This document shows, one piece after another, positions 1 through 64,000 of a stretch of 64,000 nucleotides of DNA. Each line of letters begins with the position of its first letter. Position 1 is the first letter of the stretch. A program made the position numbers and the translations under genes. The notes under the pieces are model-generated. The model did not search any database and had not been told where the DNA came from. It worked only from the letters and a program-made list of their open reading frames with translations. Source of the stretch: Cryomorphaceae bacterium (GTDB taxonomy: Bacteria; Bacteroidota; Bacteroidia; Flavobacteriales; Schleiferiaceae); assembly GCA_021298655.1 (NCBI GenBank), contig JAJTFK010000005.1, positions 1-64,000 on the forward strand, in the 5' to 3' direction.

Positions 1-20
1 TGATTTATAAATGCTTATGT

Positions 21-380
21 TCAACCATCGGTGTTCCGCAGCACCTTGCCTAGCGCCTTGCCCTTGGCCAATTCGTCGACCAATTTATCGAGGTAGCGCA
101 CCTTTTGCGAGAGCGGATTTTCGATTTCTTCGACGCGCCAGCCGCAGATTACGCCTTTGATAAGGGAAGCGTTGGGGTTAAGTTGGACGGAATCAAAGAT
201 TTGCGCAAAGGTCCATTTCGCGTCGATCCAGGATTGGATGCGTTCGCGGCTGGATTGCGTAAGCCAAGCGAGCGCTTCGAGGTAGTGGTCGGGGTTAACG
301 TCCTTTCGCTCCAGTTTGGCGAGGTAGTGCGGATGCACCGAGGCTAAGGTCATGCGCGCAATGCGCTCGTCGGTAGTCAT
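21..380 (-). CDS. DUF2200 family protein
   Basis: This is a small cytosolic protein of about 119 residues whose sequence matches the DUF2200 family. Recognisable stretches are MTLASVHPHYLAK near the N-terminus, NPNASLIKGVICG in the middle, and VEEIENPLSQKVRYLDKLVDELAKG towards the C-terminus (the last is described, not a known catalytic motif). No biochemical role is established for the family. The frame is open further upstream to 446, but those 22 extra codons run through a perfect terminator hairpin at 412-437, so I start at the ATG at 378-380 (MTTDERIARM). The gene lies at the window edge in a lower-GC stretch and no clear promoter is visible. Family assignment is from memory of the family pattern. 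Confidence 0.8.
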   Translation of the reverse strand: MTTDERIARMTLASVHPHYLAKLERKDVNPDHYLEALAWLTQSSRERIQSWIDAKWTFAQIFDSVQLNPNASLIKGVICGWRVEEIENPLSQKVRYLDKLVDELAKGKALGKVLRNTDG

Positions 381-408
381 GCCGCAAGGTGCTAAATAGT
401 GCGGAATT

Positions 409-437
409 AAAAAACCCAGGCCGTTGGGCCTGGGTTT
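409..437 (-). terminator. Rho-independent terminator, minus strand
   Basis: An 11-bp perfect stem (412-422 with 427-437, arm AAACCCAGGCC) with loop GTTG is followed on the minus strand by six T (414-409). It ends a transcript that comes from beyond 440, where no convincing gene is visible; see the structured RNA candidate at 442-484. Confidence 0.85.
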
Positions 438-484
438 GGTTTTCAAGTAGACATTCTTGAGAGGAGGTCGAACTCATACTTGAA
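409..484 (-). ncRNA. Candidate structured small RNA with anti-SD-like loop
   Basis: Just upstream (minus strand) of the terminator is an imperfect hairpin. An 8-bp outer stem TACTTGAA/TTCAAGTA (477-484 with 442-449) carries an inner 4-bp stem (473-476 with 458-461), an 8-nt one-sided bulge (450-457) and a loop (462-472) that reads UUCGACCUCCU in the minus transcript. CCUCC is complementary to a Shine-Dalgarno sequence. A hairpin followed by a terminator, with no convincing ORF, is the usual look of a bacterial sRNA 3' end. The 5' end is not defined; the best promoter-like match (TAGCTTTC, 570-563) is weak. This is a structural inference only. Confidence 0.4.
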
Positions 485-896
485 TCCCATTGCTGGTTAC
501 CCGTCAAGTCTTGAATCTAAATAGTGGGACAAGTTTCGGCAAATACTGTTTGATTGCCCCAAGAAAGCTATAACCTTCCTTTTTAGTGTTTTCGACTTTC
601 GGGGGGAATACAATTTGATTCGCAGGCGGATTTATTAAGAAACTTCCTATTTCTGCTAAACTGCCTTTGTTCGGTGGTCGCTGAATCGAGCGTCTGGTCT
701 CTCGTCATATTGGCTCTATTTATTATTTATTGGGGAGGTGCATAGAACTAGGAATATCAAGATGTTTTATTATCGTTTATGGCTTATGAACCTGCCAATG
801 TTTATAAGTATTGGTGGCACTGTTTTTCGGATAAAATGGAAGTTCTACTTTACCCACGGTTAACGTAACCACTTTAGTAACTTAATTTCCCATAGT
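485..896. other. AT-rich non-coding stretch
   Basis: About 410 bases without a supported gene. Base composition is clearly AT-richer than the GC-rich core genes that follow. ORFs overlapping it are short and show no recognisable protein features. I see no tRNA, no insertion-sequence ends and no clear TAnnTTTG promoter here. Confidence 0.6.
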
Positions 897-1367
897 ATGA
901 AAAAAGTAATATTTACTACAATTTTTGCCTGTATAGCTTTGTCTTCAGTAGAAGTCAATGCGCAAACAGCTAAGGGCGATGTCTGGCTTGGAGGCTCCTC
1001 TAATTTAGGGTTGACCTTCACTCCAGATTTTACAATAAGTACCTCTTTTACTGCTGATTATTTTTTGATGGACCGCCTTTCGGTGGGTGCACAAGTATAC
1101 GTTGGTGTTATGCCACAACAAACGTATGTTGGCTTGAATCCAAGGGTTCAATACTTCATTACCAAGGCGATTTATGCTAATTTGGATGCCAATGTTTTAC
1201 AGGTTAATCCAGGTGGAACATCGGTTGACTTGCATAGCTTAAATGCAGGAGTTGGGTACTGGTATTCCTTGAGCGAGAATGTGGTGGTTTCGCCGATGCT
1301 CCAATTGAATGACCTAAGCGGTGATTTAGGAATCGGTACCGTGGTTAGTTTTCAAGTGAAACTATAA
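897..1367 (+). CDS. Small outer-membrane beta-barrel protein
   Basis: A 156-residue exported protein. Residues 1-22 form a Sec signal peptide (MKKVIFTTIFACIALSSVEVNA, cut expected after NA|QT). The rest alternates polar and hydrophobic/aromatic residues (for example FTADYFLMDRLSVGAQVYVGV) and ends in a hydrophobic strand, as in small eight-stranded OmpA/OmpW-like barrels. No ligand or enzymatic motif is visible and I do not recognise a named family. It is monocistronic, preceded by 400 bases of AT-rich DNA and followed by a strong terminator. Codon use is AT-rich compared with the neighbouring core genes, which suggests recent acquisition. Confidence 0.75.
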   Translation: MKKVIFTTIFACIALSSVEVNAQTAKGDVWLGGSSNLGLTFTPDFTISTSFTADYFLMDRLSVGAQVYVGVMPQQTYVGLNPRVQYFITKAIYANLDANVLQVNPGGTSVDLHSLNAGVGYWYSLSENVVVSPMLQLNDLSGDLGIGTVVSFQVKL

Positions 1368-1387
1368 TTTAAAAAATTACTTGATTG

Positions 1388-1413
1388 AAGGCCTGCTTTG
1401 CAGGCCTTTTTTT
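1388..1413 (+). terminator. Rho-independent terminator after barrel protein
   Basis: A 9-bp perfect stem AAGGCCTGC/GCAGGCCTT (1388-1396 with 1400-1408) with a TTT loop is followed by a T run to 1413. It closes the barrel-protein gene at 897-1367. Confidence 0.9.
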
Positions 1414-1497
1414 GTTAAAAAACTGGATCGAGCAAACCCAGCGCGCTCAGGGTAGGGGATTTTTTGCTGCCTTCGTGAGCGAGCTCCCAGGCTCCAT

Positions 1498-1530
1498 AAA
1501 AAAATCCCAAGGACCGAAGTCCTTGGGATT
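1498..1530 (-). terminator. Rho-independent terminator of tRNA-fMet
   Basis: A 12-bp perfect stem (1503-1514 with 1519-1530, arm AATCCCAAGGAC) with loop CGAA is followed on the minus strand by seven T (1504-1498). It sits six bases past the 3' end of the tRNA gene. Confidence 0.9.
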
Positions 1531-1536
1531 GCCTAG

Positions 1537-1609
1537 TAGCGGGGGCCGGACTCGAACCGACGGCCTTCGGGTTATGAGCCCGACGAGCTACCAACTGCTC
1601 CACCCCGCG
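1537..1609 (-). tRNA. tRNA-fMet (CAT), initiator
   Basis: A 73-nt cloverleaf with anticodon CAT in loop CTCATAA. Two initiator hallmarks are visible: the first pair is a C1-U72 mismatch (5' CGCGGGG against 3' CCCCGCT), and the anticodon stem ends in three G-C pairs (GGG/CCC). The T arm has GGTTCGAGTCC. CCA is not encoded (the genome reads CTA after the acceptor stem), so it is added after transcription. It has its own promoter (1620-1627) and terminator, and is divergent from era. Confidence 0.95.
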
Positions 1610-1619
1610 ATATGGACGG

Positions 1620-1650
1620 CGAAGATACGACAAAACATAAAAACCCACAA
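1620..1650 (-). promoter_or_regulatory. Promoter of tRNA-fMet
   Basis: The minus-strand -7 box is TATCTTCG (1620-1627), 10 nt before the mature tRNA 5' end. A TTG at 1648-1650 lies 20 nt upstream, matching the Bacteroidota TTG-N19/20-TAnnTTTG layout with C in place of the third T. Confidence 0.65.
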
Positions 1651-1677
1651 CTCTCGCGGGGTTCCGCATAAAAGCCC

Positions 1678-1685
1678 GACCTTTG
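1678..1685 (+). promoter_or_regulatory. -7 box of era
   Basis: GACCTTTG is one base from TAnnTTTG and ends 5 nt before the era ATG, so the transcript would be leaderless or nearly so. Confidence 0.5.
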
Positions 1686-1690
1686 CAGCC

Positions 1691-2584
1691 ATGTCAAAAC
1701 CCCACAAGTCCGGATTTGTAAACCTCATCGGCCACCCCAACGTGGGCAAGTCGACGCTGGCCAACGCCCTAGTGGGGGAGCGTCTGAGCATCATTACGCC
1801 CAAGGCCCAAACCACGCGCCACCGAATTTTTGGCATCCTGAACGGCGAAAACGAGCAGTGCGACTACCAGGTCGTGTTCTCGGATACCCCGGGTGTGCTG
1901 GATCCGGCCTACGAGCTGCAGGAGCGCATGCTGGACGCCGTGCGCGAGGCACTCAAGGACGCCGACGTGTTTTTGTACGTGGTGGAACTGGGTGAAGGTC
2001 CGCTCAAAAATGAAGGCTTGTTTAAGCATTTAGAAACGACGAATACGCCGGTGTTGGTGCTGCTCAACAAGATTGACCTCAAGGATCAAGCGATGCTGGA
2101 GGCCGAAGCCGTGAAGTGGCAGGAGCGCCTTCCGAAGGCCGAAGTGATTCCAATCAGTGCGCTCAACCGATTCAACTTGGACTACCTGATGGGGCGGATT
2201 CTGGATCTCATTCCCGAGGGGCCGGCCTATTTTGAAAAGGACCAGCTCACGGACCGCAGCGAGCGATTCGTGGCCTCAGAGATCATTCGCGAGCAGATTT
2301 TGATGCGCTACCAGAAAGAGGTTCCGTATTCGGTGGAGGTTGCGATTGACACCTTTGAGGAGGGCGAAGACATCCACAAGATTCGGGCGGTGCTGTATGT
2401 GGCGCGCGAGTCCCAAAAGGGCATCATCATTGGGCACAAGGGCGCAGCCATCAAGGCAGTCGGCATCGGGGCCCGCAAGGCCATGGAAGCCTTTTTTCAG
2501 CGCCAGGTTCACCTGGAGCTTTTTGTGAAAGTTCAGGCGGACTGGCGCGACAACGCCCGCTCGCTCAAGCAATTCGGATACTAG
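1691..2584 (+). CDS. era: GTPase Era
   Basis: A 297-residue ribosome-biogenesis GTPase that binds the 3' end of 16S rRNA during 30S maturation. The G1 loop GHPNVGKST is at residues 14-22, switch I TTRHRI follows at about 42, G3 is DTPG and G4 is NKID. The C-terminal KH RNA-binding domain shows GIIIGHKGAAIKAVG. The length is typical. The frame is open far upstream through the tRNA region, but the Era N-terminus (MSKPHKSGFVNLIG) and the -7 box fix the start at 1691. The der start codon lies two bases after the stop, so the two form an operon. Confidence 0.97.
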   Translation: MSKPHKSGFVNLIGHPNVGKSTLANALVGERLSIITPKAQTTRHRIFGILNGENEQCDYQVVFSDTPGVLDPAYELQERMLDAVREALKDADVFLYVVELGEGPLKNEGLFKHLETTNTPVLVLLNKIDLKDQAMLEAEAVKWQERLPKAEVIPISALNRFNLDYLMGRILDLIPEGPAYFEKDQLTDRSERFVASEIIREQILMRYQKEVPYSVEVAIDTFEEGEDIHKIRAVLYVARESQKGIIIGHKGAAIKAVGIGARKAMEAFFQRQVHLELFVKVQADWRDNARSLKQFGY

Positions 2585-2585
2585 T

Positions 2586-3911
2586 ATGAGGTCATTAATC
2601 GCCATTGTTGGCCGCCCCAATGTGGGAAAGTCCACGTTTTTTAACCGCCTCGTGCAAAAGCGCGAAGCCATTGTCGACTCGGTGGCCGGCGTTACGCGCG
2701 ACCGCCACTACGGCAGCGCGGAGTGGGGCGGAAGGGTATTTAGCCTGGTCGACACCGGCGGCTGGGTCGAAGGCTCTGACGACGTATTTGAGGGCGAAAT
2801 CCGCCGCCAGGTAAAGGCCGCGCTCGACGAGTGCCACGCCGTGCTGTTTTTGGTGGATGCCGAAGACGGCCTTACGCCCGACGACGAAGAAATTGCGCAA
2901 CTCCTGCGCCGCCAAAAAAAGCCCGTGCTGCTGGTGGCCAACAAGGTCGACAACCACGCCCGGTCCACGCAGGCCGCGGAGTTTTACGGGTTGGGCTTTG
3001 GTGAGCCCTACGCCCTGAGCTCGGTAAACGGCAGCGGAACCGGCGAACTGCTGGACCAGTTGATCACGCTGCTTCCGCCCGCAGCGGATGACGAGGGCAA
3101 CGAGCTCGACCCCTGGGAAGGCTTGCCCCGCCTGGCCATTGTTGGCCGCCCCAACGTGGGCAAGTCGTCGATCACCAACGCCCTGTTTGAGGAAGAGGTC
3201 AGCATCGTCACCGACATCGCCGGCACCACCCGCGATACCGTAAACCAGCGCTTTGCGAAGTTTGGTATGGAGTTCGTGCTGCTCGACACGGCCGGACTGC
3301 GCAAAAAGGTCAAGGTGCACGAGGACCTCGAGTTCTACAGCAACATGCGCACGCTGCGCACGATCGAGGATTCCGACGTGTGTATTTTGGTGATTGATGC
3401 GACCCAAGGAATTGAAGCCCAGGATCTTGCGATTATCAGCGTGATCCATAAAAACCGCAAGGGCCTCGTGGTCGTGGTCAACAAGTGGGACCTTGTCGAA
3501 AAGCAGACCCAGACGTTGGAAGAGTACAAGGCCGTGGTGAAGAAGCGCTTGCAACCGTTTAACGACGTGCCCATTATTTTCACTTCGGCGGTGACCAAGC
3601 AGCGCGTACTCAAGGCCATTGAAGAGGCGATGGAAGTCTACCGCCGCCGTTCCACGCGGATTTCAAAAACCGATTTGAACGACCGCCTGCTTTCCATGGT
3701 GAAGCACCAGCCGCCGCCCATTTACAAGGGCAAGGAAATCAAAATCAAGTTCATTACGCAGCTGCCAACCAAGTACCCGCAGTTTGTCTTTTTCTGCAAC
3801 CTTCCGCAGTACGTCAAAGACAGCTACTCGCGCTTTGTTGAGAACCAGATGCGCCAGATGTACGACTTGAGCGGCGTACCGATTGACCTCTTCTGGCGGA
3901 AGAGTTCATAA
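2586..3911 (+). CDS. der: GTPase Der (EngA)
   Basis: A 441-residue double GTPase needed for 50S subunit assembly. Two tandem G domains are visible, with GRPNVGKST at residues 9-17 and GRPNVGKSS near residue 187, each with DTxG (DTGG, DTAG) and NKxD (NKVD, NKWD) motifs. A C-terminal KH-like domain follows. The length is normal for the family. It starts two bases after era, so it is co-transcribed. Its 3' end overlaps the convergent yoeB toxin gene by 6 bp, with no terminator visible between them. Confidence 0.97.
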   Translation: MRSLIAIVGRPNVGKSTFFNRLVQKREAIVDSVAGVTRDRHYGSAEWGGRVFSLVDTGGWVEGSDDVFEGEIRRQVKAALDECHAVLFLVDAEDGLTPDDEEIAQLLRRQKKPVLLVANKVDNHARSTQAAEFYGLGFGEPYALSSVNGSGTGELLDQLITLLPPAADDEGNELDPWEGLPRLAIVGRPNVGKSSITNALFEEEVSIVTDIAGTTRDTVNQRFAKFGMEFVLLDTAGLRKKVKVHEDLEFYSNMRTLRTIEDSDVCILVIDATQGIEAQDLAIISVIHKNRKGLVVVVNKWDLVEKQTQTLEEYKAVVKKRLQPFNDVPIIFTSAVTKQRVLKAIEEAMEVYRRRSTRISKTDLNDRLLSMVKHQPPPIYKGKEIKIKFITQLPTKYPQFVFFCNLPQYVKDSYSRFVENQMRQMYDLSGVPIDLFWRKSS

Positions 3912-4166
3912 ATAGTGGCCTTTGAGGCTAAAGATCCACACGGTGGATTCGTCAAATCGGTAAACCAATCGATGCTCGAGGTTAATTCGACGGGACCAGT
4001 ATCCTTTGAGCTGGTGCTTGAGTGCCTCTGGCTTTCCGATGCCAGAAGTTGGTGTGCGTTGTATAGCGTGAATTAAATCGTGGACTCGTTGGGTCGATGT
4101 TGCGTTCGTGCCAATAAGCGCAAAAAGTTCATCCATCGCCCTCGGTGTGAAGACGACCGACCTCAT
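3906..4166 (-). CDS. yoeB: Toxin YoeB (Txe/YoeB family mRNA interferase)
   Basis: An 86-residue RelE-fold toxin that cleaves mRNA at the ribosomal A site. The family core GYWSRRINLEHRLVYRF is near residues 55-71. A glutamate in GKPEAL, the Arg in EHRLVYRF and the His in KGHYL at the C-terminus correspond to the catalytic Glu46, Arg65 and His83 of E. coli YoeB, so the toxin looks intact. Its ATG overlaps the antitoxin stop (TAATG). The pair sits between the core genes der and gldA-like in a locally AT-richer segment, which suggests acquisition. Confidence 0.93.
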   Translation of the reverse strand: MRSVVFTPRAMDELFALIGTNATSTQRVHDLIHAIQRTPTSGIGKPEALKHQLKGYWSRRINLEHRLVYRFDESTVWIFSLKGHYL

Positions 4167-4378
4167 TACTCCATAGCAATACCCCGGCCTCGAGCCAGTT
4201 CCAGTTCACCTTGGAGCACATCAATGGCTAGCCTTAAGTCGTTGTATTCCTTGATGGACATAAGCACAGCTCCGCTTCCTTTTGAACGTTTGATGACCAC
4301 GAGTTCATTATCGTGTTCCACCTTGTCCAATAGGGATTTAAGATCTGAGCGCAGCTCGGAATAGTTAACCGCAACCAT
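4166..4378 (-). CDS. yefM: Antitoxin YefM (Phd/YefM family)
   Basis: A 70-residue antitoxin that binds YoeB and represses the operon. The N-terminal DNA-binding part reads VAVNYSELRSDLKSLLDKV and is followed by the family pattern AVLMSIKEYNDL. The frame is open to an ATG at 4429, but the 17 extra codons are unlike the family and run through a perfect operator-like palindrome (4384-4401), so I start at 4378 (MVAVNYSELR). The stop overlaps the toxin start, giving coupled translation. The start choice is inference. Confidence 0.88.
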   Translation of the reverse strand: MVAVNYSELRSDLKSLLDKVEHDNELVVIKRSKGSGAVLMSIKEYNDLRLAIDVLQGELELARGRGIAME

Positions 4379-4383
4379 ATTCA

Positions 4384-4401
4384 CGTACGTATTTACGTAC
4401 G
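4384..4401. promoter_or_regulatory. Palindromic operator candidate of yefM-yoeB
   Basis: CGTACGTATTTACGTACG is a perfect 18-bp palindrome with 8-bp arms, ending 5 nt before the chosen yefM start. TAAATTCG, a near match to the -7 box, lies immediately upstream at 4402-4409. The position fits an autoregulatory Phd/YefM operator. Confidence 0.6.
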
Positions 4402-4494
4402 AATTTAGGGAAAATTCAATGTTGTTCATGCCCGAAAGCTCGAATTAATTCTTCGAGCACAGCCGTGGTTAAATGGATGTTCGGGGATGCCGAC

Positions 4495-5190
4495 TTACTT
4501 AGTCGCCTTGCGGAAGGCCTCTTCGAGGTCTTCTTTACCCGGTCCAAAGGTGCCGATGGATGCTTCGCGCACCAGCTGTCCGCGGCGGATGAAGCCGACC
4601 ACGTCGCACATGGCCTGAACTTCCTGCATCACGTGGGTGCTGAGGATGACGGTTTTGTCGTGGCCTACCCGGCGGATGAGCTGGCGAATTTCCACCAACT
4701 GGTTCGGGTCGAGGCCGGTGGTGGGCTCGTCGAGAATCAGCACTTTGGGGTCGTGAATCAGGGCTGCGGCCAGGCCGACCCGCTGGCGGTAGCCCTTGGA
4801 GAGTTCGCCGATGCGCTTGTGGCGCTCGGGCGTGAGGCCTACGTCGGCGATAAGGTTTTCGGCGCGGTCGCGCGGAACCTGGTACAGGTCCGCCACGTAG
4901 TGCAGGTATTCCGTTACGTACAGGTCGGGGTAGAGCGGATTGTGCTCGGGCAGGTAACCCACCTGCTGGCGCACGGCCAGGCTGTCGGTGGCGCAATCGA
5001 GTCCGCACACCTGGGCAGCGCCCTCGTCGGCCGGAATGAGTCCGCACAAAATTTTCATGAAGGTGGACTTGCCGGCCCCGTTGGGACCGAGAAGGCCGTA
5101 AATCTGGCCGGGCTGGGCGTGGAGCGAAAATCCGTCGAGCGCATTTTGGCGCCCGTAGGTCTTGCGAAGGTTTTCGGCGGCAATCGACAT
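4495..5190 (-). CDS. gldA: GldA-like ABC transporter ATP-binding protein
   Basis: A 231-residue cytosolic ATPase with Walker A GPNGAGKST, Q-loop region, signature LSKGYRQRV, Walker B VLILDEPT and switch His in LSTHVMQEV. The stretch VGYLPEHNPLYPDLYV is characteristic of GldA, the ATPase of the GldAFG transporter of gliding Bacteroidota. It is about 65 residues shorter than the F. johnsoniae GldA I remember, lacking the C-terminal region, and no gldF or gldG permease lies nearby. The frame is open upstream into rsgA antisense; the start at 5190 (MSIAAENLRKTYG) is set by the ABC-domain N-terminus. It diverges from rsgA across a 49-bp gap. Confidence 0.85.
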   Translation of the reverse strand: MSIAAENLRKTYGRQNALDGFSLHAQPGQIYGLLGPNGAGKSTFMKILCGLIPADEGAAQVCGLDCATDSLAVRQQVGYLPEHNPLYPDLYVTEYLHYVADLYQVPRDRAENLIADVGLTPERHKRIGELSKGYRQRVGLAAALIHDPKVLILDEPTTGLDPNQLVEIRQLIRRVGHDKTVILSTHVMQEVQAMCDVVGFIRRGQLVREASIGTFGPGKEDLEEAFRKATK

Positions 5191-5209
5191 GGCGAAGAGT
5201 AACGAAGGC

Positions 5210-5217
5210 CGAAGGTA
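5210..5217 (-). promoter_or_regulatory. -7 box candidate of gldA-like gene
   Basis: Minus-strand TACCTTCG, 19 nt upstream of the start codon, lies back to back with the rsgA box. Confidence 0.4.
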
Positions 5218-5223
5218 AGCCGA

Positions 5224-5231
5224 TATCTTTG
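5224..5231 (+). promoter_or_regulatory. -7 box of rsgA operon
   Basis: TATCTTTG matches TAnnTTTG exactly and ends 8 nt before the rsgA ATG. Confidence 0.6.
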
Positions 5232-5239
5232 GTGTTCCG

Positions 5240-6202
5240 ATGGAAGCCCTCGTCCTAAAATCAACCGGAAGCTGGTACCGCCTGCAGTTTGCCGACGGAA
5301 CCCAGGCCGACGCCCGCTTGCGCGGTGCGCTTCGGCTTGCGGGGAGCCGCGCGACCAACCCGGTTGCGGTGGGGGACCGCGTGGAGGCCGATCCCGAATC
5401 GGAGGGGCGCTGGGCCATCACCTCGGTGCACGAACGCCGCAACCACCTGGTGCGCAAGTCGGTTAACCTGTCGCGCAAGTCCCAGGTGATCGCTGCCAAC
5501 ATCGACCAAGCGGTGCTGATTGCGACCGTGGCCGAACCCGTCACCCTTTACGGGTTTATGGACCGCTTTTTGGCGACCGCTGAGGCCTACCGAATCCCGA
5601 CCGTAATTGCCTTCAATAAAGTGGACGCGCTCGATGAGGCGGGCGAGGCGGAACTGGCCTACCGCGAGGCAGCCTACGGCCAGGCGGGCTACCGTACCCT
5701 AAGGGTTTCGGCCGAGACGGGCGAGGGGCTGGAGGCCCTTCGCGACGTGCTGCGCGCAAAGGTTTCGCTCTTCAGCGGCCACAGCGGAGTAGGCAAGAGC
5801 AGCCTGGCGAACCGCCTTCAGCCCGGCCTCGACCTGCGCACGGGGGCCATCAGTTCGGCCCACGGTCAGGGCCAGCACACCACCACCTTTGCCGAGATGC
5901 ATCCGCTGGATTTGGGCGGATTCCTCATTGACACCCCAGGAATCCGCGGATTTGGGCTGGTCGACATGGAGCGCGAAGAGATCAGCCATTATTTTCCGGA
6001 GCTGTTTGCGCTGGCGGCCGGCTGCCGGTTCAGCAGCTGCCTGCACGCCGACGAGCCGGGTTGCGCGGTGCGCACGGCCTACGAGGCGAACAAGCTGGCC
6101 CCGACCCGCTACGAAAGCTACCTCAGCATGCTCGCGGGCGAAGACGAAGACGACCCCTACCGCCACGGGGCTTTTAAGGACCTCAAAAGCCGTACGCGAT
6201 GA
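5240..6202 (+). CDS. rsgA: Ribosome small-subunit GTPase RsgA
   Basis: A 320-residue circularly permuted GTPase that checks late 30S maturation. An N-terminal OB-fold is followed by G4 FNKVD, then G1 GHSGVGKSS near residue 180 and G3 DTPG (order G4-G1-G3 is the family hallmark). A C-terminal zinc-binding region shows C-x4-C-x-H-x5-C spacing (GCRFSSCLHADEPGC). The length is typical. It is the first gene of a tight run: its stop overlaps the dtd start (ATGA), and dtd overlaps the next gene the same way. Confidence 0.96.
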   Translation: MEALVLKSTGSWYRLQFADGTQADARLRGALRLAGSRATNPVAVGDRVEADPESEGRWAITSVHERRNHLVRKSVNLSRKSQVIAANIDQAVLIATVAEPVTLYGFMDRFLATAEAYRIPTVIAFNKVDALDEAGEAELAYREAAYGQAGYRTLRVSAETGEGLEALRDVLRAKVSLFSGHSGVGKSSLANRLQPGLDLRTGAISSAHGQGQHTTTFAEMHPLDLGGFLIDTPGIRGFGLVDMEREEISHYFPELFALAAGCRFSSCLHADEPGCAVRTAYEANKLAPTRYESYLSMLAGEDEDDPYRHGAFKDLKSRTR

Positions 6203-6651
6203 GGGTGGTGGTCCAGCGGGTGCTCGAAGCGAGCGTGTCGATTGACGGCAAGCTCCACAGCCGCATCGGGCCGGGCCTGCTCGTGCTGGCCGGCTGGGAA
6301 GAAGCCGATACGTCCGAAGACAACGCCTGGATAGCACAAAAAATCAGTAAAATGCGGCTGTTCCCCGACGCCGAAGGGGTCATGAACCGCTCGGTGGTTG
6401 AGGCCGGCGGGGAGCTCTTGGTGGTCAGCCAGTTTACGCTGCACGCGTCGACCAAGAAGGGCAACCGTCCGAGTTACTTCAAGGCGGCGCACCCGCGGAT
6501 TTCGGTTCCGCTGTACGAAGACTTTCTCGACGTGCTTTGGAACGAGGCCAACCTGCCCGTGAAGTCGGGGGTGTTTGGCGCCGACATGAGGGTTGCGCTG
6601 GTCAACGACGGCCCCGTTACGATTACGATGGATTCTAAAAACAAGGAATGA
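6199..6651 (+). CDS. dtd: D-aminoacyl-tRNA deacylase
   Basis: A 150-residue enzyme that removes D-amino acids mischarged on tRNA. Family signatures are visible: MRVVVQRVLEASVSIDG at the N-terminus, the cross-subunit motif SQFTLHAST near residue 77, and the NDGPVTI motif near the C-terminus (GP motifs contact the D-amino acid). The length is typical. ATGA overlaps with rsgA upstream and the MazG-like gene downstream imply translational coupling in a translation-quality operon. Confidence 0.96.
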   Translation: MRVVVQRVLEASVSIDGKLHSRIGPGLLVLAGWEEADTSEDNAWIAQKISKMRLFPDAEGVMNRSVVEAGGELLVVSQFTLHASTKKGNRPSYFKAAHPRISVPLYEDFLDVLWNEANLPVKSGVFGADMRVALVNDGPVTITMDSKNKE

Positions 6652-6995
6652 TGACGTTTGATGCCAAGTTGCCCGTCGGGGCCCTGCAAGCCGAAGTGGA
6701 TCAGTGGATTGCGGAATTCGGCGTCCGCTACTTCAACGAGTTGACCAACATGGCGCAGCTCAGCGAAGAGGTGGGCGAGGTGGCCCGAATCATTGCGCGC
6801 CGCTACGGAGAACAGTCCGAAAAGGAGTCCGACAAGGCCAAGGACCTCGGCGAAGAGCTGGCGGATGTGCTGTTTGTGACGCTCTGCCTGGCCAACCAAA
6901 CGGGCACGGACTTGCAAGCCGCCTTTGACCGCCGAATGGCCGCCAAGGGTGCGCGCGACCGGGAACGCCACGCCAACAACGCCAAGCTAAAGTAG
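6648..6995 (+). CDS. MazG-like nucleotide pyrophosphohydrolase
   Basis: A 115-residue all-helical protein of the MazG superfamily, which hydrolyses NTPs or dNTPs to the monophosphate. The metal-binding signature ExxE ... ExxD is seen as EEVGEVAR near residue 38 and EELADVLF near residue 68. The single-domain size fits the short MazG-like subgroup rather than the two-domain E. coli MazG. Two consecutive ATG codons are available at the start; I use the first, which overlaps the dtd stop. The exact substrate cannot be read from sequence. Confidence 0.88.
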   Translation: MMTFDAKLPVGALQAEVDQWIAEFGVRYFNELTNMAQLSEEVGEVARIIARRYGEQSEKESDKAKDLGEELADVLFVTLCLANQTGTDLQAAFDRRMAAKGARDRERHANNAKLK

Positions 6996-7027
6996 CCGGT
7001 TAAACAGAACGGCGCGAACTTGGTTTG

Positions 7028-7035
7028 TACCTTTG
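7028..7035 (+). promoter_or_regulatory. -7 box of acyl-CoA dehydrogenase gene
   Basis: TACCTTTG matches the consensus exactly. It lies inside the longest open frame, which argues against the upstream start at 7020 and for the ATG at 7059. Confidence 0.6.
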
Positions 7036-7058
7036 GAACCTACTTCAAAAACCCCTTG

Positions 7059-8243
7059 ATGATGCGTGCGGATTTGTACGAACACCCCGACTACTACCTG
7101 ATGGACGAGCTCCTTACCGAGGAGCACAAAATGGTGCGCGAAGCGACCCGCGAGTGGGTCAAGCGCGACGTGACGCCGGTCATCGAGGACTACGCCCAGC
7201 GCGCAGAGTTCCCGAAGCACCTGGTCAAGGGCCTGGCTGAAGTGGGCGCATTCGGTCCCTACATTCCCGCGGAGTACGGCGGCGCGGGCCTCGACCAAAT
7301 TTCCTACGGCCTGATGATGATGGAAATCGAGCGCGGCGACAGCGGAATCCGCTCGACCTGCTCGGTGCAGAGCTCGCTGGTGATGTACCCCATCTACGCC
7401 TACGGCAACGAGGAGCAGCGCCGCAAGTACCTTCCTAAGCTCGCCAACGGCGAGTGGCTGGGCAGCTTCGGTTTGACCGAGCCCAACTTCGGCTCAAATC
7501 CGGGCGGCATGGTGACCCACATCAAGGACATGGGCGACCACTACCTGCTCAACGGAGCCAAGATGTGGATTTCGAACGCGCCCTTCTGCGACGTGGCCGT
7601 GGTCTGGGCCAAAGACGAGTCCGGCCGCATTCAGGGCGTCATTGTGGAGCGCGGAATGGAGGGCTTCACTACCCCCGAAACCCACAACAAGTGGTCGCTG
7701 CGTGCTTCAGCCACCGGCGAGCTCGTGTTTGACAACGTGAAGGTCCCTAAGGCCAACCTGCTGCCCAACAAGTCGGGCCTCGGGGCTCCGCTGGGCTGCT
7801 TGGATTCGGCGCGCTACGGCATCGCCTGGGGCGCTTTGGGCGCAGCCATGGACTGCTACGACACGGCGCTGCGCTACAGCAAGGAGCGCATTCAGTTTGA
7901 CCGCCCCATCGGTGGATTCCAGCTGCAGCAAAAGAAGTTGGCCGAGATGATCACTGAGATCACGAAGGCTCAGTTGCTGACGCTGCGCCTTGGCCAGCTC
8001 AAGAACGAAGGCCGCGCCACCACTGCCATGATTTCGATGGCCAAGCGCAACAACGTAGCCATGGCCCTGGACATTGCCCGCGAAGCCCGCCAAATGCTGG
8101 GCGGAATGGGCATTACCGGCGACTACCCCATCATGCGCCACATGATGAACCTCGAGTCGGTGGTGACCTATGAGGGTACCCACGACATTCACCTGCTCAT
8201 CACCGGCATGGACGTAACCGGCCTTAACGCATTTAAGTCGTGA
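7059..8243 (+). CDS. gcdH: Acyl-CoA dehydrogenase, glutaryl-CoA dehydrogenase type
   Basis: A 394-residue FAD enzyme of the acyl-CoA dehydrogenase family. Sequence features match glutaryl-CoA dehydrogenase closely: GSFGLTEPNFGSNPGGM, WISNAPFCDVAVVWAK, SLRASATGELVFDNV, CLDSARYGIAWGALGAA, and the catalytic Glu in VTYEGTHDIH near the C-terminus. It would oxidise and decarboxylate glutaryl-CoA to crotonyl-CoA in Lys/Trp degradation, although substrate is inferred by similarity. The frame is open to 7020, but the -7 box at 7028-7035 and the usual N-terminus favour 7059 (7062 is an alternative). The small lipoprotein gene overlaps its stop by GTGA. Confidence 0.9.
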   Translation: MMRADLYEHPDYYLMDELLTEEHKMVREATREWVKRDVTPVIEDYAQRAEFPKHLVKGLAEVGAFGPYIPAEYGGAGLDQISYGLMMMEIERGDSGIRSTCSVQSSLVMYPIYAYGNEEQRRKYLPKLANGEWLGSFGLTEPNFGSNPGGMVTHIKDMGDHYLLNGAKMWISNAPFCDVAVVWAKDESGRIQGVIVERGMEGFTTPETHNKWSLRASATGELVFDNVKVPKANLLPNKSGLGAPLGCLDSARYGIAWGALGAAMDCYDTALRYSKERIQFDRPIGGFQLQQKKLAEMITEITKAQLLTLRLGQLKNEGRATTAMISMAKRNNVAMALDIAREARQMLGGMGITGDYPIMRHMMNLESVVTYEGTHDIHLLITGMDVTGLNAFKS

Positions 8244-8500
8244 AGAAGTTCCTTCGTTTTTCAGCCCTCGCACTGGGTTCTGCCGCGCTTTTGGTGGCCT
8301 GTGAAGTAGAGAATACCTGCCTGGAGTGCGAAGCATCTCAGGTGACGACGATTCCCGGCGAGCAGCCGGTCACGGTGCCGATTGGTCCGCTTGAATTGTG
8401 CGGAACCGAAGTGGATTCCGTACTCGCGGGCCCCTTCACCCAAACCCTAGATATGGGTGGCGTGACGGCGACGCAGGTGACGACCTGGACTTGCCAGTAG
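8240..8500 (+). CDS. Small predicted lipoprotein
   Basis: An 86-residue protein with a lipoprotein signal peptide: MKKFLRF, then a hydrophobic segment ending in the lipobox LVAC at residue 21. The mature part is short, Thr/Val-rich and has four further cysteines (CLEC, LCG, TCQ at the C-terminus). I do not recognise a family or function. It starts at GTG overlapping the dehydrogenase stop (GTGA), so it depends on that transcript. The repeat cluster begins 12 bases after its stop. Confidence 0.7.
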   Translation: MKKFLRFSALALGSAALLVACEVENTCLECEASQVTTIPGEQPVTVPIGPLELCGTEVDSVLAGPFTQTLDMGGVTATQVTTWTCQ

Positions 8501-8511
8501 CTCAGCTTGGT

Positions 8512-8615
8512 GCTCGACCTGCCACGGTCTTCGCACCAAGCTTCGCTCATTGATCTGTTCGGGGCTCGACCTGCCACGGTCTTCGCACCAAGCTTCGCTC
8601 ATTGATTTGTTCGGT
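8512..8615. repeat. Tandem 52-bp direct repeat (two units)
   Basis: Units 8512-8563 and 8564-8615 are identical at 50 of 52 positions. Each begins with the core GCTCGACCTGCCACGGTCTT and continues through TCGCACC. A third, diverged copy follows at about 8616-8652. Confidence 0.9.
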
Positions 8616-8722
8616 TCGGGACCTGATGCGGTCTGAGCATCAATCGATGCTTCTTTTGTTCGCTAACCTTCGAGCTACGAACTGCGCGCCTGCGTAGGCG
8701 GTTGCACCAAAGTAAAGTGGAG
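8616..8722. other. Spacer between the two repeat blocks
   Basis: No gene is supported here. It holds a diverged copy of the core and the sequence GGCGGTTGCACC (8697-8708), which recurs as AGCGGTTGCACC near 8773-8784. Confidence 0.6.
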
Positions 8723-8866
8723 TTCGGTGCGAAGACCGTGGCAGGTCGAGCAACGAACTACGCGCCTTCGTCAGCGGTTGCACCGACTTCGGGTTTCTGG
8801 TATTCAATGAAAAGTTGAGCGTAATTCGGTGCGAAGACCGTGGCAGGTCGAGCAACGAACTACGCG
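8723..8866. repeat. Inverted copies of the same repeat core
   Basis: The reverse complement of the 26-bp core occurs at 8726-8751 and 8828-8853, 102 bp apart, each flanked by shared sequence (TTCG before, AACGAACTACGCG after). The two forward copies follow the plus-strand gene and the two inverted copies follow the minus-strand gene, so a single-stranded transcript could fold into long hairpins. The last copy ends inside the methyltransferase stop region. Confidence 0.9.
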
Positions 8867-9735
8867 TTCAACCGAGCTACGGTGCCCAACGGCAGCACCT
8901 TGCCAAACGAGTCGGCCACGGCGAGCTCGAGCAGTTCGGGCTCGCGCTTGAAGTGCTGGCTGATGAGCGTGTGGGCGACCACGGCGCTCAGGCCCATGCT
9001 GTACAGGTTGAGGGCGAGGAATCCGCCCGGCGCAAGCAGGGCCGCGCAGTCGCGCAGTAGGTCGTCGATTTGCTCTTCGAGCACCCATTTTTCGCCGGCG
9101 GGTCCGCGGCCGTAGGCCGGAGGATCCAGCAAAATGCCCTGGTAGGTCTTGCCGCGCTTGACTTCGCGGCGCACAAAGGCGGCGGCGTCTTCGACCACCC
9201 AGCGAATTCCGTCGAGGCCGCTGGCGTCCATGTTGCGGCGGCCCCAATCGACCACCTTGCGGACCGAGTCCACGTGCGTAGTGTCGGCGCCGGCGGCGCG
9301 GGCAGCTAGGCTGGCTCCGCCCGTGTAGGCAAAGAGGTTGAGCACTTTTGAGTCGGTTCCGGTGACGGCCACTTGGTCAAAAATCCATTCCCAGTTGGTC
9401 GCCTGCTCGGGAAAGATTCCGAGGTGCTTAAAGGCCGTGCGCTCCAGGTCAAAATGAAGCTGGGTTCCGCGCAGGTCGTAGGTCAGGGGCCATTGAGCGG
9501 CGGTTCCGGGCTTGAGCGACCAGTCGCCCGACTCGGGATTTTGCTTGGACCGTGTGAAGTGGGCGTCGGCGCGCTTCGACCATTCGGCGGGCGAAAGAGA
9601 AGGCGTCCACACCGCTTGGGGCTCCGGGCGCCACAGGGTTTGGCGGCCAAAGCGCTCGAGCTTGGCGAAGTTGCCGCTGTCGATCAGTTCGTAGTCGGTC
9701 CAGGGCGCAACGGCCACGTCGATGCGCAGGCTCAT
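8860..9735 (-). CDS. Class I SAM-dependent (rRNA-type) methyltransferase
   Basis: A 291-residue methyltransferase resembling the catalytic part of the RlmI/RlmK group. SAM-binding motif I is VLNLFAYTGGASLAA near residue 132, an acidic motif II follows (THVDSVRK), and the catalytic-type motif is LLDPPAYGRGP near residue 204. The N-terminal 100 residues are an extra beta-rich region; no PUA domain is evident. The likely substrate is an rRNA base, but this is inferred. Its start overlaps the stop of the radical SAM gene (ATGA), so the two are made together. The 3' end lies inside the repeat cluster. Confidence 0.8.
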   Translation of the reverse strand: MSLRIDVAVAPWTDYELIDSGNFAKLERFGRQTLWRPEPQAVWTPSLSPAEWSKRADAHFTRSKQNPESGDWSLKPGTAAQWPLTYDLRGTQLHFDLERTAFKHLGIFPEQATNWEWIFDQVAVTGTDSKVLNLFAYTGGASLAARAAGADTTHVDSVRKVVDWGRRNMDASGLDGIRWVVEDAAAFVRREVKRGKTYQGILLDPPAYGRGPAGEKWVLEEQIDDLLRDCAALLAPGGFLALNLYSMGLSAVVAHTLISQHFKREPELLELAVADSFGKVLPLGTVARLNA

Positions 9736-11078
9736 GATCGCTTCGCGTTGTAGTAGGCCTGGGTTTCGGCGGCCGGGTTAAAGTATCCGTAGGCGATGTG
9801 CGGGTAGGTTTCGCGCACGCGGTGCATCAGTTCGAGGACGCCAAACGGGTTGCCGTCGGGCTGCTTCCGCAGCTTTTTGAAGTACCAGTCGGGGTCGATG
9901 TTGAAGTTCCGCCACTGAATCATGCTCAGGTCGGTGTCCTCGATGAGGCGCTGCAGGGCGTCCCACTCGGCGGGCGTGTCGGTGCAGCCGGGGAACACGA
10001 AGTAGTTGATGCTCGCCCATCCGCCGTGCTGGCGCACGACCTTGAGGCTCTGGGCGAGGGCCTCGAATTCGTAGTTCCGCGGCAGGTAGTAGCCGGTGTA
10101 CCAGTCTTTTTGGGCGGAATTCATGCTCACGCGGATGCTGCGCAGTCCGGCCTCGCAAAGCTTGGCCACGTCGTCGGGGCGCGATCCGTTGGTGTTGATG
10201 TTAAAAATTCCGCGGTCGGTCACGGCGCGCACGCGGCGCATCGCCTCGGCCAGCGTGTCGGCCACCAGCAAGGGTTCGCCCTCGCATCCTTGGCCAAACG
10301 ACATGACGGGGTAGGGGGCCTGCTCGAGGTGGTGCAGCGCAATGTCGGCAATCTCCTGAGGGTCAGGGATGAACTTGAGGCGAAAGTGGGCGCTCGACAC
10401 GTCCTCGTCCTCTTGGAGCGATATGCAGCCGAGGCAGGTCGCGTTGCAGGCGGGCGACGAGGGAATGGGCAGTTCCCAGCGCTCCAAGAAGAAGTTTTGG
10501 GCAGCGCGGCACTGGTAGCTCCCGGCGCACTGCGTGGCAAGGTGCTCCACCAGGCGGTTGTCGGGGAAGCGCTTTTTCATGCGGTCCACCGCGCCCTCGA
10601 TCATCGGGGCGTGGAACTGGCTGACGTCCTGGCGCAGGTCGGGGTCGACGCGCACGGCGGTCGTCCAAAATCGCCCGTCGAACCAACCCAGGGCGGTGTA
10701 GGCGTAGAGCGGCAAAATGGGCGCTGGCCCCTGCTTTTCGTAGGCCGCCAGGTAGGTTTGGGTGTGGGCCGGGCTCACAAAGGCGGCCACGGCGTCGCCG
10801 TCCATGAGCTCGGACTGCTGGGTTTCGGGGTTCCAGCCCAGGGGCTTGCGGCCGGGCAGGGCAAAAAATTCGGAGCCTTCGGGCAGCGGAATAAAGTCCT
10901 CGGGGCGCAGCGCGACCAGGTCGTTGCCGGTGCGGCCCATGCAGCGCAGCTGGGGGTGCTCTTCAATATTGCCCTCGGCATCGGCGACCAGCGCGAAGGG
11001 TACTTCGGCGGGGTGCTCGATGGGGCGCGATCGAAACAGCGGGTGTTCCGGGGCGAAGTCAAGGCTGCGGGACTGCAT
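9732..11078 (-). CDS. Radical SAM protein of unknown substrate
   Basis: A 448-residue protein with the radical SAM cluster motif CNATCLGC (CxxxCxxC) near residue 225, followed by SFGQGCEGEPLL, NINTNGSRPDDV and RSIRVSMNSAQKDWY, which are conserved in an uncharacterised radical SAM family. A further Cys pair (QCAGSYQC) lies about 30 residues before the cluster. The first 190 residues are not a domain I recognise. The frame is open further upstream; the ATG at 11078 is fixed by a -7 box four bases before it. It is coupled to the methyltransferase downstream, which hints at a shared RNA or protein modification, but that is inference. Confidence 0.8.
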   Translation of the reverse strand: MQSRSLDFAPEHPLFRSRPIEHPAEVPFALVADAEGNIEEHPQLRCMGRTGNDLVALRPEDFIPLPEGSEFFALPGRKPLGWNPETQQSELMDGDAVAAFVSPAHTQTYLAAYEKQGPAPILPLYAYTALGWFDGRFWTTAVRVDPDLRQDVSQFHAPMIEGAVDRMKKRFPDNRLVEHLATQCAGSYQCRAAQNFFLERWELPIPSSPACNATCLGCISLQEDEDVSSAHFRLKFIPDPQEIADIALHHLEQAPYPVMSFGQGCEGEPLLVADTLAEAMRRVRAVTDRGIFNINTNGSRPDDVAKLCEAGLRSIRVSMNSAQKDWYTGYYLPRNYEFEALAQSLKVVRQHGGWASINYFVFPGCTDTPAEWDALQRLIEDTDLSMIQWRNFNIDPDWYFKKLRKQPDGNPFGVLELMHRVRETYPHIAYGYFNPAAETQAYYNAKRS

Positions 11079-11082
11079 GGGG

Positions 11083-11090
11083 CAAAGGTA
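11083..11090 (-). promoter_or_regulatory. -7 box of radical SAM-methyltransferase operon
   Basis: TACCTTTG ends 4 nt before the start codon, inside the 35-bp gap after hflX. Confidence 0.6.
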
Positions 11091-11113
11091 GCGCGGAGCG
11101 TTCCGCGCCAAGG

Positions 11114-12286
11114 TTAGTAGAGGTAGGTGTCGAACGGGAAGCGCGCCGCGTGGATCGTCGCGGCACTGCGGTAGATCATCTCGCGCAGGGCGTCGAACTG
11201 ATCCTTGTGCAGGGCGCTGATGAAGGCGCACTGGCCGTTGGTGCGGCGCACCCAAGCGGACTTGAGCTCGTCAAGGCTGCCCGCAGGGCGGCCTTCTTCG
11301 TCGGTGGGAGCCGTCCACGCGTCGATTTTGTTGAAAATCGCGATTTGCGGTGTGTCTTGGCAGCCTAAGTCCTGCAGGATTCCGGCGACGGATTCCATGT
11401 GGTCCTCGTAGTTGGGGTGCGCCACGTCAATGACGTGCAGCAAAATGTCGGCCTCGCGCACCTCGTCCAGCGTCGATTTAAACGATTCAACCAGCTGCGT
11501 CGGCAGCTTGCGGATGAAGCCCACGGTGTCGGTCAGCAGGAACGGCAGGTTGCCAATCACGACCTTGCGCACCGTGGTGTCGAGGGTGGCGAATAGTTTG
11601 TTTTCGGCCAGCACCTCGCTCTTGCTCAGGGCGTTCATGAGTGTGGATTTGCCCACGTTGGTGTAGCCGATCAGCGCGATGCGCACCAGGGCGCCGCGGT
11701 TGCCCCGCTGGGTTGCCATCTGGCGGTCGATGACGGTCAGTTTTTCTTTGAGGTGCGCAATCTTTTGCTTGATGATGCGGCGGTCGGTCTCAATTTGGGT
11801 TTCACCGGGACCCCGCATTCCAATGCCGCCCTTTTGGCGCTCCAGGTGGGTCCACATGCGCGTCAGTCGGGGCAGCAGGTATTCGTACTGGGCCAGCTCT
11901 ACCTGAGTGCGGGCATAGGACGTTTGGGCGCGGGCCGCAAAAATGTCGAGGATGAGGTTGGTCCGGTCCATCACCTTGCGCTCAAAGAGGCGTTCGATGT
12001 TTTTGAGCTGCGACGGCGTGAGTTCGTCGTCAAAGATGATGAGGTCGATGTCTTCGGATTCGACGTAGGCCTTGATTTCGTCCATTTTGCCGGAACCCAA
12101 AAACAGCGTGGGGTCGGGTTTGTCGAGTTTTTGGGTAAACACGGCCACCGTCTCGGCTCCGGCGGTGTCGGCCAAAAAGCGGAGTTCGTCCAGGTATTCC
12201 TGGGCTTTGGTTTCGTCCTGGGTGCGGGTAACGGCGCCAACGAGCACGCAGCGCTCTGGCCCCTGTCGGGGTCGCCGATCAATCAT
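11114..12286 (-). CDS. hflX: GTPase HflX
   Basis: A 390-residue ribosome-binding GTPase that splits stalled or heat-stressed 70S ribosomes. The N-terminal HflX domain includes FLGSGKMDEIKAYV, followed by the helical linker with GGIGMRGPGETQIETDRR. The G domain has G1 GYTNVGKST near residue 207, G3 DTVG and G4 NKID. The length is typical of the shorter HflX forms. Its -7 box lies in the nine-base gap behind the preceding cytochrome-b-like gene, so it probably has its own transcript. Confidence 0.96.
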   Translation of the reverse strand: MIDRRPRQGPERCVLVGAVTRTQDETKAQEYLDELRFLADTAGAETVAVFTQKLDKPDPTLFLGSGKMDEIKAYVESEDIDLIIFDDELTPSQLKNIERLFERKVMDRTNLILDIFAARAQTSYARTQVELAQYEYLLPRLTRMWTHLERQKGGIGMRGPGETQIETDRRIIKQKIAHLKEKLTVIDRQMATQRGNRGALVRIALIGYTNVGKSTLMNALSKSEVLAENKLFATLDTTVRKVVIGNLPFLLTDTVGFIRKLPTQLVESFKSTLDEVREADILLHVIDVAHPNYEDHMESVAGILQDLGCQDTPQIAIFNKIDAWTAPTDEEGRPAGSLDELKSAWVRRTNGQCAFISALHKDQFDALREMIYRSAATIHAARFPFDTYLY

Positions 12287-12290
12287 GCCC

Positions 12291-12298
12291 CAAAGTTA
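12291..12298 (-). promoter_or_regulatory. -7 box of hflX
   Basis: TAACTTTG ends 4 nt before the hflX ATG. Its first three bases are the TAA stop codon of the upstream gene. Confidence 0.6.
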
Positions 12299-12730
12299 GA
12301 ACAGTCGGTCCCAGGGAACGCGGCTGGCGATGAGAAGGAGTCCGAGTCCGACGTAGGCAATGACGGCTTGGTGCTTGCGGTGGTCGCTGTCGAGTTTTTT
12401 GTATCGGATGCGTCCCGCGGTGACCAGGGCAATGCCAATGAGGTTTACGCTCAGGTGCTCGACGGCAAACAGGCGGAGTTCCGGGGTGCGCATGACTTCG
12501 CCGGCGTTTTCGGCAAGGAGTCCGAACCACGGTCCAACGAAGTACAGGGCCAAGCCAAAGAGGAGCTGAAGGTGACCCGTGATCAAGGTGGCCAGGGTTA
12601 ATCCGTTTAATGCCCTACTTGTTGGCTTGCTTTGGAGCCGGTTGAATAGGGCGACAAGGACGGTAGCAAGGGCTGCGATAAGAAACAGGTAGGCAAGGCT
12701 GCGGTGGCTGTGAAGCAATCCAGTGTACAC
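12296..12730 (-). CDS. Cytochrome-b-like four-helix membrane protein
   Basis: A 144-residue integral membrane protein with four predicted transmembrane helices (about residues 10-29, 42-65, 88-108 and 122-138). Histidines at helix ends (LLHSHRS near the N-terminus, GHLQLL, VEHLSVN) could be haem ligands; similar Bacteroidota proteins are often labelled cytochrome B, but haem binding is not shown. It starts at GTG (12728-12730, MYTGLLHSH). A TAACTTTG box lies 39 nt upstream. It is followed closely by hflX with no functional link that I can see. Confidence 0.7.
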   Translation of the reverse strand: MYTGLLHSHRSLAYLFLIAALATVLVALFNRLQSKPTSRALNGLTLATLITGHLQLLFGLALYFVGPWFGLLAENAGEVMRTPELRLFAVEHLSVNLIGIALVTAGRIRYKKLDSDHRKHQAVIAYVGLGLLLIASRVPWDRLF

Positions 12731-12769
12731 GTTAAATTCGGATTAAATGGGTGATTCCGTTTGTTACGC

Positions 12770-12777
12770 CAAAGTTA
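12770..12777 (-). promoter_or_regulatory. -7 box of the membrane-protein gene
   Basis: TAACTTTG matches TAnnTTTG exactly and lies 39 nt upstream of the GTG start. Confidence 0.5.
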
Positions 12778-12813
12778 AGTCGCCCAAGGCACCTCGTATG
12801 TTAAATTTCGGCA

Positions 12814-12821
12814 GACCTTTG
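12814..12821 (+). promoter_or_regulatory. -7 box of maeB
   Basis: GACCTTTG, identical to the era box, ends 5 nt before the ATG. Confidence 0.5.
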
Positions 12822-12826
12822 CAGCT

Positions 12827-15106
12827 ATGAAAAAGACGCCGATTCGCAAGCGAGATGTATTAGAATACCACGAGGGACACCGCCCCGGAAAGGTGGAAGT
12901 GGTGCCCACAAAGCCTTCGAATTCCCAGCGCGACCTCAGTATCGCCTACTCACCGGGCGTGGCCGAACCCTGTTTGGAGATTGCAGCGAATCCCGAAGAC
13001 GCCTACCGCTACACGGCCAAAGGCAACTTGGTGGCCGTAATCAGCAACGGCACGGCGGTATTGGGATTGGGCGACATCGGTCCTCTTGCGTCGAAGCCGG
13101 TGATGGAAGGCAAAGGCGTTTTGTTCAAAATTTTTGCAGACATCGACGTATTTGACCTTGAGCTCGACACCAAGGATCCCGATAAGTTTGTGGAGACCGT
13201 GAAAATTCTGGCGCCCACCTTCGGCGGCGTCAACCTCGAAGACATTTCGGCACCGGACTGCTTCTACATCGAAAAACGTTTGCGCGAGGAACTGGACATT
13301 CCCATCATGCACGACGACCAGCACGGTACCGCCATCATTACGGGTGCTGCGCTGCTGAACGCCACGGAGTTGGTGGGCAAAAAGCTCAGCGAGGTGCGCG
13401 TGGTATTCAATGGAGCGGGGGCTTCGGCCATAAGCTGCGCGCGGCTGTACTTGGCCTTGGGCGTGGCTCCCGAAAACCTCATGATGTGTGACTCGAAGGG
13501 CGTTATTCACGACGGACGCGATGATTTGACCGAAGAGAAAATGGATTTCAAGCGGGCGACGCCGCACCGAACGCTGGCCGAGGCCTTGGTGAATGCGGAC
13601 GTCTTTGTTGGCCTGTCCAAGGGGAACATCTTGAGTCCCGACATGATTCAGTCGATGGCGGCAAATCCGGTGGTTTTTGCGTTGGCGAACCCGGATCCGG
13701 AGATCAGCTACGACGTTGCGGTTAAAACGCGCAAGGATTTGATCATGGCCACCGGGCGGAGCGACAATCCGAATCAGGTGAACAACGTCCTGGGCTTTCC
13801 CTACATCTTCCGCGGGGCGCTGGACGTGCGGGCTACCAAAATTAACGAGGCCATGAAGCTGGCGGCCGTTAAGGCCATTGCGGACCTTGCTAAGGAGGCC
13901 GTGCCCGAAATCGTCAACCTGGCCTACGGTAGCCGCAATTTGGCGTTTGGCACGGACTACATTATTCCGAAACCCTTTGATCCGCGCTTGATTTACACGG
14001 TAGCCCCGGCGGTAGCGCGCGCGGCCATGGAGACGGGCGTTGCCAAAAAGCCCATCACGAACTGGGAGGTCTACGAAGAGGATCTGCGCAGCCGCCTGGG
14101 CCGCGACGACAAGTTCATCCGCCTGGCGGTGGAGAAGGCCAAGTCCGCCCCGAAGCGCGTTGTGTTTAACGAGGCCGACCACTACCGCGTACTGAAGGCG
14201 GCCCAGATTGCCATGGAGGAGGGCATTTGCCAGCCCATTTTGTTGGGCGATGTCGCGAAAATCAAGGCCCTGATTGAGGAATACCATTTGGGGCTTGAGG
14301 ACGTTCCGATGATTGATCCGCGCAGCAACCAAGCACCGCATTTGGCGGACTACGCGGAGACCCTGTATTCGCTGAGGCAGCGCCGCGGCGTGGGGCGCGA
14401 AGAGGCGCGCCGCCTGATGTTTAACCGCGACTACTACGGCCCCATGATGGTGCGCTGCGGTCATGCCGACGCCTACGTTACCGGGGCAACGGTGAAGTAT
14501 ACGCGGGCGGTTCGGCCAGTTATGGAAATTTTGGGGCCCAAGGGCGCCGGCACCACGGTGGCCGGGGTCTACGTGATGCTGACCAAGCAGGGACCGAAGT
14601 TTTTTGCCGACACCACCATCAACCAGGATCCGGATTCGGAACGCATTGCGCAGATTGTGGGCGAGGTGTCCAAAATGGTGCGCAAGATGAACATTCAACC
14701 GCGCGTGGCCTTGCTGAGCTACTCCAATTTTGGTTCGAGCGACGGCGTTACGCCTCGCAAAATGCGGGCTGCGCTTAAACGCATTCGCAGCGCCGATCCG
14801 GACCTCATCGTGGACGGCGAAATGCAGGCCAATTTCGCCGTAGACAACGGATTGCTGGCGGAGCAGTTTCCCTTTAGTGACTTGGTTGGCAAGGGTCCCA
14901 ACGTTTTTGTGTTCCCCGGGCTTTCGTCGGCCAACATTTCGTACAAGTTGCTGCAGTCCATGGCCGGAATGGAGGCCGTGGGTCCCTTGCTGGTGGGCTT
15001 GGAATACCCGGCCCACGTACTTCAGCTCGGCTGCAGCGTGCGCGAAATCGTGAATACTACGGCGATGGCGGTGATTGACGCCCAATCGCGGGAGGTAGCT
15101 GGCTGA
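12827..15106 (+). CDS. maeB: NADP-dependent malic enzyme, MaeB type
   Basis: A 759-residue two-domain enzyme converting malate to pyruvate and CO2. Residues 1-430 form the malic enzyme part, with [15 protein letters not shown], the metal/active-site region [16 protein letters not shown] and the nucleotide loop [13 protein letters not shown]. Residues 430-759 form a phosphotransacetylase-like domain (for example [14 protein letters not shown]), regarded as regulatory (acetyl-CoA) in this family. The full family length is present. It is convergent with the MFS gene, and the two reading frames overlap by 50 bp with no terminator between them. Confidence 0.96.
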
Positions 15107-16277
15107 ATCCCAGGGCCGTAAACAGCGAGAGTGCGGCGACCCCGTAGTAAAGGTGGGCGTAGCCGTAGTGCGCAATTACGTAGGTTCCGACGAGCGGGGC
15201 CAGGATGTGCCCTAGGGCGTAGGTGGCGGCGTAGAGTCCGAGGTAGCGGCCGCGCGATTGGTCGCCTGCCCGGAGGGTGATCCACGAGATCATAAAGGGC
15301 ATGGCGAGGATTTCGGAGGCACTTAAAATCAGCATGGAAGCATAAAGCCCCGGCAGGCCGGTTGCCCAGTTTAGGCTGGCGAAGGCCAGGGCCATAACCA
15401 AAACACCCAGGGCAATGGCGTGCCGCGGGGCGATGCGGTTTTGGGCCCAGTTGACAAAAATCATCTCCACGGCGACGATGAGCAGCCCGTTAAAGCCGAG
15501 CAAAAGTCCGATTTGTTCCTCGCCCAGGTTGTGGGCATCGCGGTAGTACAGGGGAAGTGTGGACACGAGCTGAAAGAACGCCACCGCAAAAAGCAGCACC
15601 AAGCCCGAGAAGGCCAGCGCGCCGCGGTCTCGGTAGGGCGACTTGCCCCGCACCCGCTGCTCCGGCGGTCTCCGCGGCCGGCGCTTGCGAAAGAAGCCGA
15701 CAAACAAAAAACCAGCGGCCGCGCAGGTGGCGGCGTCGGCCCAAAAAAGCCCCTGGTAGCTCCAGGCCGCAATGATGCCCGCCGCGGCCGGTCCGACCGA
15801 AAATCCGAGGTTGATTGCCATGCGGTTTAGCGAAAAAGCCCGCGTGATGTTACCCTGCTTCGCGTACTCAAAGACGGCCGAAGAGTTCGCGGGACGGACC
15901 ATGTCGGCCACGGCCGTGAGCACGAACACACCCAGGGCGAGGGACCAGAATTCCGTCAAAAAACTGAGCATCCAAAAGAGCACGGAACCCACAAAGAGCG
16001 CGGTTGTCTGAACCTGGTAGGAGCCCCATCGGTCCGAAAGGCTGCCGCCGGCTAAGGCTCCGACCATGGAGCCGACGCCGTAAAAGGCCATGATCCACCC
16101 GGTTTCCGAAAGGCTAAAGCCGAGCCCTTCGCGCAGGTAAAGTCCCAGAAAGGGGAGCACCATGGTGCCCGCTCGGTTGATGAACATCACGGTAGCGAGG
16201 ACCCAAGCTTCGGTACTGAGGCCCTCAAAGGCAGCCCGGTACTGGCGGGTGATCCAACTAATTACGGGTATGTACAC
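15057..16277 (-). CDS. MFS transporter
   Basis: A 406-residue inner-membrane carrier with about twelve hydrophobic segments. The family loop between helices 2 and 3 is seen as GGSLSDRWGSYQV near residue 77. The middle loop is Arg/Pro-rich (FFRKRRPRRPPEQRVRGK). It resembles drug/proton antiporters of the DHA type, but the substrate cannot be told. The start is GTG at 16275-16277 (MYIPVISW), seven bases after a -7 box. Its C-terminal 17 codons overlap the end of maeB on the other strand. Confidence 0.85.
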   Translation of the reverse strand: MYIPVISWITRQYRAAFEGLSTEAWVLATVMFINRAGTMVLPFLGLYLREGLGFSLSETGWIMAFYGVGSMVGALAGGSLSDRWGSYQVQTTALFVGSVLFWMLSFLTEFWSLALGVFVLTAVADMVRPANSSAVFEYAKQGNITRAFSLNRMAINLGFSVGPAAAGIIAAWSYQGLFWADAATCAAAGFLFVGFFRKRRPRRPPEQRVRGKSPYRDRGALAFSGLVLLFAVAFFQLVSTLPLYYRDAHNLGEEQIGLLLGFNGLLIVAVEMIFVNWAQNRIAPRHAIALGVLVMALAFASLNWATGLPGLYASMLILSASEILAMPFMISWITLRAGDQSRGRYLGLYAATYALGHILAPLVGTYVIAHYGYAHLYYGVAALSLFTALGFSQLPPAIGRQSPPSP

Positions 16278-16284
16278 AACGCAC

Positions 16285-16308
16285 CAAAGGTACCGCGTAC
16301 TACCTTTA
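16285..16308. promoter_or_regulatory. Back-to-back divergent -7 boxes
   Basis: Minus-strand TACCTTTG (16285-16292) serves the MFS gene with a 7-nt spacer. Plus-strand TACCTTTA (16301-16308) serves the barrel gene with a 4-nt spacer. They are eight bases apart, so RNA polymerase cannot occupy both at once. Confidence 0.55.
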
Positions 16309-16312
16309 GCCT

Positions 16313-16891
16313 ATGAAGAAATGGCTTATTACCGCGGCGATCGCGTGCGCTGCCTTCGACCTCTCGGCGCAGCAGCTGGATTTAACAAAAGGACAGTGGT
16401 TTCATGCCGTGGGGTATGATTTATCGGTTGGGGTGGATTTGAGTACCATGACGCTGCCGTTTTCGAGCAACGGAATCACCTACGCCCCGCGATTTACGGT
16501 TCCGGTTGGCGATGAACTCTCGTTTGGCCTTACCGCTCCCCTGGGCATTGCATTGGCCCAAGGTTCGGCGGGCAACCTGAGTTTAGGGTACCACTACACC
16601 CTGGCGGCCACCGTTCAGACGGGCTTGGGCAGCACCCTCGAATCGGACGCATGGGTCGGGGCCTTCGTCAACCTCGGGTACGGAAGCTTTGCGCGTCAGG
16701 TGCGCAACTACAGCGGTATTGGTCCCGCATTCATCCGCGACGGGTCCACGGGGCCTTTTGCCGAAATCGGCGTTCGCTACGATTACCGGGGCAACGAAAT
16801 CAACCTCTCGGCCGGAATTTGGCGGGTGCCGGTAAAGGCGGTCGACAAGGCCGATGTGCTCTCGGTGCGCCTGCTGTACGGAATGTACTAG
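16313..16891 (+). CDS. Outer-membrane beta-barrel protein
   Basis: A 192-residue exported protein. A signal peptide covers residues 1-19 (ending DLSAQ, cut before QLD). The mature protein is built of alternating amphipathic strands (such as FTVPVGDELSFGLTAPLGI and AWVGAFVNLGYGSF) and ends in the aromatic RLLYGMY, typical of a C-terminal barrel strand. No specific family is recognisable. Its promoter faces that of the MFS transporter; whether they work together is unknown. The 3' end overlaps yqeY by four bases. Confidence 0.75.
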   Translation: MKKWLITAAIACAAFDLSAQQLDLTKGQWFHAVGYDLSVGVDLSTMTLPFSSNGITYAPRFTVPVGDELSFGLTAPLGIALAQGSAGNLSLGYHYTLAATVQTGLGSTLESDAWVGAFVNLGYGSFARQVRNYSGIGPAFIRDGSTGPFAEIGVRYDYRGNEINLSAGIWRVPVKAVDKADVLSVRLLYGMY

Positions 16892-17358
16892 GCCCCCTGG
16901 CCTTGGAGCAGGGCCTTGACCGCAGCCGAAATGGCCTTGCCGTCAGCACGGCCCGCAAGGGCTTTTGAAGCGATGCCCATGGCCTGACCAAATTGGCCGG
17001 CTTGGGTAATGCCGTTGGCGGCGAGCAATTCCTTCACTGCGTTGTGGAGTGCCTCGCCCTCGAGGGCTTCGGGCAAGTATGTCTGAATCACTGCGAGCTG
17101 TGCTTCTTCTACCTGGGCAAGGTCCGCGCGGTTTTGGGCGTTGAAAATCTCCGCCGCTTCGATTCGTTGCTTTTTAAGGCGCTGAAGCACCGCGAGCACT
17201 TGAGCGTCGTTCAGCGTGCCTTGGTTGGCGGCCGAGGTCTTTTCGGTAGTAAGCGCTGCGCGAATCGACCGCACCGCTTCAAGGCGGACTTGGTCTTTGG
17301 CGCGCATCGCGTCCTTCATGTCTTCGCCCAATTGGGCTTCAAACGCTTCAATCGACAT
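16888..17358 (-). CDS. yqeY: GatB/YqeY domain protein
   Basis: A 156-residue cytosolic protein of the YqeY family, related to the tRNA-binding tail domain of GatB. Typical stretches are AMRAKDQVRLEAVRSIRAAL near residue 18 and IQTYLPEAL near residue 88. The role is unclear; it is often linked to tRNA-dependent amidation by domain similarity only. The frame continues upstream inside ftsZ, but the family N-terminus MSIEAFEAQLGEDM fixes the start at 17358, overlapping the ftsZ end by 11 bases. It is therefore the last gene of the dcw transcript. Confidence 0.92.
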   Translation of the reverse strand: MSIEAFEAQLGEDMKDAMRAKDQVRLEAVRSIRAALTTEKTSAANQGTLNDAQVLAVLQRLKKQRIEAAEIFNAQNRADLAQVEEAQLAVIQTYLPEALEGEALHNAVKELLAANGITQAGQFGQAMGIASKALAGRADGKAISAAVKALLQGQGA

Positions 17359-19510
17359 TGTCGTGCAAGAACGAGTTATTCTGGCGGAATTCAAGGTCGC
17401 CTTTTTCGCCCCGGACCATGTGGTCGCCCAGCGCGTTTTGCTGCGAATAACGGGTCGATGGGTCGAGGTCCCAACCTTGGCGCTCAAAGGCCGGGCGGTC
17501 CAGATCGCCTTGCTGCATGCGCGCTTGGTTTTGGCCGAAGCGGTGGCTAAAGGCCTGCAGGTAGGCTCGGCGCTCTTGAGCCATGCGGCGCATGGTTTCT
17601 TCAAGGCTGTCGCGGTCGGGGTCAATCTCCGGAGCCAGGATCGCTGATGCCGGTGCGGTACGAACCTCAAAGCGCACGTCTTCCGTACGAGGGGTTTGGC
17701 GCGGTTGGGCTGCCGGCGCGTCGAATGCGGCGGGTTCCTCGAATGCGGCGGGCGCTTCAAACGCAACGGGCGCCTCGATCGCGGCGGGTTCCTCGAAGGC
17801 GTCCGCAGCTTCAAACGCATCGGGCGCTTCAAACGCAACGGGTGCGTCGAACGCCGCAGGTTCTTCAACGGATTCGGTGACCGCTTCAGCTTCGGCAAAA
17901 TCTGCACTAAACGGAACTTCGGCATCCGTGGCTAGGGGCGTTTCGGCATCCGATCCGCGCAGCGACGCCTCAAAAGCGAGCAGTTCGTCCAGACCCACGG
18001 ACTTCGCCGGACGCGCGGGTTCGTCGTTCCAGTCCAGCGTCCAGGTCATGGTGGGACTGGCTTCGTCAACGGCAAGGTCTGCCTCGGTGGCGGCTTGGGC
18101 TTCGGGTGCAACCTCAACCGCTGCTTCCGCTTCCATGGAACGCGACGCGTCCACGACGGAGTCCACCTCGGCTTCGGGAGTCAAATCCCAAGGCTCTTCG
18201 GTCCGCAGTTCAAAAACGAAGTCGTCTTCGGCGGGCTCGAGCTCGGCGACCGGTGCCGCAATCGCCGGTTCTTCGGGCGCACTCGAAGAAACGGGCGCCT
18301 CCCAGGCAAGCGAAAAATCGGATTCGGGCTCTTCCGGGGTGCTGGTCTCGGCTAAGGGTTCCAGCACGCTGGCGATGGGGGCATCCAGCGGGCTCACCGC
18401 TTCGGCCTCGAGCGGGCTCTTGCTGCGCACCGGTTCTTCAAACAAATTGAACTGCGATCCGGGCGAAGAATCGGGACGCAGTTCGTAAACCACCTTTTCG
18501 GGTTCCGCCGGATTCACCGTGCCGATGGGGTTGGTCGCACTGAATCCCGTGGCGATCACCGTAACCTGCAGTGCGTCGTCCAAGTGCGGATCTTCGCCAA
18601 TGCCCATAATGATGTCGACCTGGCGGCCTGCCTGCTCCTGAATGAAGTCGTTGATTTCGCCGATTTCGTCCAGGGTAACTTCGTGTTCGCCGCTTCCGCT
18701 CACAATCAGGAGCAGCACGTAGCGTGCGCCCTCGATGTGGTTGTCGTTGAGCAGCGGGCTGTCGAGTGCGCTGCGCACCGACGAAAGGGCCCGGGTGGAA
18801 CCGGCGGCCTTGGCGCTGCCCATGATGGCCGTGCCGCTGTTGTGCAGCACCGTTTTGGCGTCGCGCAGGTCAATGTTGACGCTGTAGTGGTGCGTGATGA
18901 CTTCGGCGATTCCGCGCGCAGCCGTCGACAGCACTTCGTCGGCCTTCATGAAGCCCTGCTTGAATCCCAGATTTCCGTAGACCTCGCGCAGCTTGTTGTT
19001 GTTGATGACGATGAGCGAATCCACGTGCTCGCGAAGGCGTTCGATGCCCAGTTCCGCCTGGCGGAGGCGCATGTTGCCCTCAAACCCGAACGGAGCGGTA
19101 ACGATGCCCACGGTGAGGATGCCCAGTTCGCGCGATGCCTTGGCGATCACGGGGGCCGCGCCCGTTCCGGTTCCGCCACCCATGCCGGCCGTGATGAAGA
19201 CCATTTTGGTCGACGCGCCGAGGGCGGCCTGGATTTCGGCGTAGCTCTCGAGCGCCGCTTGCTCGCCCACTTCGGGATTGGCGCCGGCGCCGAGTCCTTC
19301 GGTCAAGGTGGCTCCGAGTTGGATTTTGGTTTCAACGGGGCTGTGCGTAAGGGCCTGGGCGTCGGTGTTGCAGACAATGAAGTCCACGCCCCGTATGCCC
19401 TGGTTCTTCATGTAGTTGACGGCATTGGAGCCGCCACCACCTACACCCACCACCTTGATGGCAGACGAACGATGCTTGGGAAGGTCGAAATCTAGGGGAT
19501 TGAGGTCCAT
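17348..19510 (-). CDS. ftsZ: Cell division protein FtsZ, with very long linker
   Basis: A 720-residue tubulin homologue that forms the Z ring. The GTPase core (about residues 15-325) has VGVGGGGSNAV, the GTP loop GGGTGTGAAP near residue 111 and T7-type residues in NNNKLREVYGNLGF. From about 330 to 665 the linker is acidic and Ala/Glu/Pro-rich, with a tandem repeat of AF-[ED]-x-P units at about 549-597. The conserved C-terminal peptide LDRPAFERQGWDL is near residue 670 and is followed by a further tail of about 40 residues. E. coli FtsZ is 383 residues; the extra length is almost all linker. It follows ftsA by four bases. Confidence 0.97.
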   Translation of the reverse strand: MDLNPLDFDLPKHRSSAIKVVGVGGGGSNAVNYMKNQGIRGVDFIVCNTDAQALTHSPVETKIQLGATLTEGLGAGANPEVGEQAALESYAEIQAALGASTKMVFITAGMGGGTGTGAAPVIAKASRELGILTVGIVTAPFGFEGNMRLRQAELGIERLREHVDSLIVINNNKLREVYGNLGFKQGFMKADEVLSTAARGIAEVITHHYSVNIDLRDAKTVLHNSGTAIMGSAKAAGSTRALSSVRSALDSPLLNDNHIEGARYVLLLIVSGSGEHEVTLDEIGEINDFIQEQAGRQVDIIMGIGEDPHLDDALQVTVIATGFSATNPIGTVNPAEPEKVVYELRPDSSPGSQFNLFEEPVRSKSPLEAEAVSPLDAPIASVLEPLAETSTPEEPESDFSLAWEAPVSSSAPEEPAIAAPVAELEPAEDDFVFELRTEEPWDLTPEAEVDSVVDASRSMEAEAAVEVAPEAQAATEADLAVDEASPTMTWTLDWNDEPARPAKSVGLDELLAFEASLRGSDAETPLATDAEVPFSADFAEAEAVTESVEEPAAFDAPVAFEAPDAFEAADAFEEPAAIEAPVAFEAPAAFEEPAAFDAPAAQPRQTPRTEDVRFEVRTAPASAILAPEIDPDRDSLEETMRRMAQERRAYLQAFSHRFGQNQARMQQGDLDRPAFERQGWDLDPSTRYSQQNALGDHMVRGEKGDLEFRQNNSFLHDNVD
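17718..17865. repeat. 15-bp tandem repeats inside ftsZ linker
   Basis: Degenerate 15-bp units such as TCGAATGCGGCGGGT and TCAAACGCAACGGGC repeat about ten times in frame and encode AF-[ED]-[AEP]-P-type pentapeptides. Confidence 0.8.
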
Positions 19511-19514
19511 AATC

Positions 19515-20945
19515 TTAGTTCAAATCGTTGTCGTCAATGAGTTTCAGGAATCCGTCGGCCCAGCGCTTAAAGAAATCGCCTTTGGCTTTGGATTTTTGGG
19601 CCGGTTCGGCCTCGGCGTTCGCCGCGGGAACGGCTTCGAGTTCCGGCACTTCGTCGAGCTCGGCCACCGGAACCGCGGGCCCTTCGGTCGCTGCAGCTAC
19701 GGGGAAATCCCAGGCCGTTTCCATAGCCCCTTCGGCCGGTGCCGGGGCCTCTGACGATTCGCGCACAAAACCCTCGACCTCGCGGCCTTCAAGGCCCTTC
19801 ATGAGCAGGCCTACGGCGGTTGCGTACATGGGCGAATTCAGGCTGTGGTCCGAAGGCAAGGCGGCCAAGTGCTCGTTCGGGTAGCCGATGCGCGTGTCCA
19901 TGCCGGTCAGGTACTCGACGAGCTGCTTCACGTGCTTGAGCTGGCTTCCGCCTCCCGTAATCACCACGCCGGCGATCAGCTTGCGCGACGGTTGGTCGTA
20001 GCCGTAGTTCTTGATCTCGGTAAACACCGCGTTGATGATTTCGGTCGTTCGGGCATGGATGATGCGGCTCAAGGTCTTGAGGCTGATCTCCTTGGGGTCG
20101 CGACCGCGCAATCCGGGAATCGAAACGATCTCGTTCTCCTTGTTTTCGCCCGGCCATGCGGAGCCAAACTTCACCTTGAGCTGCTCGGCCTGCTTCTCGA
20201 TGATGCTGCAGCCCTCCTTGATGTCGTTGGTAATGATGTTGCCGCCGTAGGGTATCACGGCCGTGTGGCGAATGATGCCGTCCTTGAAAATGGCGATGTC
20301 GGTGGTTCCGCCGCCAATGTCGACCAACACCACGCCAGCTTCCTTCTCCTCCTGGCTCAGCACGGCCTCGGCGCTCGCGAGCGGCTCGAGGTTAATGGCT
20401 TTGAGGTCGAGGTCGGCGGACTTCACGCAGCGCGCAATGTTGCGGATGCTGGTTACCTGGCCCACCACAATGTGGAACGTGGCCTCGAGGCGGGCGCCGT
20501 ACATGCCGCGGGGCTCCTTGATGTCACCTTGGCCGTCGACCTTGTACTCCTGCGGAATCACGTGAATGATCTCTTCGCCGGGCATCATGGCCAGCTTGTG
20601 CACGTTCTCGGTCAGGCGCTCCAGGTCGAGCTCGTCAATGACTTCCTCGGAGTCCATGCGCGTGATGTAGTCGCTGTGCTGCAGGCTGCGGATGTGCTGG
20701 CCGGCGATGCCCACCACCACGCCGTTGATGTCCCATCCGCAATCGATTTTGGCGGCTTCCACGGCCTGCTGGATCGACTCGATGGTCTGGGTGATGTTCA
20801 CCACGACCCCGCGCTGCACGCCCATGCTCGGGGCGGTACCGTAGCCAAGGATTTCAAGTTTTCGGTAGGCGTCAAGTCGGCCGACGAGCACGGCGATTTT
20901 GGTGGTGCCGATGTCAAGCCCTACGGCGATGCGGTGCGTGTTCAT
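19515..20945 (-). CDS. ftsA: Cell division protein FtsA
   Basis: A 476-residue actin-fold protein that tethers FtsZ to the membrane. Phosphate 1 motif GLDIGTTKIAVLVG is at residues 9-22, phosphate 2 VLVDIGGGTTDIAIF is near residue 210 and the adenosine motif GVVITGGGSQL is near residue 330. The C-terminal 100 residues are acidic and Ala/Pro-rich, ending in a positively charged amphipathic helix (FFKRWADGFLKLIDDN) that fits the membrane-targeting tail. The frame is open upstream; MNTHRIAVGLDIG sets the start, which overlaps the ftsQ stop (ATGA). Confidence 0.96.
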   Translation of the reverse strand: MNTHRIAVGLDIGTTKIAVLVGRLDAYRKLEILGYGTAPSMGVQRGVVVNITQTIESIQQAVEAAKIDCGWDINGVVVGIAGQHIRSLQHSDYITRMDSEEVIDELDLERLTENVHKLAMMPGEEIIHVIPQEYKVDGQGDIKEPRGMYGARLEATFHIVVGQVTSIRNIARCVKSADLDLKAINLEPLASAEAVLSQEEKEAGVVLVDIGGGTTDIAIFKDGIIRHTAVIPYGGNIITNDIKEGCSIIEKQAEQLKVKFGSAWPGENKENEIVSIPGLRGRDPKEISLKTLSRIIHARTTEIINAVFTEIKNYGYDQPSRKLIAGVVITGGGSQLKHVKQLVEYLTGMDTRIGYPNEHLAALPSDHSLNSPMYATAVGLLMKGLEGREVEGFVRESSEAPAPAEGAMETAWDFPVAAATEGPAVPVAELDEVPELEAVPAANAEAEPAQKSKAKGDFFKRWADGFLKLIDDNDLN

Positions 20946-21697
20946 GGTTGGCTGGAAGGTGAAGTTCGGGTGAAGACCACTTGGTTCTCGAAGCGCACAT
21001 CCAGGCGGTCGAGCTGGTCCAAAAATTGGTTTTGAAGGGCGTAGGCGTAGATCGCCTTGGCGCGGTGGGCCTTGCCGGCAAACTCCGAGGCGTCGCCCCA
21101 AACAATGCGGTGGGGGTGCCATTCGGGGAAGGCGGTGAATCCGGTTTCGGGGGCAAAATCGAGGGCGTACCACCCGCCGCGGAAGCTTGAATGCTGGGCG
21201 GCGCGGTCCAAAAGGCGCAGGGCTTCCACGCGTCGTGCGCGGGTGTAGGTGCCCGTTACGAGCGGGAGCCGGGGGTTGTCGTGCTTCGAAATGGGGAATA
21301 GGTTGCCCGAAGCGTCGCAGTACGCGCTTTGTATCCCATTGGAAATACGTGCCTTAGCCACTTTTTGCTTCACGACGCTGTAGACTGTTCCATCCCACGA
21401 TGAAAATACCTCGGCGTTTTTCACCTGCGGGTGGCTTTTTAGCTTTTCTTCTAACAGCGGAATGTTGATTTCTTTGAGGTTTTGGCCCTTCCATGGCGCA
21501 CCGGCCTCAGCCAGAATGGGATGCAAATCCGAAGCAAGCAAAAGGACCTGTTCGGGCGGTTGGTGAATCCGGATTTTGGCCTCGCGCACGGCGGCTGTTC
21601 CCCGTGGCTGCAGCCCCAAGGTGATGCCGGCTGCGAGGCTGCCGATCCCCAGCAACCAGGAAGCTACTACGACGGTTTGGCGCATCCAGGGTTTCAT
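20942..21697 (-). CDS. ftsQ: Cell division protein FtsQ/DivIB
   Basis: A 251-residue bitopic membrane protein. One transmembrane helix covers about residues 8-28, then comes a periplasmic POTRA-like region (residues 38-115, with NIPLLEEKLKSHPQVKNAEVFSSWDG) and the FtsQ/DivIB beta domain. It is weakly conserved, as usual for FtsQ; position between murC and ftsA supports the call. Its start overlaps the murC stop by ATGA, and its stop overlaps the ftsA start the same way. Confidence 0.9.
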   Translation of the reverse strand: MKPWMRQTVVVASWLLGIGSLAAGITLGLQPRGTAAVREAKIRIHQPPEQVLLLASDLHPILAEAGAPWKGQNLKEINIPLLEEKLKSHPQVKNAEVFSSWDGTVYSVVKQKVAKARISNGIQSAYCDASGNLFPISKHDNPRLPLVTGTYTRARRVEALRLLDRAAQHSSFRGGWYALDFAPETGFTAFPEWHPHRIVWGDASEFAGKAHRAKAIYAYALQNQFLDQLDRLDVRFENQVVFTRTSPSSQP

Positions 21698-23043
21698 GCG
21701 TTGGCGCGGATTAGGTGTTCCACGCGGGGAACCAATCGGTCGATGTCGCCCGCGCCCACCGTGGCCACCACGGTGGCGGGCTGGCTCGCCAGCCATTGCG
21801 CGCCGCGGTCGTAGGGCACGAGCTGGGCGCCCGGGATCCGGGCCGCCAGCATGGCGCTGTCAACCCCGGCCATGGCGCGCTCGCGGGCGGCGTAAATGGG
21901 CAAGATGCCGACGAAGTCGGCGCCCGACAAGGCCTCGGCGAAGCCGGCGGCAAAGTCGCGGGTTCGGCTGTACAGGTGGGGCTGAAAGAGCAAGGCAATT
22001 TTCTCGCCGGGGAACATGCCCCGAAGCGCTTCAATGAATCGGGTGAGTTCCGTGGGGTGGTGGGCGTAGTCGTCGATGTAGTGGCGGCCGGCGGCGCTCG
22101 CGCGGCGCTCAAACCGCCGCGCTACCCCGCGGAAGCCGGCGATGGCTTCGCCGATCGCCGCCGCGGGCATGCCCACGCTGTGGGCCAGCGCCGCCGCCGC
22201 AACCGCGTTCTCGACGTTGTGCAGGCCGGGAAGACCGGCCTGGGTCCGCACCTCGATGCCGTCGACCAGGAGCGTGAAATGCTGGATTCCGTTCACTACC
22301 TGCACGTCCCGGTAGCTGTAGCGGTCGCCGGGTCTGCCGTAGGACTCGGCGCCCTCGAGTTCCGCGCATCCGGGTCCTGCAAAAAGCGGTCCCGCGACTT
22401 GGCCGGCAAAGGCGCGAAATCCGTCAACGACCGAGTCGGCTTCGCCGTAAATATCAAGGTGGTCGGCGTCGGTGCTGGTAATGACGGCTGCCTTGGGGTG
22501 CAGGTGCAAAAACGATCGGTCGAACTCGTCGGCCTCGACCACGCTGAGGTCGGCCGGCCCCGGCAGGCAGTTCGAAGCGAAATTGGTCGCAATTCCGCCC
22601 AAAAAGGCCTGAATGGGTTGGTGCTGGTGCAGCATCCACGCGAGCATGGCCGAAGTGGTCGTCTTCCCGTGGGTTCCGCCTACGGCCAGGCAGGTTCCGG
22701 CGTTGGCTATTCGGCCCAGAAGTTCCGCGCGCTTGAGCAGGACGCGGCCTTGGGCTTTGGCGGCCACCAACTGGGGGTGGTCCGCGGGAATGGCGGGGGT
22801 GTAAATCACCCAGGCGGTCGCGGGAGCGTTCCAGGCCTCGAGCGATTCGTCGAAGCGAATTCGGGCTCCTTCGCGCTGCAGGGCGTCGGTGAGGTCCGAG
22901 GGCGTTTTGTCGTATCCGCTAACGGGAATTCCGCGCGCCATGGCCCAGCGGGCAAGCGACGACATGCCGATGCCGCCGATGCCCACGAAGTCGAGGGCCG
23001 GAATGGCGCCGATCGCCGTCGGTTGCGGGGTTAGTTGCGCCAT
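21694..23043 (-). CDS. murC: UDP-N-acetylmuramate--L-alanine ligase MurC
   Basis: A 449-residue Mur ligase that adds L-Ala to UDP-MurNAc. The N-terminal Rossmann motif is FVGIGGIGMSSLARW, the ATP-binding loop is GGTHGKTTTSAM near residue 116, and the C-terminal domain has DDYAHHPTEL. The frame is open upstream through murG; the family N-terminus places the start at 23043 (MAQLTPQP), 13 bases inside the end of murG. The length is normal. Confidence 0.96.
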   Translation of the reverse strand: MAQLTPQPTAIGAIPALDFVGIGGIGMSSLARWAMARGIPVSGYDKTPSDLTDALQREGARIRFDESLEAWNAPATAWVIYTPAIPADHPQLVAAKAQGRVLLKRAELLGRIANAGTCLAVGGTHGKTTTSAMLAWMLHQHQPIQAFLGGIATNFASNCLPGPADLSVVEADEFDRSFLHLHPKAAVITSTDADHLDIYGEADSVVDGFRAFAGQVAGPLFAGPGCAELEGAESYGRPGDRYSYRDVQVVNGIQHFTLLVDGIEVRTQAGLPGLHNVENAVAAAALAHSVGMPAAAIGEAIAGFRGVARRFERRASAAGRHYIDDYAHHPTELTRFIEALRGMFPGEKIALLFQPHLYSRTRDFAAGFAEALSGADFVGILPIYAARERAMAGVDSAMLAARIPGAQLVPYDRGAQWLASQPATVVATVGAGDIDRLVPRVEHLIRANA

Positions 23044-24152
23044 GTCCAGAGGCGTTCGCATTCGGTTACGATGTCGGCTGCGGCGTGGGGCTTCGCCAGC
23101 TTGCGGGCGTTGCCGCGGAGCAGTTCCAGTTCGTCGGGGCGGTACAGGAGTCCGTGTACGTGGCCGCAGAGGTTCGCAATGTTCACCTCGGGCATGATGA
23201 CGGCGGCGCCCGAGGCCACCAAGCTTTGGGCGTTGTGGGTTTGGTGGTCTTCGGCCACGTTCGGCGACGGCACCAGTACCGAGGCCGAACCGGCGCAGGT
23301 CAGTTCGCTCAGGGTGCCGGCTCCGGCCCGCGACAGCACGAGGTCGGCGGCGCGGAGTACGCTGGGCATGTCGTCGATAAAGGCGCTGATCTGGCGTCCG
23401 CGGCCTTGTCCGAAGCGGGCGATGAGGTCTTGGGCATAAAAGCGTCCGCACTGCCAGAAGATCTGGATGTCGCTGGAGCGCCACATGTTTTCGCACGAGG
23501 CCACCCCTTCGTTGATGGCGCGCGCGCCCTGGCTTCCGCCCAAGATGAGGACCAGGGGCTTGGCGGGGTCGTAGCCGAGCTTCACCTTGGCTTCCGCGCG
23601 CAGGGCGTTGGTGGTGGGTTCAAAGGCCAAGGCGGCGAGGTCGGGGCGCACCGGGTTGCCGGTGAAGCGGATGCGGTCCGCGGGGAAGGCCGATTCCATT
23701 CCGGGGTAGGCCACACAGATGGCGCCCGCTTTTTTGCTCAGCCAGCGGTTGGTCCATCCGGCGAAGCTGTTTTGTTCCTGGATCAGGGTCGGAATCCCCA
23801 TGCGCTGGGCGACCCACAGCGTGGGTCCGCTGACGTAGCCCCCGGTGCCGATGACCAGGTGGGGACGCTCGCGTTCCATGATGGCGCGCACCCGTTTGAG
23901 GCTCGACCAAATCTTTCCCGGCAGGCTGAGGTTGGCCAGCAGTTTTTTGCGCTGGAATCCGGCGATGCGAATGCCTTCAATCGGGAAGCCTGCGGCGGGT
24001 ACGCGTTCCATCTCCATGCGGCCTTCGGCGCCCACAAACAGAATGCGGGCCTGTGGGTAGCGTGCTTGGATTTCTCGGGCGATGCTCACGGCGGGGAAAA
24101 TGTGTCCGCCGGTGCCGCCGCCTGAGATGATGATGCGCAGTTGTTCCGCCAT
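23031..24152 (-). CDS. murG: Lipid II synthase MurG
   Basis: A 373-residue peripheral membrane glycosyltransferase that adds GlcNAc to lipid I. The N-terminal G loop is SGGGTGGHIFPAVSIA at residues 10-25, with IGTGGYVSGPTLW and the C-terminal LILGGSQGARAIN typical of MurG. The UDP-binding QxNxxxG-type motif appears as EQNSFAGWTNR and the helix DHQTHNAQSL. The length is normal. It sits between ftsW (16 bases upstream) and murC (overlapping). Confidence 0.97.
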   Translation of the reverse strand: MAEQLRIIISGGGTGGHIFPAVSIAREIQARYPQARILFVGAEGRMEMERVPAAGFPIEGIRIAGFQRKKLLANLSLPGKIWSSLKRVRAIMERERPHLVIGTGGYVSGPTLWVAQRMGIPTLIQEQNSFAGWTNRWLSKKAGAICVAYPGMESAFPADRIRFTGNPVRPDLAALAFEPTTNALRAEAKVKLGYDPAKPLVLILGGSQGARAINEGVASCENMWRSSDIQIFWQCGRFYAQDLIARFGQGRGRQISAFIDDMPSVLRAADLVLSRAGAGTLSELTCAGSASVLVPSPNVAEDHQTHNAQSLVASGAAVIMPEVNIANLCGHVHGLLYRPDELELLRGNARKLAKPHAAADIVTECERLWTWRN

Positions 24153-24168
24153 GGTGGGTAGTGGGATG

Positions 24169-25338
24169 CTAGGCTTTGGTTAGGGGTTCGGTGGGGTCAT
24201 TCCAGTCGTTGGCCAGGGCTTCGGCGAGCTCGGGGTCAACCTGTTCGCCGTCGCCTTTGCCCCGGCTCACGGCAATCACCATGGCCAGTGCGAAGCTGGT
24301 TATAACTAAGGAGGTGCCGCCCGCGCTGACGAGGGGTAGGGTTTGGCCCGTGACCGGGAAGAGCCCGGTGGCTACCGCCATGTTGATGAAGGCCTGCAGC
24401 ACGATGGCGTAGCCGATGCCCAAGGAAAGCAGTTTGCCAAAGAGGTCTTTGGATCGCTTGGCGACGCGGACTACCGAGAACAGCAGCCAGACGTACATCG
24501 CCAGGATGACGGTTCCGCCGACGAGGCCGTATTCTTCAACAATCAGGGCGTACACGAAGTCGGAGTTGTTTTGCGGCAAAAAGTGCTTGTGCAGTCCGCC
24601 GCCGGGACCCTGCCCAAAAATCCCCCCTTCGGCGATGGCGGTTTGGGCCAGCGTCGTTTGGTAGGTGTCGTCTTCGGAACCGCCGCCAGAAAAAGTTTCA
24701 ATGCGGGACTTCCACGTTTGTACGCGGTTGGGCATGAGGTCGGGGGCAATGAGGACCGCCGACACAAACAGGGCCAAGAATCCGGCGCCGATGCCCGCGA
24801 TTCCAAGCAGGTAGCGGAACGGGTATCCGCCCAGCGCGAGCACGATGCTCGCATTGATGAACACCAGGGCCGCTGTGGAAAAGTTGGCCGGAAGAATGAG
24901 TCCGACCGTGAGAAAAATGGCCCAAAGCACCTTTCGAAAGGACTGCCAGAAGGTCCATTCCTCCTTGCGCTTGGCGAGTTGCCGCGCCACGAACATGATC
25001 AGTACCACGTTGGCCATGGCGCTGGTTTGAAATGAGATGCCGAAGATGTTGAGCCAGCGGCTGGCGTTGGCGCCGCCGATGGTGCGCCCCTGGGCCAGCG
25101 TGAGGGCGAGCAGCGCGATGCTGACGACCATGAGCAGTCCGGCCAAGCTGCCAAAAAAACGGTAGGGGGTGCGGTGAACCGCGAAGGCAAGGCCCCAGCT
25201 GAGCACCACGTAGGCGAAGTAGCTCAGGGCGCCGCCGCCGCTGTAGACGGGAAGCAGCGAAAAAAGCGAAAGCAAAATCAGGCTGACCCAGACTTGGGTG
25301 CTGCCCTGAAAGTACTTGCTAAAGCCTTGATCTTCCAT
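24169..25338 (-). CDS. ftsW: Peptidoglycan glycosyltransferase FtsW
   Basis: A 389-residue SEDS-family polymerase with about ten transmembrane segments. Recognisable SEDS motifs are GANASRWLNIFGISFQTS, FGQGPGGGLHKHFLP in the large periplasmic loop and LPLVSAGGTSLVI near the C-terminus. It polymerises lipid II at the septum together with FtsI, which is encoded in the same operon. It starts three bases after murD ends. Confidence 0.96.
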   Translation of the reverse strand: MEDQGFSKYFQGSTQVWVSLILLSLFSLLPVYSGGGALSYFAYVVLSWGLAFAVHRTPYRFFGSLAGLLMVVSIALLALTLAQGRTIGGANASRWLNIFGISFQTSAMANVVLIMFVARQLAKRKEEWTFWQSFRKVLWAIFLTVGLILPANFSTAALVFINASIVLALGGYPFRYLLGIAGIGAGFLALFVSAVLIAPDLMPNRVQTWKSRIETFSGGGSEDDTYQTTLAQTAIAEGGIFGQGPGGGLHKHFLPQNNSDFVYALIVEEYGLVGGTVILAMYVWLLFSVVRVAKRSKDLFGKLLSLGIGYAIVLQAFINMAVATGLFPVTGQTLPLVSAGGTSLVITSFALAMVIAVSRGKGDGEQVDPELAEALANDWNDPTEPLTKA

Positions 25339-25341
25339 TTT

Positions 25342-26691
25342 TTACAGTGCTCGAACGCAGGTTTTGAATTGGCGACCGCGGTCTTCGTAGTTCTGAAAGA
25401 GGTCGAAGCTGGCGCAGCAGGGGCTCAGCAGGACCGTGTCGCCCTTGCTGGCGAACTGGTAGGCGGTGCGCACCGCCTGGTCCATGCTCGACGTTTCGGC
25501 GAGGAAGTGCACGCGGCCCTCAAACGCGTCGACGATTTTTTGGTTGTCGGTGCCCATGGCCACGATGGCCTTTACTTTTTTCTCGACGAGGCGGAACAGC
25601 TCGCTGTAGTCGTTGCCTTTATCTACGCCCCCGAGAATCAGGACGGTTGGGGTGGTCATGCTTTCCAGGGCGTAGTAGGTCGAGTTGACGTTGGTCGCCT
25701 TGGAGTCGTTAATGAAGTGAATGCCGCCGACGTGGGCCACCGATTCCATGCGGTGTTCCAGGCCTTCAAAGTGCGCGAGGGATTCGCGGATGGCCTCGTC
25801 GCGAACGTGCAAGAGTCGGGCAGATAGGCCCGCAGCAAGGGCGTTAAAGGTGTTGTGTTTGCCCTGAAGGGCGAGTTCGTCAATGGTCATGTCGGAATCG
25901 GCGGTGCGTATGAGGTACTTTGGGGGAACAGGGGCGGCACCTTGGGCCGGCATTTCGGCGGGCTCCGAGGTGTAGATGGGGTAGAGGCTGGCAGCCACGC
26001 GCTCCAGGTAGCGTCGGCTTACGGGGTCTTCGCCGTAAAAGACAAAGGCGTCGTCGGCGCCCTGGTGCTGGGCGATGGCGAACTTGGTTTCGGCGTAGGC
26101 TTCAAGGCTTCCGTATCGGTCCAGGTGATCGGGCGTGATGTTGGTGAGCACCGCCACGTCGGGCTTGAAGCTCGGGCAGTCTTCGAGCTGGTAGCTCGAC
26201 ACCTCCAGCACGTAGATATCGGCGTCGGGCTCGAGCAGCAGGCGTCCGGCGCCCACCCCGATGTTGCCCCCGACCTGTACGTTGGCTCCGGCTTGGCGAA
26301 GGATGTGGCCGAGCCAGCTCGTGGTGGTGGTTTTTCCGTTGCTGCCGGTGATGGCGGCAATCTTCGCTTCGCGCGGGCAGTTGCGGTAAAACCATTCAAT
26401 GTCGGACCAAATGGGCACTCCCGCTTCCTTGAGCGCGACCACCGCGGGGTGGCTGGGCGGAATACCCGGACTCTTTACCACGGCCTCGGCTGCGAGCAAG
26501 CGGTCCAGGCTGTGCTGGCCCTCTTCAAACGGAATCCCGGCGGCCTCGAGTTCGGCGCGGAATCCGGGTCCGAGCGATTTGCCTTCGCTCAAAAAAACCG
26601 GCACCCCGCGGTGGGCGGCCAAAAGGGCGGCGCCGATGCCGCTTTCGCCGCCGCCGAGTACGGCGATCCGATGGGGAAGGGGAGCGCGCAC
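25342..26691 (-). CDS. murD: UDP-N-acetylmuramoylalanine--D-glutamate ligase MurD
   Basis: A 449-residue Mur ligase that adds D-Glu. The N-terminal motif is AVLGGGESGIGAALLA, the ATP loop is ITGSNGKTTTTSW near residue 115, and the central region has LEVSSYQLED and TNITPDHLDRYGS. The C-terminal domain shows FINDSKATNVNST and LILGGVDKGNDY, typical of MurD. It lies four bases downstream of mraY. Confidence 0.97.
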   Translation of the reverse strand: MRAPLPHRIAVLGGGESGIGAALLAAHRGVPVFLSEGKSLGPGFRAELEAAGIPFEEGQHSLDRLLAAEAVVKSPGIPPSHPAVVALKEAGVPIWSDIEWFYRNCPREAKIAAITGSNGKTTTTSWLGHILRQAGANVQVGGNIGVGAGRLLLEPDADIYVLEVSSYQLEDCPSFKPDVAVLTNITPDHLDRYGSLEAYAETKFAIAQHQGADDAFVFYGEDPVSRRYLERVAASLYPIYTSEPAEMPAQGAAPVPPKYLIRTADSDMTIDELALQGKHNTFNALAAGLSARLLHVRDEAIRESLAHFEGLEHRMESVAHVGGIHFINDSKATNVNSTYYALESMTTPTVLILGGVDKGNDYSELFRLVEKKVKAIVAMGTDNQKIVDAFEGRVHFLAETSSMDQAVRTAYQFASKGDTVLLSPCCASFDLFQNYEDRGRQFKTCVRAL

Positions 26692-26695
26692 GGTC

Positions 26696-27925
26696 CTAGC
26701 GGAGTTTAAGGGTGATCAGGGTGAAAATGGCCAGAAAGATGCCCGAAATCCAGAACCGCGTCACGATTTTGGACTCGTGGAGGCCCTTCTTTTGGTAGTG
26801 GTGGTGCAGGGGCGACATCAAGAAGATGCGGCGGCCCTCGCCGTACTTCTTCTTGGTGTACTTGAAGTAGGCTACCTGCAGGACGACGCTCAGGTTTTCG
26901 ACCAAAAACACGCCGGCGAGGATGGGAATGAGCAACTCCTTGCGAATGATGAGCGCAAAAACGGCGATGATGGCGCCAATCGACAAACTGCCCGTGTCGC
27001 CCATAAACACCTGGGCGGGGTAGGTATTGTACCAAAGGAAGCCGATGGCTGCGCCCAAAAAGGCCGCCGCGAACACGATCAGCTCGCCCGACATCGGAAT
27101 GTACATGATGTCTAAGTAGCTGGCGAACACCACCGAGCCGCTTACGTAGGCCAGTACCGCGAGGGTGAAGGCAATGATGGCCGAGGTTCCGCCCGCAAGT
27201 CCGTCCAGGCCGTCCGTGAGGTTGGCGCCGTTGCTCACCGCCGTAATGATGAAAATCACGATGGGAATAAACAGCACCCAGGCCCACTCCGCTTGGGCGT
27301 CGGTCCAAAACACCAAGTCGGCGTAGTCAAAGGTGGATTCCTTGATGAAGGGAATCGTGGTGCGCAGGTGCGGTTCCGCCGCCCCAAACTGGGGTTTTCC
27401 GCCGCCCACTTCGCCATACAGCTCCTTGAGTTCGGTAGCGGGCAGCTCTTCCTTCATGGTCACGTCGGGGTGAAAGGCCAGCACGGCGCCCACCACTACG
27501 CCCAGGGTAACTTGGCCAATGACCTTGAAAATTCCGCGCAGGCCCTGCTTGTTTTTGCGAAAGACTTTGATGTAGTCGTCGGCGAAGCCAATGGCGCCCA
27601 TCCATACCGTGGTGAGCAGCAGCAGCTGGATGTAAATGTTGCCGAGGTCCGCCACGAGCAGCACGGGTACTACGATGGCCGCTAAAATGATCAGGCCGCC
27701 CATGGTCGGCGTACCCGCCTTGGTCAGCTGGCCCTCGAGTCCGAGGTCGCGAACCGTTTCGCCCACTTGAAGCGTGCGAAGCAGTTTAATCAGGCGTCCG
27801 CCAAAAGCCAAGCTGATGGTCAGCGACAGCAAAATGGCGAGGGCCGCCCGAACCGTCAGGTAGCTGAACAACCCGGCGCCCGGGAGGTCGTAGGGTTTCA
27901 AAAGGTCAAACAGCGCGTAGAGCAT
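26696..27925 (-). CDS. mraY: Phospho-MurNAc-pentapeptide translocase MraY
   Basis: A 409-residue membrane enzyme that makes lipid I from UDP-MurNAc-pentapeptide and undecaprenyl phosphate. About ten transmembrane helices are present. Active-site motifs visible are [27 protein letters not shown], and [12 protein letters not shown] with the HHH motif near residue 370. The long loop near residues 145-215 is typical of Bacteroidota MraY. It lies three bases after murE. Confidence 0.97.
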
Positions 27926-27928
27926 GAT

Positions 27929-29386
27929 TTACAGGGCGTTAAACTGATCTTTGAGGGTCGCGACGTCGTCAAACGGGTGCTTGACGCCGGCGATTTCTTG
28001 GTAGGTTTCGTGGCCTTTACCGGCTACGAGGATGACGTCACCCGGTTGGGCGAGCTGTACGGCGAGCTTGATGGCTTGAGCCCGCTCGCTGATGCGCAGG
28101 GTGCGGCGCTTTTGAACCGGGTCGAGCCCCGCTTCCATGTCGTTGAGAATGGCTTCGGGATCTTCGCTGCGCGGGTTGTCGCTGGTCAAAATGGCTTTGG
28201 TGCTCCGGTCGGCGGCAATACGGGCCATTTCGGGCCGCTTTCCTTTGTCGCGGTCGCCGCCGCAACCGACCACGGTAATGATTTGCTGCGCCCCCTGGTT
28301 CAGCTCCTGAAGCGTTTTAAGTACGTTTTCGAGCGCATCGGGGGTGTGGGCGTAGTCCACAATGCCCATGCGCCCCTCGGGACCGGCAATTTTTTGAAAG
28401 CGCCCGTCCACGCTGCGCACGGCGCTAAGCGCTTGAAGCGCTTCGTCGGCCGGGATTCCCAACTCCACGGCCACGCCGTACATCGCCGCCATGTTGTAGG
28501 CGTTGAACGCCCCGATCAACTGCGACCAGCACTCCCGCTGGTTGATGCTCAGCAGCGTGCCCTGAAGGTGCGACTCGAGGATTTTTACTTTAATGTCGGC
28601 CGGTCGCTTAAGCGCGTAGGTTCGCAGGCGTCCGCGGCAGTCCATGAGCATCGTTTCACCGTGCTTGTCGTCGGAATTAACCAGGGCAAAAGCATCGGCT
28701 CCCAACCCGTCAAACAGCATTTTCTTGGCCGCGACGTAGTTGTCCATGGTCTCGTGGTAGTCGAGGTGGTCGCGCGAAATATTGGTGAACACCGCTCCCG
28801 CAAACTTTAGTCCGGCGACCCGGTGCTGCACCAGTCCGTGTGAGCTGACTTCCATGAATACCACCTTACAGCCGGCGTCGCGCATGCGGGCCAGGTGTCC
28901 CTGCAGCACCCAGGCATCGGGCGTGGTGTGGGTTGCCGCTTCTTCGGCGGTATGCACGCAGACCTTCACGGTGCTGATGAGCCCCGTCTTCACTCCGCGG
29001 TTTTGGAACATGTGGTACAGCAGGGTGGCCGTCGTGGTCTTGCCGTTGGTCCCGGTGACGCCCACGACCTGCATCGACTGGCTGGGGTGGTCAAACCACG
29101 AACAGGCCATTTGGGCGTAGGCTTCGGTACTGCTCGCAACCAAAATCCAGGTCACGCCCGCCGCCGGGTTGGCCGGAAGCTCCTCGACCACTAAGGCCTT
29201 AGCCCCCGCGGCCACCGCCTGATCCAGGTAGGCGTGTCCGTCGGCGTGGCTGCCGCGAACCGCCACAAAAAGGCTGTCGGGGCGCACTTTTCGGCTGTCG
29301 GTCGTCACCGATTCGACGGCAAGGTTGGTGCTGCCCTGAACGTCGACCAGGCGCACTCCGTACAGCAAATTCTTCAGCAGCTTCAT
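27929..29386 (-). CDS. murE: UDP-MurNAc-tripeptide synthetase MurE, meso-DAP type
   Basis: A 485-residue Mur ligase adding the third peptide residue. The ATP loop is VTGTNGKTTTATLL near residue 110, with VFTNISRDHLDYHET in the central domain. The C-terminal signature DNPRSEDP near residue 395 is the known determinant for meso-diaminopimelate over lysine, so the wall is DAP type. The frame is open for 15 more codons; MKLLKNLLYGV is the family start and overlaps the ftsI stop by ATGA. Confidence 0.97.
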   Translation of the reverse strand: MKLLKNLLYGVRLVDVQGSTNLAVESVTTDSRKVRPDSLFVAVRGSHADGHAYLDQAVAAGAKALVVEELPANPAAGVTWILVASSTEAYAQMACSWFDHPSQSMQVVGVTGTNGKTTTATLLYHMFQNRGVKTGLISTVKVCVHTAEEAATHTTPDAWVLQGHLARMRDAGCKVVFMEVSSHGLVQHRVAGLKFAGAVFTNISRDHLDYHETMDNYVAAKKMLFDGLGADAFALVNSDDKHGETMLMDCRGRLRTYALKRPADIKVKILESHLQGTLLSINQRECWSQLIGAFNAYNMAAMYGVAVELGIPADEALQALSAVRSVDGRFQKIAGPEGRMGIVDYAHTPDALENVLKTLQELNQGAQQIITVVGCGGDRDKGKRPEMARIAADRSTKAILTSDNPRSEDPEAILNDMEAGLDPVQKRRTLRISERAQAIKLAVQLAQPGDVILVAGKGHETYQEIAGVKHPFDDVATLKDQFNAL

Positions 29387-31383
29387 CCCAAAATCAGCGT
29401 TATGGATTTCCGTCCGCCGCCCGGGACCCACGAGCGCACGCGGCCGTTGCCCTTGGTCTGCACGGAATACCCGTAGCGCTCCAAAAGCTGCAGCGCGTCG
29501 GTGGCCTTCCAGCCGGTCCAGTTCGGCATGCTTCCGCGTTCCAGGGCGTCTTCGGCCTCGGCCCAGCGCTTCTCCTGACTCGCGGCCTGCTTGCTGGCGG
29601 CGGTCTCTAGGCCGTCGCTCCAGTATCCCTTGGGCGGCGTCTTGTCGTCGGGAATAAACCGCGTAATGCCAAGGGCGATGTCTTGAAACACCGGCGCTGC
29701 GACAATGTTGGCGTAGTAGCCCATGCTTTTAATGGGGCGCGAAACCACCACCACACAGGAGTACTTGGGGTTGTCCGCCGGGAAGTAGCCCGCGAACGAC
29801 GCCTGGTAGCCCATTTTCTCAGGGTTCCAGTACTCCAGCTGGCAGGTGCCCGTCTTGCCCGCCAACTTCAGCGAATCGAGCTTGATGTTCGACGCCGTGC
29901 CGCGAATCACCACCTTTTCCATCAGGTCGCGCACCTTCATCACGTTTTCTTTGGACGCAATGCTGCTGCGGATGTAGTCGAGCTCGGACTCCGCCACCAC
30001 CTGGCCGCGGTCAATGGTCCGCTCCCACAGGCGCGGCCGCACCATTTTGCCGTCGTTGGCCAGGGCATTGTAGAAGGCAAGCGTTTGAAGCGGCGTACAC
30101 TGAACGCCGTAGCCGAACATCATCCACGGAAGCGTCGTGCCCGACCAGCGCGGACTTTCGGGGTTCGGAATAAAGGGCGCACTTTCTCCGTTCACCTCGA
30201 TGCCGGTCTTTTCACCCAGGCCCATTTGGTACAGGCGGTCCACAAACTCCTGGGGGTCGGCCGCATACTTGGGGTAAATGGCCTTAACCACTCCGGTGTT
30301 GCTCGAAACTTCGAGTGCGCGCCCCAGCGAAATCACGCCGTACCCTCCCTTATGGGAATCGTTTACCTTCTTCCCGTGGACGACGTACACCCCGCCGTCC
30401 GTGTCGACCCGGGTCGCGGTGTCCACGATCCCGTCTTCTAGGGCGGCCAGCAACGCGGCAAACTTGAAGGTCGAACCGGGCTCGGTGCGCTCCCACACGG
30501 CGTAGTTGCGAAGCTCCGTGTACACCGAGTCGCCTTCTTCGCGGCCCAGGTTGACCATGGCGCGGATTTTTCCGGTGGCCACCTCCATCACGATGACGCT
30601 TCCGTGGTCGGCCTGGAACTGCTCGAGCCGCTGCAGCAGGGCGCGGTGCGCAATATCCTGAATCCGGGTGTCGAGCGTGATTTCGATGTCGGCTCCGTCG
30701 CGCGGGTCCACTTCGAATTCGGCTTCGAGGGGTTTCCACTGTCCCTTGCCGAAGTGCTGCATCCAGCGCAGTCCGTTTCGCCCGCCCAGTACCTCGTTAA
30801 ACGTGGCTTCCAAACCGGCTTTGGCGTCGGGCCTCCAGTACCCAATGGTCCGCTGGGCCAGCATGCCCATCGGCATCAGGCGGGTATAGCGCTCCTCGGC
30901 GATAAGTCCGCTCTTGAACGGTCCGCCCTCGAAGAGCGGAAGTTCCTTGATTTTTCGGTACAGGCTGAATCCCAGATTTTTCGCAATGAACGCATAGCGT
31001 TTCTTCGATCGGTGCTGTTCGCGCAAGTACACCAACCATTCCGACGCCGTTTTTTCGGGAAGCAGCCGAGCTAATCCGAGTACGGTCTTTTGAATGCGTT
31101 CGTCGTAGCGCTCCTGGTCCACGACCGAGGCATCCCAACGCAGTTCATAGACCGGCATCGACGTGGCGAGCAGCTGGCCGTCCGCAGAATAAATGTTTCC
31201 GCGGCTCGCCTGAACCTCGCGCTGCTGCACGACGCGTTCCCGGCCCTTGGCGCGAAGAGCTGGGCCATCCTTAAACGAAACGACGTACAGCTTGACCAGA
31301 ACGGCCACGGCAAAAAGCGCAAGCATCGCCGTAATGCCGGCGACCCAACGCGAACTCAGGCGGTCGGGATCATTCGGCTTCAT
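29383..31383 (-). CDS. ftsI: Division transpeptidase FtsI (PBP3-like) with PASTA domain
   Basis: A 666-residue class B penicillin-binding protein. One transmembrane helix covers about residues 13-32, followed by a dimerisation domain and the transpeptidase domain. Active-site motifs are STFK (EPGSTFKFAA, near residue 300), SSN (EVSSNTG) and KTG (LAGKTGTC). The C-terminal 60 residues (MPNWTGWKATDALQLLERYG) form a single PASTA domain, common in Bacteroidota and Firmicutes FtsI but absent from E. coli. It overlaps ftsL by 14 bases. Confidence 0.96.
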   Translation of the reverse strand: MKPNDPDRLSSRWVAGITAMLALFAVAVLVKLYVVSFKDGPALRAKGRERVVQQREVQASRGNIYSADGQLLATSMPVYELRWDASVVDQERYDERIQKTVLGLARLLPEKTASEWLVYLREQHRSKKRYAFIAKNLGFSLYRKIKELPLFEGGPFKSGLIAEERYTRLMPMGMLAQRTIGYWRPDAKAGLEATFNEVLGGRNGLRWMQHFGKGQWKPLEAEFEVDPRDGADIEITLDTRIQDIAHRALLQRLEQFQADHGSVIVMEVATGKIRAMVNLGREEGDSVYTELRNYAVWERTEPGSTFKFAALLAALEDGIVDTATRVDTDGGVYVVHGKKVNDSHKGGYGVISLGRALEVSSNTGVVKAIYPKYAADPQEFVDRLYQMGLGEKTGIEVNGESAPFIPNPESPRWSGTTLPWMMFGYGVQCTPLQTLAFYNALANDGKMVRPRLWERTIDRGQVVAESELDYIRSSIASKENVMKVRDLMEKVVIRGTASNIKLDSLKLAGKTGTCQLEYWNPEKMGYQASFAGYFPADNPKYSCVVVVSRPIKSMGYYANIVAAPVFQDIALGITRFIPDDKTPPKGYWSDGLETAASKQAASQEKRWAEAEDALERGSMPNWTGWKATDALQLLERYGYSVQTKGNGRVRSWVPGGGRKSITLILG

Positions 31384-31717
31384 CCGCGGGTAGGGTTATG
31401 CGTTCGGGGGCTTTGGTGGGCGGAACAAGTCCCATCAGCTGCGCACGCTCCCGCACCGAACTTTCGGTGCCCATGCGCATCAGGGTTGACTTGGCCTCGA
31501 GGTACTCGGACTTCACCTCGCTGAGTTCCGCCGACAGCTTGCTGATGGATCGCGCCTGCTGCTCGGCTCGGTGGGCCATGAAAATGGCGATCATCCCCAG
31601 CAAACTCAGGTACCCAACAAAGGGCAGGTTGCGCACCACGTAGGGGTGCCCCAAAAAACTGCCCCGCAGGACGGAGGTTACGTTGACGCGTTGGGGTGCT
31701 TCAGCCATGGTGGGCAT
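31370..31717 (-). CDS. ftsL: FtsL-like cell division protein
   Basis: A 115-residue bitopic protein. One transmembrane helix covers about residues 31-48 (LPFVGYLSLLGMIAIFMAH), followed by a coiled-coil-like segment (QARSISKLSAELSEVKSEY). Sequence similarity to FtsL is weak, as usual; the call rests on topology and position between rsmH and ftsI. A second ATG at 31708 (MAEAPQRV) is an alternative start. FtsL would bridge FtsQ and FtsW-FtsI in the divisome. Confidence 0.85.
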   Translation of the reverse strand: MPTMAEAPQRVNVTSVLRGSFLGHPYVVRNLPFVGYLSLLGMIAIFMAHRAEQQARSISKLSAELSEVKSEYLEAKSTLMRMGTESSVRERAQLMGLVPPTKAPERITLPADEAE

Positions 31718-32606
31718 CGATTTTTTGAGCCGCCCGCAATCGAGCAGACCGAGACCGGGGGTTGATGGCGCACTCTTCAGGCCCGGCGCTGACCGGTTTA
31801 CGCGTCAGCAGGGTGAACGGAACCAGTCGGCGACCAAAGTCGTCGCGGTCGGCCTCGCCGTCCAGGCGCCCTTCGCGCATGAGGTTCTTGACTCGGCGGT
31901 CCTCAAGGCTGTGGTAGCTCATGACCACCAGGCGTCCCCCTGGTTTTAGCGAATCCACGCAATCGGTTAAAAAACGGTCGAGTACGTCCATTTCGCGATT
32001 TACCGCGATGCGAATCGCCTGAAACACCCGCGCCGGGAGCTTGGCGTTCCGCCCCCGCTGGCTGAACGGCTCCAGGACGGCTTTGAGTTCCGCGGTGGTC
32101 GCAACGGGCAGGGCGCGCAGAATGGCCGCCGCCACCGCCGCAGGCCGCTCTACGTCGCCGTACTCGGCAAGCACCTTGCGCAATTCCAATTCGCCCACTT
32201 CGTTAAGCCACTCGCTGGCCGGTTGGCCGGCCTCGGGATTCATGCGCATGTCCAGTGGGCCGTCGTACTTGTGCGCAAAACCCCGTTCCGGAACGTCCAA
32301 CTGGTGGCTGCTTACGCCCAAGTCGGCCAAGATTCCATCGACCTGGGGTGCGCGGTTCAGCTTTAAAAAGCGCTTGAGGTGCTCAAAATTGTGGGGAACC
32401 AGCGTAAACCGCGGATCGTCCAGCGCATTGGCCTGCGCGTCGGGATCCTGGTCAAAGGCGATTAACCGCCCCTGGGGCCCAAGCCGCTCCAAAATGGCCC
32501 GACTGTGCCCGCCTCCGCCAAACGTGGCGTCGACGTAGGTCCCGTCGGGACGGAGGTGGAGAAAATCAAGGCATTCGGCGAGCAAAACGGGGCTATGGTA
32601 GCTCAT
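31701..32606 (-). CDS. rsmH: 16S rRNA m4C1402 methyltransferase RsmH (MraW)
   Basis: A 301-residue SAM methyltransferase acting on C1402 of 16S rRNA. Family signatures are YHSPVLLAECLDFL at the N-terminus, SAM motif YVDATFGGGGHSRAIL near residue 30, DGILADLGVSSHQLD and MSYHSLEDRRVKNLM. Two ATG codons are possible (32615 and 32606); I chose 32606 because homologues begin MxYHxPVLL. It overlaps the end of mraZ by 14 bases. Confidence 0.96.
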   Translation of the reverse strand: MSYHSPVLLAECLDFLHLRPDGTYVDATFGGGGHSRAILERLGPQGRLIAFDQDPDAQANALDDPRFTLVPHNFEHLKRFLKLNRAPQVDGILADLGVSSHQLDVPERGFAHKYDGPLDMRMNPEAGQPASEWLNEVGELELRKVLAEYGDVERPAAVAAAILRALPVATTAELKAVLEPFSQRGRNAKLPARVFQAIRIAVNREMDVLDRFLTDCVDSLKPGGRLVVMSYHSLEDRRVKNLMREGRLDGEADRDDFGRRLVPFTLLTRKPVSAGPEECAINPRSRSARLRAAQKIDAHHG

Positions 32607-33063
32607 GGTCCCCATTTTGGCCGCCCATCACATCTTCGGCCAGCTGAGCGAAGTCCAGATCCGAAGGGTTAACTGCCGCCTCGTAGGCCGAGCGGCTCCA
32701 AATTTCCACACCGAAGGGCGTGCCCGAAAAAACCAGCTCCCGTTCCAAGCCCGCAAAAGCGGCCAAGTCCTTGGCGATTAAAATCCGCCCCGACCCGTCG
32801 AGCTCGACCATTTTAACGCCCGCGTGAAAAAGGCGAACGAAGTCGGCGTTCTTTTTAACGAACCGGTTCAGCCGACCAATTTTCTCCGAAATGCCCCGCC
32901 ACTGCTCCATGGTGTGCAGCTCCAAGCAGCCGCTGAACACGCTGCGCTTGAGCACAAAACCCTCGTGAGCAGCGGCATCCAGCTGGCGCTTCAGGCCAGC
33001 GGGAAGAAGGACGCGTCCTTTGGCGTCCATGCTGCATTCGTATACTCCGAGTACGGATTTCAT
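32593..33063 (-). CDS. mraZ: Transcriptional regulator MraZ
   Basis: A 156-residue protein of the MraZ/AbrB-like swapped-hairpin family, a repressor of its own dcw operon in bacteria where it has been studied. Two MraZ repeats are visible, each with the D-x-x-GR pattern: SMDAKGRVLLPAGL near residue 11 and ELDGSGRILIAKDL near residue 88. The frame is open upstream, but the family start MKSVLGVYECSMD and the operator place it at 33063. It is the first gene of the cluster, with repeats that match known MraZ binding sites just upstream. Confidence 0.95.
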   Translation of the reverse strand: MKSVLGVYECSMDAKGRVLLPAGLKRQLDAAAHEGFVLKRSVFSGCLELHTMEQWRGISEKIGRLNRFVKKNADFVRLFHAGVKMVELDGSGRILIAKDLAAFAGLERELVFSGTPFGVEIWSRSAYEAAVNPSDLDFAQLAEDVMGGQNGDHELP

Positions 33064-33086
33064 GGGATTTTGGCAGTTGCTTGCAC

Positions 33087-33094
33087 CAAAAGTA
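33087..33094 (-). promoter_or_regulatory. -7 box of the dcw operon
   Basis: TACTTTTG matches the consensus and lies 23 nt upstream of mraZ, directly next to the MraZ boxes. Confidence 0.65.
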
Positions 33095-33128
33095 CCCCGA
33101 GTCTCCCACAATTGCCCACTTTCTCCCA
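33094..33128 (-). promoter_or_regulatory. MraZ operator: TGGGA-type boxes with 10-bp period
   Basis: On the minus strand TGGGA (33128-33124), TGGGC (33118-33114) and TGGGA (33108-33104) are spaced by exactly 5 nt, with a degenerate GGGGT (33098-33094) continuing the period. E. coli MraZ is known to bind TGGGA direct repeats separated by 5 nt. The last box shares a base with the -7 element, which fits repression by blocking polymerase. Confidence 0.85.
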
Positions 33129-33299
33129 CAATTGTGAATAACTTTTCCTTTTCGTATTTAATAATCTGATAAACAGATGAATACGGCCAATTGAATTCGC
33201 AGGCGCAGGGCATGGCCAAACCGCGGCCTTGGGGACCTACGCAGACCCCGGATTGCGGTGTGCCGCGCAGGACGCGCCAGACGCTCCTGCTGAATTCCC

Positions 33300-33307
33300 T
33301 ATCTTTG
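33300..33307 (+). promoter_or_regulatory. -7 box of alpha/beta hydrolase gene
   Basis: TATCTTTG matches TAnnTTTG exactly and ends 21 nt before the ATG. Confidence 0.55.
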
Positions 33308-33328
33308 CCGAATTCCTAAAACGCGCCT

Positions 33329-34093
33329 ATGTCGACGCTCATCCACGACGGACCCCACGAGTACCTTTCTGAAGGAAGCGGTACCCCCATCATCTTCCTT
33401 CACGGACTCATGGGTACCCTGAGCAACTTCCAAAGCCAGGTTACCTACTTCAGCGAGCGCGGGTACCAGGCCGTTGTTCCCCTACTGCCGTTGTACACGA
33501 TGCCGCTGGCAACCACTTCGGTGACCAGCTTGACCAAATACCTCCGCAAGTTCATTGACCACAAGGGCTACGGCAAGGTGATTTTGGTGGGCAACAGCTT
33601 GGGCGGACACATTGCCCTCTTGTTTGAAAAGCTCTTCCCGGAACGCGTGGCGGGCATTGTATTGACGGGCTCGAGCGGACTCTACGAGTCGGCCATGGGC
33701 AACAGCTACCCGCGCCGGGGCGACCGCAACTACATTGCGGAGCGCGTCCGCGACGTGTTTGCCGTGAAGGAAGTGGCCACCGACGAACTCATCGACCAGG
33801 TCTTTGATACCGTAAACGACCGCATGAAGGCCATCAAAACCTTGGCCATCTCGAAGTCCGCCATCCGCCACAACATGGCCGAAGACATCACGAAGTTCAA
33901 CGTACCGGTCTGCTTGGTTTGGGGAAGGCAAGATGCCGTCACGCCGCCCGATGTGGCCGAAAAGTTTCACGAACTTCTCCCCAACGCGGAGTTGAACTGG
34001 ATTGACCACTGCGGGCACGCAGCCATGATGGAACATCCCAACGAGTTCAACGCAATTGTGGAAAAGTGGCTTCAGAAAATCCAAGTCGCTTAA
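33329..34093 (+). CDS. Alpha/beta hydrolase
   Basis: A 254-residue alpha/beta-hydrolase-fold protein. The oxyanion region is IIFLHGLMGTLSNFQ near residue 24, the nucleophile elbow is LVGNSLGGHIAL (Ser near residue 91), the acid lies in VWGRQDAVTPPDV near residue 205, and the His is in IDHCGHAAMMEHP near residue 232, so the triad is complete. No signal peptide is present, so it acts in the cytosol. The substrate is unknown. engB overlaps its end by 28 bases, so the two are co-transcribed, an arrangement I believe is common in Flavobacteria. Confidence 0.88.
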   Translation: MSTLIHDGPHEYLSEGSGTPIIFLHGLMGTLSNFQSQVTYFSERGYQAVVPLLPLYTMPLATTSVTSLTKYLRKFIDHKGYGKVILVGNSLGGHIALLFEKLFPERVAGIVLTGSSGLYESAMGNSYPRRGDRNYIAERVRDVFAVKEVATDELIDQVFDTVNDRMKAIKTLAISKSAIRHNMAEDITKFNVPVCLVWGRQDAVTPPDVAEKFHELLPNAELNWIDHCGHAAMMEHPNEFNAIVEKWLQKIQVA

Positions 34094-34707
34094 GCCTTCA
34101 CGCCGAATTCGTACTGTCCTCGCCCAAGGTTGAGGACTGTCCGGCCTGGGACCTCCCGGAATACGCGTTTATTGGCCGATCCAACGTCGGCAAGTCCTCG
34201 CTCATCAACAAATTGGTAGGAAAGAAGGATCTGGCCAAGACCTCGGGTCGCCCGGGCAAAACCCAGCTCATCAATTTGTTTAAAATCGACCGCGGAACGT
34301 GGGTGCTCGCGGACCTCCCGGGCTACGGCTACGCCAAGGTGAGCAAGACCCAGCGCGCCAGCTTCAGCACCATGATTGGTCGCTACGTGCGCGAGCGCAA
34401 GAATTTGGCCCTGGTGTTTGTCTTGATCGACGGGCGCCTGGAACCGCAGCAGGTCGATTTGGAGTTTCTCAAGCAGCTCGGGGCGTGGCGTGTTCCGTTT
34501 GCGCTGGTGTACACCAAGGCCGACAAGATCTCGGGTTCCGTGCTGATGAAAAACCGAGCAGCCTTCGAAAAAGCCTTCCTGAAGGACTGGGCCGAGCTTC
34601 CGCCTTGGTTCCAAACCAGTGCCGAAACCGGCTACGGACGCGACAAGCTGCTCGCCTACATTGAGTCGGTCAATGCCGAACTCAGCGGGCGGGATCCATT
34701 AGCTTAA
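34066..34707 (+). CDS. engB: Ribosome biogenesis GTPase YsxC/EngB
   Basis: A 213-residue GTPase of the EngB family, required for 50S assembly. G1 is GRSNVGKSS near residue 37, G2 SGRPGKTQ, G3 DLPGYGYA and G4 YTKADK. The start is GTG at 34066, which overlaps the hydrolase gene by 28 bases. The usual family core starts near residue 12, so the extra N-terminus is short. The 3' end overlaps the convergent gldC by 26 bases. Confidence 0.95.
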   Translation: MASENPSRLSLHAEFVLSSPKVEDCPAWDLPEYAFIGRSNVGKSSLINKLVGKKDLAKTSGRPGKTQLINLFKIDRGTWVLADLPGYGYAKVSKTQRASFSTMIGRYVRERKNLALVFVLIDGRLEPQQVDLEFLKQLGAWRVPFALVYTKADKISGSVLMKNRAAFEKAFLKDWAELPPWFQTSAETGYGRDKLLAYIESVNAELSGRDPLA

Positions 34708-35014
34708 GGCGTTCGGCGAAGTGCCGGGCAAAAAGCCTCAGGTCTTCGGCGGCCTCGGCCTCGCTCGTGGCGCGCTCCAATCCGTCGGCCAGCGCCAGCA
34801 GCGTCTGGTGGTACATTTTCTTCATGTGGTCTACCCGCATGTCCTTGGTCCACAAATCAATGCGCAGCAGTTCCTCGACGCGTTCGTCCCATACGGACAG
34901 CATAATCGCCGGCGTTTCGGACTGATCCACGCCGCCGTCGGGGGCCGACCATTGAATGCGTTCGGGCACGCGGTTTTCGTCGAGCTCGATGTCAAGATGT
35001 ATGGTAGATTTCAT
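34682..35014 (-). CDS. gldC: Gliding motility protein GldC
   Basis: A 110-residue cytosolic protein matching GldC. Typical stretches are IHLDIELDENRVPERIQWSA at the N-terminus and LWTKDMRVDHMKKMYHQTLL near residue 60. In F. johnsoniae, gldC is not essential for gliding but improves it and lies beside gldB, as here. The frame is open upstream within gldB; the ATG at 35014 overlaps the gldB stop (ATGA) and gives the usual length. Confidence 0.93.
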   Translation of the reverse strand: MKSTIHLDIELDENRVPERIQWSAPDGGVDQSETPAIMLSVWDERVEELLRIDLWTKDMRVDHMKKMYHQTLLALADGLERATSEAEAAEDLRLFARHFAERLKLMDPAR

Positions 35015-36021
35015 GGTCGAAAGTTTGCTTGCTGAAGGAGTTCTGCGCTTTTTGGGCTGGACTCGAGTACCTCCCAAAGGCTTAGGTTGGGGTGCTCCTT
35101 CCAGTAGGCTTGCATGATGCGCCAGCCGAACCATGCCCCGATTTGTCCCGGAATTTCTTGGTCGCGTTCGCTGCCCAATTTGCTAAAGGGCGCAACCTCA
35201 ATCAACTTGCGCTTGAGGTCGGCGCGGCTGTCGAACAGCCACCGTTCGCGCACCAAGGTTTCCCAGAGCTGGCGCTCGTTGGCGGCGACGAATTCTTGCT
35301 GCGTTGCCGTGTAGGTGAGGTAGCGGTAGACGTCTTCTTCGCCGAGTACGGTCTGAATGAACAGCAGCTGCTTTCCCTTGCGGAGCATTTCGTCCAGGAG
35401 CAGCCCGCCGCCGGTGGAAGTCGGTTCGTAGAGGTTGGCGGCGAGCACCGAATAAATTCGGTAGGGATCATGCCGCTGCCGCAAGTACGCGGATTCGTTG
35501 GCGTAGAGGGGGTGGTCCGCACCCAAAAAGCGGTCCCAGGCGACAAACAGGGCACCGTTGGCACGCAGGACCTCAAATTCCTCAGCGCGCGATACGTAGG
35601 TATAAATGCGCAGCCCGGTTGCCTGCCCTTGGAGCCCGTCGACCCGATCAAGCATTCGACCCACCAAGGCGTCGAAGTCGGCTAACGGCGGACGGACCAT
35701 TTTGGCGTCGGCCCAAAGCGCCCGAACGCCCTCGTCCATCAGGTAGGGAGGAAGGTTTTCGCGCCACTGCGGTTCAAAAATCAGCGGGTGCCGCGGGGCC
35801 ATGGCCTCGAGCTTCCCACGCAACGCCACCGAATCCAGCCCGAGTACCGAGTCCGCAAAATGCACCACGCGCAAAGGGTCGCGCTCCGCGAGCACCGACG
35901 ACTGCGCTTGGGCCTCGGCCTCTTCGCCGGCCGCGACCCAGGGGTCGTTTTGGCAGCCAACGGCAGAAATGAGGCAGGTTGCCGCGAACAAAAGCCCTAA
36001 TTTTGGCGTCCTATTAAGCAT
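35011..36021 (-). CDS. gldB: Gliding motility lipoprotein GldB
   Basis: A 336-residue lipoprotein with a signal peptide ending in lipobox SAVGC (Cys23). The mature part has the GldB pattern, with motifs FLGADHPLY near residue 158, RIYSVLAANLY, GGGLLLDEMLRKGKQLLF and, near the C-terminus, IPGQIGAWFGWRIMQAYWK. GldB is needed for gliding in Flavobacteria; the peptidase-like fold near the C-terminus is of unknown activity. It diverges from nadE across only 17 bases. Confidence 0.92.
   Translation of the reverse strand: MLNRTPKLGLLFAATCLISAVGCQNDPWVAAGEEAEAQAQSSVLAERDPLRVVHFADSVLGLDSVALRGKLEAMAPRHPLIFEPQWRENLPPYLMDEGVRALWADAKMVRPPLADFDALVGRMLDRVDGLQGQATGLRIYTYVSRAEEFEVLRANGALFVAWDRFLGADHPLYANESAYLRQRHDPYRIYSVLAANLYEPTSTGGGLLLDEMLRKGKQLLFIQTVLGEEDVYRYLTYTATQQEFVAANERQLWETLVRERWLFDSRADLKRKLIEVAPFSKLGSERDQEIPGQIGAWFGWRIMQAYWKEHPNLSLWEVLESSPKSAELLQQANFRP
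35998..36005 (+). promoter_or_regulatory. -7 box candidate of nadE
   Basis: TAATTTTG matches TAnnTTTG and lies inside the first codons of gldB, 33 nt upstream of the nadE GTG. The nadE leader would run through the gldB start. Confidence 0.5.
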
Positions 36022-36025
36022 TCCC

Positions 36026-36033
36026 CAAAGGTA
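36026..36033 (-). promoter_or_regulatory. -7 box of gldB-gldC
   Basis: TACCTTTG ends 4 nt before the gldB ATG, in the 17-bp gap to nadE. Confidence 0.6.
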
Positions 36034-36038
36034 CTCTC

Positions 36039-36854
36039 GTGAACGCCCCCGCCGTAACCCAACAAATCGTTCATTGGCTTCGCCACTACGCGGAGCGCGC
36101 AGGCGCCAAAGGCTTTGCCGTCGGCGTTTCGGGCGGCATCGATTCGGCGGTCACGGCGGCCTTGTGCGCCGAAACCGGCCTGAGCGTGCATTTACTGGAA
36201 CTGCCCATCCACCAAGCAAGCGACCAGGTTACCCGGGCCCGCGAGTGGATGAGCGTGCTGGCGGAGCGTCATGCCGCGGTGGAGGCCTACCGGATCGACC
36301 TTACGGCGGTCTTTGATGCCCATGCCGAGGCGCTGGGACTGCGCCCCACGGGCCACACCGAACTGGCTTTGGCCAACACCCGCGCACGGCTTCGCATGGC
36401 TACGCTCTACGCGCAGGCCCAAAACCACGGACTCCTGGTCGCCGGAACCGGGAATAAGATTGAGGACTTTGGCGTCGGATTTTTCACGAAGTACGGCGAC
36501 GGCGGCGTGGACCTAAGCCCCATCGCCGACCTCTACAAGTCCGAAGTCTTTGCGCTCGGAAGCCACCTGGGCGTAGTGCCCGCCATCCTGAATGCGCCCC
36601 CAACCGACGGGCTCTGGAGCGACGGCCGCACCGACGAGGACCAGCTCGGCGCCAGCTACGCCGAACTCGAAGCGGCGATGGAGTTCGCGCGAACCCAAGG
36701 CTGGTCTCCGGAATCCGTGGCCGCAGACGAAGCCTGGGCGAAATCGCGCGGATGCTCCGCCCGTTCGCTCGAGGTTTTTTTGATTTTTACCCGATTCCAT
36801 CGGGCGAATTTGCACAAAATGCGGCCGATACCCGTGTGCCGGATCGAACGCTAG
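36039..36854 (+). CDS. nadE: Ammonia-dependent NAD+ synthetase
   Basis: A 271-residue cytosolic enzyme that amidates deamido-NAD with ammonia and ATP. The PP-loop VGVSGGIDSAV is near residue 30, and VAGTGNKIEDFGVGFFTKYGD near residue 134 and ADLYKSEVFALG are NadE signatures. No glutaminase domain is present. The start is GTG at 36039. It diverges from gldB and is convergent with the PafA-type gene four bases later. A short CCCCT/AGGGG hairpin (36856-36870) lies at the junction but has no T run. Confidence 0.95.
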   Translation: MNAPAVTQQIVHWLRHYAERAGAKGFAVGVSGGIDSAVTAALCAETGLSVHLLELPIHQASDQVTRAREWMSVLAERHAAVEAYRIDLTAVFDAHAEALGLRPTGHTELALANTRARLRMATLYAQAQNHGLLVAGTGNKIEDFGVGFFTKYGDGGVDLSPIADLYKSEVFALGSHLGVVPAILNAPPTDGLWSDGRTDEDQLGASYAELEAAMEFARTQGWSPESVAADEAWAKSRGCSARSLEVFLIFTRFHRANLHKMRPIPVCRIER

Positions 36855-36858
36855 ACCC

Positions 36859-38454
36859 CTATTTCAGGGGCAAAGGGTCGCCGGTGGCGCTCGAAGGCAG
36901 GGCGATTCCCAAAAGCATGGACCAGGTTGGCGCGATGTCGCGGGGGTGCACGCGCTCCCAACGCTGGGAATTGGCCGGAATCCCCGGGCCCATAAATACC
37001 ACGGGAACGTGGGTGTCGTAGGCGTGGCCTGAACCGTGGGTGCATCCGTCGGTTCCGTAGTCCATGTGCCCGGACGCCAGCTCATAAAAAACCTGTCCGC
37101 TTCGGGCGTCGAAGGCGTTGCGGCGCATTTCCGCCTTGGGGTCGCAGCCATTGCGGATTTCGTCGGCGGTCCAGGCCATGCGAACGGCGGGGTGCTTCAT
37201 CAGGGCATCGCGCACGCGCTCCCAATCGTCGTCGTCCGTGCTTTTCAGGTGAATTTGGTCGTTGCCCACGTGAAGAATTCCGGGAACGTTCAAGTCCAGT
37301 CCCGAGATCAGGGCCCCAAATTGGGCGTCGAGGTCCTTGCCGGACCAGTTCTGAACGGCAAATCCGTCCAGCGCGGCTTGATTGGAATTGTCGCAGGAAC
37401 CGTGGTCGGCCGTGAGCGAAACGTAGTAGGCTCCGCGGCCGAGTCGGGCGTCCAGTGCGTCAAAAAGTTGCCCAAGTTGGCGGTCGAGGCGAAGGTAGAC
37501 ATCCATTAACTCCTGCGCACGCGGACCCATCAGGTGCCCCAGGTGGTCCGGAGTCGAGAAGGACAGCGCCAGCACGTCGGTGTGCGTACCGCGGCCCAAA
37601 TTTTCGGCATCCACCGCAGCCAGCGCCACGTCGATCAGGATTTGATTTCCGTGCGGCGTGTAGCGAATCAGGCCCGGATTGCCCGCGCCCAGGGTGGCTA
37701 AATCGTAGGGAAACGAGCCCGCGGCGGAACCGCGCAGCTTCCCTTCAAATGGCCGCTCGTCGGGCCCCGTAAACGCCGCATAAACCGAAGGTTCCAGCAG
37801 GCGGTCCCAGGTGCCCTTCAGGTAGCTAGCCGGGGCGTGCTGCGCGTTAAACGCCCGAATCCATTGGGGCAGCTCGCTCGCGTAGTGCGATGAAGTCACG
37901 AAACCTTGTTGGTCGTCCATCCAAAATGCGGCGTCGCCGTAGTGCCCCGCGGCCGTAATGGCCCCGCGGTCCTTAAGCGAAAAGCCAAATACCTTGGCGG
38001 CGCCCACGCTGGCCCACTCCAGTTCGTCGGTCCAGGTGGTGGATAAAATGTTCTTTGGGCTGCGCCGGTCGGCATCACGCGTACTCCCCACGGGCTGTAC
38101 CTCAAGGTCTTCCACGCAGTACACTTCTCGGCCAAGGGCGGGGTCGTACCAATCGTTGGCGATGATTCCGTGGTTGGAGGGGTCGGTGCCCGTGTACACC
38201 ACGGCATGACCGGGCCCGGTATAGGTTGGCGTGTGGGTGTAGTGCGCGTTGCGGAACACCTGGCCTTCCGTGACCAGACGTTTAAATCCGCCAGTGTAAA
38301 GCGGCGCAAACCGGGTCAGGTAGTCGGCCCGCATTTGGTCGACCACAATGGAAACCGCAAGTTTGGGTTGGGACCCGGCACCCGGATTCTTTTTTTGGGC
38401 GCCCGCCGGAACCAGGGCCAGCACCGAAACGCTAAGGGCAAGCAAAATTCGCAT
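36859..38454 (-). CDS. pafA: PafA-type alkaline phosphatase
   Basis: A 531-residue secreted phosphatase. A signal peptide covers residues 1-19 (ends PAGA, cut before QKK). Metal site 1 appears as SIVVDQMRADYL near residue 37, and the catalytic Thr is in HTPTYTGPGHA near residue 78, matching the nucleophile Thr79 of Elizabethkingia PafA. Other metal ligands are in FSTPDHLGH and TADHGSCDN, and a late His in SGHAYDTHVPV. PafA enzymes release phosphate from monoesters in the periplasm. It has its own promoter in the 14-base gap after the ABC-F gene. Confidence 0.93.
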   Translation of the reverse strand: MRILLALSVSVLALVPAGAQKKNPGAGSQPKLAVSIVVDQMRADYLTRFAPLYTGGFKRLVTEGQVFRNAHYTHTPTYTGPGHAVVYTGTDPSNHGIIANDWYDPALGREVYCVEDLEVQPVGSTRDADRRSPKNILSTTWTDELEWASVGAAKVFGFSLKDRGAITAAGHYGDAAFWMDDQQGFVTSSHYASELPQWIRAFNAQHAPASYLKGTWDRLLEPSVYAAFTGPDERPFEGKLRGSAAGSFPYDLATLGAGNPGLIRYTPHGNQILIDVALAAVDAENLGRGTHTDVLALSFSTPDHLGHLMGPRAQELMDVYLRLDRQLGQLFDALDARLGRGAYYVSLTADHGSCDNSNQAALDGFAVQNWSGKDLDAQFGALISGLDLNVPGILHVGNDQIHLKSTDDDDWERVRDALMKHPAVRMAWTADEIRNGCDPKAEMRRNAFDARSGQVFYELASGHMDYGTDGCTHGSGHAYDTHVPVVFMGPGIPANSQRWERVHPRDIAPTWSMLLGIALPSSATGDPLPLK

Positions 38455-38458
38455 GCCC

Positions 38459-38466
38459 CAAAGGTA
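38459..38466 (-). promoter_or_regulatory. -7 box of pafA
   Basis: TACCTTTG ends 4 nt before the ATG and fits inside the 14-base gap to the ABC-F gene. Confidence 0.6.
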
Positions 38467-38468
38467 AC

Positions 38469-40445
38469 TCAGGCCTCTTCTGCCGCTGTTTTCGCCGCGT
38501 TAAATCGCTCTTGGGCCTCGGCCCACACCTCAAATTGGGCGTGCACCGCGTGCTGCAGCTCCTCGTAGTTTTTGAAAAAAGCCGGGTCCATGCTCCGTTC
38601 CTTGAAGGTTTCGGGATTCGAAACCTCGGCGTCCATTGCATCCAGGGCTGCTTGGGCTGCCTCGTAGGCTTTTTCGGCCTCATCCATGGTTTTTTGGGCC
38701 GAGCGCAGCTCGGATTCCAGGCGTTTTTGCTCGTCCCGGTTCCGCTTGGGCGCAGCCCCCGCGGCTGCAGCGGCCGCCACGGCACTCGCCGCCGCCGCCG
38801 CCTTTTGCGCGCCCGCAACCTCCATGGCGCGAAGCGACTCCACTTTGCGCTGCTCGAGGAAGTACTCAATGCCACCCAAATACGGCTTGATGCGGCCTTC
38901 GCGGAACTCAAACGTCAGCGTACACAGGCCTTCCAGAAATTCCCGGTCGTGCGACACGACGATCAGGGTTCCGTCGTACTGCAAAAGCGCCTGCTTGAGC
39001 ACGTCCTTGGCCGCCATATCGAGGTGGTTGGTGGGTTCGTCCAGCACCAAAAGGTTGATGGGGTTCAGCATCAGCTGGCAGAGCGCGAGGCGTCCGCGTT
39101 CGCCGCCCGACAGCACGCGCACCTTTTTCTCGACGTCGTCACCGCCAAACATAAAGTTGCCCAGGAGTTTTCGCGCACTCTTCCGAATCTCGTCGGGTGC
39201 GGCGTCTTCGATGGTCTCCAGGACCGTCTTGGTGCCGTCGAGCACCTCAGCTTGGTTTTGGGCGTAGTAGCCCAGCTGCACCTGATGACCCCATTCGATT
39301 TGGCCCTCGTGGGCCAGGCCTTCGGCGAGAATCTTAACCAGCGTGGACTTGCCCTGTCCGTTTTGGCCGACAAAGGCGATTTTTTGTCCGCGCACAAATT
39401 CTAAATCGAGCCCGCGCAGCACGTGCTTTGGGCCGTAGTGCTTTTGAATCCCATGCAAACGGGCCATAATCTTGCCCGAATGCGGTGCGGGCGGAAACTT
39501 AAATCGCATCTGCCGCGTGTCTTCGTCGTCGACTTCAATCACGTCGATTCGATCCAGTTTTTTGATCAAAGACTGGGCAAACGCCGCCTTGCTGGCCTTG
39601 GCGCGGAACCGGTCTACCAGCTCCTGGGTGTGCTTGATTTCTTTGTCCTGGTTGGCCTTGGCCTGGCGCTGCTTCTCGCGAATCTCGTCGCGCAGCGCGA
39701 GGTACTTGAAGTAGGGAACGTGGTAGTCGTAGCCCTTGCCCAACACAATTTCCAGGGTGCGGTTGGTGGCGTTGTTCAAGAAGGTCCGGTCGTGCGAAAC
39801 CAGAATGATGGCTTGGTTGCTTTCGGCCAAAAACTCTTCGAGCCACAAAATGGACTCGATATCCAGGTGGTTGGTGGGCTCGTCAAGCAGCAGCACGTCG
39901 TGGTGCTGCAGCAGAATCTTGGCGAGCTCGACGCGCATTTGCCATCCGCCCGAAAAGGAATTCAACGGCTGGTGGAAGTCGGTCGCCTTAAAGCCGAGCC
40001 CCAGCAGCACGCGCTCCAAATCAGCCTGGTAGGTGTAGCCGCCGATGTGCTGAAAGCGCTCCTGGGCGTGGTGAAATCGGTCGAGTAGGGCCATGTAGGC
40101 ATCGCTTTCGTAGTCGGTGCGGGTGCCCATTTCTTCGGTCATCGATTCCATTTCGGCCTCCAGGCGCTTGATTTCGGTAAAGCTCGAGGCCGCTTCGTCC
40201 CACACGCTCGCGTTCGGCGCAGGGGGCATGTCCTGGGTCAAAAAGCCGATGCTGAAGTCGCTCGGAAAGCTGATTTTGCCGGAATCCGGCGCAAAGCGGC
40301 CCGCAATGAGCTTGAGTAGGGTCGATTTCCCGGCCCCGTTTCGCCCTACCAGACCAATGCGGTCTCCGGGATTTACCTGAAACGAAATGCCTTTAAAAAG
40401 GTCCGATCCGCCAAAACTCAAACTAACTTGGTGTACGCTCAACAT
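38469..40445 (-). CDS. ABC-F family ATPase
   Basis: A 658-residue cytosolic protein with two ABC domains and no membrane part. Domain 1 has GRNGAGKSTLL near residue 36 and signature LNSFSGGWQMRVELAK; domain 2 has GQNGQGKSTLV near residue 360 and LSGGERGRLAL. A P-site tRNA-interacting-type linker lies between (KQRQAKANQDKEIKHTQ). The C-terminal 120 residues form an Ala-rich then coiled-coil extension, as in Uup/YdiF-type ABC-F proteins. These act on the ribosome; the exact paralogue cannot be told. It diverges from the DUF983 gene. Confidence 0.92.
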   Translation of the reverse strand: MLSVHQVSLSFGGSDLFKGISFQVNPGDRIGLVGRNGAGKSTLLKLIAGRFAPDSGKISFPSDFSIGFLTQDMPPAPNASVWDEAASSFTEIKRLEAEMESMTEEMGTRTDYESDAYMALLDRFHHAQERFQHIGGYTYQADLERVLLGLGFKATDFHQPLNSFSGGWQMRVELAKILLQHHDVLLLDEPTNHLDIESILWLEEFLAESNQAIILVSHDRTFLNNATNRTLEIVLGKGYDYHVPYFKYLALRDEIREKQRQAKANQDKEIKHTQELVDRFRAKASKAAFAQSLIKKLDRIDVIEVDDEDTRQMRFKFPPAPHSGKIMARLHGIQKHYGPKHVLRGLDLEFVRGQKIAFVGQNGQGKSTLVKILAEGLAHEGQIEWGHQVQLGYYAQNQAEVLDGTKTVLETIEDAAPDEIRKSARKLLGNFMFGGDDVEKKVRVLSGGERGRLALCQLMLNPINLLVLDEPTNHLDMAAKDVLKQALLQYDGTLIVVSHDREFLEGLCTLTFEFREGRIKPYLGGIEYFLEQRKVESLRAMEVAGAQKAAAAASAVAAAAAAGAAPKRNRDEQKRLESELRSAQKTMDEAEKAYEAAQAALDAMDAEVSNPETFKERSMDPAFFKNYEELQHAVHAQFEVWAEAQERFNAAKTAAEEA

Positions 40446-40453
40446 ATGGGTGA

Positions 40454-40461
40454 CAAAAGTA
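40454..40461 (-). promoter_or_regulatory. -7 box of ABC-F gene
   Basis: TACTTTTG ends 8 nt before the ATG. Confidence 0.55.
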
Positions 40462-40486
40462 CCACCTTGACCGGCCTCGTGCGGGG

Positions 40487-40494
40487 TAAATTTG
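40487..40494 (+). promoter_or_regulatory. -7 box of DUF983 gene
   Basis: TAAATTTG matches TAnnTTTG; TTG at 40467-40469 lies 17 nt upstream. It ends 29 nt before the ATG at 40524, so the longer open frame from 40428 is not the gene start. Confidence 0.55.
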
Positions 40495-40523
40495 CGCCAA
40501 TAACCCCCTACACCCCATACCCC

Positions 40524-40910
40524 ATGAAGTTGATTGGCAAAGGCAGCAAGCCCTACAGCATTTTAACCGCCAAATGTCCCCGGTGCCACGAAGGCGAAAT
40601 GTTCGTGGATTCCAATCCCTACAACCTCCGGAACATGGATAAAATGCACGCATCGTGCGGCGTTTGCGGTCAGGAATACGAGCCAGAGCCCAACTTTTAC
40701 TACGGGGCCATGTACGTTTCCTACGGGTACACGGTTGCCCTGTTCGTGGCCGTATACGTCATCTTTGGCGTGTGGCTGGACTGGGCCATGTGGCCTACCG
40801 TGGGCGCACTGGCCGCGACCCTAGTGGGGCTCGGACCCTGGCTTTTTCGCATCGCTCGGGTGACCTACCTCAATATTTTTGTAGCCTACGATCCCGAGGC
40901 CAAGGGCTAA
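40524..40910 (+). CDS. DUF983 family membrane protein
   Basis: A 128-residue protein matching DUF983. An N-terminal zinc-ribbon-like part has CPRCHEGEMF near residue 17 and CGVCGQEYE near residue 43 (two CxxC pairs). Two transmembrane helices follow (about residues 63-86 and 88-110), separated by a short turn. No function is established for the family. The start at 40524 (MKLIGKGSKPYSIL) is set by the promoter and the family N-terminus. The 3' end overlaps the convergent oxidoreductase by four bases. Confidence 0.87.
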   Translation: MKLIGKGSKPYSILTAKCPRCHEGEMFVDSNPYNLRNMDKMHASCGVCGQEYEPEPNFYYGAMYVSYGYTVALFVAVYVIFGVWLDWAMWPTVGALAATLVGLGPWLFRIARVTYLNIFVAYDPEAKG

Positions 40911-41749
40911 ACCGCTTGCGAGGACCACAGCTCGCGGGCGAGCAGGGGCGCATGCAGGGTTCCGCGCGAGCCCAAGCCGTTGAGCAGTCCAAGACCTGGG
41001 TGCTGTGGGTTCCAGCCCCAACGCGGACGCCGATCCTTCATCGTGGGCCGAATTCCCGTCCACGCACTGCGCACCTCGATGTCGGCCGAAATCCACGACC
41101 GGGCCGATTCCAGCAATTCGTTGGTTTGGCTTGGCTGCGGGACCGGCGGAGCCACCGTGCCGCTGGATATCCCCCAACCGTAGGACGCACCCAACTGGTA
41201 GGTCCCGTCGCCTTCCGGAAGCAAAAAATGACTTCGGTGCATCATGACCCCGGGCTCCTTGCTGAGCGCCACCCGCAGCCCCTGCCCTGAGGTCCGGGCA
41301 AAGCCCAGTTCTCCCCAAAAGTGCTCCGCCCAGCGTGCTTGATAGCCCTCGCAGAGCACCACCACGTCAAATACCCGGTCGCCCGCGCCGAGGCAAAGAC
41401 CCGAAATCCCCGCCGGAACATCGGATAGCGCCCCGAGGTAGGCGCCAAGGGCCGGATGATCGGCCAAGGCGTTCCAGTCGTTGACCTCGTCGGGGCTGCG
41501 CAGCACCTCATAAATGGGCTCGGAACTCCGGAATTCCGAGGGGTAAAAGTCTGCAGCCACGGCAAGGGCTTCGGCGGCCCGCCAAACCACGCGCCGCCGC
41601 TTGAGCACCACCGGATTCACAATCCCGGTGGCCACACGGGTTGAACTCCGCTCGGGGTGGGCATCGTACACGCTGATCTGCGCGCCATCCGGCGCACTCC
41701 GCGCCACGGCCACGCCAGCTATTCCTCCTCCAACGACGGCAATTTTCAT
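40907..41749 (-). CDS. FAD-dependent oxidoreductase (DAO family)
   Basis: A 280-residue flavoprotein of the glycine oxidase/D-amino-acid oxidase fold. The dinucleotide-binding motif IAVVGGGIAGVAVA is at residues 3-16, with the second half of the FAD site near YDAHPERSSTRVATGIVNP. A C-terminal GIRPTMKDRRPRWG segment and GLGSRGTLHAPLLA are typical of DAO and MnmC C-terminal domains. Substrate is unknown. The frame is open to a TTG at 41773 region, but MKIAVVGGG at 41749 is the natural start. It lies after the T9SS terminator. Confidence 0.85.
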   Translation of the reverse strand: MKIAVVGGGIAGVAVARSAPDGAQISVYDAHPERSSTRVATGIVNPVVLKRRRVVWRAAEALAVAADFYPSEFRSSEPIYEVLRSPDEVNDWNALADHPALGAYLGALSDVPAGISGLCLGAGDRVFDVVVLCEGYQARWAEHFWGELGFARTSGQGLRVALSKEPGVMMHRSHFLLPEGDGTYQLGASYGWGISSGTVAPPVPQPSQTNELLESARSWISADIEVRSAWTGIRPTMKDRRPRWGWNPQHPGLGLLNGLGSRGTLHAPLLARELWSSQAV

Positions 41750-41771
41750 GTGGTTTACCCAACTACGGTTC

Positions 41772-41799
41772 AAAAAAAAGCCACCCGCTACGGGGTGGC
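41772..41799 (-). terminator. Rho-independent terminator of the T9SS operon
   Basis: Stem GCCACCC/GGGTGGC (41780-41786 with 41793-41799) with a 6-nt loop is followed on the minus strand by eight T (41779-41772). It lies 22 bases after the gldN stop. Confidence 0.88.
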
Positions 41800-41821
41800 C
41801 TTAGCTGAACCTGAGTTCGAT

Positions 41822-42646
41822 TTAGAACTGCCAGTAATCGTGTTCGCGGTTGCGAATGTCTTCGCGAATGCGCTTGGACTCGAGCAGCTGCTCCATCGGG
41901 TTGTTGGCCTTGTAGTCCTTAATCTCCCGATCGTAGACGTTGTCTTCCTTCATCACGATGGCGTTGAAGTAGCGCATCTGAAAAATCTGATCAAAGGTCA
42001 AACGGCGCGTATTGTTGTTGGGGTTGTAGGCCACATTCGTTGCGAACGCTTGGCGCGCATCGGGGAACCATACCCAAAACAAGTTGATGATGTCGCCTTC
42101 CTGCGGATCCTTAATTACCGGCGAAATGCCAATAATGCGGTTCTTCAGTTCGCCGCGCTGCTTGTCAAAATACCAGTCGCTCTTAATGTCCCACGCCAGA
42201 ATGTTGTTGGCCTTGATTTCGATCGAGTCGATGGCCAGAATGGTGCCGTCGTCGTTGTCGCGAATCGTGTCAATGCGGAACAAGCGGTTGCCCACCTCGC
42301 TCATCGTCAGCGGACGCAGGAACAAATCGTCGTCGTATACCTCGGTGATGCTGCCCTCGCTCAGGATGGCGTCCTTCATCACATCAAACAGCGACTTGCG
42401 GTCGGGCAAGGCCTGAATAGGGTAGTACAGCGGATGATTCAGCTTCTCCAGGGTGTGAATGCGCTCCCAGTTCCGGCGCGACCACAACATGTCGTCTTGG
42501 CGCAGGTGCGGGTAGGGAATCACGCGGGCTTGGCCCACATGGATTTCGGACTTCGGAATCAACCCGTCGTCTTGCGGCGAAAGCACTTGCGCCTCGAGGG
42601 TTACCCCTACGAAAAGCAGCGCAACTAAAGAAGCGAACTTTTTCAT
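41822..42646 (-). CDS. gldN: T9SS ring protein GldN (PorN)
   Basis: A 274-residue periplasmic protein with a signal peptide (residues 1-19, ends LEAQ). Typical GldN stretches are ADIxxSRRNW-like LWSRRNWERIHTLEKLNHPL near residue 54 and FWVWFPDARQAFATNVAYNP near residue 190. With GldK it forms the periplasmic ring of the type IX secretion machine. It ends the operon, one base after gldM, and is followed by a terminator. Confidence 0.95.
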   Translation of the reverse strand: MKKFASLVALLFVGVTLEAQVLSPQDDGLIPKSEIHVGQARVIPYPHLRQDDMLWSRRNWERIHTLEKLNHPLYYPIQALPDRKSLFDVMKDAILSEGSITEVYDDDLFLRPLTMSEVGNRLFRIDTIRDNDDGTILAIDSIEIKANNILAWDIKSDWYFDKQRGELKNRIIGISPVIKDPQEGDIINLFWVWFPDARQAFATNVAYNPNNNTRRLTFDQIFQMRYFNAIVMKEDNVYDREIKDYKANNPMEQLLESKRIREDIRNREHDYWQF

Positions 42647-42647
42647 G

Positions 42648-44162
42648 CTACTGAACGTCTAGAACTACGTTGGAAATGTTTTCAATGCGCGCACCCTGCG
42701 GGGTTTGTGCCTTGATTTTGCGAATAGATACCGAAGATCCCGGGCGCAGGCGCTCGATCTGGTCGCGCAGGTCGTTGGGAACCTTGTTGCCTTTTACTTG
42801 AATGGCGGGCTTGCCCTCGAGCTTGATTTCAAACGCGGTAACGCTCAACGGTAGGTCAAATGGGAAATCCTGGTACTCGGCCTCCACAATGCCCTTGGCC
42901 AGCAGGCTGGTCGAAATCATGCCCTCTTTTTTCTTGTAGACCGTACCTACGGCTTGAGGAAGGCCCTTGATGCGGTAGATCTTCTGTCCGGCCTTGCGCG
43001 TCTTGCCATCCTTTTCCTTCACGGAAACCGAAATGGTAACTTCCTTGCCCTCGACCTTCGTCACGTCGGCGACGTAGTTGCCGGCCTTGCCCGAAATACC
43101 GGGACCCGACACGATAAGGTTTTCGGGAGCAACCCCCGGAACCGAAACCTCGATGGGGTTGTCTACGTTGCGGTACAGCACGTTCATCTTGGTGGCGGCA
43201 ATAACCACGCTTGGCGGGGCCACGGTGTAGGTCAGCTCAAAGGGGTAGTCCTTGTCGCCGCCGGGAACGCGCATGCTGCCCTTGAGCGTCTTGCTGCCGT
43301 TGCCCGATCCTTGAATGCGGATTTTACCCACGCCCTCTTCCACAGACTGCGGCGTAACGCCGATGAACTGCGGGTTGCGGCCCTTGTCGTAGGCAGCCAG
43401 GAACACGTCCGCCTCGAGGTAGTCTCCTTGGGTTACGTAGGTGCTCTTGGGCATAACCACGGCGCGCACGTTGTCAAACTTCAGCGTGTTGGCGTCGATT
43501 TGGCCGTAAAGGTGCTCTACCGTCTTGGCCTCCATTCGGCGCACGCGCGACTGCAGGTCGGTCAAGAACGGGATGATGCCCGCCAACGGAAGTTCCGCAA
43601 ACGTGGCGCGCTCCCACGACATTTTTTTGCCCTCAACAACCTCGTCGTCAAACGTAAACGTCTCGGCAATCGCTGCCTTCATGGTTTGATCCCCGTCCGT
43701 TTGCGACTCCAGGAAGGTTCGGTAGGCAATAAGGCGCTCCTTGATTTCCTTGGCCATGCCTTTACCTCCGATGCTCTTGTCGTTCACCAGGTAGTTCTCG
43801 GCAATGTCGCGGTTGTCTGCACCCTTGTAGCGCCCTTCTTCGTCGATGCCGCCCGTTAGGGTGATCATCTCTTCCTTGGCCGTTTTGATCATGGCAAAAA
43901 CTTCCTCGGATTGCTTCTGAACCTCTTTGGCGCGCTCGTTCACGGGAATAGCACGCGGATTTTCAGAAACCTGGGCCTGAATGGCCTGATACATAGTGGC
44001 TGTTCCACGTTCTACCGTGCTGACCGTAGCGTTCATCCCGAGGTCCAGCTTGGCGAGGACGCGGAGGATGTCTTTCGATACGTTCAATGCCAGCATGGCG
44101 GTCAACACGAGGTACATCATGTTGATCATCTTCTGACGTGGAGAAATTTTACCTGAAGCCAT
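42648..44162 (-). CDS. gldM: T9SS/gliding motor protein GldM (PorM)
   Basis: A 504-residue bitopic inner-membrane protein. The N-terminus has the conserved SPRQKMINMMYLVLTAMLAL, whose hydrophobic part is the single transmembrane helix (about residues 12-30). The large periplasmic part forms the D1-D4 rod-like domains; KSTYVTQGDYLEADVFLAAY near residue 240 is typical. GldM and GldL are the proton-driven motor of type IX secretion. It sits 48 bases after gldL. Confidence 0.96.
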   Translation of the reverse strand: MASGKISPRQKMINMMYLVLTAMLALNVSKDILRVLAKLDLGMNATVSTVERGTATMYQAIQAQVSENPRAIPVNERAKEVQKQSEEVFAMIKTAKEEMITLTGGIDEEGRYKGADNRDIAENYLVNDKSIGGKGMAKEIKERLIAYRTFLESQTDGDQTMKAAIAETFTFDDEVVEGKKMSWERATFAELPLAGIIPFLTDLQSRVRRMEAKTVEHLYGQIDANTLKFDNVRAVVMPKSTYVTQGDYLEADVFLAAYDKGRNPQFIGVTPQSVEEGVGKIRIQGSGNGSKTLKGSMRVPGGDKDYPFELTYTVAPPSVVIAATKMNVLYRNVDNPIEVSVPGVAPENLIVSGPGISGKAGNYVADVTKVEGKEVTISVSVKEKDGKTRKAGQKIYRIKGLPQAVGTVYKKKEGMISTSLLAKGIVEAEYQDFPFDLPLSVTAFEIKLEGKPAIQVKGNKVPNDLRDQIERLRPGSSVSIRKIKAQTPQGARIENISNVVLDVQ

Positions 44163-44210
44163 TATTTTTTACTAATCCAATTATCAATAGGTTGAACAGA
44201 ACGTTATCGC

Positions 44211-44873
44211 TTAGGAGCGAACGTTCATGGCGGCGAGCATGTTTCCGTACACGGAATTCAGCTGCGACAGGTTTTGGCTCAACTTCGTGACTTCGCCAGC
44301 AAGGGCTTCGGTATTTTGGGCAGATGCGCTCAACTTCTCCATAACCGTGTTTTGGATGTCGACCTGGCTGGTCGTGTTCTCCAATTGAACGGCATAGAGG
44401 GCGTTCAGGGCCTCCATATTTTTGGCGGCGGCACCCAGCTGCTGGCTGTAGGCAGCGGTAGCACCCGCAGCGTCGGTTGCGGTGTTGAGTGAAGCGGCGG
44501 TTTCGCTCAGCTTGCGCATTCCGGCTGAAAGGCTTTCAAGCAACTCGGGTCCGATTTTGGCTTCTTCGAGCATGCGGTCGAGCTCCTGGGTTACGGTTCC
44601 GCTCGATCCCTTGCGGGCCTTCTTTTCGGTAGCGGGCTCGTTCTCCAACTCGGGGTACACCAAGGCCCAATCGTAGTCTTTGGGTTGGGCTTCAAACGCA
44701 GAGATGGCGAAGATTACCGCCTCCGTGGTAAGACCGATGATGAGCATCAAATCCGCACCCTTGAGGTGGAGGATTTTGAACAGCGCACCCATAATAACGA
44801 CCGCTGCACCCAAACCGTAAAGCTTGGTCATGAAATTCTTGAAGCGCTTGCCGTTAACGTCGATTAAAGCCAT
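44211..44873 (-). CDS. gldL: T9SS/gliding motor protein GldL (PorL)
   Basis: A 220-residue inner-membrane protein with two transmembrane helices near residues 15-33 and 38-58. The second has the conserved acidic residue (IIGLTTEAVIFAISAFE), the presumed proton-path glutamate. The cytosolic part is helical and Ala/Glu-rich. Five GldL wrap the GldM helices to form the motor. The short length and both helices match the family. Confidence 0.95.
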   Translation of the reverse strand: MALIDVNGKRFKNFMTKLYGLGAAVVIMGALFKILHLKGADLMLIIGLTTEAVIFAISAFEAQPKDYDWALVYPELENEPATEKKARKGSSGTVTQELDRMLEEAKIGPELLESLSAGMRKLSETAASLNTATDAAGATAAYSQQLGAAAKNMEALNALYAVQLENTTSQVDIQNTVMEKLSASAQNTEALAGEVTKLSQNLSQLNSVYGNMLAAMNVRS

Positions 44874-44921
44874 GGTGAAGGGAGTTAAGGGGGTTAAGAG
44901 AGAGGTTGTTGAATAAAATTT

Positions 44922-46355
44922 TTAGAAGTCGCGGCGGTCGCGTCCGAGGAAGCTCTGCACGGTGCGGAATCCGATGTAGGATTTAGCGGTATCCTGGTAT
45001 TCGTAGTCGCGCATGCCGTTTTGCATGAAAATGGCTACGTCCTTCCACGATCCACCGCGAATGACCTTGCGCTTGAGCGTCGTGGGATCCGACTCTGCGG
45101 CGTTGTACTTGAAGTCGGGGCTGAAATCCGCCACGTAGAAGTACGAGGCTTCGTCCCAAGCGGTGCTGGTCCATTCGGCCACGTTTCCGGCCATGTCGTA
45201 GAGGCCGTATCCGTTGGGTTCGTAGCTGTGAACGCGCACCGGGTACATGCCGCCGTCGGCAACGAGGTTACCGCGTCCGGGCTTAAAGTTGGCCAAGAAA
45301 CAGCCTTTGCTGTTGGTCGTGTAGGGTCCACCCCAAGGGTAGGTGGTGAGTTCGCGTCCGCCGCGGGCTGCATACTCCCATTCCGCTTCGGTAGGAAGGC
45401 GGAACTCGTTCTCAATGAAGTCGTTGTTTTGCTTCAAGTAGGTGTTGCGGTAGTGCGTGCGCCAGTTGGCAAAGGCCGTGGCCTGCTTCCAGCTAACACC
45501 AACTACGGGGTACTCGTCGTAGGCGGGGTGCCAGAAGTAGTTGTCGTGCAGGTTTTCGTTGAACGAGTAGGTGAAGTCCGAAATCCAGGCGAGCGTATCC
45601 GGGTAAACGTTTACGATTTCGCTCACAAAGAAGCTCGAGCGATCGGATTCCTTCTTTCCGTTTTTGATGTAGTCGCGGTAGGAGAAGGTTTTTCCGTCGC
45701 CATTGGCATCGCGGAAGTCCTTCTGCCAGCGGTTCTCCTTGGAGGCCGCCTTTTGCTTATCAACCCAAAAGTGCAGGTAGTTAAGTTGGCGCGAATCGAT
45801 GCTGCGGCCGCCCAAGAAGCGCTCTTCGGGCGACAGGTACATGGACTCAATCACTTCGGTGTACTCCTCAGACGGGTAGCGATCGACATCCCAAACCAGG
45901 CGACGGGTCCAGTCCAGGTAGGTCTGCATCGAGTCGGGGTAGTTCAGTCCTACGTATTCTTCGTAGAACGTTGGGTTGTTCATGTCCGCGTAGTTGATGT
46001 ACTCGTAGCCCTCAACCATGCCTTCGGCCAAACGGAAGCGCAGGATGGAGTCGCGAACCCAATCGACGAATTGACGGTACTCGTTGTTGGTGATTTCGGT
46101 CTCGTCCATGTAAAAGGCGGGAACCGAAACGGACTTGGTGGAAGCCGTAAGCGTTGCCGGTACATCTACGTCGGAGTTGCCCATGGCGAACTGTCCTTGA
46201 GGAATGAATACCATTCCGTAGGGGTCTGACGGGTAAAAGTCGGGGCGGTTTTGAACGCCAACCAATTCCCCGTGGTCGCCGCCGGAACAGGCAGCGAGAA
46301 GGACCGCGGCTAGTGCGGTCAGGGAAAAGGATTTAACCATTTTGAAGTGTTTCAT
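44922..46355 (-). CDS. gldK: T9SS lipoprotein GldK (PorK)
   Basis: A 477-residue lipoprotein with lipobox LLAAC near residue 22. The mature protein has the formylglycine-generating-enzyme/sulfatase-modifying fold: MVFIPQGQFAMGNSDVDVP near residue 49, DETEITNNEYRQF, FRLPTEAEWEYAARGG and YDMAGNVAEWTSTAWDE. In T9SS the domain has a structural rather than enzymatic role and forms the outer-membrane-associated ring with GldN. It lies 32 bases after sprF. Confidence 0.95.
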   Translation of the reverse strand: MKHFKMVKSFSLTALAAVLLAACSGGDHGELVGVQNRPDFYPSDPYGMVFIPQGQFAMGNSDVDVPATLTASTKSVSVPAFYMDETEITNNEYRQFVDWVRDSILRFRLAEGMVEGYEYINYADMNNPTFYEEYVGLNYPDSMQTYLDWTRRLVWDVDRYPSEEYTEVIESMYLSPEERFLGGRSIDSRQLNYLHFWVDKQKAASKENRWQKDFRDANGDGKTFSYRDYIKNGKKESDRSSFFVSEIVNVYPDTLAWISDFTYSFNENLHDNYFWHPAYDEYPVVGVSWKQATAFANWRTHYRNTYLKQNNDFIENEFRLPTEAEWEYAARGGRELTTYPWGGPYTTNSKGCFLANFKPGRGNLVADGGMYPVRVHSYEPNGYGLYDMAGNVAEWTSTAWDEASYFYVADFSPDFKYNAAESDPTTLKRKVIRGGSWKDVAIFMQNGMRDYEYQDTAKSYIGFRTVQSFLGRDRRDF

Positions 46356-46387
46356 GGTTTTGGTCTAACGTCGTTGAGGGCGCGATA

Positions 46388-47329
46388 TTACAAAAATCTT
46401 GGGTTACGGTAGCTACCGTTGATGCGCGGTGGAATTTCTATGGTGAAGCAGTAGGTCAGAAATAGCTCGTGAGAGCCTGAAGAATAAGCACTTAGCGATG
46501 AAGTGGTCAGGTCATATGAATACGAAGCCCGAAGCGAAGGCATAATTTGGTATCCGAGCATGATGCTCATGGCGTCCTGATTCCGGTATCCGAGGCCCGC
46601 GTACAGCTTGTCCATGATTACGGCATTGGCGTTCAGATCGAGCGAAAGGTTGGAATTGAGGTCCGACTTAATCAATACGCTGGGCGTGATGCGAATGGGA
46701 GTTGAAGTGGGAAGGTCGAAACTGTATCCCCCGGTTAGGAAGTAGTGCAGCGTGCTTTTGTACCGAGCGGAGCTGCCCGAAAACGTGGCGTCGCTCTGGA
46801 GCAGGCGCGAGGTGGAAAGGCCGGCAAACCACGTGTCGGTGGTGTAGTAGGCTCCGAAGTTCAGTTCCGGGGTGAAGGAGGTAGCGCCGGTTCCAGCAAC
46901 CGCGGGATCGCTGGGGTTGTCGGGGTAAATCCACTGCGCGTTGCGCACGTTTTTGTTTTTGAAGTCCACCGAAAGGCCCAAACCAAGGCGGCCGGCGCCA
47001 AGGTCCATCTGGTAGGCGTAGCCCAAAGCGGCAGATACGTCTTCAAAAAAACCAATCCGGTCGTTGACGATGTTCACCATGAGTCCGCCGTGGAGCACCT
47101 CTACCGGAATGGAAGCGTTCACATTCAATGTGGTCGGCGCACCCTCGAATCCGACCCACTGCAGGCGTTGCCCCATGTTCACACAAATGCCTTCGCCGCT
47201 TCCCGCAACGCCCGGATTGAACCCAAGACGGTTGTGGTAGTATTGGGTGAACTGCACGTCCTGTTGCGCCCATAGTGCGCTGGAACTGAGTGCAATTACG
47301 CCTGCAATAAGGTGTTTAAAACGAATCAT
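46388..47329 (-). CDS. sprF: T9SS outer-membrane protein PorP/SprF
   Basis: A 313-residue outer-membrane beta-barrel of the PorP/SprF family. A signal peptide covers residues 1-21 (ends LWAQ). The family opening QDVQFTQYYHNRLGFNPGVAG follows, and the last residues are NPRFL. Members anchor substrates or pass them through the type IX translocon. Its place directly before gldK is the usual arrangement. The frame is open upstream, but MIRFKHLIAG is the start. Confidence 0.93.
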   Translation of the reverse strand: MIRFKHLIAGVIALSSSALWAQQDVQFTQYYHNRLGFNPGVAGSGEGICVNMGQRLQWVGFEGAPTTLNVNASIPVEVLHGGLMVNIVNDRIGFFEDVSAALGYAYQMDLGAGRLGLGLSVDFKNKNVRNAQWIYPDNPSDPAVAGTGATSFTPELNFGAYYTTDTWFAGLSTSRLLQSDATFSGSSARYKSTLHYFLTGGYSFDLPTSTPIRITPSVLIKSDLNSNLSLDLNANAVIMDKLYAGLGYRNQDAMSIMLGYQIMPSLRASYSYDLTTSSLSAYSSGSHELFLTYCFTIEIPPRINGSYRNPRFL

Positions 47330-47359
47330 CCGGGTGTTCAGGGTCAAGCGAATCAGCGC

Positions 47360-47391
47360 TAAAAGTAGGAAAAAATTAGATTGCTCCTCAA
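47360..47391 (-). promoter_or_regulatory. Promoter of sprF-gldKLMN
   Basis: -7 box TACTTTTA (47360-47367), one base from consensus, lies 30 nt before sprF. TTG at 47391-47389 is 21 nt upstream of it. Confidence 0.5.
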
Positions 47392-47397
47392 ACTTTT

Positions 47398-48528
47398 CTA
47401 AATGCCGCGGCGAACGATGCGCCACCAAACGGCGGGAATTTCTCCATTTTGGGCCAAACTGTAGTCGTCCATGCTGCACGGTACCAGGCTGTGTCGGGCG
47501 TCTTCGCCGGGGTGGTTGGGGACTTCGATCCACCAGCGCTGGCTCCAAGGCGATTTGTAAAAAACCAATTCACCCGTTTCGTTCGGAAGCAGCACCGTAA
47601 ACCGGAGGTATTCGGCCTTGGCCCGGAGGGGGAAGTCGCCTACGCGGCCGGCCACGCCATCCAAAAAGTACCAAATGCCCTGCGCCCAGAGGTGGGCATT
47701 CTGCCCGTCGAGGTCCCGTGATCCAACAAAGTCGGCGGCGCAGAGGGCAGCGAGCTTGTCGCTGTACCCGGCATAGCGCAATATGGCGCAAAACGACTCA
47801 CCCGTGAGGCCGTTGGGATTGGCTTCGTGTTGGGCGGGCGCATCGGCGGCGCGAACGGCGGCGTTGTGCACGACGACCAAATCGGCGTCGCGGATCCAGG
47901 GCTCCGCGCGCTGAATGGGGAGTAGTTCCCCGACGCGGTGAACCTCAAGGTGCATTTTTTCAGCTAGGTCCAGGACCGACTGCGCCACAAAATAGCTCTG
48001 GTGCGCGAGGTGGCTCACGTGAAACAAGCGAAACGGCTTCATGGTGAGCATTTGGGCAAGAAGGTTGCTCCGATCGGGGAGCACCTGGTCGTCGCCCAGC
48101 GCGATTCGGTTGTTGACGAAGCAGGCATTTATTGTCCGCTCCAGTCGGCCAAAGGCTCGGTATACCGCAAGGGGCCAGTCCGAATCGGCCCCAAGGAAAA
48201 CGGGAATGCACCCGTACTGAAGGACTTCTACGGCTAATTCCTCCACGGCGACCATCGTGTCGACGCGGTCGCGCCCGGGCCGAAGGTTTCCAAGGTCGGC
48301 AACCCGAAGGTCCCACGAACCCCAAAACAGGGGATAGAGCGCGCGCCGAACGCTGTCGGCGACGTCGTGGGCGGCTGCACGCTGCTCCGGAACCCCAATC
48401 AGCGCAACGGCCACGCCGCGCAGGTCCGGCAGGCCGTCGGCGTGCAGCAGCAAGCTGGCGCCTAGGGTCTCTTGGGGCCATGCCTCCGTGAATTCCGGGC
48501 CTAAGGGTTCAAGCCATTCGGTTCCCAT
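47398..48528 (-). CDS. Arginase/formimidoylglutamase-like protein, catalytic motifs degenerate
   Basis: A 376-residue protein that has the ureohydrolase (arginase) fold by overall pattern, including GCIPVFLGADSDWPLA near residue 105 and DADLVVVHNAAVRAADAP near residue 213. In active enzymes these carry GGDHS and DxDxxDP manganese ligands; here GADSD and VHNAAVRAADAP lack most of them, so the protein is probably not an active hydrolase. Similar proteins sit between topA and T9SS genes in other Flavobacteria, as far as I recall, so it may be a T9SS-associated factor. Function is open. Confidence 0.7.
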   Translation of the reverse strand: MGTEWLEPLGPEFTEAWPQETLGASLLLHADGLPDLRGVAVALIGVPEQRAAAHDVADSVRRALYPLFWGSWDLRVADLGNLRPGRDRVDTMVAVEELAVEVLQYGCIPVFLGADSDWPLAVYRAFGRLERTINACFVNNRIALGDDQVLPDRSNLLAQMLTMKPFRLFHVSHLAHQSYFVAQSVLDLAEKMHLEVHRVGELLPIQRAEPWIRDADLVVVHNAAVRAADAPAQHEANPNGLTGESFCAILRYAGYSDKLAALCAADFVGSRDLDGQNAHLWAQGIWYFLDGVAGRVGDFPLRAKAEYLRFTVLLPNETGELVFYKSPWSQRWWIEVPNHPGEDARHSLVPCSMDDYSLAQNGEIPAVWWRIVRRGI

Positions 48529-48531
48529 GGA

Positions 48532-50895
48532 TTACTTGGTTTTGGTTTTGCGTGCGGTTTTTTTCGCGGCGGATTTGGGTTTGGCCGAACTGCGTCCACG
48601 GCCCTTGGTGGCCGGCGCGGCGCTCGCGTGCTTGGCGCAGAGTTCGATCACGTCGTCGACACTAAGTCCTTCGGGTTCCGTTCCGCGCGGAATTTTCACG
48701 TTTTCCTTGCCCCATTTGAGGTAGGGGCCGAAGCGCCCTTTGCGCAACTCGACTTCGCCCTGGGGCGTGGAGTAGGTTTTCATCAGCGAAGCTTGGGCCG
48801 CAGCGAGCTTGGCTTTCACGAATTCAATGGCCTCGGACTCGGTCACGGTGAGCGGCGTCGCGGGCGGCGTAATGCTCGCAAAGGTTTTGTCCCACTGAAT
48901 GTAGGGTCCAAAGCGACCGAAGTTGGCGCGCATCGGCTTGCCTTCGTATTCGCCGACGAGCCTCGGCAGGCGCAGCAGCTGCAGGGCATCCGGCAGCGTG
49001 ATTTTATCGAGGGTGTAGGGTTCGGGAATGCCGACAAACTTCGCGTCGGCCTCGTCCCCGTCGCCGCCGCCCAGCATGACGACCGGGCCAAATCGGGCCA
49101 GACGCGCCGATACCTGACGGCCGCTCTCGGGGTGGGTTCCGAGAACGCGCACCGAGCGAACCCGGTCACCTTCTTCGGAATCCTGAACCAGGGGGTGAAA
49201 TTTGGCGTAAAAGTCGCGGAGCACGGACTGCCATTCCGCGCGGCCGCTGGCCACTTCGTCGAACTGGGCCTCCATTTTGGCGGTGAAGGAGTAATCCATG
49301 ACGCCGCCAAAGTTGGCGACCAGGTAGTCGGTCACGAGGTTGCCGATGTCGGTGGGAACCAAGCGCCCCTTGTCGGAACCGAATTTTTCTTCGCGCTGCC
49401 CCCAGTTCCATTGGCTGCCGCCGGTCCATTCGGCAAACGCGACCTGGCGCACTTCGCCTTCGCGCACGCCCTTGGCCACGTAGCCACGGTTTTGGATGGT
49501 AGAAATGGTCGGGGCGTAGGTGGACGGACGTCCGATGCCTTCTTCTTCGAGGGCCTTTACCAGCGTTGCTTCGGTAAAGCGCCCCGGAGGGCGGGTGAAT
49601 CGCTGGGTAGCGGTAGCGGTGGTGAGGGCCACGGAGTCTCCCTGCTTGAGCGGCGGAAGCATGCCGGCCTCATCTTCTTCTTCGTCCACGCCTTCGCGGT
49701 ACACCTTTAAAAAGCCTTCGAAGGCAATCATTTCGCCGCGGGCGATGAATTCGGCGGCGGAATTGCTCAAGTGGGCCACGGTGCGGTCGATTTGGGCGTC
49801 GGCCATTTGGCTGGCCAGCGTGCGCTTCCAAATAAGCTCGTAGAGTTTTTTCTCGGCGGCGTCGTTGCCGGCGGACTTCACCAGCATGTTGGTCGGGCGA
49901 ATGGCTTCGTGGGCCTCTTGGGCTCCCGCGCTCTTGGTGGTGTAGCGGCGCGTTTGGGCAAAGTTGGCACCGTAGAGCTCGGTGACGGCGTGGCGGGCGC
50001 CGTTCACGGCTTCGTCCGACAGGTTGACCGAGTCGGTACGCATGTAGGTAATGTGTCCGTTTTCGTAGAGCTTTTGGGCCAAGCTCATCGTGCGGCTCAC
50101 GGCCATGCCCAGCTTGCGCGAAGCCTCTTGCTGCAGCGTCGAGGTAGTGAACGGGGCGGCCGGCTTGCGCGGGGCCGTTTTCTGCTCGAGGCTGCGCACG
50201 CTGAATCCACCTAGGCCCAAGGCGGCGGCCAGGGCATCTACGGCCGCTTGGTTTTTGAGGTCTCCGTGGTACTCGGCGGCAAATCCGGCGCCGTTGGGGG
50301 CCGTAAAGCGGCCTTCCATGCGAAAGTCGATGTCGGAAACGAAGTGTTCGATGGCGCGCTCGCGCTCGACAATCATGCGTACCGCGACCGACTGCACGCG
50401 GCCGGCGCTGAGTCCGCGGCGCACCTTCTTCCAAAGCACGGGCGACAGCTCAAAACCCACCAGGCGGTCGAGTACGCGGCGGGCCTGCTGGGCGTTGACC
50501 AGGTTCATGTCGATGGTCCGCGGGTTGTCGACGGCGCGAAGAATGGCCGTCTTGGTGATCTCGTGGAACACGATGCGCTTGGTCTTGGTCGTGTCGAGGT
50601 CAAGGGCCTCGGCCAGGTGCCACGAAATGGCTTCTCCCTCCCGGTCCTCATCGCTCGCGAGCCACACGGTGTCGGCGCTCTTGGCCAGCTTGCGGAGCTG
50701 GGCGACCACATCTTTTTTGTCGTCGCTCACCACGTACTCGGGGGCGAAACCCTTGGCGACGTCAATTCCGATTCCGCGCTCGGGCAAATCGCGGATGTGC
50801 CCAAAGCTGGAGCGCACGGTGAAGGCGCTGCCGAGGTATTTTTCGATGGTCTTCGCCTTGGCGGGCGATTCGACGATGACGAGGTTTTGGGCCAT
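48532..50895 (-). CDS. topA: DNA topoisomerase I
   Basis: A 787-residue type IA topoisomerase. The TOPRIM domain begins LVIVESPAKAKTIEKYL, with acidic DEDREGEAISWHL near residue 83. The catalytic Tyr is in HITYMRTDSVNLS near residue 298. C-terminal repeats with GRFGPYIQW and GRFGPYLKWG are the DNA-binding modules, followed by a Lys/Ala-rich tail. It relaxes negative supercoils. The frame is open upstream to 50940; the ATG at 50895 (MAQNLVIVESPAK) is the family start. It diverges from miaB. Confidence 0.97.
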   Translation of the reverse strand: MAQNLVIVESPAKAKTIEKYLGSAFTVRSSFGHIRDLPERGIGIDVAKGFAPEYVVSDDKKDVVAQLRKLAKSADTVWLASDEDREGEAISWHLAEALDLDTTKTKRIVFHEITKTAILRAVDNPRTIDMNLVNAQQARRVLDRLVGFELSPVLWKKVRRGLSAGRVQSVAVRMIVERERAIEHFVSDIDFRMEGRFTAPNGAGFAAEYHGDLKNQAAVDALAAALGLGGFSVRSLEQKTAPRKPAAPFTTSTLQQEASRKLGMAVSRTMSLAQKLYENGHITYMRTDSVNLSDEAVNGARHAVTELYGANFAQTRRYTTKSAGAQEAHEAIRPTNMLVKSAGNDAAEKKLYELIWKRTLASQMADAQIDRTVAHLSNSAAEFIARGEMIAFEGFLKVYREGVDEEEDEAGMLPPLKQGDSVALTTATATQRFTRPPGRFTEATLVKALEEEGIGRPSTYAPTISTIQNRGYVAKGVREGEVRQVAFAEWTGGSQWNWGQREEKFGSDKGRLVPTDIGNLVTDYLVANFGGVMDYSFTAKMEAQFDEVASGRAEWQSVLRDFYAKFHPLVQDSEEGDRVRSVRVLGTHPESGRQVSARLARFGPVVMLGGGDGDEADAKFVGIPEPYTLDKITLPDALQLLRLPRLVGEYEGKPMRANFGRFGPYIQWDKTFASITPPATPLTVTESEAIEFVKAKLAAAQASLMKTYSTPQGEVELRKGRFGPYLKWGKENVKIPRGTEPEGLSVDDVIELCAKHASAAPATKGRGRSSAKPKSAAKKTARKTKTK

Positions 50896-50914
50896 GATCC
50901 GGGGTTTACGCGTA

Positions 50915-50922
50915 CAAAGTAA
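50915..50922 (-). promoter_or_regulatory. -7 box candidate of topA
   Basis: TTACTTTG, one base from consensus, lies 19 nt before the start. Confidence 0.4.
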
Positions 50923-50959
50923 CGGCCGGAATCTCCGCAAAACGTTTAAAAAATGAGGC

Positions 50960-50974
50960 TGACATTTTGTCGCG
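50960..50974. promoter_or_regulatory. TGACA-N3/4-TGTC inverted repeat between topA and miaB
   Basis: TGACATTTTGTCGCG shares 13 of 15 bases with TGACAGATTGTCGCG upstream of groES (56070-56084). It lies between the divergent topA and miaB promoters. Confidence 0.4.
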
Positions 50975-50993
50975 TTGGCTCGGACGTAGTCCG

Positions 50994-51001
50994 TATTTTT
51001 G
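50994..51001 (+). promoter_or_regulatory. -7 box of miaB operon
   Basis: TATTTTTG matches TAnnTTTG and ends 4 nt before the ATG at 51006, which fixes that start over 50967. Confidence 0.6.
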
Positions 51002-51005
51002 CGGC

Positions 51006-52475
51006 ATGTCCAAAATGACCGAAATCGAACGCACCCCGCTGGGCGAAGAACGCCAGGGCGAAGTCCTGCTGCGCGAAGGCCTGGGTCGCGGTAAGAAACT
51101 CTTCCTGGAATCCTATGGGTGCCAGATGAATTTTTCGGACAGCGAGATTGTGGCGTCCATCCTTCACAAGGACGGCTACGAAACCACCGACAAGCTCGAA
51201 GAAGCCGACCTGGTGCTGCTCAACACCTGCTCCATTCGCGAGAAGGCCGAGCAAACCGTGCGCAACCGCCTCGATCAGTTTAACGCACTGAAGGCCAAGA
51301 ATCCGGAACTGAAAATCGGCGTGCTGGGCTGCATGGCCGAGCGGGTTCGGGAGAAGTTTTTTGAGGAAGAGAAGCTGGTCGACCTCGTCGTGGGCCCCGA
51401 CGCCTACCGCGACCTGCCCAACCTGCTCGAGGAGCTCGACGGGGGGCGCAAGGCCGTCAACGTCATCCTGAGCAAGGAAGAGACCTACCACGATATTGAA
51501 CCGGTCCGCCTCGGCGGCAACGGCATTACGGCCTTCGTGAGCATCACCCGGGGTTGCGACAACATGTGCACCTTTTGTGTGGTTCCGTTTACCCGGGGCC
51601 GCGAGCGCAGCCGCGATCCGCAAACTATTGTCGAAGAGGTGACCCAGCTCTGGAACGACGGCTACCAGGAGGTGACGCTGCTGGGTCAAAACGTGGACTC
51701 TTATTTGTGGTACGGGGGCGGACTCAAAAAGGACTTTACCAAGGCCAGCGCCATGGCCCAGGCGACGGCGGTGCACTTCGCGGACCTGCTGCACTTGGTC
51801 GCCACCGCGGTGCCCGACATGCGCATTCGCTTCTCGACCAGCAACCCTCAGGACATGAAGGACGAGGTGCTGCACGCGATTGCCGCGCACCCCAACGTCT
51901 GCAAGTACATTCACCTTCCGGTGCAGAGCGGATCCTCGCGCATTCTTAAGGAGATGAACCGCGGCCACAACCGCGAGGAGTACTTCGCGCTCATTGACCG
52001 CATCCGACGCATTATTCCGGGCTGCGGCCTGAGCCAGGACATGATTGCCGGCTTCCCGGGCGAGACCGAAGAGGACCACCAGGATACGCTGAGCCTGATG
52101 GAGTACGTGAAGTACGACTTCGGCTACATGTTCGCGTACTCCGAGCGCCCCAACACCTTTGCCGCCCGCAAGCTCGAAGACAACGTTCCGCTCGAAGTCA
52201 AGAAGCGCCGCCTGAACGAAATCATCGCGCTGCAGCAAAAGCACAGCGCCGAGCGCAACGCCGCCTACGTGGGCCAAACCGTCGAAGTTTTGGTCGAAGG
52301 CCGCTCCAAGCGCAGCGAGGACGATTTGTTTGGCCGCACCACCCAGAACACGGTGGTGGTTTTTCCGCGCGAAGCCTACCAGGCCGGACAGTGGGTCAAC
52401 GTCCGCATCGAACGCAGCACGGCCGCCACGCTCCTGGGCGCGGCGGTTGGCTATTCACGCCCTCCACGCTCATGA
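51006..52475 (+). CDS. miaB: tRNA methylthiotransferase MiaB
   Basis: A 489-residue radical SAM enzyme that converts i6A37 to ms2i6A37 in tRNA. The N-terminal UPF0004 domain has three cluster Cys (SYGCQMNFSDSE, NTCSIREKAE, LGCMAERVRE); the radical SAM motif is ITRGCDNMCTFCVVP near residue 180. A C-terminal TRAM domain follows (EVLVEGRSKRS). The length is somewhat over 450 because of the N-terminal 35 residues. The next gene overlaps by ATGA. It heads a conserved Bacteroidota run that ends in groEL. Confidence 0.97.
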   Translation: MSKMTEIERTPLGEERQGEVLLREGLGRGKKLFLESYGCQMNFSDSEIVASILHKDGYETTDKLEEADLVLLNTCSIREKAEQTVRNRLDQFNALKAKNPELKIGVLGCMAERVREKFFEEEKLVDLVVGPDAYRDLPNLLEELDGGRKAVNVILSKEETYHDIEPVRLGGNGITAFVSITRGCDNMCTFCVVPFTRGRERSRDPQTIVEEVTQLWNDGYQEVTLLGQNVDSYLWYGGGLKKDFTKASAMAQATAVHFADLLHLVATAVPDMRIRFSTSNPQDMKDEVLHAIAAHPNVCKYIHLPVQSGSSRILKEMNRGHNREEYFALIDRIRRIIPGCGLSQDMIAGFPGETEEDHQDTLSLMEYVKYDFGYMFAYSERPNTFAARKLEDNVPLEVKKRRLNEIIALQQKHSAERNAAYVGQTVEVLVEGRSKRSEDDLFGRTTQNTVVVFPREAYQAGQWVNVRIERSTAATLLGAAVGYSRPPRS

Positions 52476-52873
52476 ACAAGCTGCTCATATGTTGCTGGTT
52501 GCTGGTTTCTGGGCTGGCGGCGCAGGCGCAGACGCGGTTGCCCGACGGCCGGGTGCAGGACCGCTCGCTGGAGCTGGGGCTGCGGTCCGAGGCGATTAAA
52601 GAGGCGGGCATTTTGCGCCTTTGTGTGGCCAAAGAAGGGCAATGCATCGAAAACCTGACCCTCGGGTTCACGGTGCGGATTTACGACGCCAAGGGCACCG
52701 AAATCTGGAATTCCATTTGGACCGGACAAACGCTTGACCTGAAGTTTAAGAAGCCGTTGCCTTCAGCGCACCGTGTGGTGGTGAAGGCCGTGGCACCCCA
52801 GGTGGTGAACAAGCTCACCGGCAATCCGATTTGGACGGTCGAGCCCCTGGAACTGGAATTTGTTTTGGAATGA
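52472..52873 (+). CDS. Small secreted protein of unknown function
   Basis: A 133-residue protein with a signal peptide (residues 1-19, [19 protein letters not shown]). The rest is beta-rich, with [21 protein letters not shown] in the middle and two Cys around [12 protein letters not shown] do not recognise a family. Start and stop overlap miaB and the sigma-54 activator by ATGA, so it is translationally coupled. Its place in this operon suggests a minor envelope role, but that is inference. Confidence 0.7.
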
Positions 52874-54099
52874 ACCTACAGGACGTCAAGCTTCGGTTCG
52901 GAATCATCGGAACGCATCCGGCCCTGGATCGGGCGCTGTTTAAGGCGGTGCAGGTTGCGGCCACCGACATTTCGGTCTTGGTGACGGGCGAGAGCGGCGT
53001 CGGCAAGGAGAATATTCCCAAGATCATTCACCAGCTTTCGCACCGCAAGCACGCTCCGCTGGTGGCGGTTAACTGCGGCGCAATTCCCGAGGGAACCATC
53101 GATTCCGAGCTTTTTGGCCACGAGAAGGGTTCGTTTACCGGCGCGACCGGGGCCCGCAAGGGCTACTTCGAGGAGGCGGACGGCGGCACCATATTCTTGG
53201 ATGAGGTGGGCGAGCTTCCCTTGGGTACGCAGGTGCGCCTGCTTCGGGTGCTGGAGACCGGAGAGTTCATCAAGGTCGGTTCGTCCAAGGCCCAAAAGGT
53301 GAACGTTCGGGTGGTGGGGGCGACCAACGTGGACATGCTCGAGAAAATCGACAAGGGCCAGTTTCGCGAAGACCTCTACTACCGCTTGAACACGGTGGAG
53401 ATTTCGCTGCCCTCGCTTCGCGAGCGCAAGGGCGACATCCATCTGCTGTTCCGCAAGTTCGCCCAGGATTTTTCGCAGAAATACCGCGTGCCCGCCATTC
53501 GCCTCTCGGACGAAGCCGTTCGGGTGCTTGAGGCCTACCGCTGGCCCGGCAACATTCGCCAGCTTCGGAATTTGGTCGAACAGCTCTGTGTGGTTGAGAG
53601 CGACCGCGAAATCAATGCCGAGGTGCTGCGGCAGTACATCCCCGAGATCGACCGGCGATCGGTTCCCGTGCGCCGCGACGACGCCCTTTCGCAGTCGGAA
53701 TTCCAAACGGAGCGCGAAATCCTGTATAAGGTCTTGTTTGACATGCGCAACGACCTGAACAACCTCAAGCAGGTGGTCGCCGGATTGGCCGGCGGCAGCT
53801 TTCAAGCCGCTCCGGTTCCCGCAGCGGAAGCTTCGTTGCCCGTGCTGCGCGCCACCGAGCCGACGCCGCCCTCAGAGGGTCCGCGCTACGTCGATTTGGC
53901 GCAGGACCACGAGGAAGAAACCCTGGACGTGGACTCGGCGGTGGAGCCCGATGAGCGCCTTTCGCTTCAGGATTTGGAGTTGGATACCATTCGCCGGGTG
54001 CTCGAGCGCCACAAGGGCCGCCGCAAAAACGCCGCGGCCGAGTTGGGGATTAGCGAACGCACGCTGTACCGAAAAATCAAGCAATTCGGGCTGGAATGA
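52870..54099 (+). CDS. Sigma-54-dependent transcriptional activator
   Basis: A 409-residue AAA+ enhancer-binding protein. Walker A is GESGVGKEN near residue 41, the sigma-54 contact motif is GSFTGA (GAFTGA type) near residue 85, Walker B is IFLDEVGE near residue 109, and the arginine finger region is [10 protein letters not shown]. There is no receiver or sensor domain at the N-terminus, only about 15 residues. The C-terminus has a Fis-type helix-turn-helix ([20 protein letters not shown]). Such minimal activators are conserved in Bacteroidota; the targets are unknown. A candidate -24/-12 site lies before groES. Confidence 0.93.
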
Positions 54100-54593
54100 G
54101 GCGGTTGGTGGTGCTGGCCGTGGTCGCGGTTTTGGTTGCTTCGTGCAAGGGGGGCTATTCGTTTACCGGGGGTGACGTGGGCAACGCCAAGACGCTGAGC
54201 GTCGAAGCCTTCGGCAACCGGGCCGATTTGATTAACCCCATGCTGGCGCAGCGTTTTACCACGGAGCTTCAGGCGGTTATGGTGCGCCAGACCCCGCTGT
54301 CGCTGGTTTCGCGCGAGGGGGATTTGCAGTTCAGTGGCGCCGTGGTCGAGTACAGCGTGCGTTCCGAAGCGCCGGCCGCCAACGACCAGGTGGGCCAGAG
54401 CCGACTGAATATGTCGGTCGAGGTCATTTTTGTAAACACCTTAGACGATTCCAAGTCGTTTACCCAAAGGTTTTCGGCGTTCCGAAACTTTCCGGCGTCG
54501 ACGGATTTGCGCAGCGTCGAAGATGCCCTGGTTGAAGAGCTGGTTAGCGAACTCAGCGACAAGATTTTTAACCGAGCTTTAGTCCAATGGTAG
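54096..54593 (+). CDS. lptE: LptE family lipoprotein
   Basis: A 165-residue outer-membrane lipoprotein with lipobox LVASC near residue 17 and the LptE opening [10 protein letters not shown]. In the family LptE plugs LptD and helps insert LPS. The C-terminal part [30 protein letters not shown] is typical. It overlaps the sigma-54 activator stop by ATGA, and the next gene overlaps its end by seven bases. Confidence 0.9.
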
Positions 54594-55663
54594 CAGCTGA
54601 TGCGGCAAGGGTGCGCGAGCTCTGGTCCAATCCGGAGTTGGTCTCGGCGGGCGACGTCCCGATGCTCGAAGAGTTGGTGGCGGATTACCCCGCTGCGGTT
54701 CCGTTGTGGTGGCTTTACCTCCGCGCCGTTCAGCGTGCGGACGCTCCCCAGTTCGCCCAAATTTTGCAGCGCTGTGCTTCCTTAAGTCCCAATCGAGCCG
54801 CCCTAATGGCTTGGGTCGAGGCGCCCCTGCTCCCGGTAAGTACGGCGCAGGGTGCCCGCGGCGCGGTGGTTGCTCAAGCGGTCGAAGTGCCGAAGCCGGT
54901 CGAAGTGCCGAAGCCGGTCGAGGCGCCGAAGCCGGTCGAGGCGCCGAAGATTGCCGAGCAGCCCAAGCCGGCGTCGGCACTCGCTGTGCCCGTTCCACCC
55001 GCTGTGCCTGCGGTGCCGCGCCCCGCGCCACCTGCGGCGGAACCGAATCTGGATTCCCTCCCGGAAAAGGTTCGGGAGCAAATCCTGCGTGCTCGGGCCC
55101 TGAAGGCCAAGATTTCTGGGATTGCCGCGCCGGCGTCGGCTTCAGCACCGATCCACGGGTCGGCTACCGCTTTAACCTCGGTGCCATCCCCCCAAGCGGC
55201 CGAACCTCCGGTTGTGGCGCCGAAACCTGCCAAACCCAAGGTGCGCGCCGCCGCAGCGACCGAACGGCCCGTATCGCCTCCGGCCCAGACGTCGCCCGAC
55301 CGAATAACGCCGCCCGCAGCACAGGTTGCGCCTGCCTCAGAGTCCGATTTGAGTCCCTTCGCGCAGTTCGTGGCCCAACTGGCGGACCAGTCTGCCGATC
55401 GCCCAACGTCAAGTGATCTGATTGATCAGTTTTTAACCGCCAACCCACGGATTTCGCCCGTCGCCAAGGACGCTCCGCCCATCGACGTGCGCACCCAGCC
55501 CGACGCCCAAGTGACCGGATTGGTTACCGAAACCCTGGCGCGGATGTATGCCGAGCAGGGGCATGTGGCCAAGGCGATTCAAGCCTACGAAATTTTAAAG
55601 CTTCGAGTTCCGGAGAAAAGTCCGATATTTGCCGCCCGCATCGAAGCGCTGCGAAACTCTTAA
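54587..55663 (+). CDS. TPR-like protein with Pro/Lys-rich repeat region
   Basis: A 358-residue protein. The N-terminus (residues 1-80) and C-terminus (ETLARMYAEQGHVAKAIQAYEILK near residue 310) look like tetratricopeptide helices. Between is a long disordered segment with four 6-residue repeats (PKPVEV/PKPVEA type) at about residues 98-122 and many Ala/Pro residues. There is no signal peptide, so it is likely cytosolic. Function is unknown; homologues occur between lptE and secG in other Bacteroidota, as I recall. It starts inside lptE. Confidence 0.75.
   Translation: MVAADAARVRELWSNPELVSAGDVPMLEELVADYPAAVPLWWLYLRAVQRADAPQFAQILQRCASLSPNRAALMAWVEAPLLPVSTAQGARGAVVAQAVEVPKPVEVPKPVEAPKPVEAPKIAEQPKPASALAVPVPPAVPAVPRPAPPAAEPNLDSLPEKVREQILRARALKAKISGIAAPASASAPIHGSATALTSVPSPQAAEPPVVAPKPAKPKVRAAAATERPVSPPAQTSPDRITPPAAQVAPASESDLSPFAQFVAQLADQSADRPTSSDLIDQFLTANPRISPVAKDAPPIDVRTQPDAQVTGLVTETLARMYAEQGHVAKAIQAYEILKLRVPEKSPIFAARIEALRNS
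54880..54951 (+). repeat. 18-bp tandem repeats in the TPR gene
   Basis: Four in-frame units begin at 54880, 54898, 54916 and 54934 (GGTCGAAGTGCCGAAGCC, later GAGGCG variants) and encode the VE-V/A-PKP repeat. Confidence 0.85.
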
Positions 55664-55674
55664 ATTAGGATAGA

Positions 55675-56040
55675 ATGACTACGTTGTTTGTGATTTTGAT
55701 TGCTGTAGTGAGCCTTTTGCTCATGCTGGTTGTACTGGTACAGAGCCCCAAAAGTTCGGGTATGGGCGGTGCCTTTGGGGGCAGCAATGCCAACATGCTC
55801 GGCGGCGTAAAGCGCACAGCGGACTTTTTGGAGCGCGCTACCTGGGTACTCGCTATTGCCTTGATTGTACTGGTGCTGCTGGTCAACATGATTAATCCGG
55901 GCACCGCTTCGGCTGAAGTTCAGGAGTCGGCCATGGAAGAGCAGCTCAACGAAACTCCGGCTCAGGCGCCCGTTCAAACGCCCAGTCAGGCTCCGGCGCA
56001 GCCCGCCCAACCGGCGGATTTGCCCCAGTCGGCCGAGTAA
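55675..56040 (+). CDS. secG: Preprotein translocase subunit SecG
   Basis: A 121-residue membrane protein. Two transmembrane helices near residues 3-23 and 57-79 flank the conserved loop VQSPKSSGMGGAFGGSNAN. It stimulates SecYEG-mediated export. The C-terminal 40 residues are Gln/Ala/Pro-rich and variable, as in Bacteroidota SecG. It lies 11 bases after the TPR gene and ends the operon before a terminator. Confidence 0.94.
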   Translation: MTTLFVILIAVVSLLLMLVVLVQSPKSSGMGGAFGGSNANMLGGVKRTADFLERATWVLAIALIVLVLLVNMINPGTASAEVQESAMEEQLNETPAQAPVQTPSQAPAQPAQPADLPQSAE

Positions 56041-56061
56041 GCTCAAACTGACACTTTTACC

Positions 56062-56091
56062 AAAGGCGCTGACAGATTGTCGCGCCTTTTT
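56062..56091 (+). terminator. Rho-independent terminator after secG
   Basis: Outer stem AAAGGCGC/GCGCCTTT (56062-56069 with 56082-56089) with an inner GACA/TGTC stem (56071-56074 with 56078-56081) is followed by T residues to 56091. The inner part is also the repeat shared with 50960-50974. Confidence 0.8.
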
Positions 56092-56115
56092 GTGTTTTAG
56101 GCCTTTTTCGGGCTG

Positions 56116-56131
56116 TGGCACAACCTGTGCA
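56116..56131 (+). promoter_or_regulatory. Sigma-54 promoter candidate of groESL
   Basis: TGGCAC-N5-GTGCA (56116-56131) has the -24 GG and -12 GC exactly 10 nt apart; consensus is TGGCAC-N5-TTGCA, so only one base differs. No TAnnTTTG box was seen in the groES leader. Transcription would start near 56142, 57 nt before the start codon. Confidence 0.4.
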
Positions 56132-56146
56132 GTGTACGCGTCCGGG

Positions 56147-56160
56147 TTCCGATTTCGGAA
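56147..56160. promoter_or_regulatory. Palindrome in the groES leader
   Basis: TTCCGATTTCGGAA is a perfect 14-bp palindrome, extended by GG/CC pairs beyond one mismatch. A CIRCE element (TTAGCACTC-N9-GAGTGCTAA) is absent, so this is the best candidate for a heat-shock operator or mRNA hairpin. Confidence 0.4.
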
Positions 56161-56198
56161 TCCGACCTAACCTTAGATAACCAAACTAGATAGACACT

Positions 56199-56477
56199 AT
56201 GGCTAATTTGACCATTCGTCCGCTGGCTGACCGGGTGATTGTCGAGCCCGCGGCAGCAGAGACCAAGACGGCATCGGGCATCATCATCCCCGATACCGCT
56301 CAAGAGAAGCCCCAGCGCGGCATCATTCGTGCGGTAGGTAACGGCAAGAAGGACGAGCCGATGACCGTAAAGGTTGGCGATACCGTGCTGTACGCGAAGT
56401 ACGCTGGAAGCGAAATCAAGTACGAGGGAACCGACTACTTGATCATGCGCGAGTCCGACATTTTAGCAATTATCTAA
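56199..56477 (+). CDS. groES: Co-chaperonin GroES
   Basis: A 92-residue co-chaperonin that caps Gro[14 protein letters not shown] at the N-terminus, the mobile loop with [10 protein letters not shown] near residue 27 and the basket [19 protein letters not shown] are typical. The length is normal. It starts the groES-groEL operon, 16 bases before groEL, with an unusual leader of about 100 bases after the secG terminator. Confidence 0.97.
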
Positions 56478-56493
56478 TACGACCGAAGAAATC

Positions 56494-58125
56494 ATGAGTG
56501 CAAAAGATATCAAGTTTGATGTAGCCGCCCGCGACGGAATGCGCGCTGGCGTCGATGCCCTGGCCAACGCCGTTAAGGTGACCCTAGGCCCCAAGGGACG
56601 CAACGTAATCATCGAGAAGTCGTTTGGCGCTCCGCACGTAACCAAAGACGGCGTGACGGTAGCCAAGGAGATTACCCTTGAAGACAAAATTCAAAACCTC
56701 GGCGCCCAGATGGTGAAGGAGGTGGCCAGTAAGACCGCCGACATCGCCGGCGACGGAACCACTACCGCCACGGTACTCGCCCAGGCCATTGTGAGCCAAG
56801 GCCATAAGAACGTGGCCGCCGGAGCCAACCCCATGGACCTCAAGCGCGGCATCGACAAGGCCGTTGCGGCCGTCGTGGCCAACCTGCGCAGTCAGTCGCA
56901 GGAAGTGGGCGACAACAACCAAAAAGTGGAGCAAGTAGCCACGATTTCGGCCAACAACGACCCCGCAATTGGGGCCCTCATTGCCGAAGCCATGGCCAAG
57001 GTGAAGAAGGAAGGCGTCATCACGGTAGAGGAAGCTAAGGGTACCGAAACCTACGTGGACGTGGTGGAAGGCATGCAGTTTGACCGCGGCTACCTGTCGG
57101 CCTACTTCGTGACCAACACCGAGAAAATGGTGGCGGACTTGGACCGTCCGTTCATCTTGATCTACGACAAGAAGATCAGCACGATGAAGGAGTTGCTTCC
57201 GATTCTTGAGCCGGTGGCGCAGACGGGCAAGCCCCTGTTGATCATTGCCGAAGACGTCGACGGCGAGGCCCTCGGTACGCTGGTGGTGAACAAGATCCGC
57301 GGTGCGCTTAAGATTGCGGCCGTAAAGGCTCCGGGCTTCGGAGACCGCCGCAAGGCCATGCTCGAAGACATCGCCGTCCTCACCGGCGGAACGGTCATCA
57401 GCGAGGAGCGCGGATTCAAGCTGGAGAACGCCACGATGGACATGCTCGGTACCGCCGAGAAGGTGACCATCGACAAGGACAACACGACCGTGGTAAACGG
57501 AGCCGGAAGCAGCGCGGACATTCAGGCGCGCGTGCAGCAAATCAAGGCTCAAATCGAGACCACGACCAGCGACTACGACCGCGAAAAGCTTCAGGAGCGC
57601 TTGGCCAAGTTGGCCGGTGGCGTGGCCGTGCTCTACGTGGGCGCAGCCTCTGAGGTGGAGATGAAGGAGAAGAAGGACCGCGTGGACGACGCCCTTGCGG
57701 CGACGCGCGCAGCCATCGAGGAGGGCATTGTTCCGGGCGGAGGCGTTGCGCTGGTGCGCTCGTCGGAGGCCTTGGCGAAGCTCGAAGGGGCCAATTTCGA
57801 CGAGAACACGGGCATCAAAATCGTGGCACGCGCCATTGAGGAGCCGCTTCGCGTCATCGTGGGCAACGCCGGCCTTGAGGGTTCGGTGATTGTGGCCAAG
57901 GTGAAGGAGGGCAAGGCCGACTTCGGATTCAACGCCAAGACGGAGGAGTACTGTTCCATGTACGAGGCCGGCATCATTGATCCGACCAAGGTGACCCGTG
58001 TGGCGCTGGAGAATGCGGCTTCGGTAGCATCGCTGCTCCTCACCACCGAGGCGACGATCGTCGAACTTCCCAAGAAGGAGGCTCCGATGCCTCCCATGGG
58101 CGGCGGAATGGACGGCATGATGTAA
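56494..58125 (+). CDS. groEL: Chaperonin GroEL
   Basis: A 543-residue chaperonin. ATP-binding [11 protein letters not shown] near residue 87 and the hinge/apical motifs [14 protein letters not shown] and [10 protein letters not shown] are present. The C-terminus ends in a short Gly/Met-rich tail (GGGMDGMM). The length is standard. It forms the double-ring folding chamber with GroES and is followed by a strong terminator. Confidence 0.98.
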
Positions 58126-58153
58126 TCCACCCGCTCGTTCTGAGTAAACACGG

Positions 58154-58186
58154 CCGCCCTGGGGAAACCTGGGGCGGTTTTTTTTT
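58154..58186 (+). terminator. Rho-independent terminator after groEL
   Basis: Stem CCGCCC/GGGCGG (58154-58159 with 58172-58177) is followed by nine T (58178-58186). Confidence 0.85.
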
Positions 58187-58187
58187 G

Positions 58188-58206
58188 GTAACTAGTTGCT
58201 AGTTAC
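58188..58206. repeat. Inverted repeat at the end of the kinase-like gene
   Basis: GTAACTAGTTGCTAGTTAC is a perfect 8-bp-arm hairpin overlapping the stop codon of the minus-strand gene. No T run follows on the minus strand, so termination would be factor-dependent or at a slower site. Confidence 0.6.
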
Positions 58207-58842
58207 TAGAAGCAAATACGCCAATGCGCCCAAGCTGGGCAGGGCCAAGTTGTCGATTCCGCGCCCGAGCAGGGATTCGCTCAGGCTTAAGCCGGCCACG
58301 GCGGCGACGGCGGTTCCTGTCAGCGGAATTCCGTGTGCGGCGCACAGAACAAGTCCCGCGGCAAAAAAGCTGAGGCTGCCGGCCACGGACTTGCCAAACC
58401 AGAGTTTGGGCGACGGAATTTGACCGCCCCATTCCGCGGCCACGTCCAGGATGCCCAGGGTGAGCAGGCCGAAGCGCAGTGCGCGGGTGGCCAGTCCGTG
58501 GTCCAAACCCAGGGCATAGTATACGAGCCATACGGCCAGCCCAATTCCCAAAGGAAAAACCACTTCACCCCAGGTCTTGCGCGGCACCTCGTGGATGCTG
58601 GTAAATACTTTAAACGCTTTGGATAGGCCGAGGACCACCGTAAATGTTCCAGCGAGTACCAGCATCCATCCCGGACTGAGGTAGCTTGGCAAGGCCATGC
58701 TGATTAAGGCGGTGCTGACGTGCAGGATTTTACGGGTGACGGTTCCGGAGATCTGCCTGCGCCTCTTGACGGCTTCCATGAGGACGAACAGGATTCCGAA
58801 CAGGCCGGAGAAGGCCCAAAATGCGAACGGAGGGTAGGTCAT
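58192..58842 (-). CDS. VTE5/SEC59-type isoprenoid-alcohol kinase-like membrane protein
   Basis: A 216-residue membrane protein with about six transmembrane segments. The family motif VTRKILHVSTALI (RKxxH) is near residue 36, and the pattern FPLGIGLAVWLV ... GIDNLALPSL resembles dolichol/phytol kinase and related CTP-dependent lipid kinases. These phosphorylate isoprenoid alcohols. The frame is open upstream through the GNAT gene; MTYPPFAFWAF at 58842 is the natural start. It is the last gene of the five-gene operon, four bases after the GNAT gene. Confidence 0.7.
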   Translation of the reverse strand: MTYPPFAFWAFSGLFGILFVLMEAVKRRRQISGTVTRKILHVSTALISMALPSYLSPGWMLVLAGTFTVVLGLSKAFKVFTSIHEVPRKTWGEVVFPLGIGLAVWLVYYALGLDHGLATRALRFGLLTLGILDVAAEWGGQIPSPKLWFGKSVAGSLSFFAAGLVLCAAHGIPLTGTAVAAVAGLSLSESLLGRGIDNLALPSLGALAYLLLVTSN

Positions 58843-58846
58843 GGGT

Positions 58847-59719
58847 TTAGGGGTAGTAGTAGGCCGCGTAGCTGCGAATGAGGTGGATGTCGGGGTCGGG
58901 CATGCGGTTGACCCGGTTTTCGGTGTGCACCAGCGCATAAATGCAGCGCGGTGCCCGGCGGTCTTTGGCCATATGGTGCAGCGCACCGGCCACAGCGTTC
59001 CCCAGTCCTTGCGCCTGATGTTCGGGCAGGAGCCCAATGGTTTTGAACACGACGGTCCCGTCGGGAAGGGCAAAGAGGTAGGTGAAGCCCACACGCTGGG
59101 CGCCAAGGCATACCCAGTGGAGGATTGGGGTGCCGCGGTGCAGGTCGCTCAAGCTGGCGGTCCACCGGCCAAACTGCGCGGGGCTCAGCCGTTGGTAGCC
59201 AAAATTTCCGCTAAAAATCCGGTCGATGACCTCGTGAAGAACCTCCATTTGGGCGGGATCGGCGGGGTTCATCGGATCCAGGGCGAATCCCTCGGCCTTC
59301 CAGCGGTCGAGAAAGGGCTGCGACACGTCGATCACGTTTTGGAAGTGGCTGCGCTCGGCGCTCCGGTAGTGGATGGTTTTCGACGGGCCCTGGGCCTCGA
59401 GCAGGGCGGCGTATTCGGGGCGGGTGCGCCACTCGCCGGGGAAGTAGGGGGCTCCCGAGTCGTCGGTTACCACGCGGTAGGGCAGAAACGTGGAACCCAG
59501 CAAGGGTCCTACCCAGGGTCCGGGAACGGCGGCGCGGAGCGCGGACCATTCCGCCGCGAACGCCGTCGGGTCGACGTCGGGTTCGGTTTCGAGGTAGCCG
59601 AATGCCCAGACCGCCGCGGGCTCCTCGGTTAGCGCGTAGAGGCCGAGAACGAAGCCGTTGCCGTCGTACCATTGGGCTTGAGGTTGCTCGGTAAAGAATG
59701 CCCAGGCGCTGCGGAGCAC
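58847..59719 (-). CDS. GNAT-family acetyltransferase-like protein
   Basis: A 290-residue protein. The N-terminal half has GPLLGSTFLPYRVVTDD and PEYAALLEAQG, and the C-terminal half has the acetyl-CoA binding pattern (TIGLLPEHQAQGLGNAVAGAL near residue 228), so it belongs to a two-part GNAT family. The start used is GTG at 59719; the preceding 91 bases lie inside the PEP-synthase-like gene. Removing one G from a GGGG run (59747-59750) would join an ATG at 59759 and give MIFGFADYDPEEPVLRSAW, so a frameshift at the N-terminus is likely. The acceptor is unknown. Confidence 0.65.
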   Translation of the reverse strand: MLRSAWAFFTEQPQAQWYDGNGFVLGLYALTEEPAAVWAFGYLETEPDVDPTAFAAEWSALRAAVPGPWVGPLLGSTFLPYRVVTDDSGAPYFPGEWRTRPEYAALLEAQGPSKTIHYRSAERSHFQNVIDVSQPFLDRWKAEGFALDPMNPADPAQMEVLHEVIDRIFSGNFGYQRLSPAQFGRWTASLSDLHRGTPILHWVCLGAQRVGFTYLFALPDGTVVFKTIGLLPEHQAQGLGNAVAGALHHMAKDRRAPRCIYALVHTENRVNRMPDPDIHLIRSYAAYYYP

Positions 59720-62034
59720 GGGTTCCTCGGGGTCGTAGTCCGCAAACCCCGAATATCATGGCCAAGGGGGATCACGGTTCCGGCGGTCGCGTCTAAGGTA
59801 ACCATGCTGCCGGTTTGCAGCTGCTGGGTCGCGCCGTCCACGCCCACCAGGGTGGGAATTCCGAGTTCGCGCGCAACAATCGACGCGTGACTAAGCAGGC
59901 CGCCCTGTTCGATGATGAGCCCCTTGGATTGCGCGAGCAGCAGGCTCCAGCCCGGGTCGGTGTGGCGGGCCACCAAGAGGTCAAAATCGGGCCAGGGACC
60001 GGGCTGGAACTCGGGCATGACCAGCGCACGACCGGTAATGCGGCCGGGCACCACGCGGCGGCCGTGGAGCGGGCCGTGGGCGGTTTCGGTCGGAGCATTC
60101 GGAGGTGCTTCGCCGGGCATCCAGGCAAAGGAACGGGGCAAGGATTCGCTGCGGAACCCGGCGTATTCGGCTTTGCGCGCTGCGGCCTGGGACCTCCAGC
60201 TGGCGGGGTTTTCGTCGAGCCAGGTTTCGCGGTCGAGCCAAAAGATGTCGTCGCGGTCGTCGAGGTGTCCGTCGATTACGGCGCGGTCACCGGCGCGCAG
60301 AAGGAGTCGGCGCATCCAACCAAAGGCGGTGGAGCGGAGCAGCCGAAGTTCTTCGCGCTGCCGTATAAACTGCCGGAGCTTGCGGATGCCCCAGGGCAGG
60401 CCCGCTGCCTCGGTTTGGGGTTCGGGCGGAATGGGCTGTGCGGCGGCCGCGAGCAGGGTTTGCGCGAGCAAGGCAAAGGAATCCAAGGGGCTGGCCTGTT
60501 CCAGTTTGAGCTCGTTCGGGAATCGCCCGCCGTATTCGGCCAGGTAGGCCTTGAGGTCGCGTTCGGTTCCGGAATCTGCGGCCAGGGCGGTTGCGAACGC
60601 CTCCGAGTCGGCGGCCGTAAGGGCTTCGCGGGCACCGGGCAGGGCGACGCAACGGCGGGCCAAGTGCTGCAGGGCGCGAAGTTGGGCGCCGCTCGGCGTT
60701 TCCATGCGCAGGTGGGATTCGAGCTGCTCCGGGCCAAACTTTTTCTCGGCCCAGCCCAAGAGGGTCATGAGCGCAGTGTCGTTTTCGACCGTCAGGTACC
60801 AGCGGCGAAGCCAATCCGATTCCAGTCCGCGCCAAATGCGCTGCACGTCGTGGGCATCGAGGCGGTCCCAATCGAGGGCGTCGAGCTCGCGGAATCCGCG
60901 GCGCACGTCTTCGGCAAATGCTAAGCGTTTGGACTTGAAGGTGAATAACTTGAGCAGCACCCGTGGGTAGTAGGTCAGCCGCAGCGACCACGAGGGCTGA
61001 AGCGACTCGGGCACGAAGGGGTGGGCCTTGGTCTGCGCCGAAATCATGCGCTCGAGGTTGACTTTGTTGCGTCCGTAGCCGGGCAAAAACGCCATCATCG
61101 CGTACCAGTGGTTCATCACGTAGTACATGCGGCCTTCGACGGCGGTCACCAGGTGGTCAAAGACGTTCGCATGGGCGGCGATGGTCGGCTTCGAAACCCC
61201 GCTGGCCGCCAAGAGGTCTTGGTACACCCTGCGGTAAAGGTTGGTTGCCACCGAAACGGTCATGGGAAGCACCACGCCGGCATAGGATTCGGCTAGGTTC
61301 GAGTTGTCGAGCAGCCAGGGCTCGTGGTGCCAATCTGCCGTAACGGGCCGGGCCTGCAGCAGGGTCAGGTGGCGGCCGTCCCAGGTCCACTCGGCGTCCA
61401 TGGAGCGGCCAAAGTGGCGTTCGAGGTCGCGGGCGCAGCGCTTTAGGGCGCGGTGCAGGGCCGGGCTCCAGGGACTGGGACCGGCCGGTTCCGTTCGGAA
61501 TTCCCCGGTGCGCGGGTCCATGCGCCGGCATTCCAAGGCGCTGCGGTCGTCGGGCCGGGCGTACCACGGGGTCCCGCTTCGGTAAAAGCCGCGTTCCTCT
61601 ACGGGGTGCCCGTCGACGACGTGGGCGCAAAGCCCCGGGGCCAGGGCCACTGCGTAGCGGTCGGGGTGGGTGAAGAGCACGCCCGAGGCCGTGGCGTCGG
61701 GAACCATGGGCTGAATTACTACGCCGTGGGGACCACCCGTCAAAGGAAGGCCTTCGGCGACGCGACGCAGGGCTTCGCCCAGGTCGGCCATCGGGACGCC
61801 GAGTTCGGTCCGAAAAGCACCGGCGGCGGCGCTGGTTTCGGTGTCTTCGGTTGCCGAGGAGCTGCGCACGGCGAACCACCGGGGCTGACCCAGCTCGCGG
61901 CCGATTTCGGCTACGGGAGGCCTGTGGCCCGCACGCAGGGCGTCGGCGTCCACGCTGACCATGGGGAGTACCCGGAATCCGCCCGATTTCAGTCGATCGA
62001 GTCCGCGCGCTTTGTTGCCAAAAATACCCAGCAC
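59629..62034 (-). CDS. PEP synthase/PPDK-like phosphotransferase
   Basis: An 801-residue protein. The N-terminal ATP-grasp part has WFAVRSSSATEDTETSAAAG near residue 52, VVIQPMVPDATASGVLFTHP near residue 104, and LTLLQARPVTADWH near residue 225. The C-terminal swivelling His domain has EQGGLLSHASIVARELGIPTL near residue 715, with the phospho-accepting His. The pattern is closest to the PEP synthase-like and rifampicin phosphotransferase-like group, which moves the beta phosphate of ATP to a small acceptor. The last 44 residues after VIPL look out of frame and overlap the GNAT gene by 91 bases. Acceptor unknown. Confidence 0.72.
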   Translation of the reverse strand: MLGIFGNKARGLDRLKSGGFRVLPMVSVDADALRAGHRPPVAEIGRELGQPRWFAVRSSSATEDTETSAAAGAFRTELGVPMADLGEALRRVAEGLPLTGGPHGVVIQPMVPDATASGVLFTHPDRYAVALAPGLCAHVVDGHPVEERGFYRSGTPWYARPDDRSALECRRMDPRTGEFRTEPAGPSPWSPALHRALKRCARDLERHFGRSMDAEWTWDGRHLTLLQARPVTADWHHEPWLLDNSNLAESYAGVVLPMTVSVATNLYRRVYQDLLAASGVSKPTIAAHANVFDHLVTAVEGRMYYVMNHWYAMMAFLPGYGRNKVNLERMISAQTKAHPFVPESLQPSWSLRLTYYPRVLLKLFTFKSKRLAFAEDVRRGFRELDALDWDRLDAHDVQRIWRGLESDWLRRWYLTVENDTALMTLLGWAEKKFGPEQLESHLRMETPSGAQLRALQHLARRCVALPGAREALTAADSEAFATALAADSGTERDLKAYLAEYGGRFPNELKLEQASPLDSFALLAQTLLAAAAQPIPPEPQTEAAGLPWGIRKLRQFIRQREELRLLRSTAFGWMRRLLLRAGDRAVIDGHLDDRDDIFWLDRETWLDENPASWRSQAAARKAEYAGFRSESLPRSFAWMPGEAPPNAPTETAHGPLHGRRVVPGRITGRALVMPEFQPGPWPDFDLLVARHTDPGWSLLLAQSKGLIIEQGGLLSHASIVARELGIPTLVGVDGATQQLQTGSMVTLDATAGTVIPLGHDIRGLRTTTPRNPCSAAPGHSLPSNLKPNGTTATASFSASTR

Positions 62035-62036
62035 GC

Positions 62037-62909
62037 TTAGGGAATCAGGTTGGTCAAGAGGTAGGCGAGCACCGCACAGCCCTGAAGGAATAGACTTCGC
62101 CCTTTGTTGGGCTGGAGTGCGTAGGCGATTGCGCCGGTGGCGGCGATTCCCAGGGCGAGGGCTGCGGCAAGCAGGCTCGGGTCGGAATCAGCGTTCATCA
62201 TGGCGCCTACGGCCACCGCCGTTACGGCCACGGTTAGGGCGGCGGCGCCCCAGGTGCCCAGCCGCGCGGAATAGCTGTCGCGGTAGTCGGTTTCTTGGTC
62301 GGGCGACAGGCACTTGCGCGCAATTTCTATTTGGGCACTCAGTGCCCAGATGGACCAACCGTGCCACCACAGGGCCGACGACCAATCGAGGCTTTGGGTG
62401 AGCGCGGCGTAGGCCACCCACTGAAGCAGGAGCATTTGGGCCAGCATCACCACGTTGTAGAGGTAGAATCGGGGTTTTAGCCAGCGAAGCGGACCGATTT
62501 CGTAGCGCGCCGCCAGGCTGTAGACTAGGAGTCCGGCCGAAAGAAGGCCCGATAGCGGGTCAAGTAGGCTGTGCAGCGTGACGAAGATTCCGCCGTTGGC
62601 GTAACCGACCTGAGTCAGTTCGCGCTCGGTGACGAGTCCGCGCTGCAGGGGACGGTCCGGGTGGTGCAGGTCGTCGACGTCGCGGTCGCGCAGCTCATCA
62701 ATGATGCGCGTGTGCAGCAAAAAGCTGATGCCGGCCACGCCCAAGGTGACAAACTTCCACAGGGGTTCGCTTAGACCCTGGTCCGCCATGATGGCCCAGG
62801 TTGAATACAGTACCGCGGCCGTGGTCGGAATCAGGGCGATCAGCGGAAAGCGCTCGGCCTGATAGGTCCAAAGGCGGCGCAGCAGCGGTTTAGGATTTGG
62901 TGTAGGCAT
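62037..62909 (-). CDS. UbiA-family prenyltransferase
   Basis: A 290-residue membrane protein with about nine transmembrane helices. The first Asp-rich motif is RIIDELRDRDVDDLHHPDRPLQRG near residue 68 (DxxxDxxxD type) and the second is in DYRDSYSARLG near residue 207, the two conserved sites that bind prenyl diphosphate. The acceptor cannot be told: quinone, glycerol-1-phosphate and sugar-lipid enzymes share this fold. It overlaps the end of the BtaA-like gene by 20 bases and precedes the phosphotransferase by two bases. Confidence 0.8.
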   Translation of the reverse strand: MPTPNPKPLLRRLWTYQAERFPLIALIPTTAAVLYSTWAIMADQGLSEPLWKFVTLGVAGISFLLHTRIIDELRDRDVDDLHHPDRPLQRGLVTERELTQVGYANGGIFVTLHSLLDPLSGLLSAGLLVYSLAARYEIGPLRWLKPRFYLYNVVMLAQMLLLQWVAYAALTQSLDWSSALWWHGWSIWALSAQIEIARKCLSPDQETDYRDSYSARLGTWGAAALTVAVTAVAVGAMMNADSDPSLLAAALALGIAATGAIAYALQPNKGRSLFLQGCAVLAYLLTNLIP

Positions 62910-63784
62910 GGACGGAGTGGTAAAAAGGTACGCGGTCGGCGGGCAGCGGGGTTGCGGGCTTCCAGGTTTCGAGCCAGCTGGGCGGCGGCGTGGTTCGAAA
63001 GCGGTGGTCCCAAAAAATCAGGGTAGACCCGGGGGCGCAGGCGCGGTCGACGGTTTCGAAGAACGTCGCGACTTCGCGCGCGCTGCGGCCTTCAAGGATG
63101 TCGGAAGCGTGGATCCCGCGACGGGCCGCCGGAGCGGTGCGCAAGGCGTCGTCGAGGCTTTGGTGGTTCAGGGTCAGCTGCTTCAGCACCGGTCCGCTCA
63201 GTCCCTGGTCGAGGTAGGGAATCCCCGAAGCCCGGTAGCCGCCAAAAAGTGGGTATTCGGCGAAGGGATTGTCGGCCAGGGGGTGGGTGCCCAGCAGCGT
63301 GCGGAATTGCCCGAGGTAGTTGATGGGGTGCTTGGTTCGGCTCGCGTTGGCCGAGCCGTCGGTCGTGAGGCCGGGGTGTCGCGCGGACTCGTCGACCCTT
63401 TTTGGCTCAAAGTAGCGGTGGGCGACCCACTTCCACCGCGCGGTTTGCCAACAGCAGCGGCAGGATGCGGCGTGCAAAAAGCCCCAGGAAGCCTTCGAGT
63501 CGGCCGTCGTGCAGCAGTCCGTGGGGGCCGTTTCGGTAGCCAAAGCGCCGGTTGCGCTCCGTTTCGGGGCGGTTAAGTGCCTCGATTTTGGCGGCGATGT
63601 GGGCGAGCTGCGCGGATTCCAGGTCGTAGAGCTGCAGGTTTTGGTGCCCGCGGAGCAAAAGGTCGAGGGCGTGGTCACCGCCCGAGGCGATGAGGTGGTA
63701 GTGTTCGGCCGGGTACTGCTGCCATAAGGCATGCAGGAGTCGGGGGTCTTCCCAGGACTGGGCGTAGTGCGGTCGAACGGCCAT
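62890..63784 (-). pseudogene. BtaA/DUF3419-like transferase, split by a +1 frameshift
   Basis: Two frames together encode about 297 residues. Frame 1 (63784 to the TGA at 63407-63409) starts MAVRPHYAQSWEDPRLLHALW and has the SAM-binding pattern HLIASGGDHALDLLL. Frame 2 (to 62890) continues with EPKRVDESARH, NYLGQF and GIHASDILEG, matching the rest of the DUF3419/BtaA family, which transfers the 3-amino-3-carboxypropyl group of SAM to lipid. The switch lies at or before CTT-TGA-G (63412-63406). It may be a decayed gene, an assembly error or a programmed frameshift. Classed as broken only because one frame does not span it. Confidence 0.75.
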
Positions 63785-63787
63785 GTT

Positions 63788-63795
63788 CAAATATC
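63788..63795 (-). promoter_or_regulatory. -7 box of the five-gene operon
   Basis: GATATTTG, one base from TAnnTTTG, ends 3 nt before the ATG at 63784. Confidence 0.45.
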
Positions 63796-63873
63796 TGCAA
63801 TTGCGGGGCTCGGTCCGCGGTAGTATTCGCCGAATCTCGATGCAGTCGTGGGATTTTCTGCGGATTCGCGCCG

Positions 63874-63881
63874 TATTTTCG
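63874..63881 (+). promoter_or_regulatory. -7 box of tRNA-Leu
   Basis: TATTTTCG lies 10 nt before the mature tRNA 5' end, the same layout and TTCG ending as the tRNA-fMet promoter. Confidence 0.5.
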
Positions 63882-63891
63882 CGATCCACCT

Positions 63892-63977
63892 GTCCAAGTG
63901 GTGAAATAGGTAGACACGAGGGACTTAAAATCCCTTGGCCAGTGATGGCCGTGCGGGTTCGATTCCCGCCTTGGGCA
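63892..63977 (+). tRNA. tRNA-Leu (TAA)
   Basis: An 86-nt class II tRNA with anticodon TAA (loop CTTAAAA) and a long variable arm (TGGCCAGTGATGGCC region), as expected for leucine. The acceptor stem GTCCAAG/CTTGGGC closes with one G-U pair, and the T arm has GGTTCGATTCC. CCA is not encoded. Confidence 0.95.
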
Positions 63978-64000
63978 CGCACTTCTTTCTTCAATTTTCC

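Follow-up and report, generated by a model that had tools for sequence, protein, structure and literature searches.

A cluster of direct and inverted hairpin copies between convergent genes of a Cryomorphaceae bacterium: probable local multiplication of a conserved gene-end hairpin

The window, i.e. the whole stretch of 64,000 nucleotides that was analysed, contains a gene for a small lipoprotein of 86 amino acids (8240-8500, plus strand, identified as an open reading frame; stop codon TAG at 8498-8500) and, facing it, a gene for a SAM-dependent methyltransferase (8860-9735, minus strand, identified as an open reading frame and by its match to Pfam PF10672). As described in the original prediction, the two genes are convergent, and the gap between them holds four exact copies of a 26-bp core, GCTCGACCTGCCACGGTCTTCGCACC: two in forward orientation at 8512-8537 and 8564-8589, and two, as reverse complements, at 8726-8751 and 8828-8853. 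In every copy, the core forms the interior of an imperfectly palindromic hairpin, with an outer stem of 10 bp followed by an internal loop (2 by 3 nt), an inner stem of 4 bp and a loop of 6 nt. The first forward hairpin, c1 (8504-8542, plus strand), has a perfect outer stem and begins about 4 nt past the lipoprotein stop codon, at the 3' side of this gene. The second one, c2 (8556-8594), forms 7 of the 10 outer pairs, its left arm being supplied by the spacer end. On the minus strand, i1 (8721-8759) has a compensated outer stem (AGTTCG/CGAACT), and i2 (8823-8861), which has an extended stem, overlaps the stop codon of the methyltransferase gene; a T-rich stretch lies immediately past the i2 stem.

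The repeats extend beyond the cores. The forward copies appear as a direct repeat pair of 52 nt (8502/8554, 92% identity), and the best register identifies them as a 52-bp tandem duplication on the plus strand with a first unit at 8512-8563 and a second unit at 8564-8615 (50 of 52 positions identical), the latter including the core of c2. The inverted copies form a direct repeat pair of 56 nt (8709/8811, 91% identity), and forward and inverted copies are related as inverted repeat pairs of 43-46 nt with 84-87% identity. The tandem units are followed by a diverged unit d (8616-8665, plus strand) in which positions 8635-8662 form a terminator-like hairpin with a T-run. The diverged copy claimed earlier within this unit (8616-8641) is weak over 26 nt, since it differs from the core at 9 of 26 positions and four other 26-mers of the window match with 8-9 mismatches; if unit and spacer are aligned in register with the second tandem unit, however, the similarity exceeds that of 100 out of 100 shuffled sequences. 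We also found a part-copy e of the inverted unit that has lost the core and that had not been noticed before (8670-8708, minus strand, 39 nt, 87% identity to 8746-8784). In a 464-kb sample corresponding to 29% of the genome, the cluster is the sole place with exact inverted repeats of at least 20 nt within 600 bp, and it is thus far beyond chance.

Seven related species (G001, G004, G007, G010, G017, G019 and G020) carry a single orthologous hairpin in the place of c1, and only the species studied here has four copies. In each of the eight species whose lipoprotein gene is intact, the hairpin follows the stop codon at a distance of 4-5 nt, and in G004, G017, G019 and G020 the coding end of the methyltransferase gene lies about 45-55 nt beyond it. 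The ortholog hairpins fold strongly (z -2.5 to -5.9), and their outer stem has a mean pairwise identity of 98.7% as compared to 58% at the third codon positions of the lipoprotein gene, so that the hairpin must be under selection; the sequence just downstream is 62% identical. Among the species, the 6-nt loop region varies more (79% identity). The outer stem is conserved in sequence among the orthologs and shows no covariation: pairs that are changed on both sides occur in the inverted paralogs only. Orthologs of the lipoprotein gene are present in 8 of the 22 genomes of the genus, and G006 retains a remnant of the gene (L061, G006:C14, around 6100-6300) from which the hairpin has been lost as well. 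Since hairpin and lipoprotein gene are kept together and were lost together, the element goes with the gene. Judged by this pattern of conservation, the hairpin is a selected non-coding element that accompanies the lipoprotein gene. The lipoprotein itself (window 8240-8500) is confined to a part of the genus, and at the family level it had zero matches in Pfam and NCBIfam.

Outside of this locus, the core could not be found. The absence of further copies from the window that had been reported holds for the 1.6-Mb genome as a whole (97% complete): there is no further copy at up to three mismatches, and a BLAST search revealed none above chance. Among 60 relatives, strong matches were obtained in the same genus only, at one place per genome. 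A covariance model found the hairpin once per genome in the seven other species with E values below 1e-19 and detected four matches here; its extra matches (E 0.07-0.8) shared no convincing common hairpin sequence. Searching all GTDB species with a degenerate core pattern yielded 61 stretches: five of them (L070, L071, L074, L119 and L124) are the known relatives, and the remaining ones, from unrelated lineages, were taken as a group to be chance matches. A phage or plasmid origin was dismissed as there is no similar DNA in phage and plasmid collections or in viral contigs, and a known RNA family was likewise discarded, the best Rfam match having an E value of 1.5, below the gathering scores.

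These data bear directly on the idea that the repeats are a REP- or MITE-like mobile family mobilised by a RAYT or some other transposase, one of the possibilities raised in the original prediction. The copies do resemble REP/BIME elements (PMC3733652) as short imperfect palindromes behind genes in tandem and inverted arrangement, and GTAG precedes c1, i1 and i2, though not c2. At c1 and i2, however, the stop codons lie inside this GTAG, and the present case differs from REP/BIME elements in being limited to one locus with neither a genome-wide family nor a RAYT: the related species have their single copy always at the same locus, and the domain of RAYT-type transposases (Y1_Tnp, PF01797) was detected in 0 of 22 genomes of the genus as compared to 5 of 14 control genomes. 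As neither dispersed copies in this genome nor a RAYT in those of the genus could be found, we reject a mobile family, which is almost certainly the wrong explanation. The lack of other copies in the genome, one half of what had been named beforehand as speaking against the original interpretation, is thus what we observed, but the related species do carry one in the same place. It is also quite improbable that the copies are sites of a site-specific recombinase, with strand exchange keeping the core identical and the segment between the c and i copies inverting. Identical cores with differing flanks, short arms flanking a 6-nt centre whose sequence differs between the species, and the inserted genes that the intergenic site holds in G007 and G010 would fit such a site. 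On the other hand, the genome encodes only one tyrosine recombinase domain, in a frame of 308 aa on a different contig, it lacks serine recombinases, and the region contains no promoter-like site. Nor does a further copy of the site close off the distal end of the inserted DNA in G007 or G010, and nothing therefore suggests a cassette mechanism. Sites resembling integron attC or pdif were rejected for the corresponding reasons, i.e. only one Xer-like frame and no second site around these insertions, and the lack of a strand-skew switch at the locus argues against a chromosomal dif site.

More weight, though still well short of an even chance, has to be given to the idea that a protein or a small RNA binds the ancestral hairpin in a sequence-specific manner, on the lipoprotein mRNA or on the DNA, and that the multiplication of the hairpin was a neutral accident. 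This would account for the conservation of the stem sequence itself, beyond its pairing and without covariation, and for the lack of a T-run behind the hairpin, whereas the strong palindromic fold in every ortholog, the position right after the stop codon that is typical of 3'-end hairpins (PMC8355165) and the lack of a match to any known RNA family point in the other direction. Finally, the four-copy count rests on one assembly of this species, a draft genome, and assembly errors are known to include inverted duplications. An artefact is nevertheless very improbable: the flanks differ from copy to copy and are consistent within each of them, there are compensating changes, the contig in which the locus lies is 126 kb long, and the estimated contamination of the genome is 0.04%. 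The four copies may also be a population polymorphism.

On balance, we favour the idea that a 3'-end hairpin conserved at the level of the genus has multiplied locally in this one species, and that the resulting cluster serves both genes. The ancestral state would have been one quasi-palindromic hairpin 4-5 nt past the lipoprotein stop codon. Since the element is palindromic, the hairpin would be present in the transcripts of both strands, i.e. also in any transcript coming in from the convergent methyltransferase gene about 50 nt away. A 52-bp tandem duplication would then have given rise to c2; indeed, a left arm derived from the spacer is what would be expected for a tandem duplication with a breakpoint inside the hairpin. 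Inverted copying, most likely by polymerase template switching at the hairpin, together with homogenisation of the core would have produced i1 and i2, and i2 would thereby have been placed directly at the stop codon of the methyltransferase gene.

Several features of the copies are consistent with this scenario. Wherever the inverted copies differ from c1, the change falls outside a core of 27 nt (P about 0.001 and 0.0001 for a random distribution of the changes). The loop is part of this core; it varies among the species but is identical across the four copies, and this points to recent copying or conversion, which would explain the identity of the core better than selection. The inverted copies have kept 9 of the 10 outer pairs despite 5-6 changed arm bases, whereas about 6 would be expected (P about 0.02-0.03, a test based on few changes in copies that are not independent of each other). 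They share the altered bases of c2 at positions 3 and 5 of the left arm and in addition carry matching changes in their right arm, by which C-G has become T-A and T-A has become C-G, whereas c2 has the two altered bases without the partner changes. Thus, c2 appears to be the expected intermediate on the way to the compensated inverted copies. The compensating stem changes together with the uncompensated half in c2 suggest template switching at a quasi-palindrome as the copying route. Template switching has been proposed to yield compensated stems and inverted hairpin interiors (PMC8794818). The present copies resemble such mutations in their compensated stem changes and in the inverted interior between the arms; they differ in that complete hairpins were added at distances of 50-100 bp, whereas such mutations alter the inside of one hairpin. 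This link, as well as the copying route as a whole and the suggested order of the events, is inferred from the sequence pattern. A more far-reaching version, in which the quasi-palindrome is a hotspot that drives its own duplication and inversion as well as recurrent insertion and that provided the neighbouring gene with a hairpin in a single template-switch step, is doubtful.

What might be the function of the hairpins? Typically, a 3'-end element takes the form of a strong, conserved hairpin that follows a stop codon by a few nucleotides, and the most likely function is that of a 3'-end hairpin in termination or exonuclease protection, for both of the facing genes. The original prediction of bidirectional gene-end hairpins is the best remaining reading; it is plausible and in part supported, because the elements abut both stop codons, mostly fold strongly and derive from an ancestral copy that is under selection, but the T-run is missing from this ancestral copy. 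The individual copies differ: c1 folds with a z score of -4.1 and i2 with -4.5 on the strand of the methyltransferase gene, i1 beats shuffled sequences clearly only as plus-strand sequence and not on the methyltransferase strand, and the fold of c2 is no better than that of shuffled sequences. Behind c1 and c2, there are 4 T residues in 10 nt and no T-run. Several hairpins behind other genes of this genome, in contrast, have clear T-runs about 20-30 nt past the stop codon, and classic intrinsic termination therefore appears weakly supported for the ancestral hairpin. The canonical anatomy, a GC-rich stem followed directly by a T-run, was not seen beyond chance: a scan identified a single terminator-like site with a T-run, the hairpin at 8635-8652, as compared to 0.9 sites expected in shuffled sequences. 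Given that c1 lacks a T-run, mRNA 3'-end protection or factor-aided termination would be as likely as classic termination. In 13 genomes, clusters of hairpins that lie within 80 nt of stop codons and need no U-tract have been reported to coincide with termination sites determined by RNA-seq (PMC8355165). The hairpins described here resemble those factor-independent terminators in being strong, near the stop codon and several in a row, and a U-tract was not strictly required in that study; what sets them apart is a stem sequence conserved across species and the repetition of one hairpin sequence in both orientations. It had also been noted that the copies on each strand are able to pair into long hairpins, and the predicted folds agree with this: in read-through transcripts of either strand, the c copies can pair with the i copies to give long duplexes (z -12 and -14). 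These duplexes of about 45 bp could be cut by RNase III, but their weight in vivo is uncertain because the local hairpins would form first in the cell.

The cluster thus seems to be a mostly ordinary case in which a conserved 3' hairpin without a match in Rfam has multiplied locally, and it reveals no new system. It provides a single-locus example of a gene-end hairpin that was apparently copied and re-fitted for the opposite gene, with seven sister species that preserve the ancestral state and an apparent intermediate that has survived in the cluster, and it documents a conserved 3' hairpin that is tied to an orphan lipoprotein.

The gap between the two convergent genes has received unrelated genes in two of the related species. 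In G007 (L058:1703-2757), a mobile mystery protein A/B pair (HTH plus Fic domain) is located behind the hairpin. In the closest sister species, G010 (L057:469-1610), the gap contains two adjacent minus-strand genes in AT-richer DNA; they have no Pfam match and are perhaps related to each other. Two further repeats were encountered elsewhere: a degenerate, coding-like tandem repeat with a spacing of 42 bp (L142:8871-8996) and a perfect 18-bp inverted repeat with a loop of 3 nt (L149:4212-4250).
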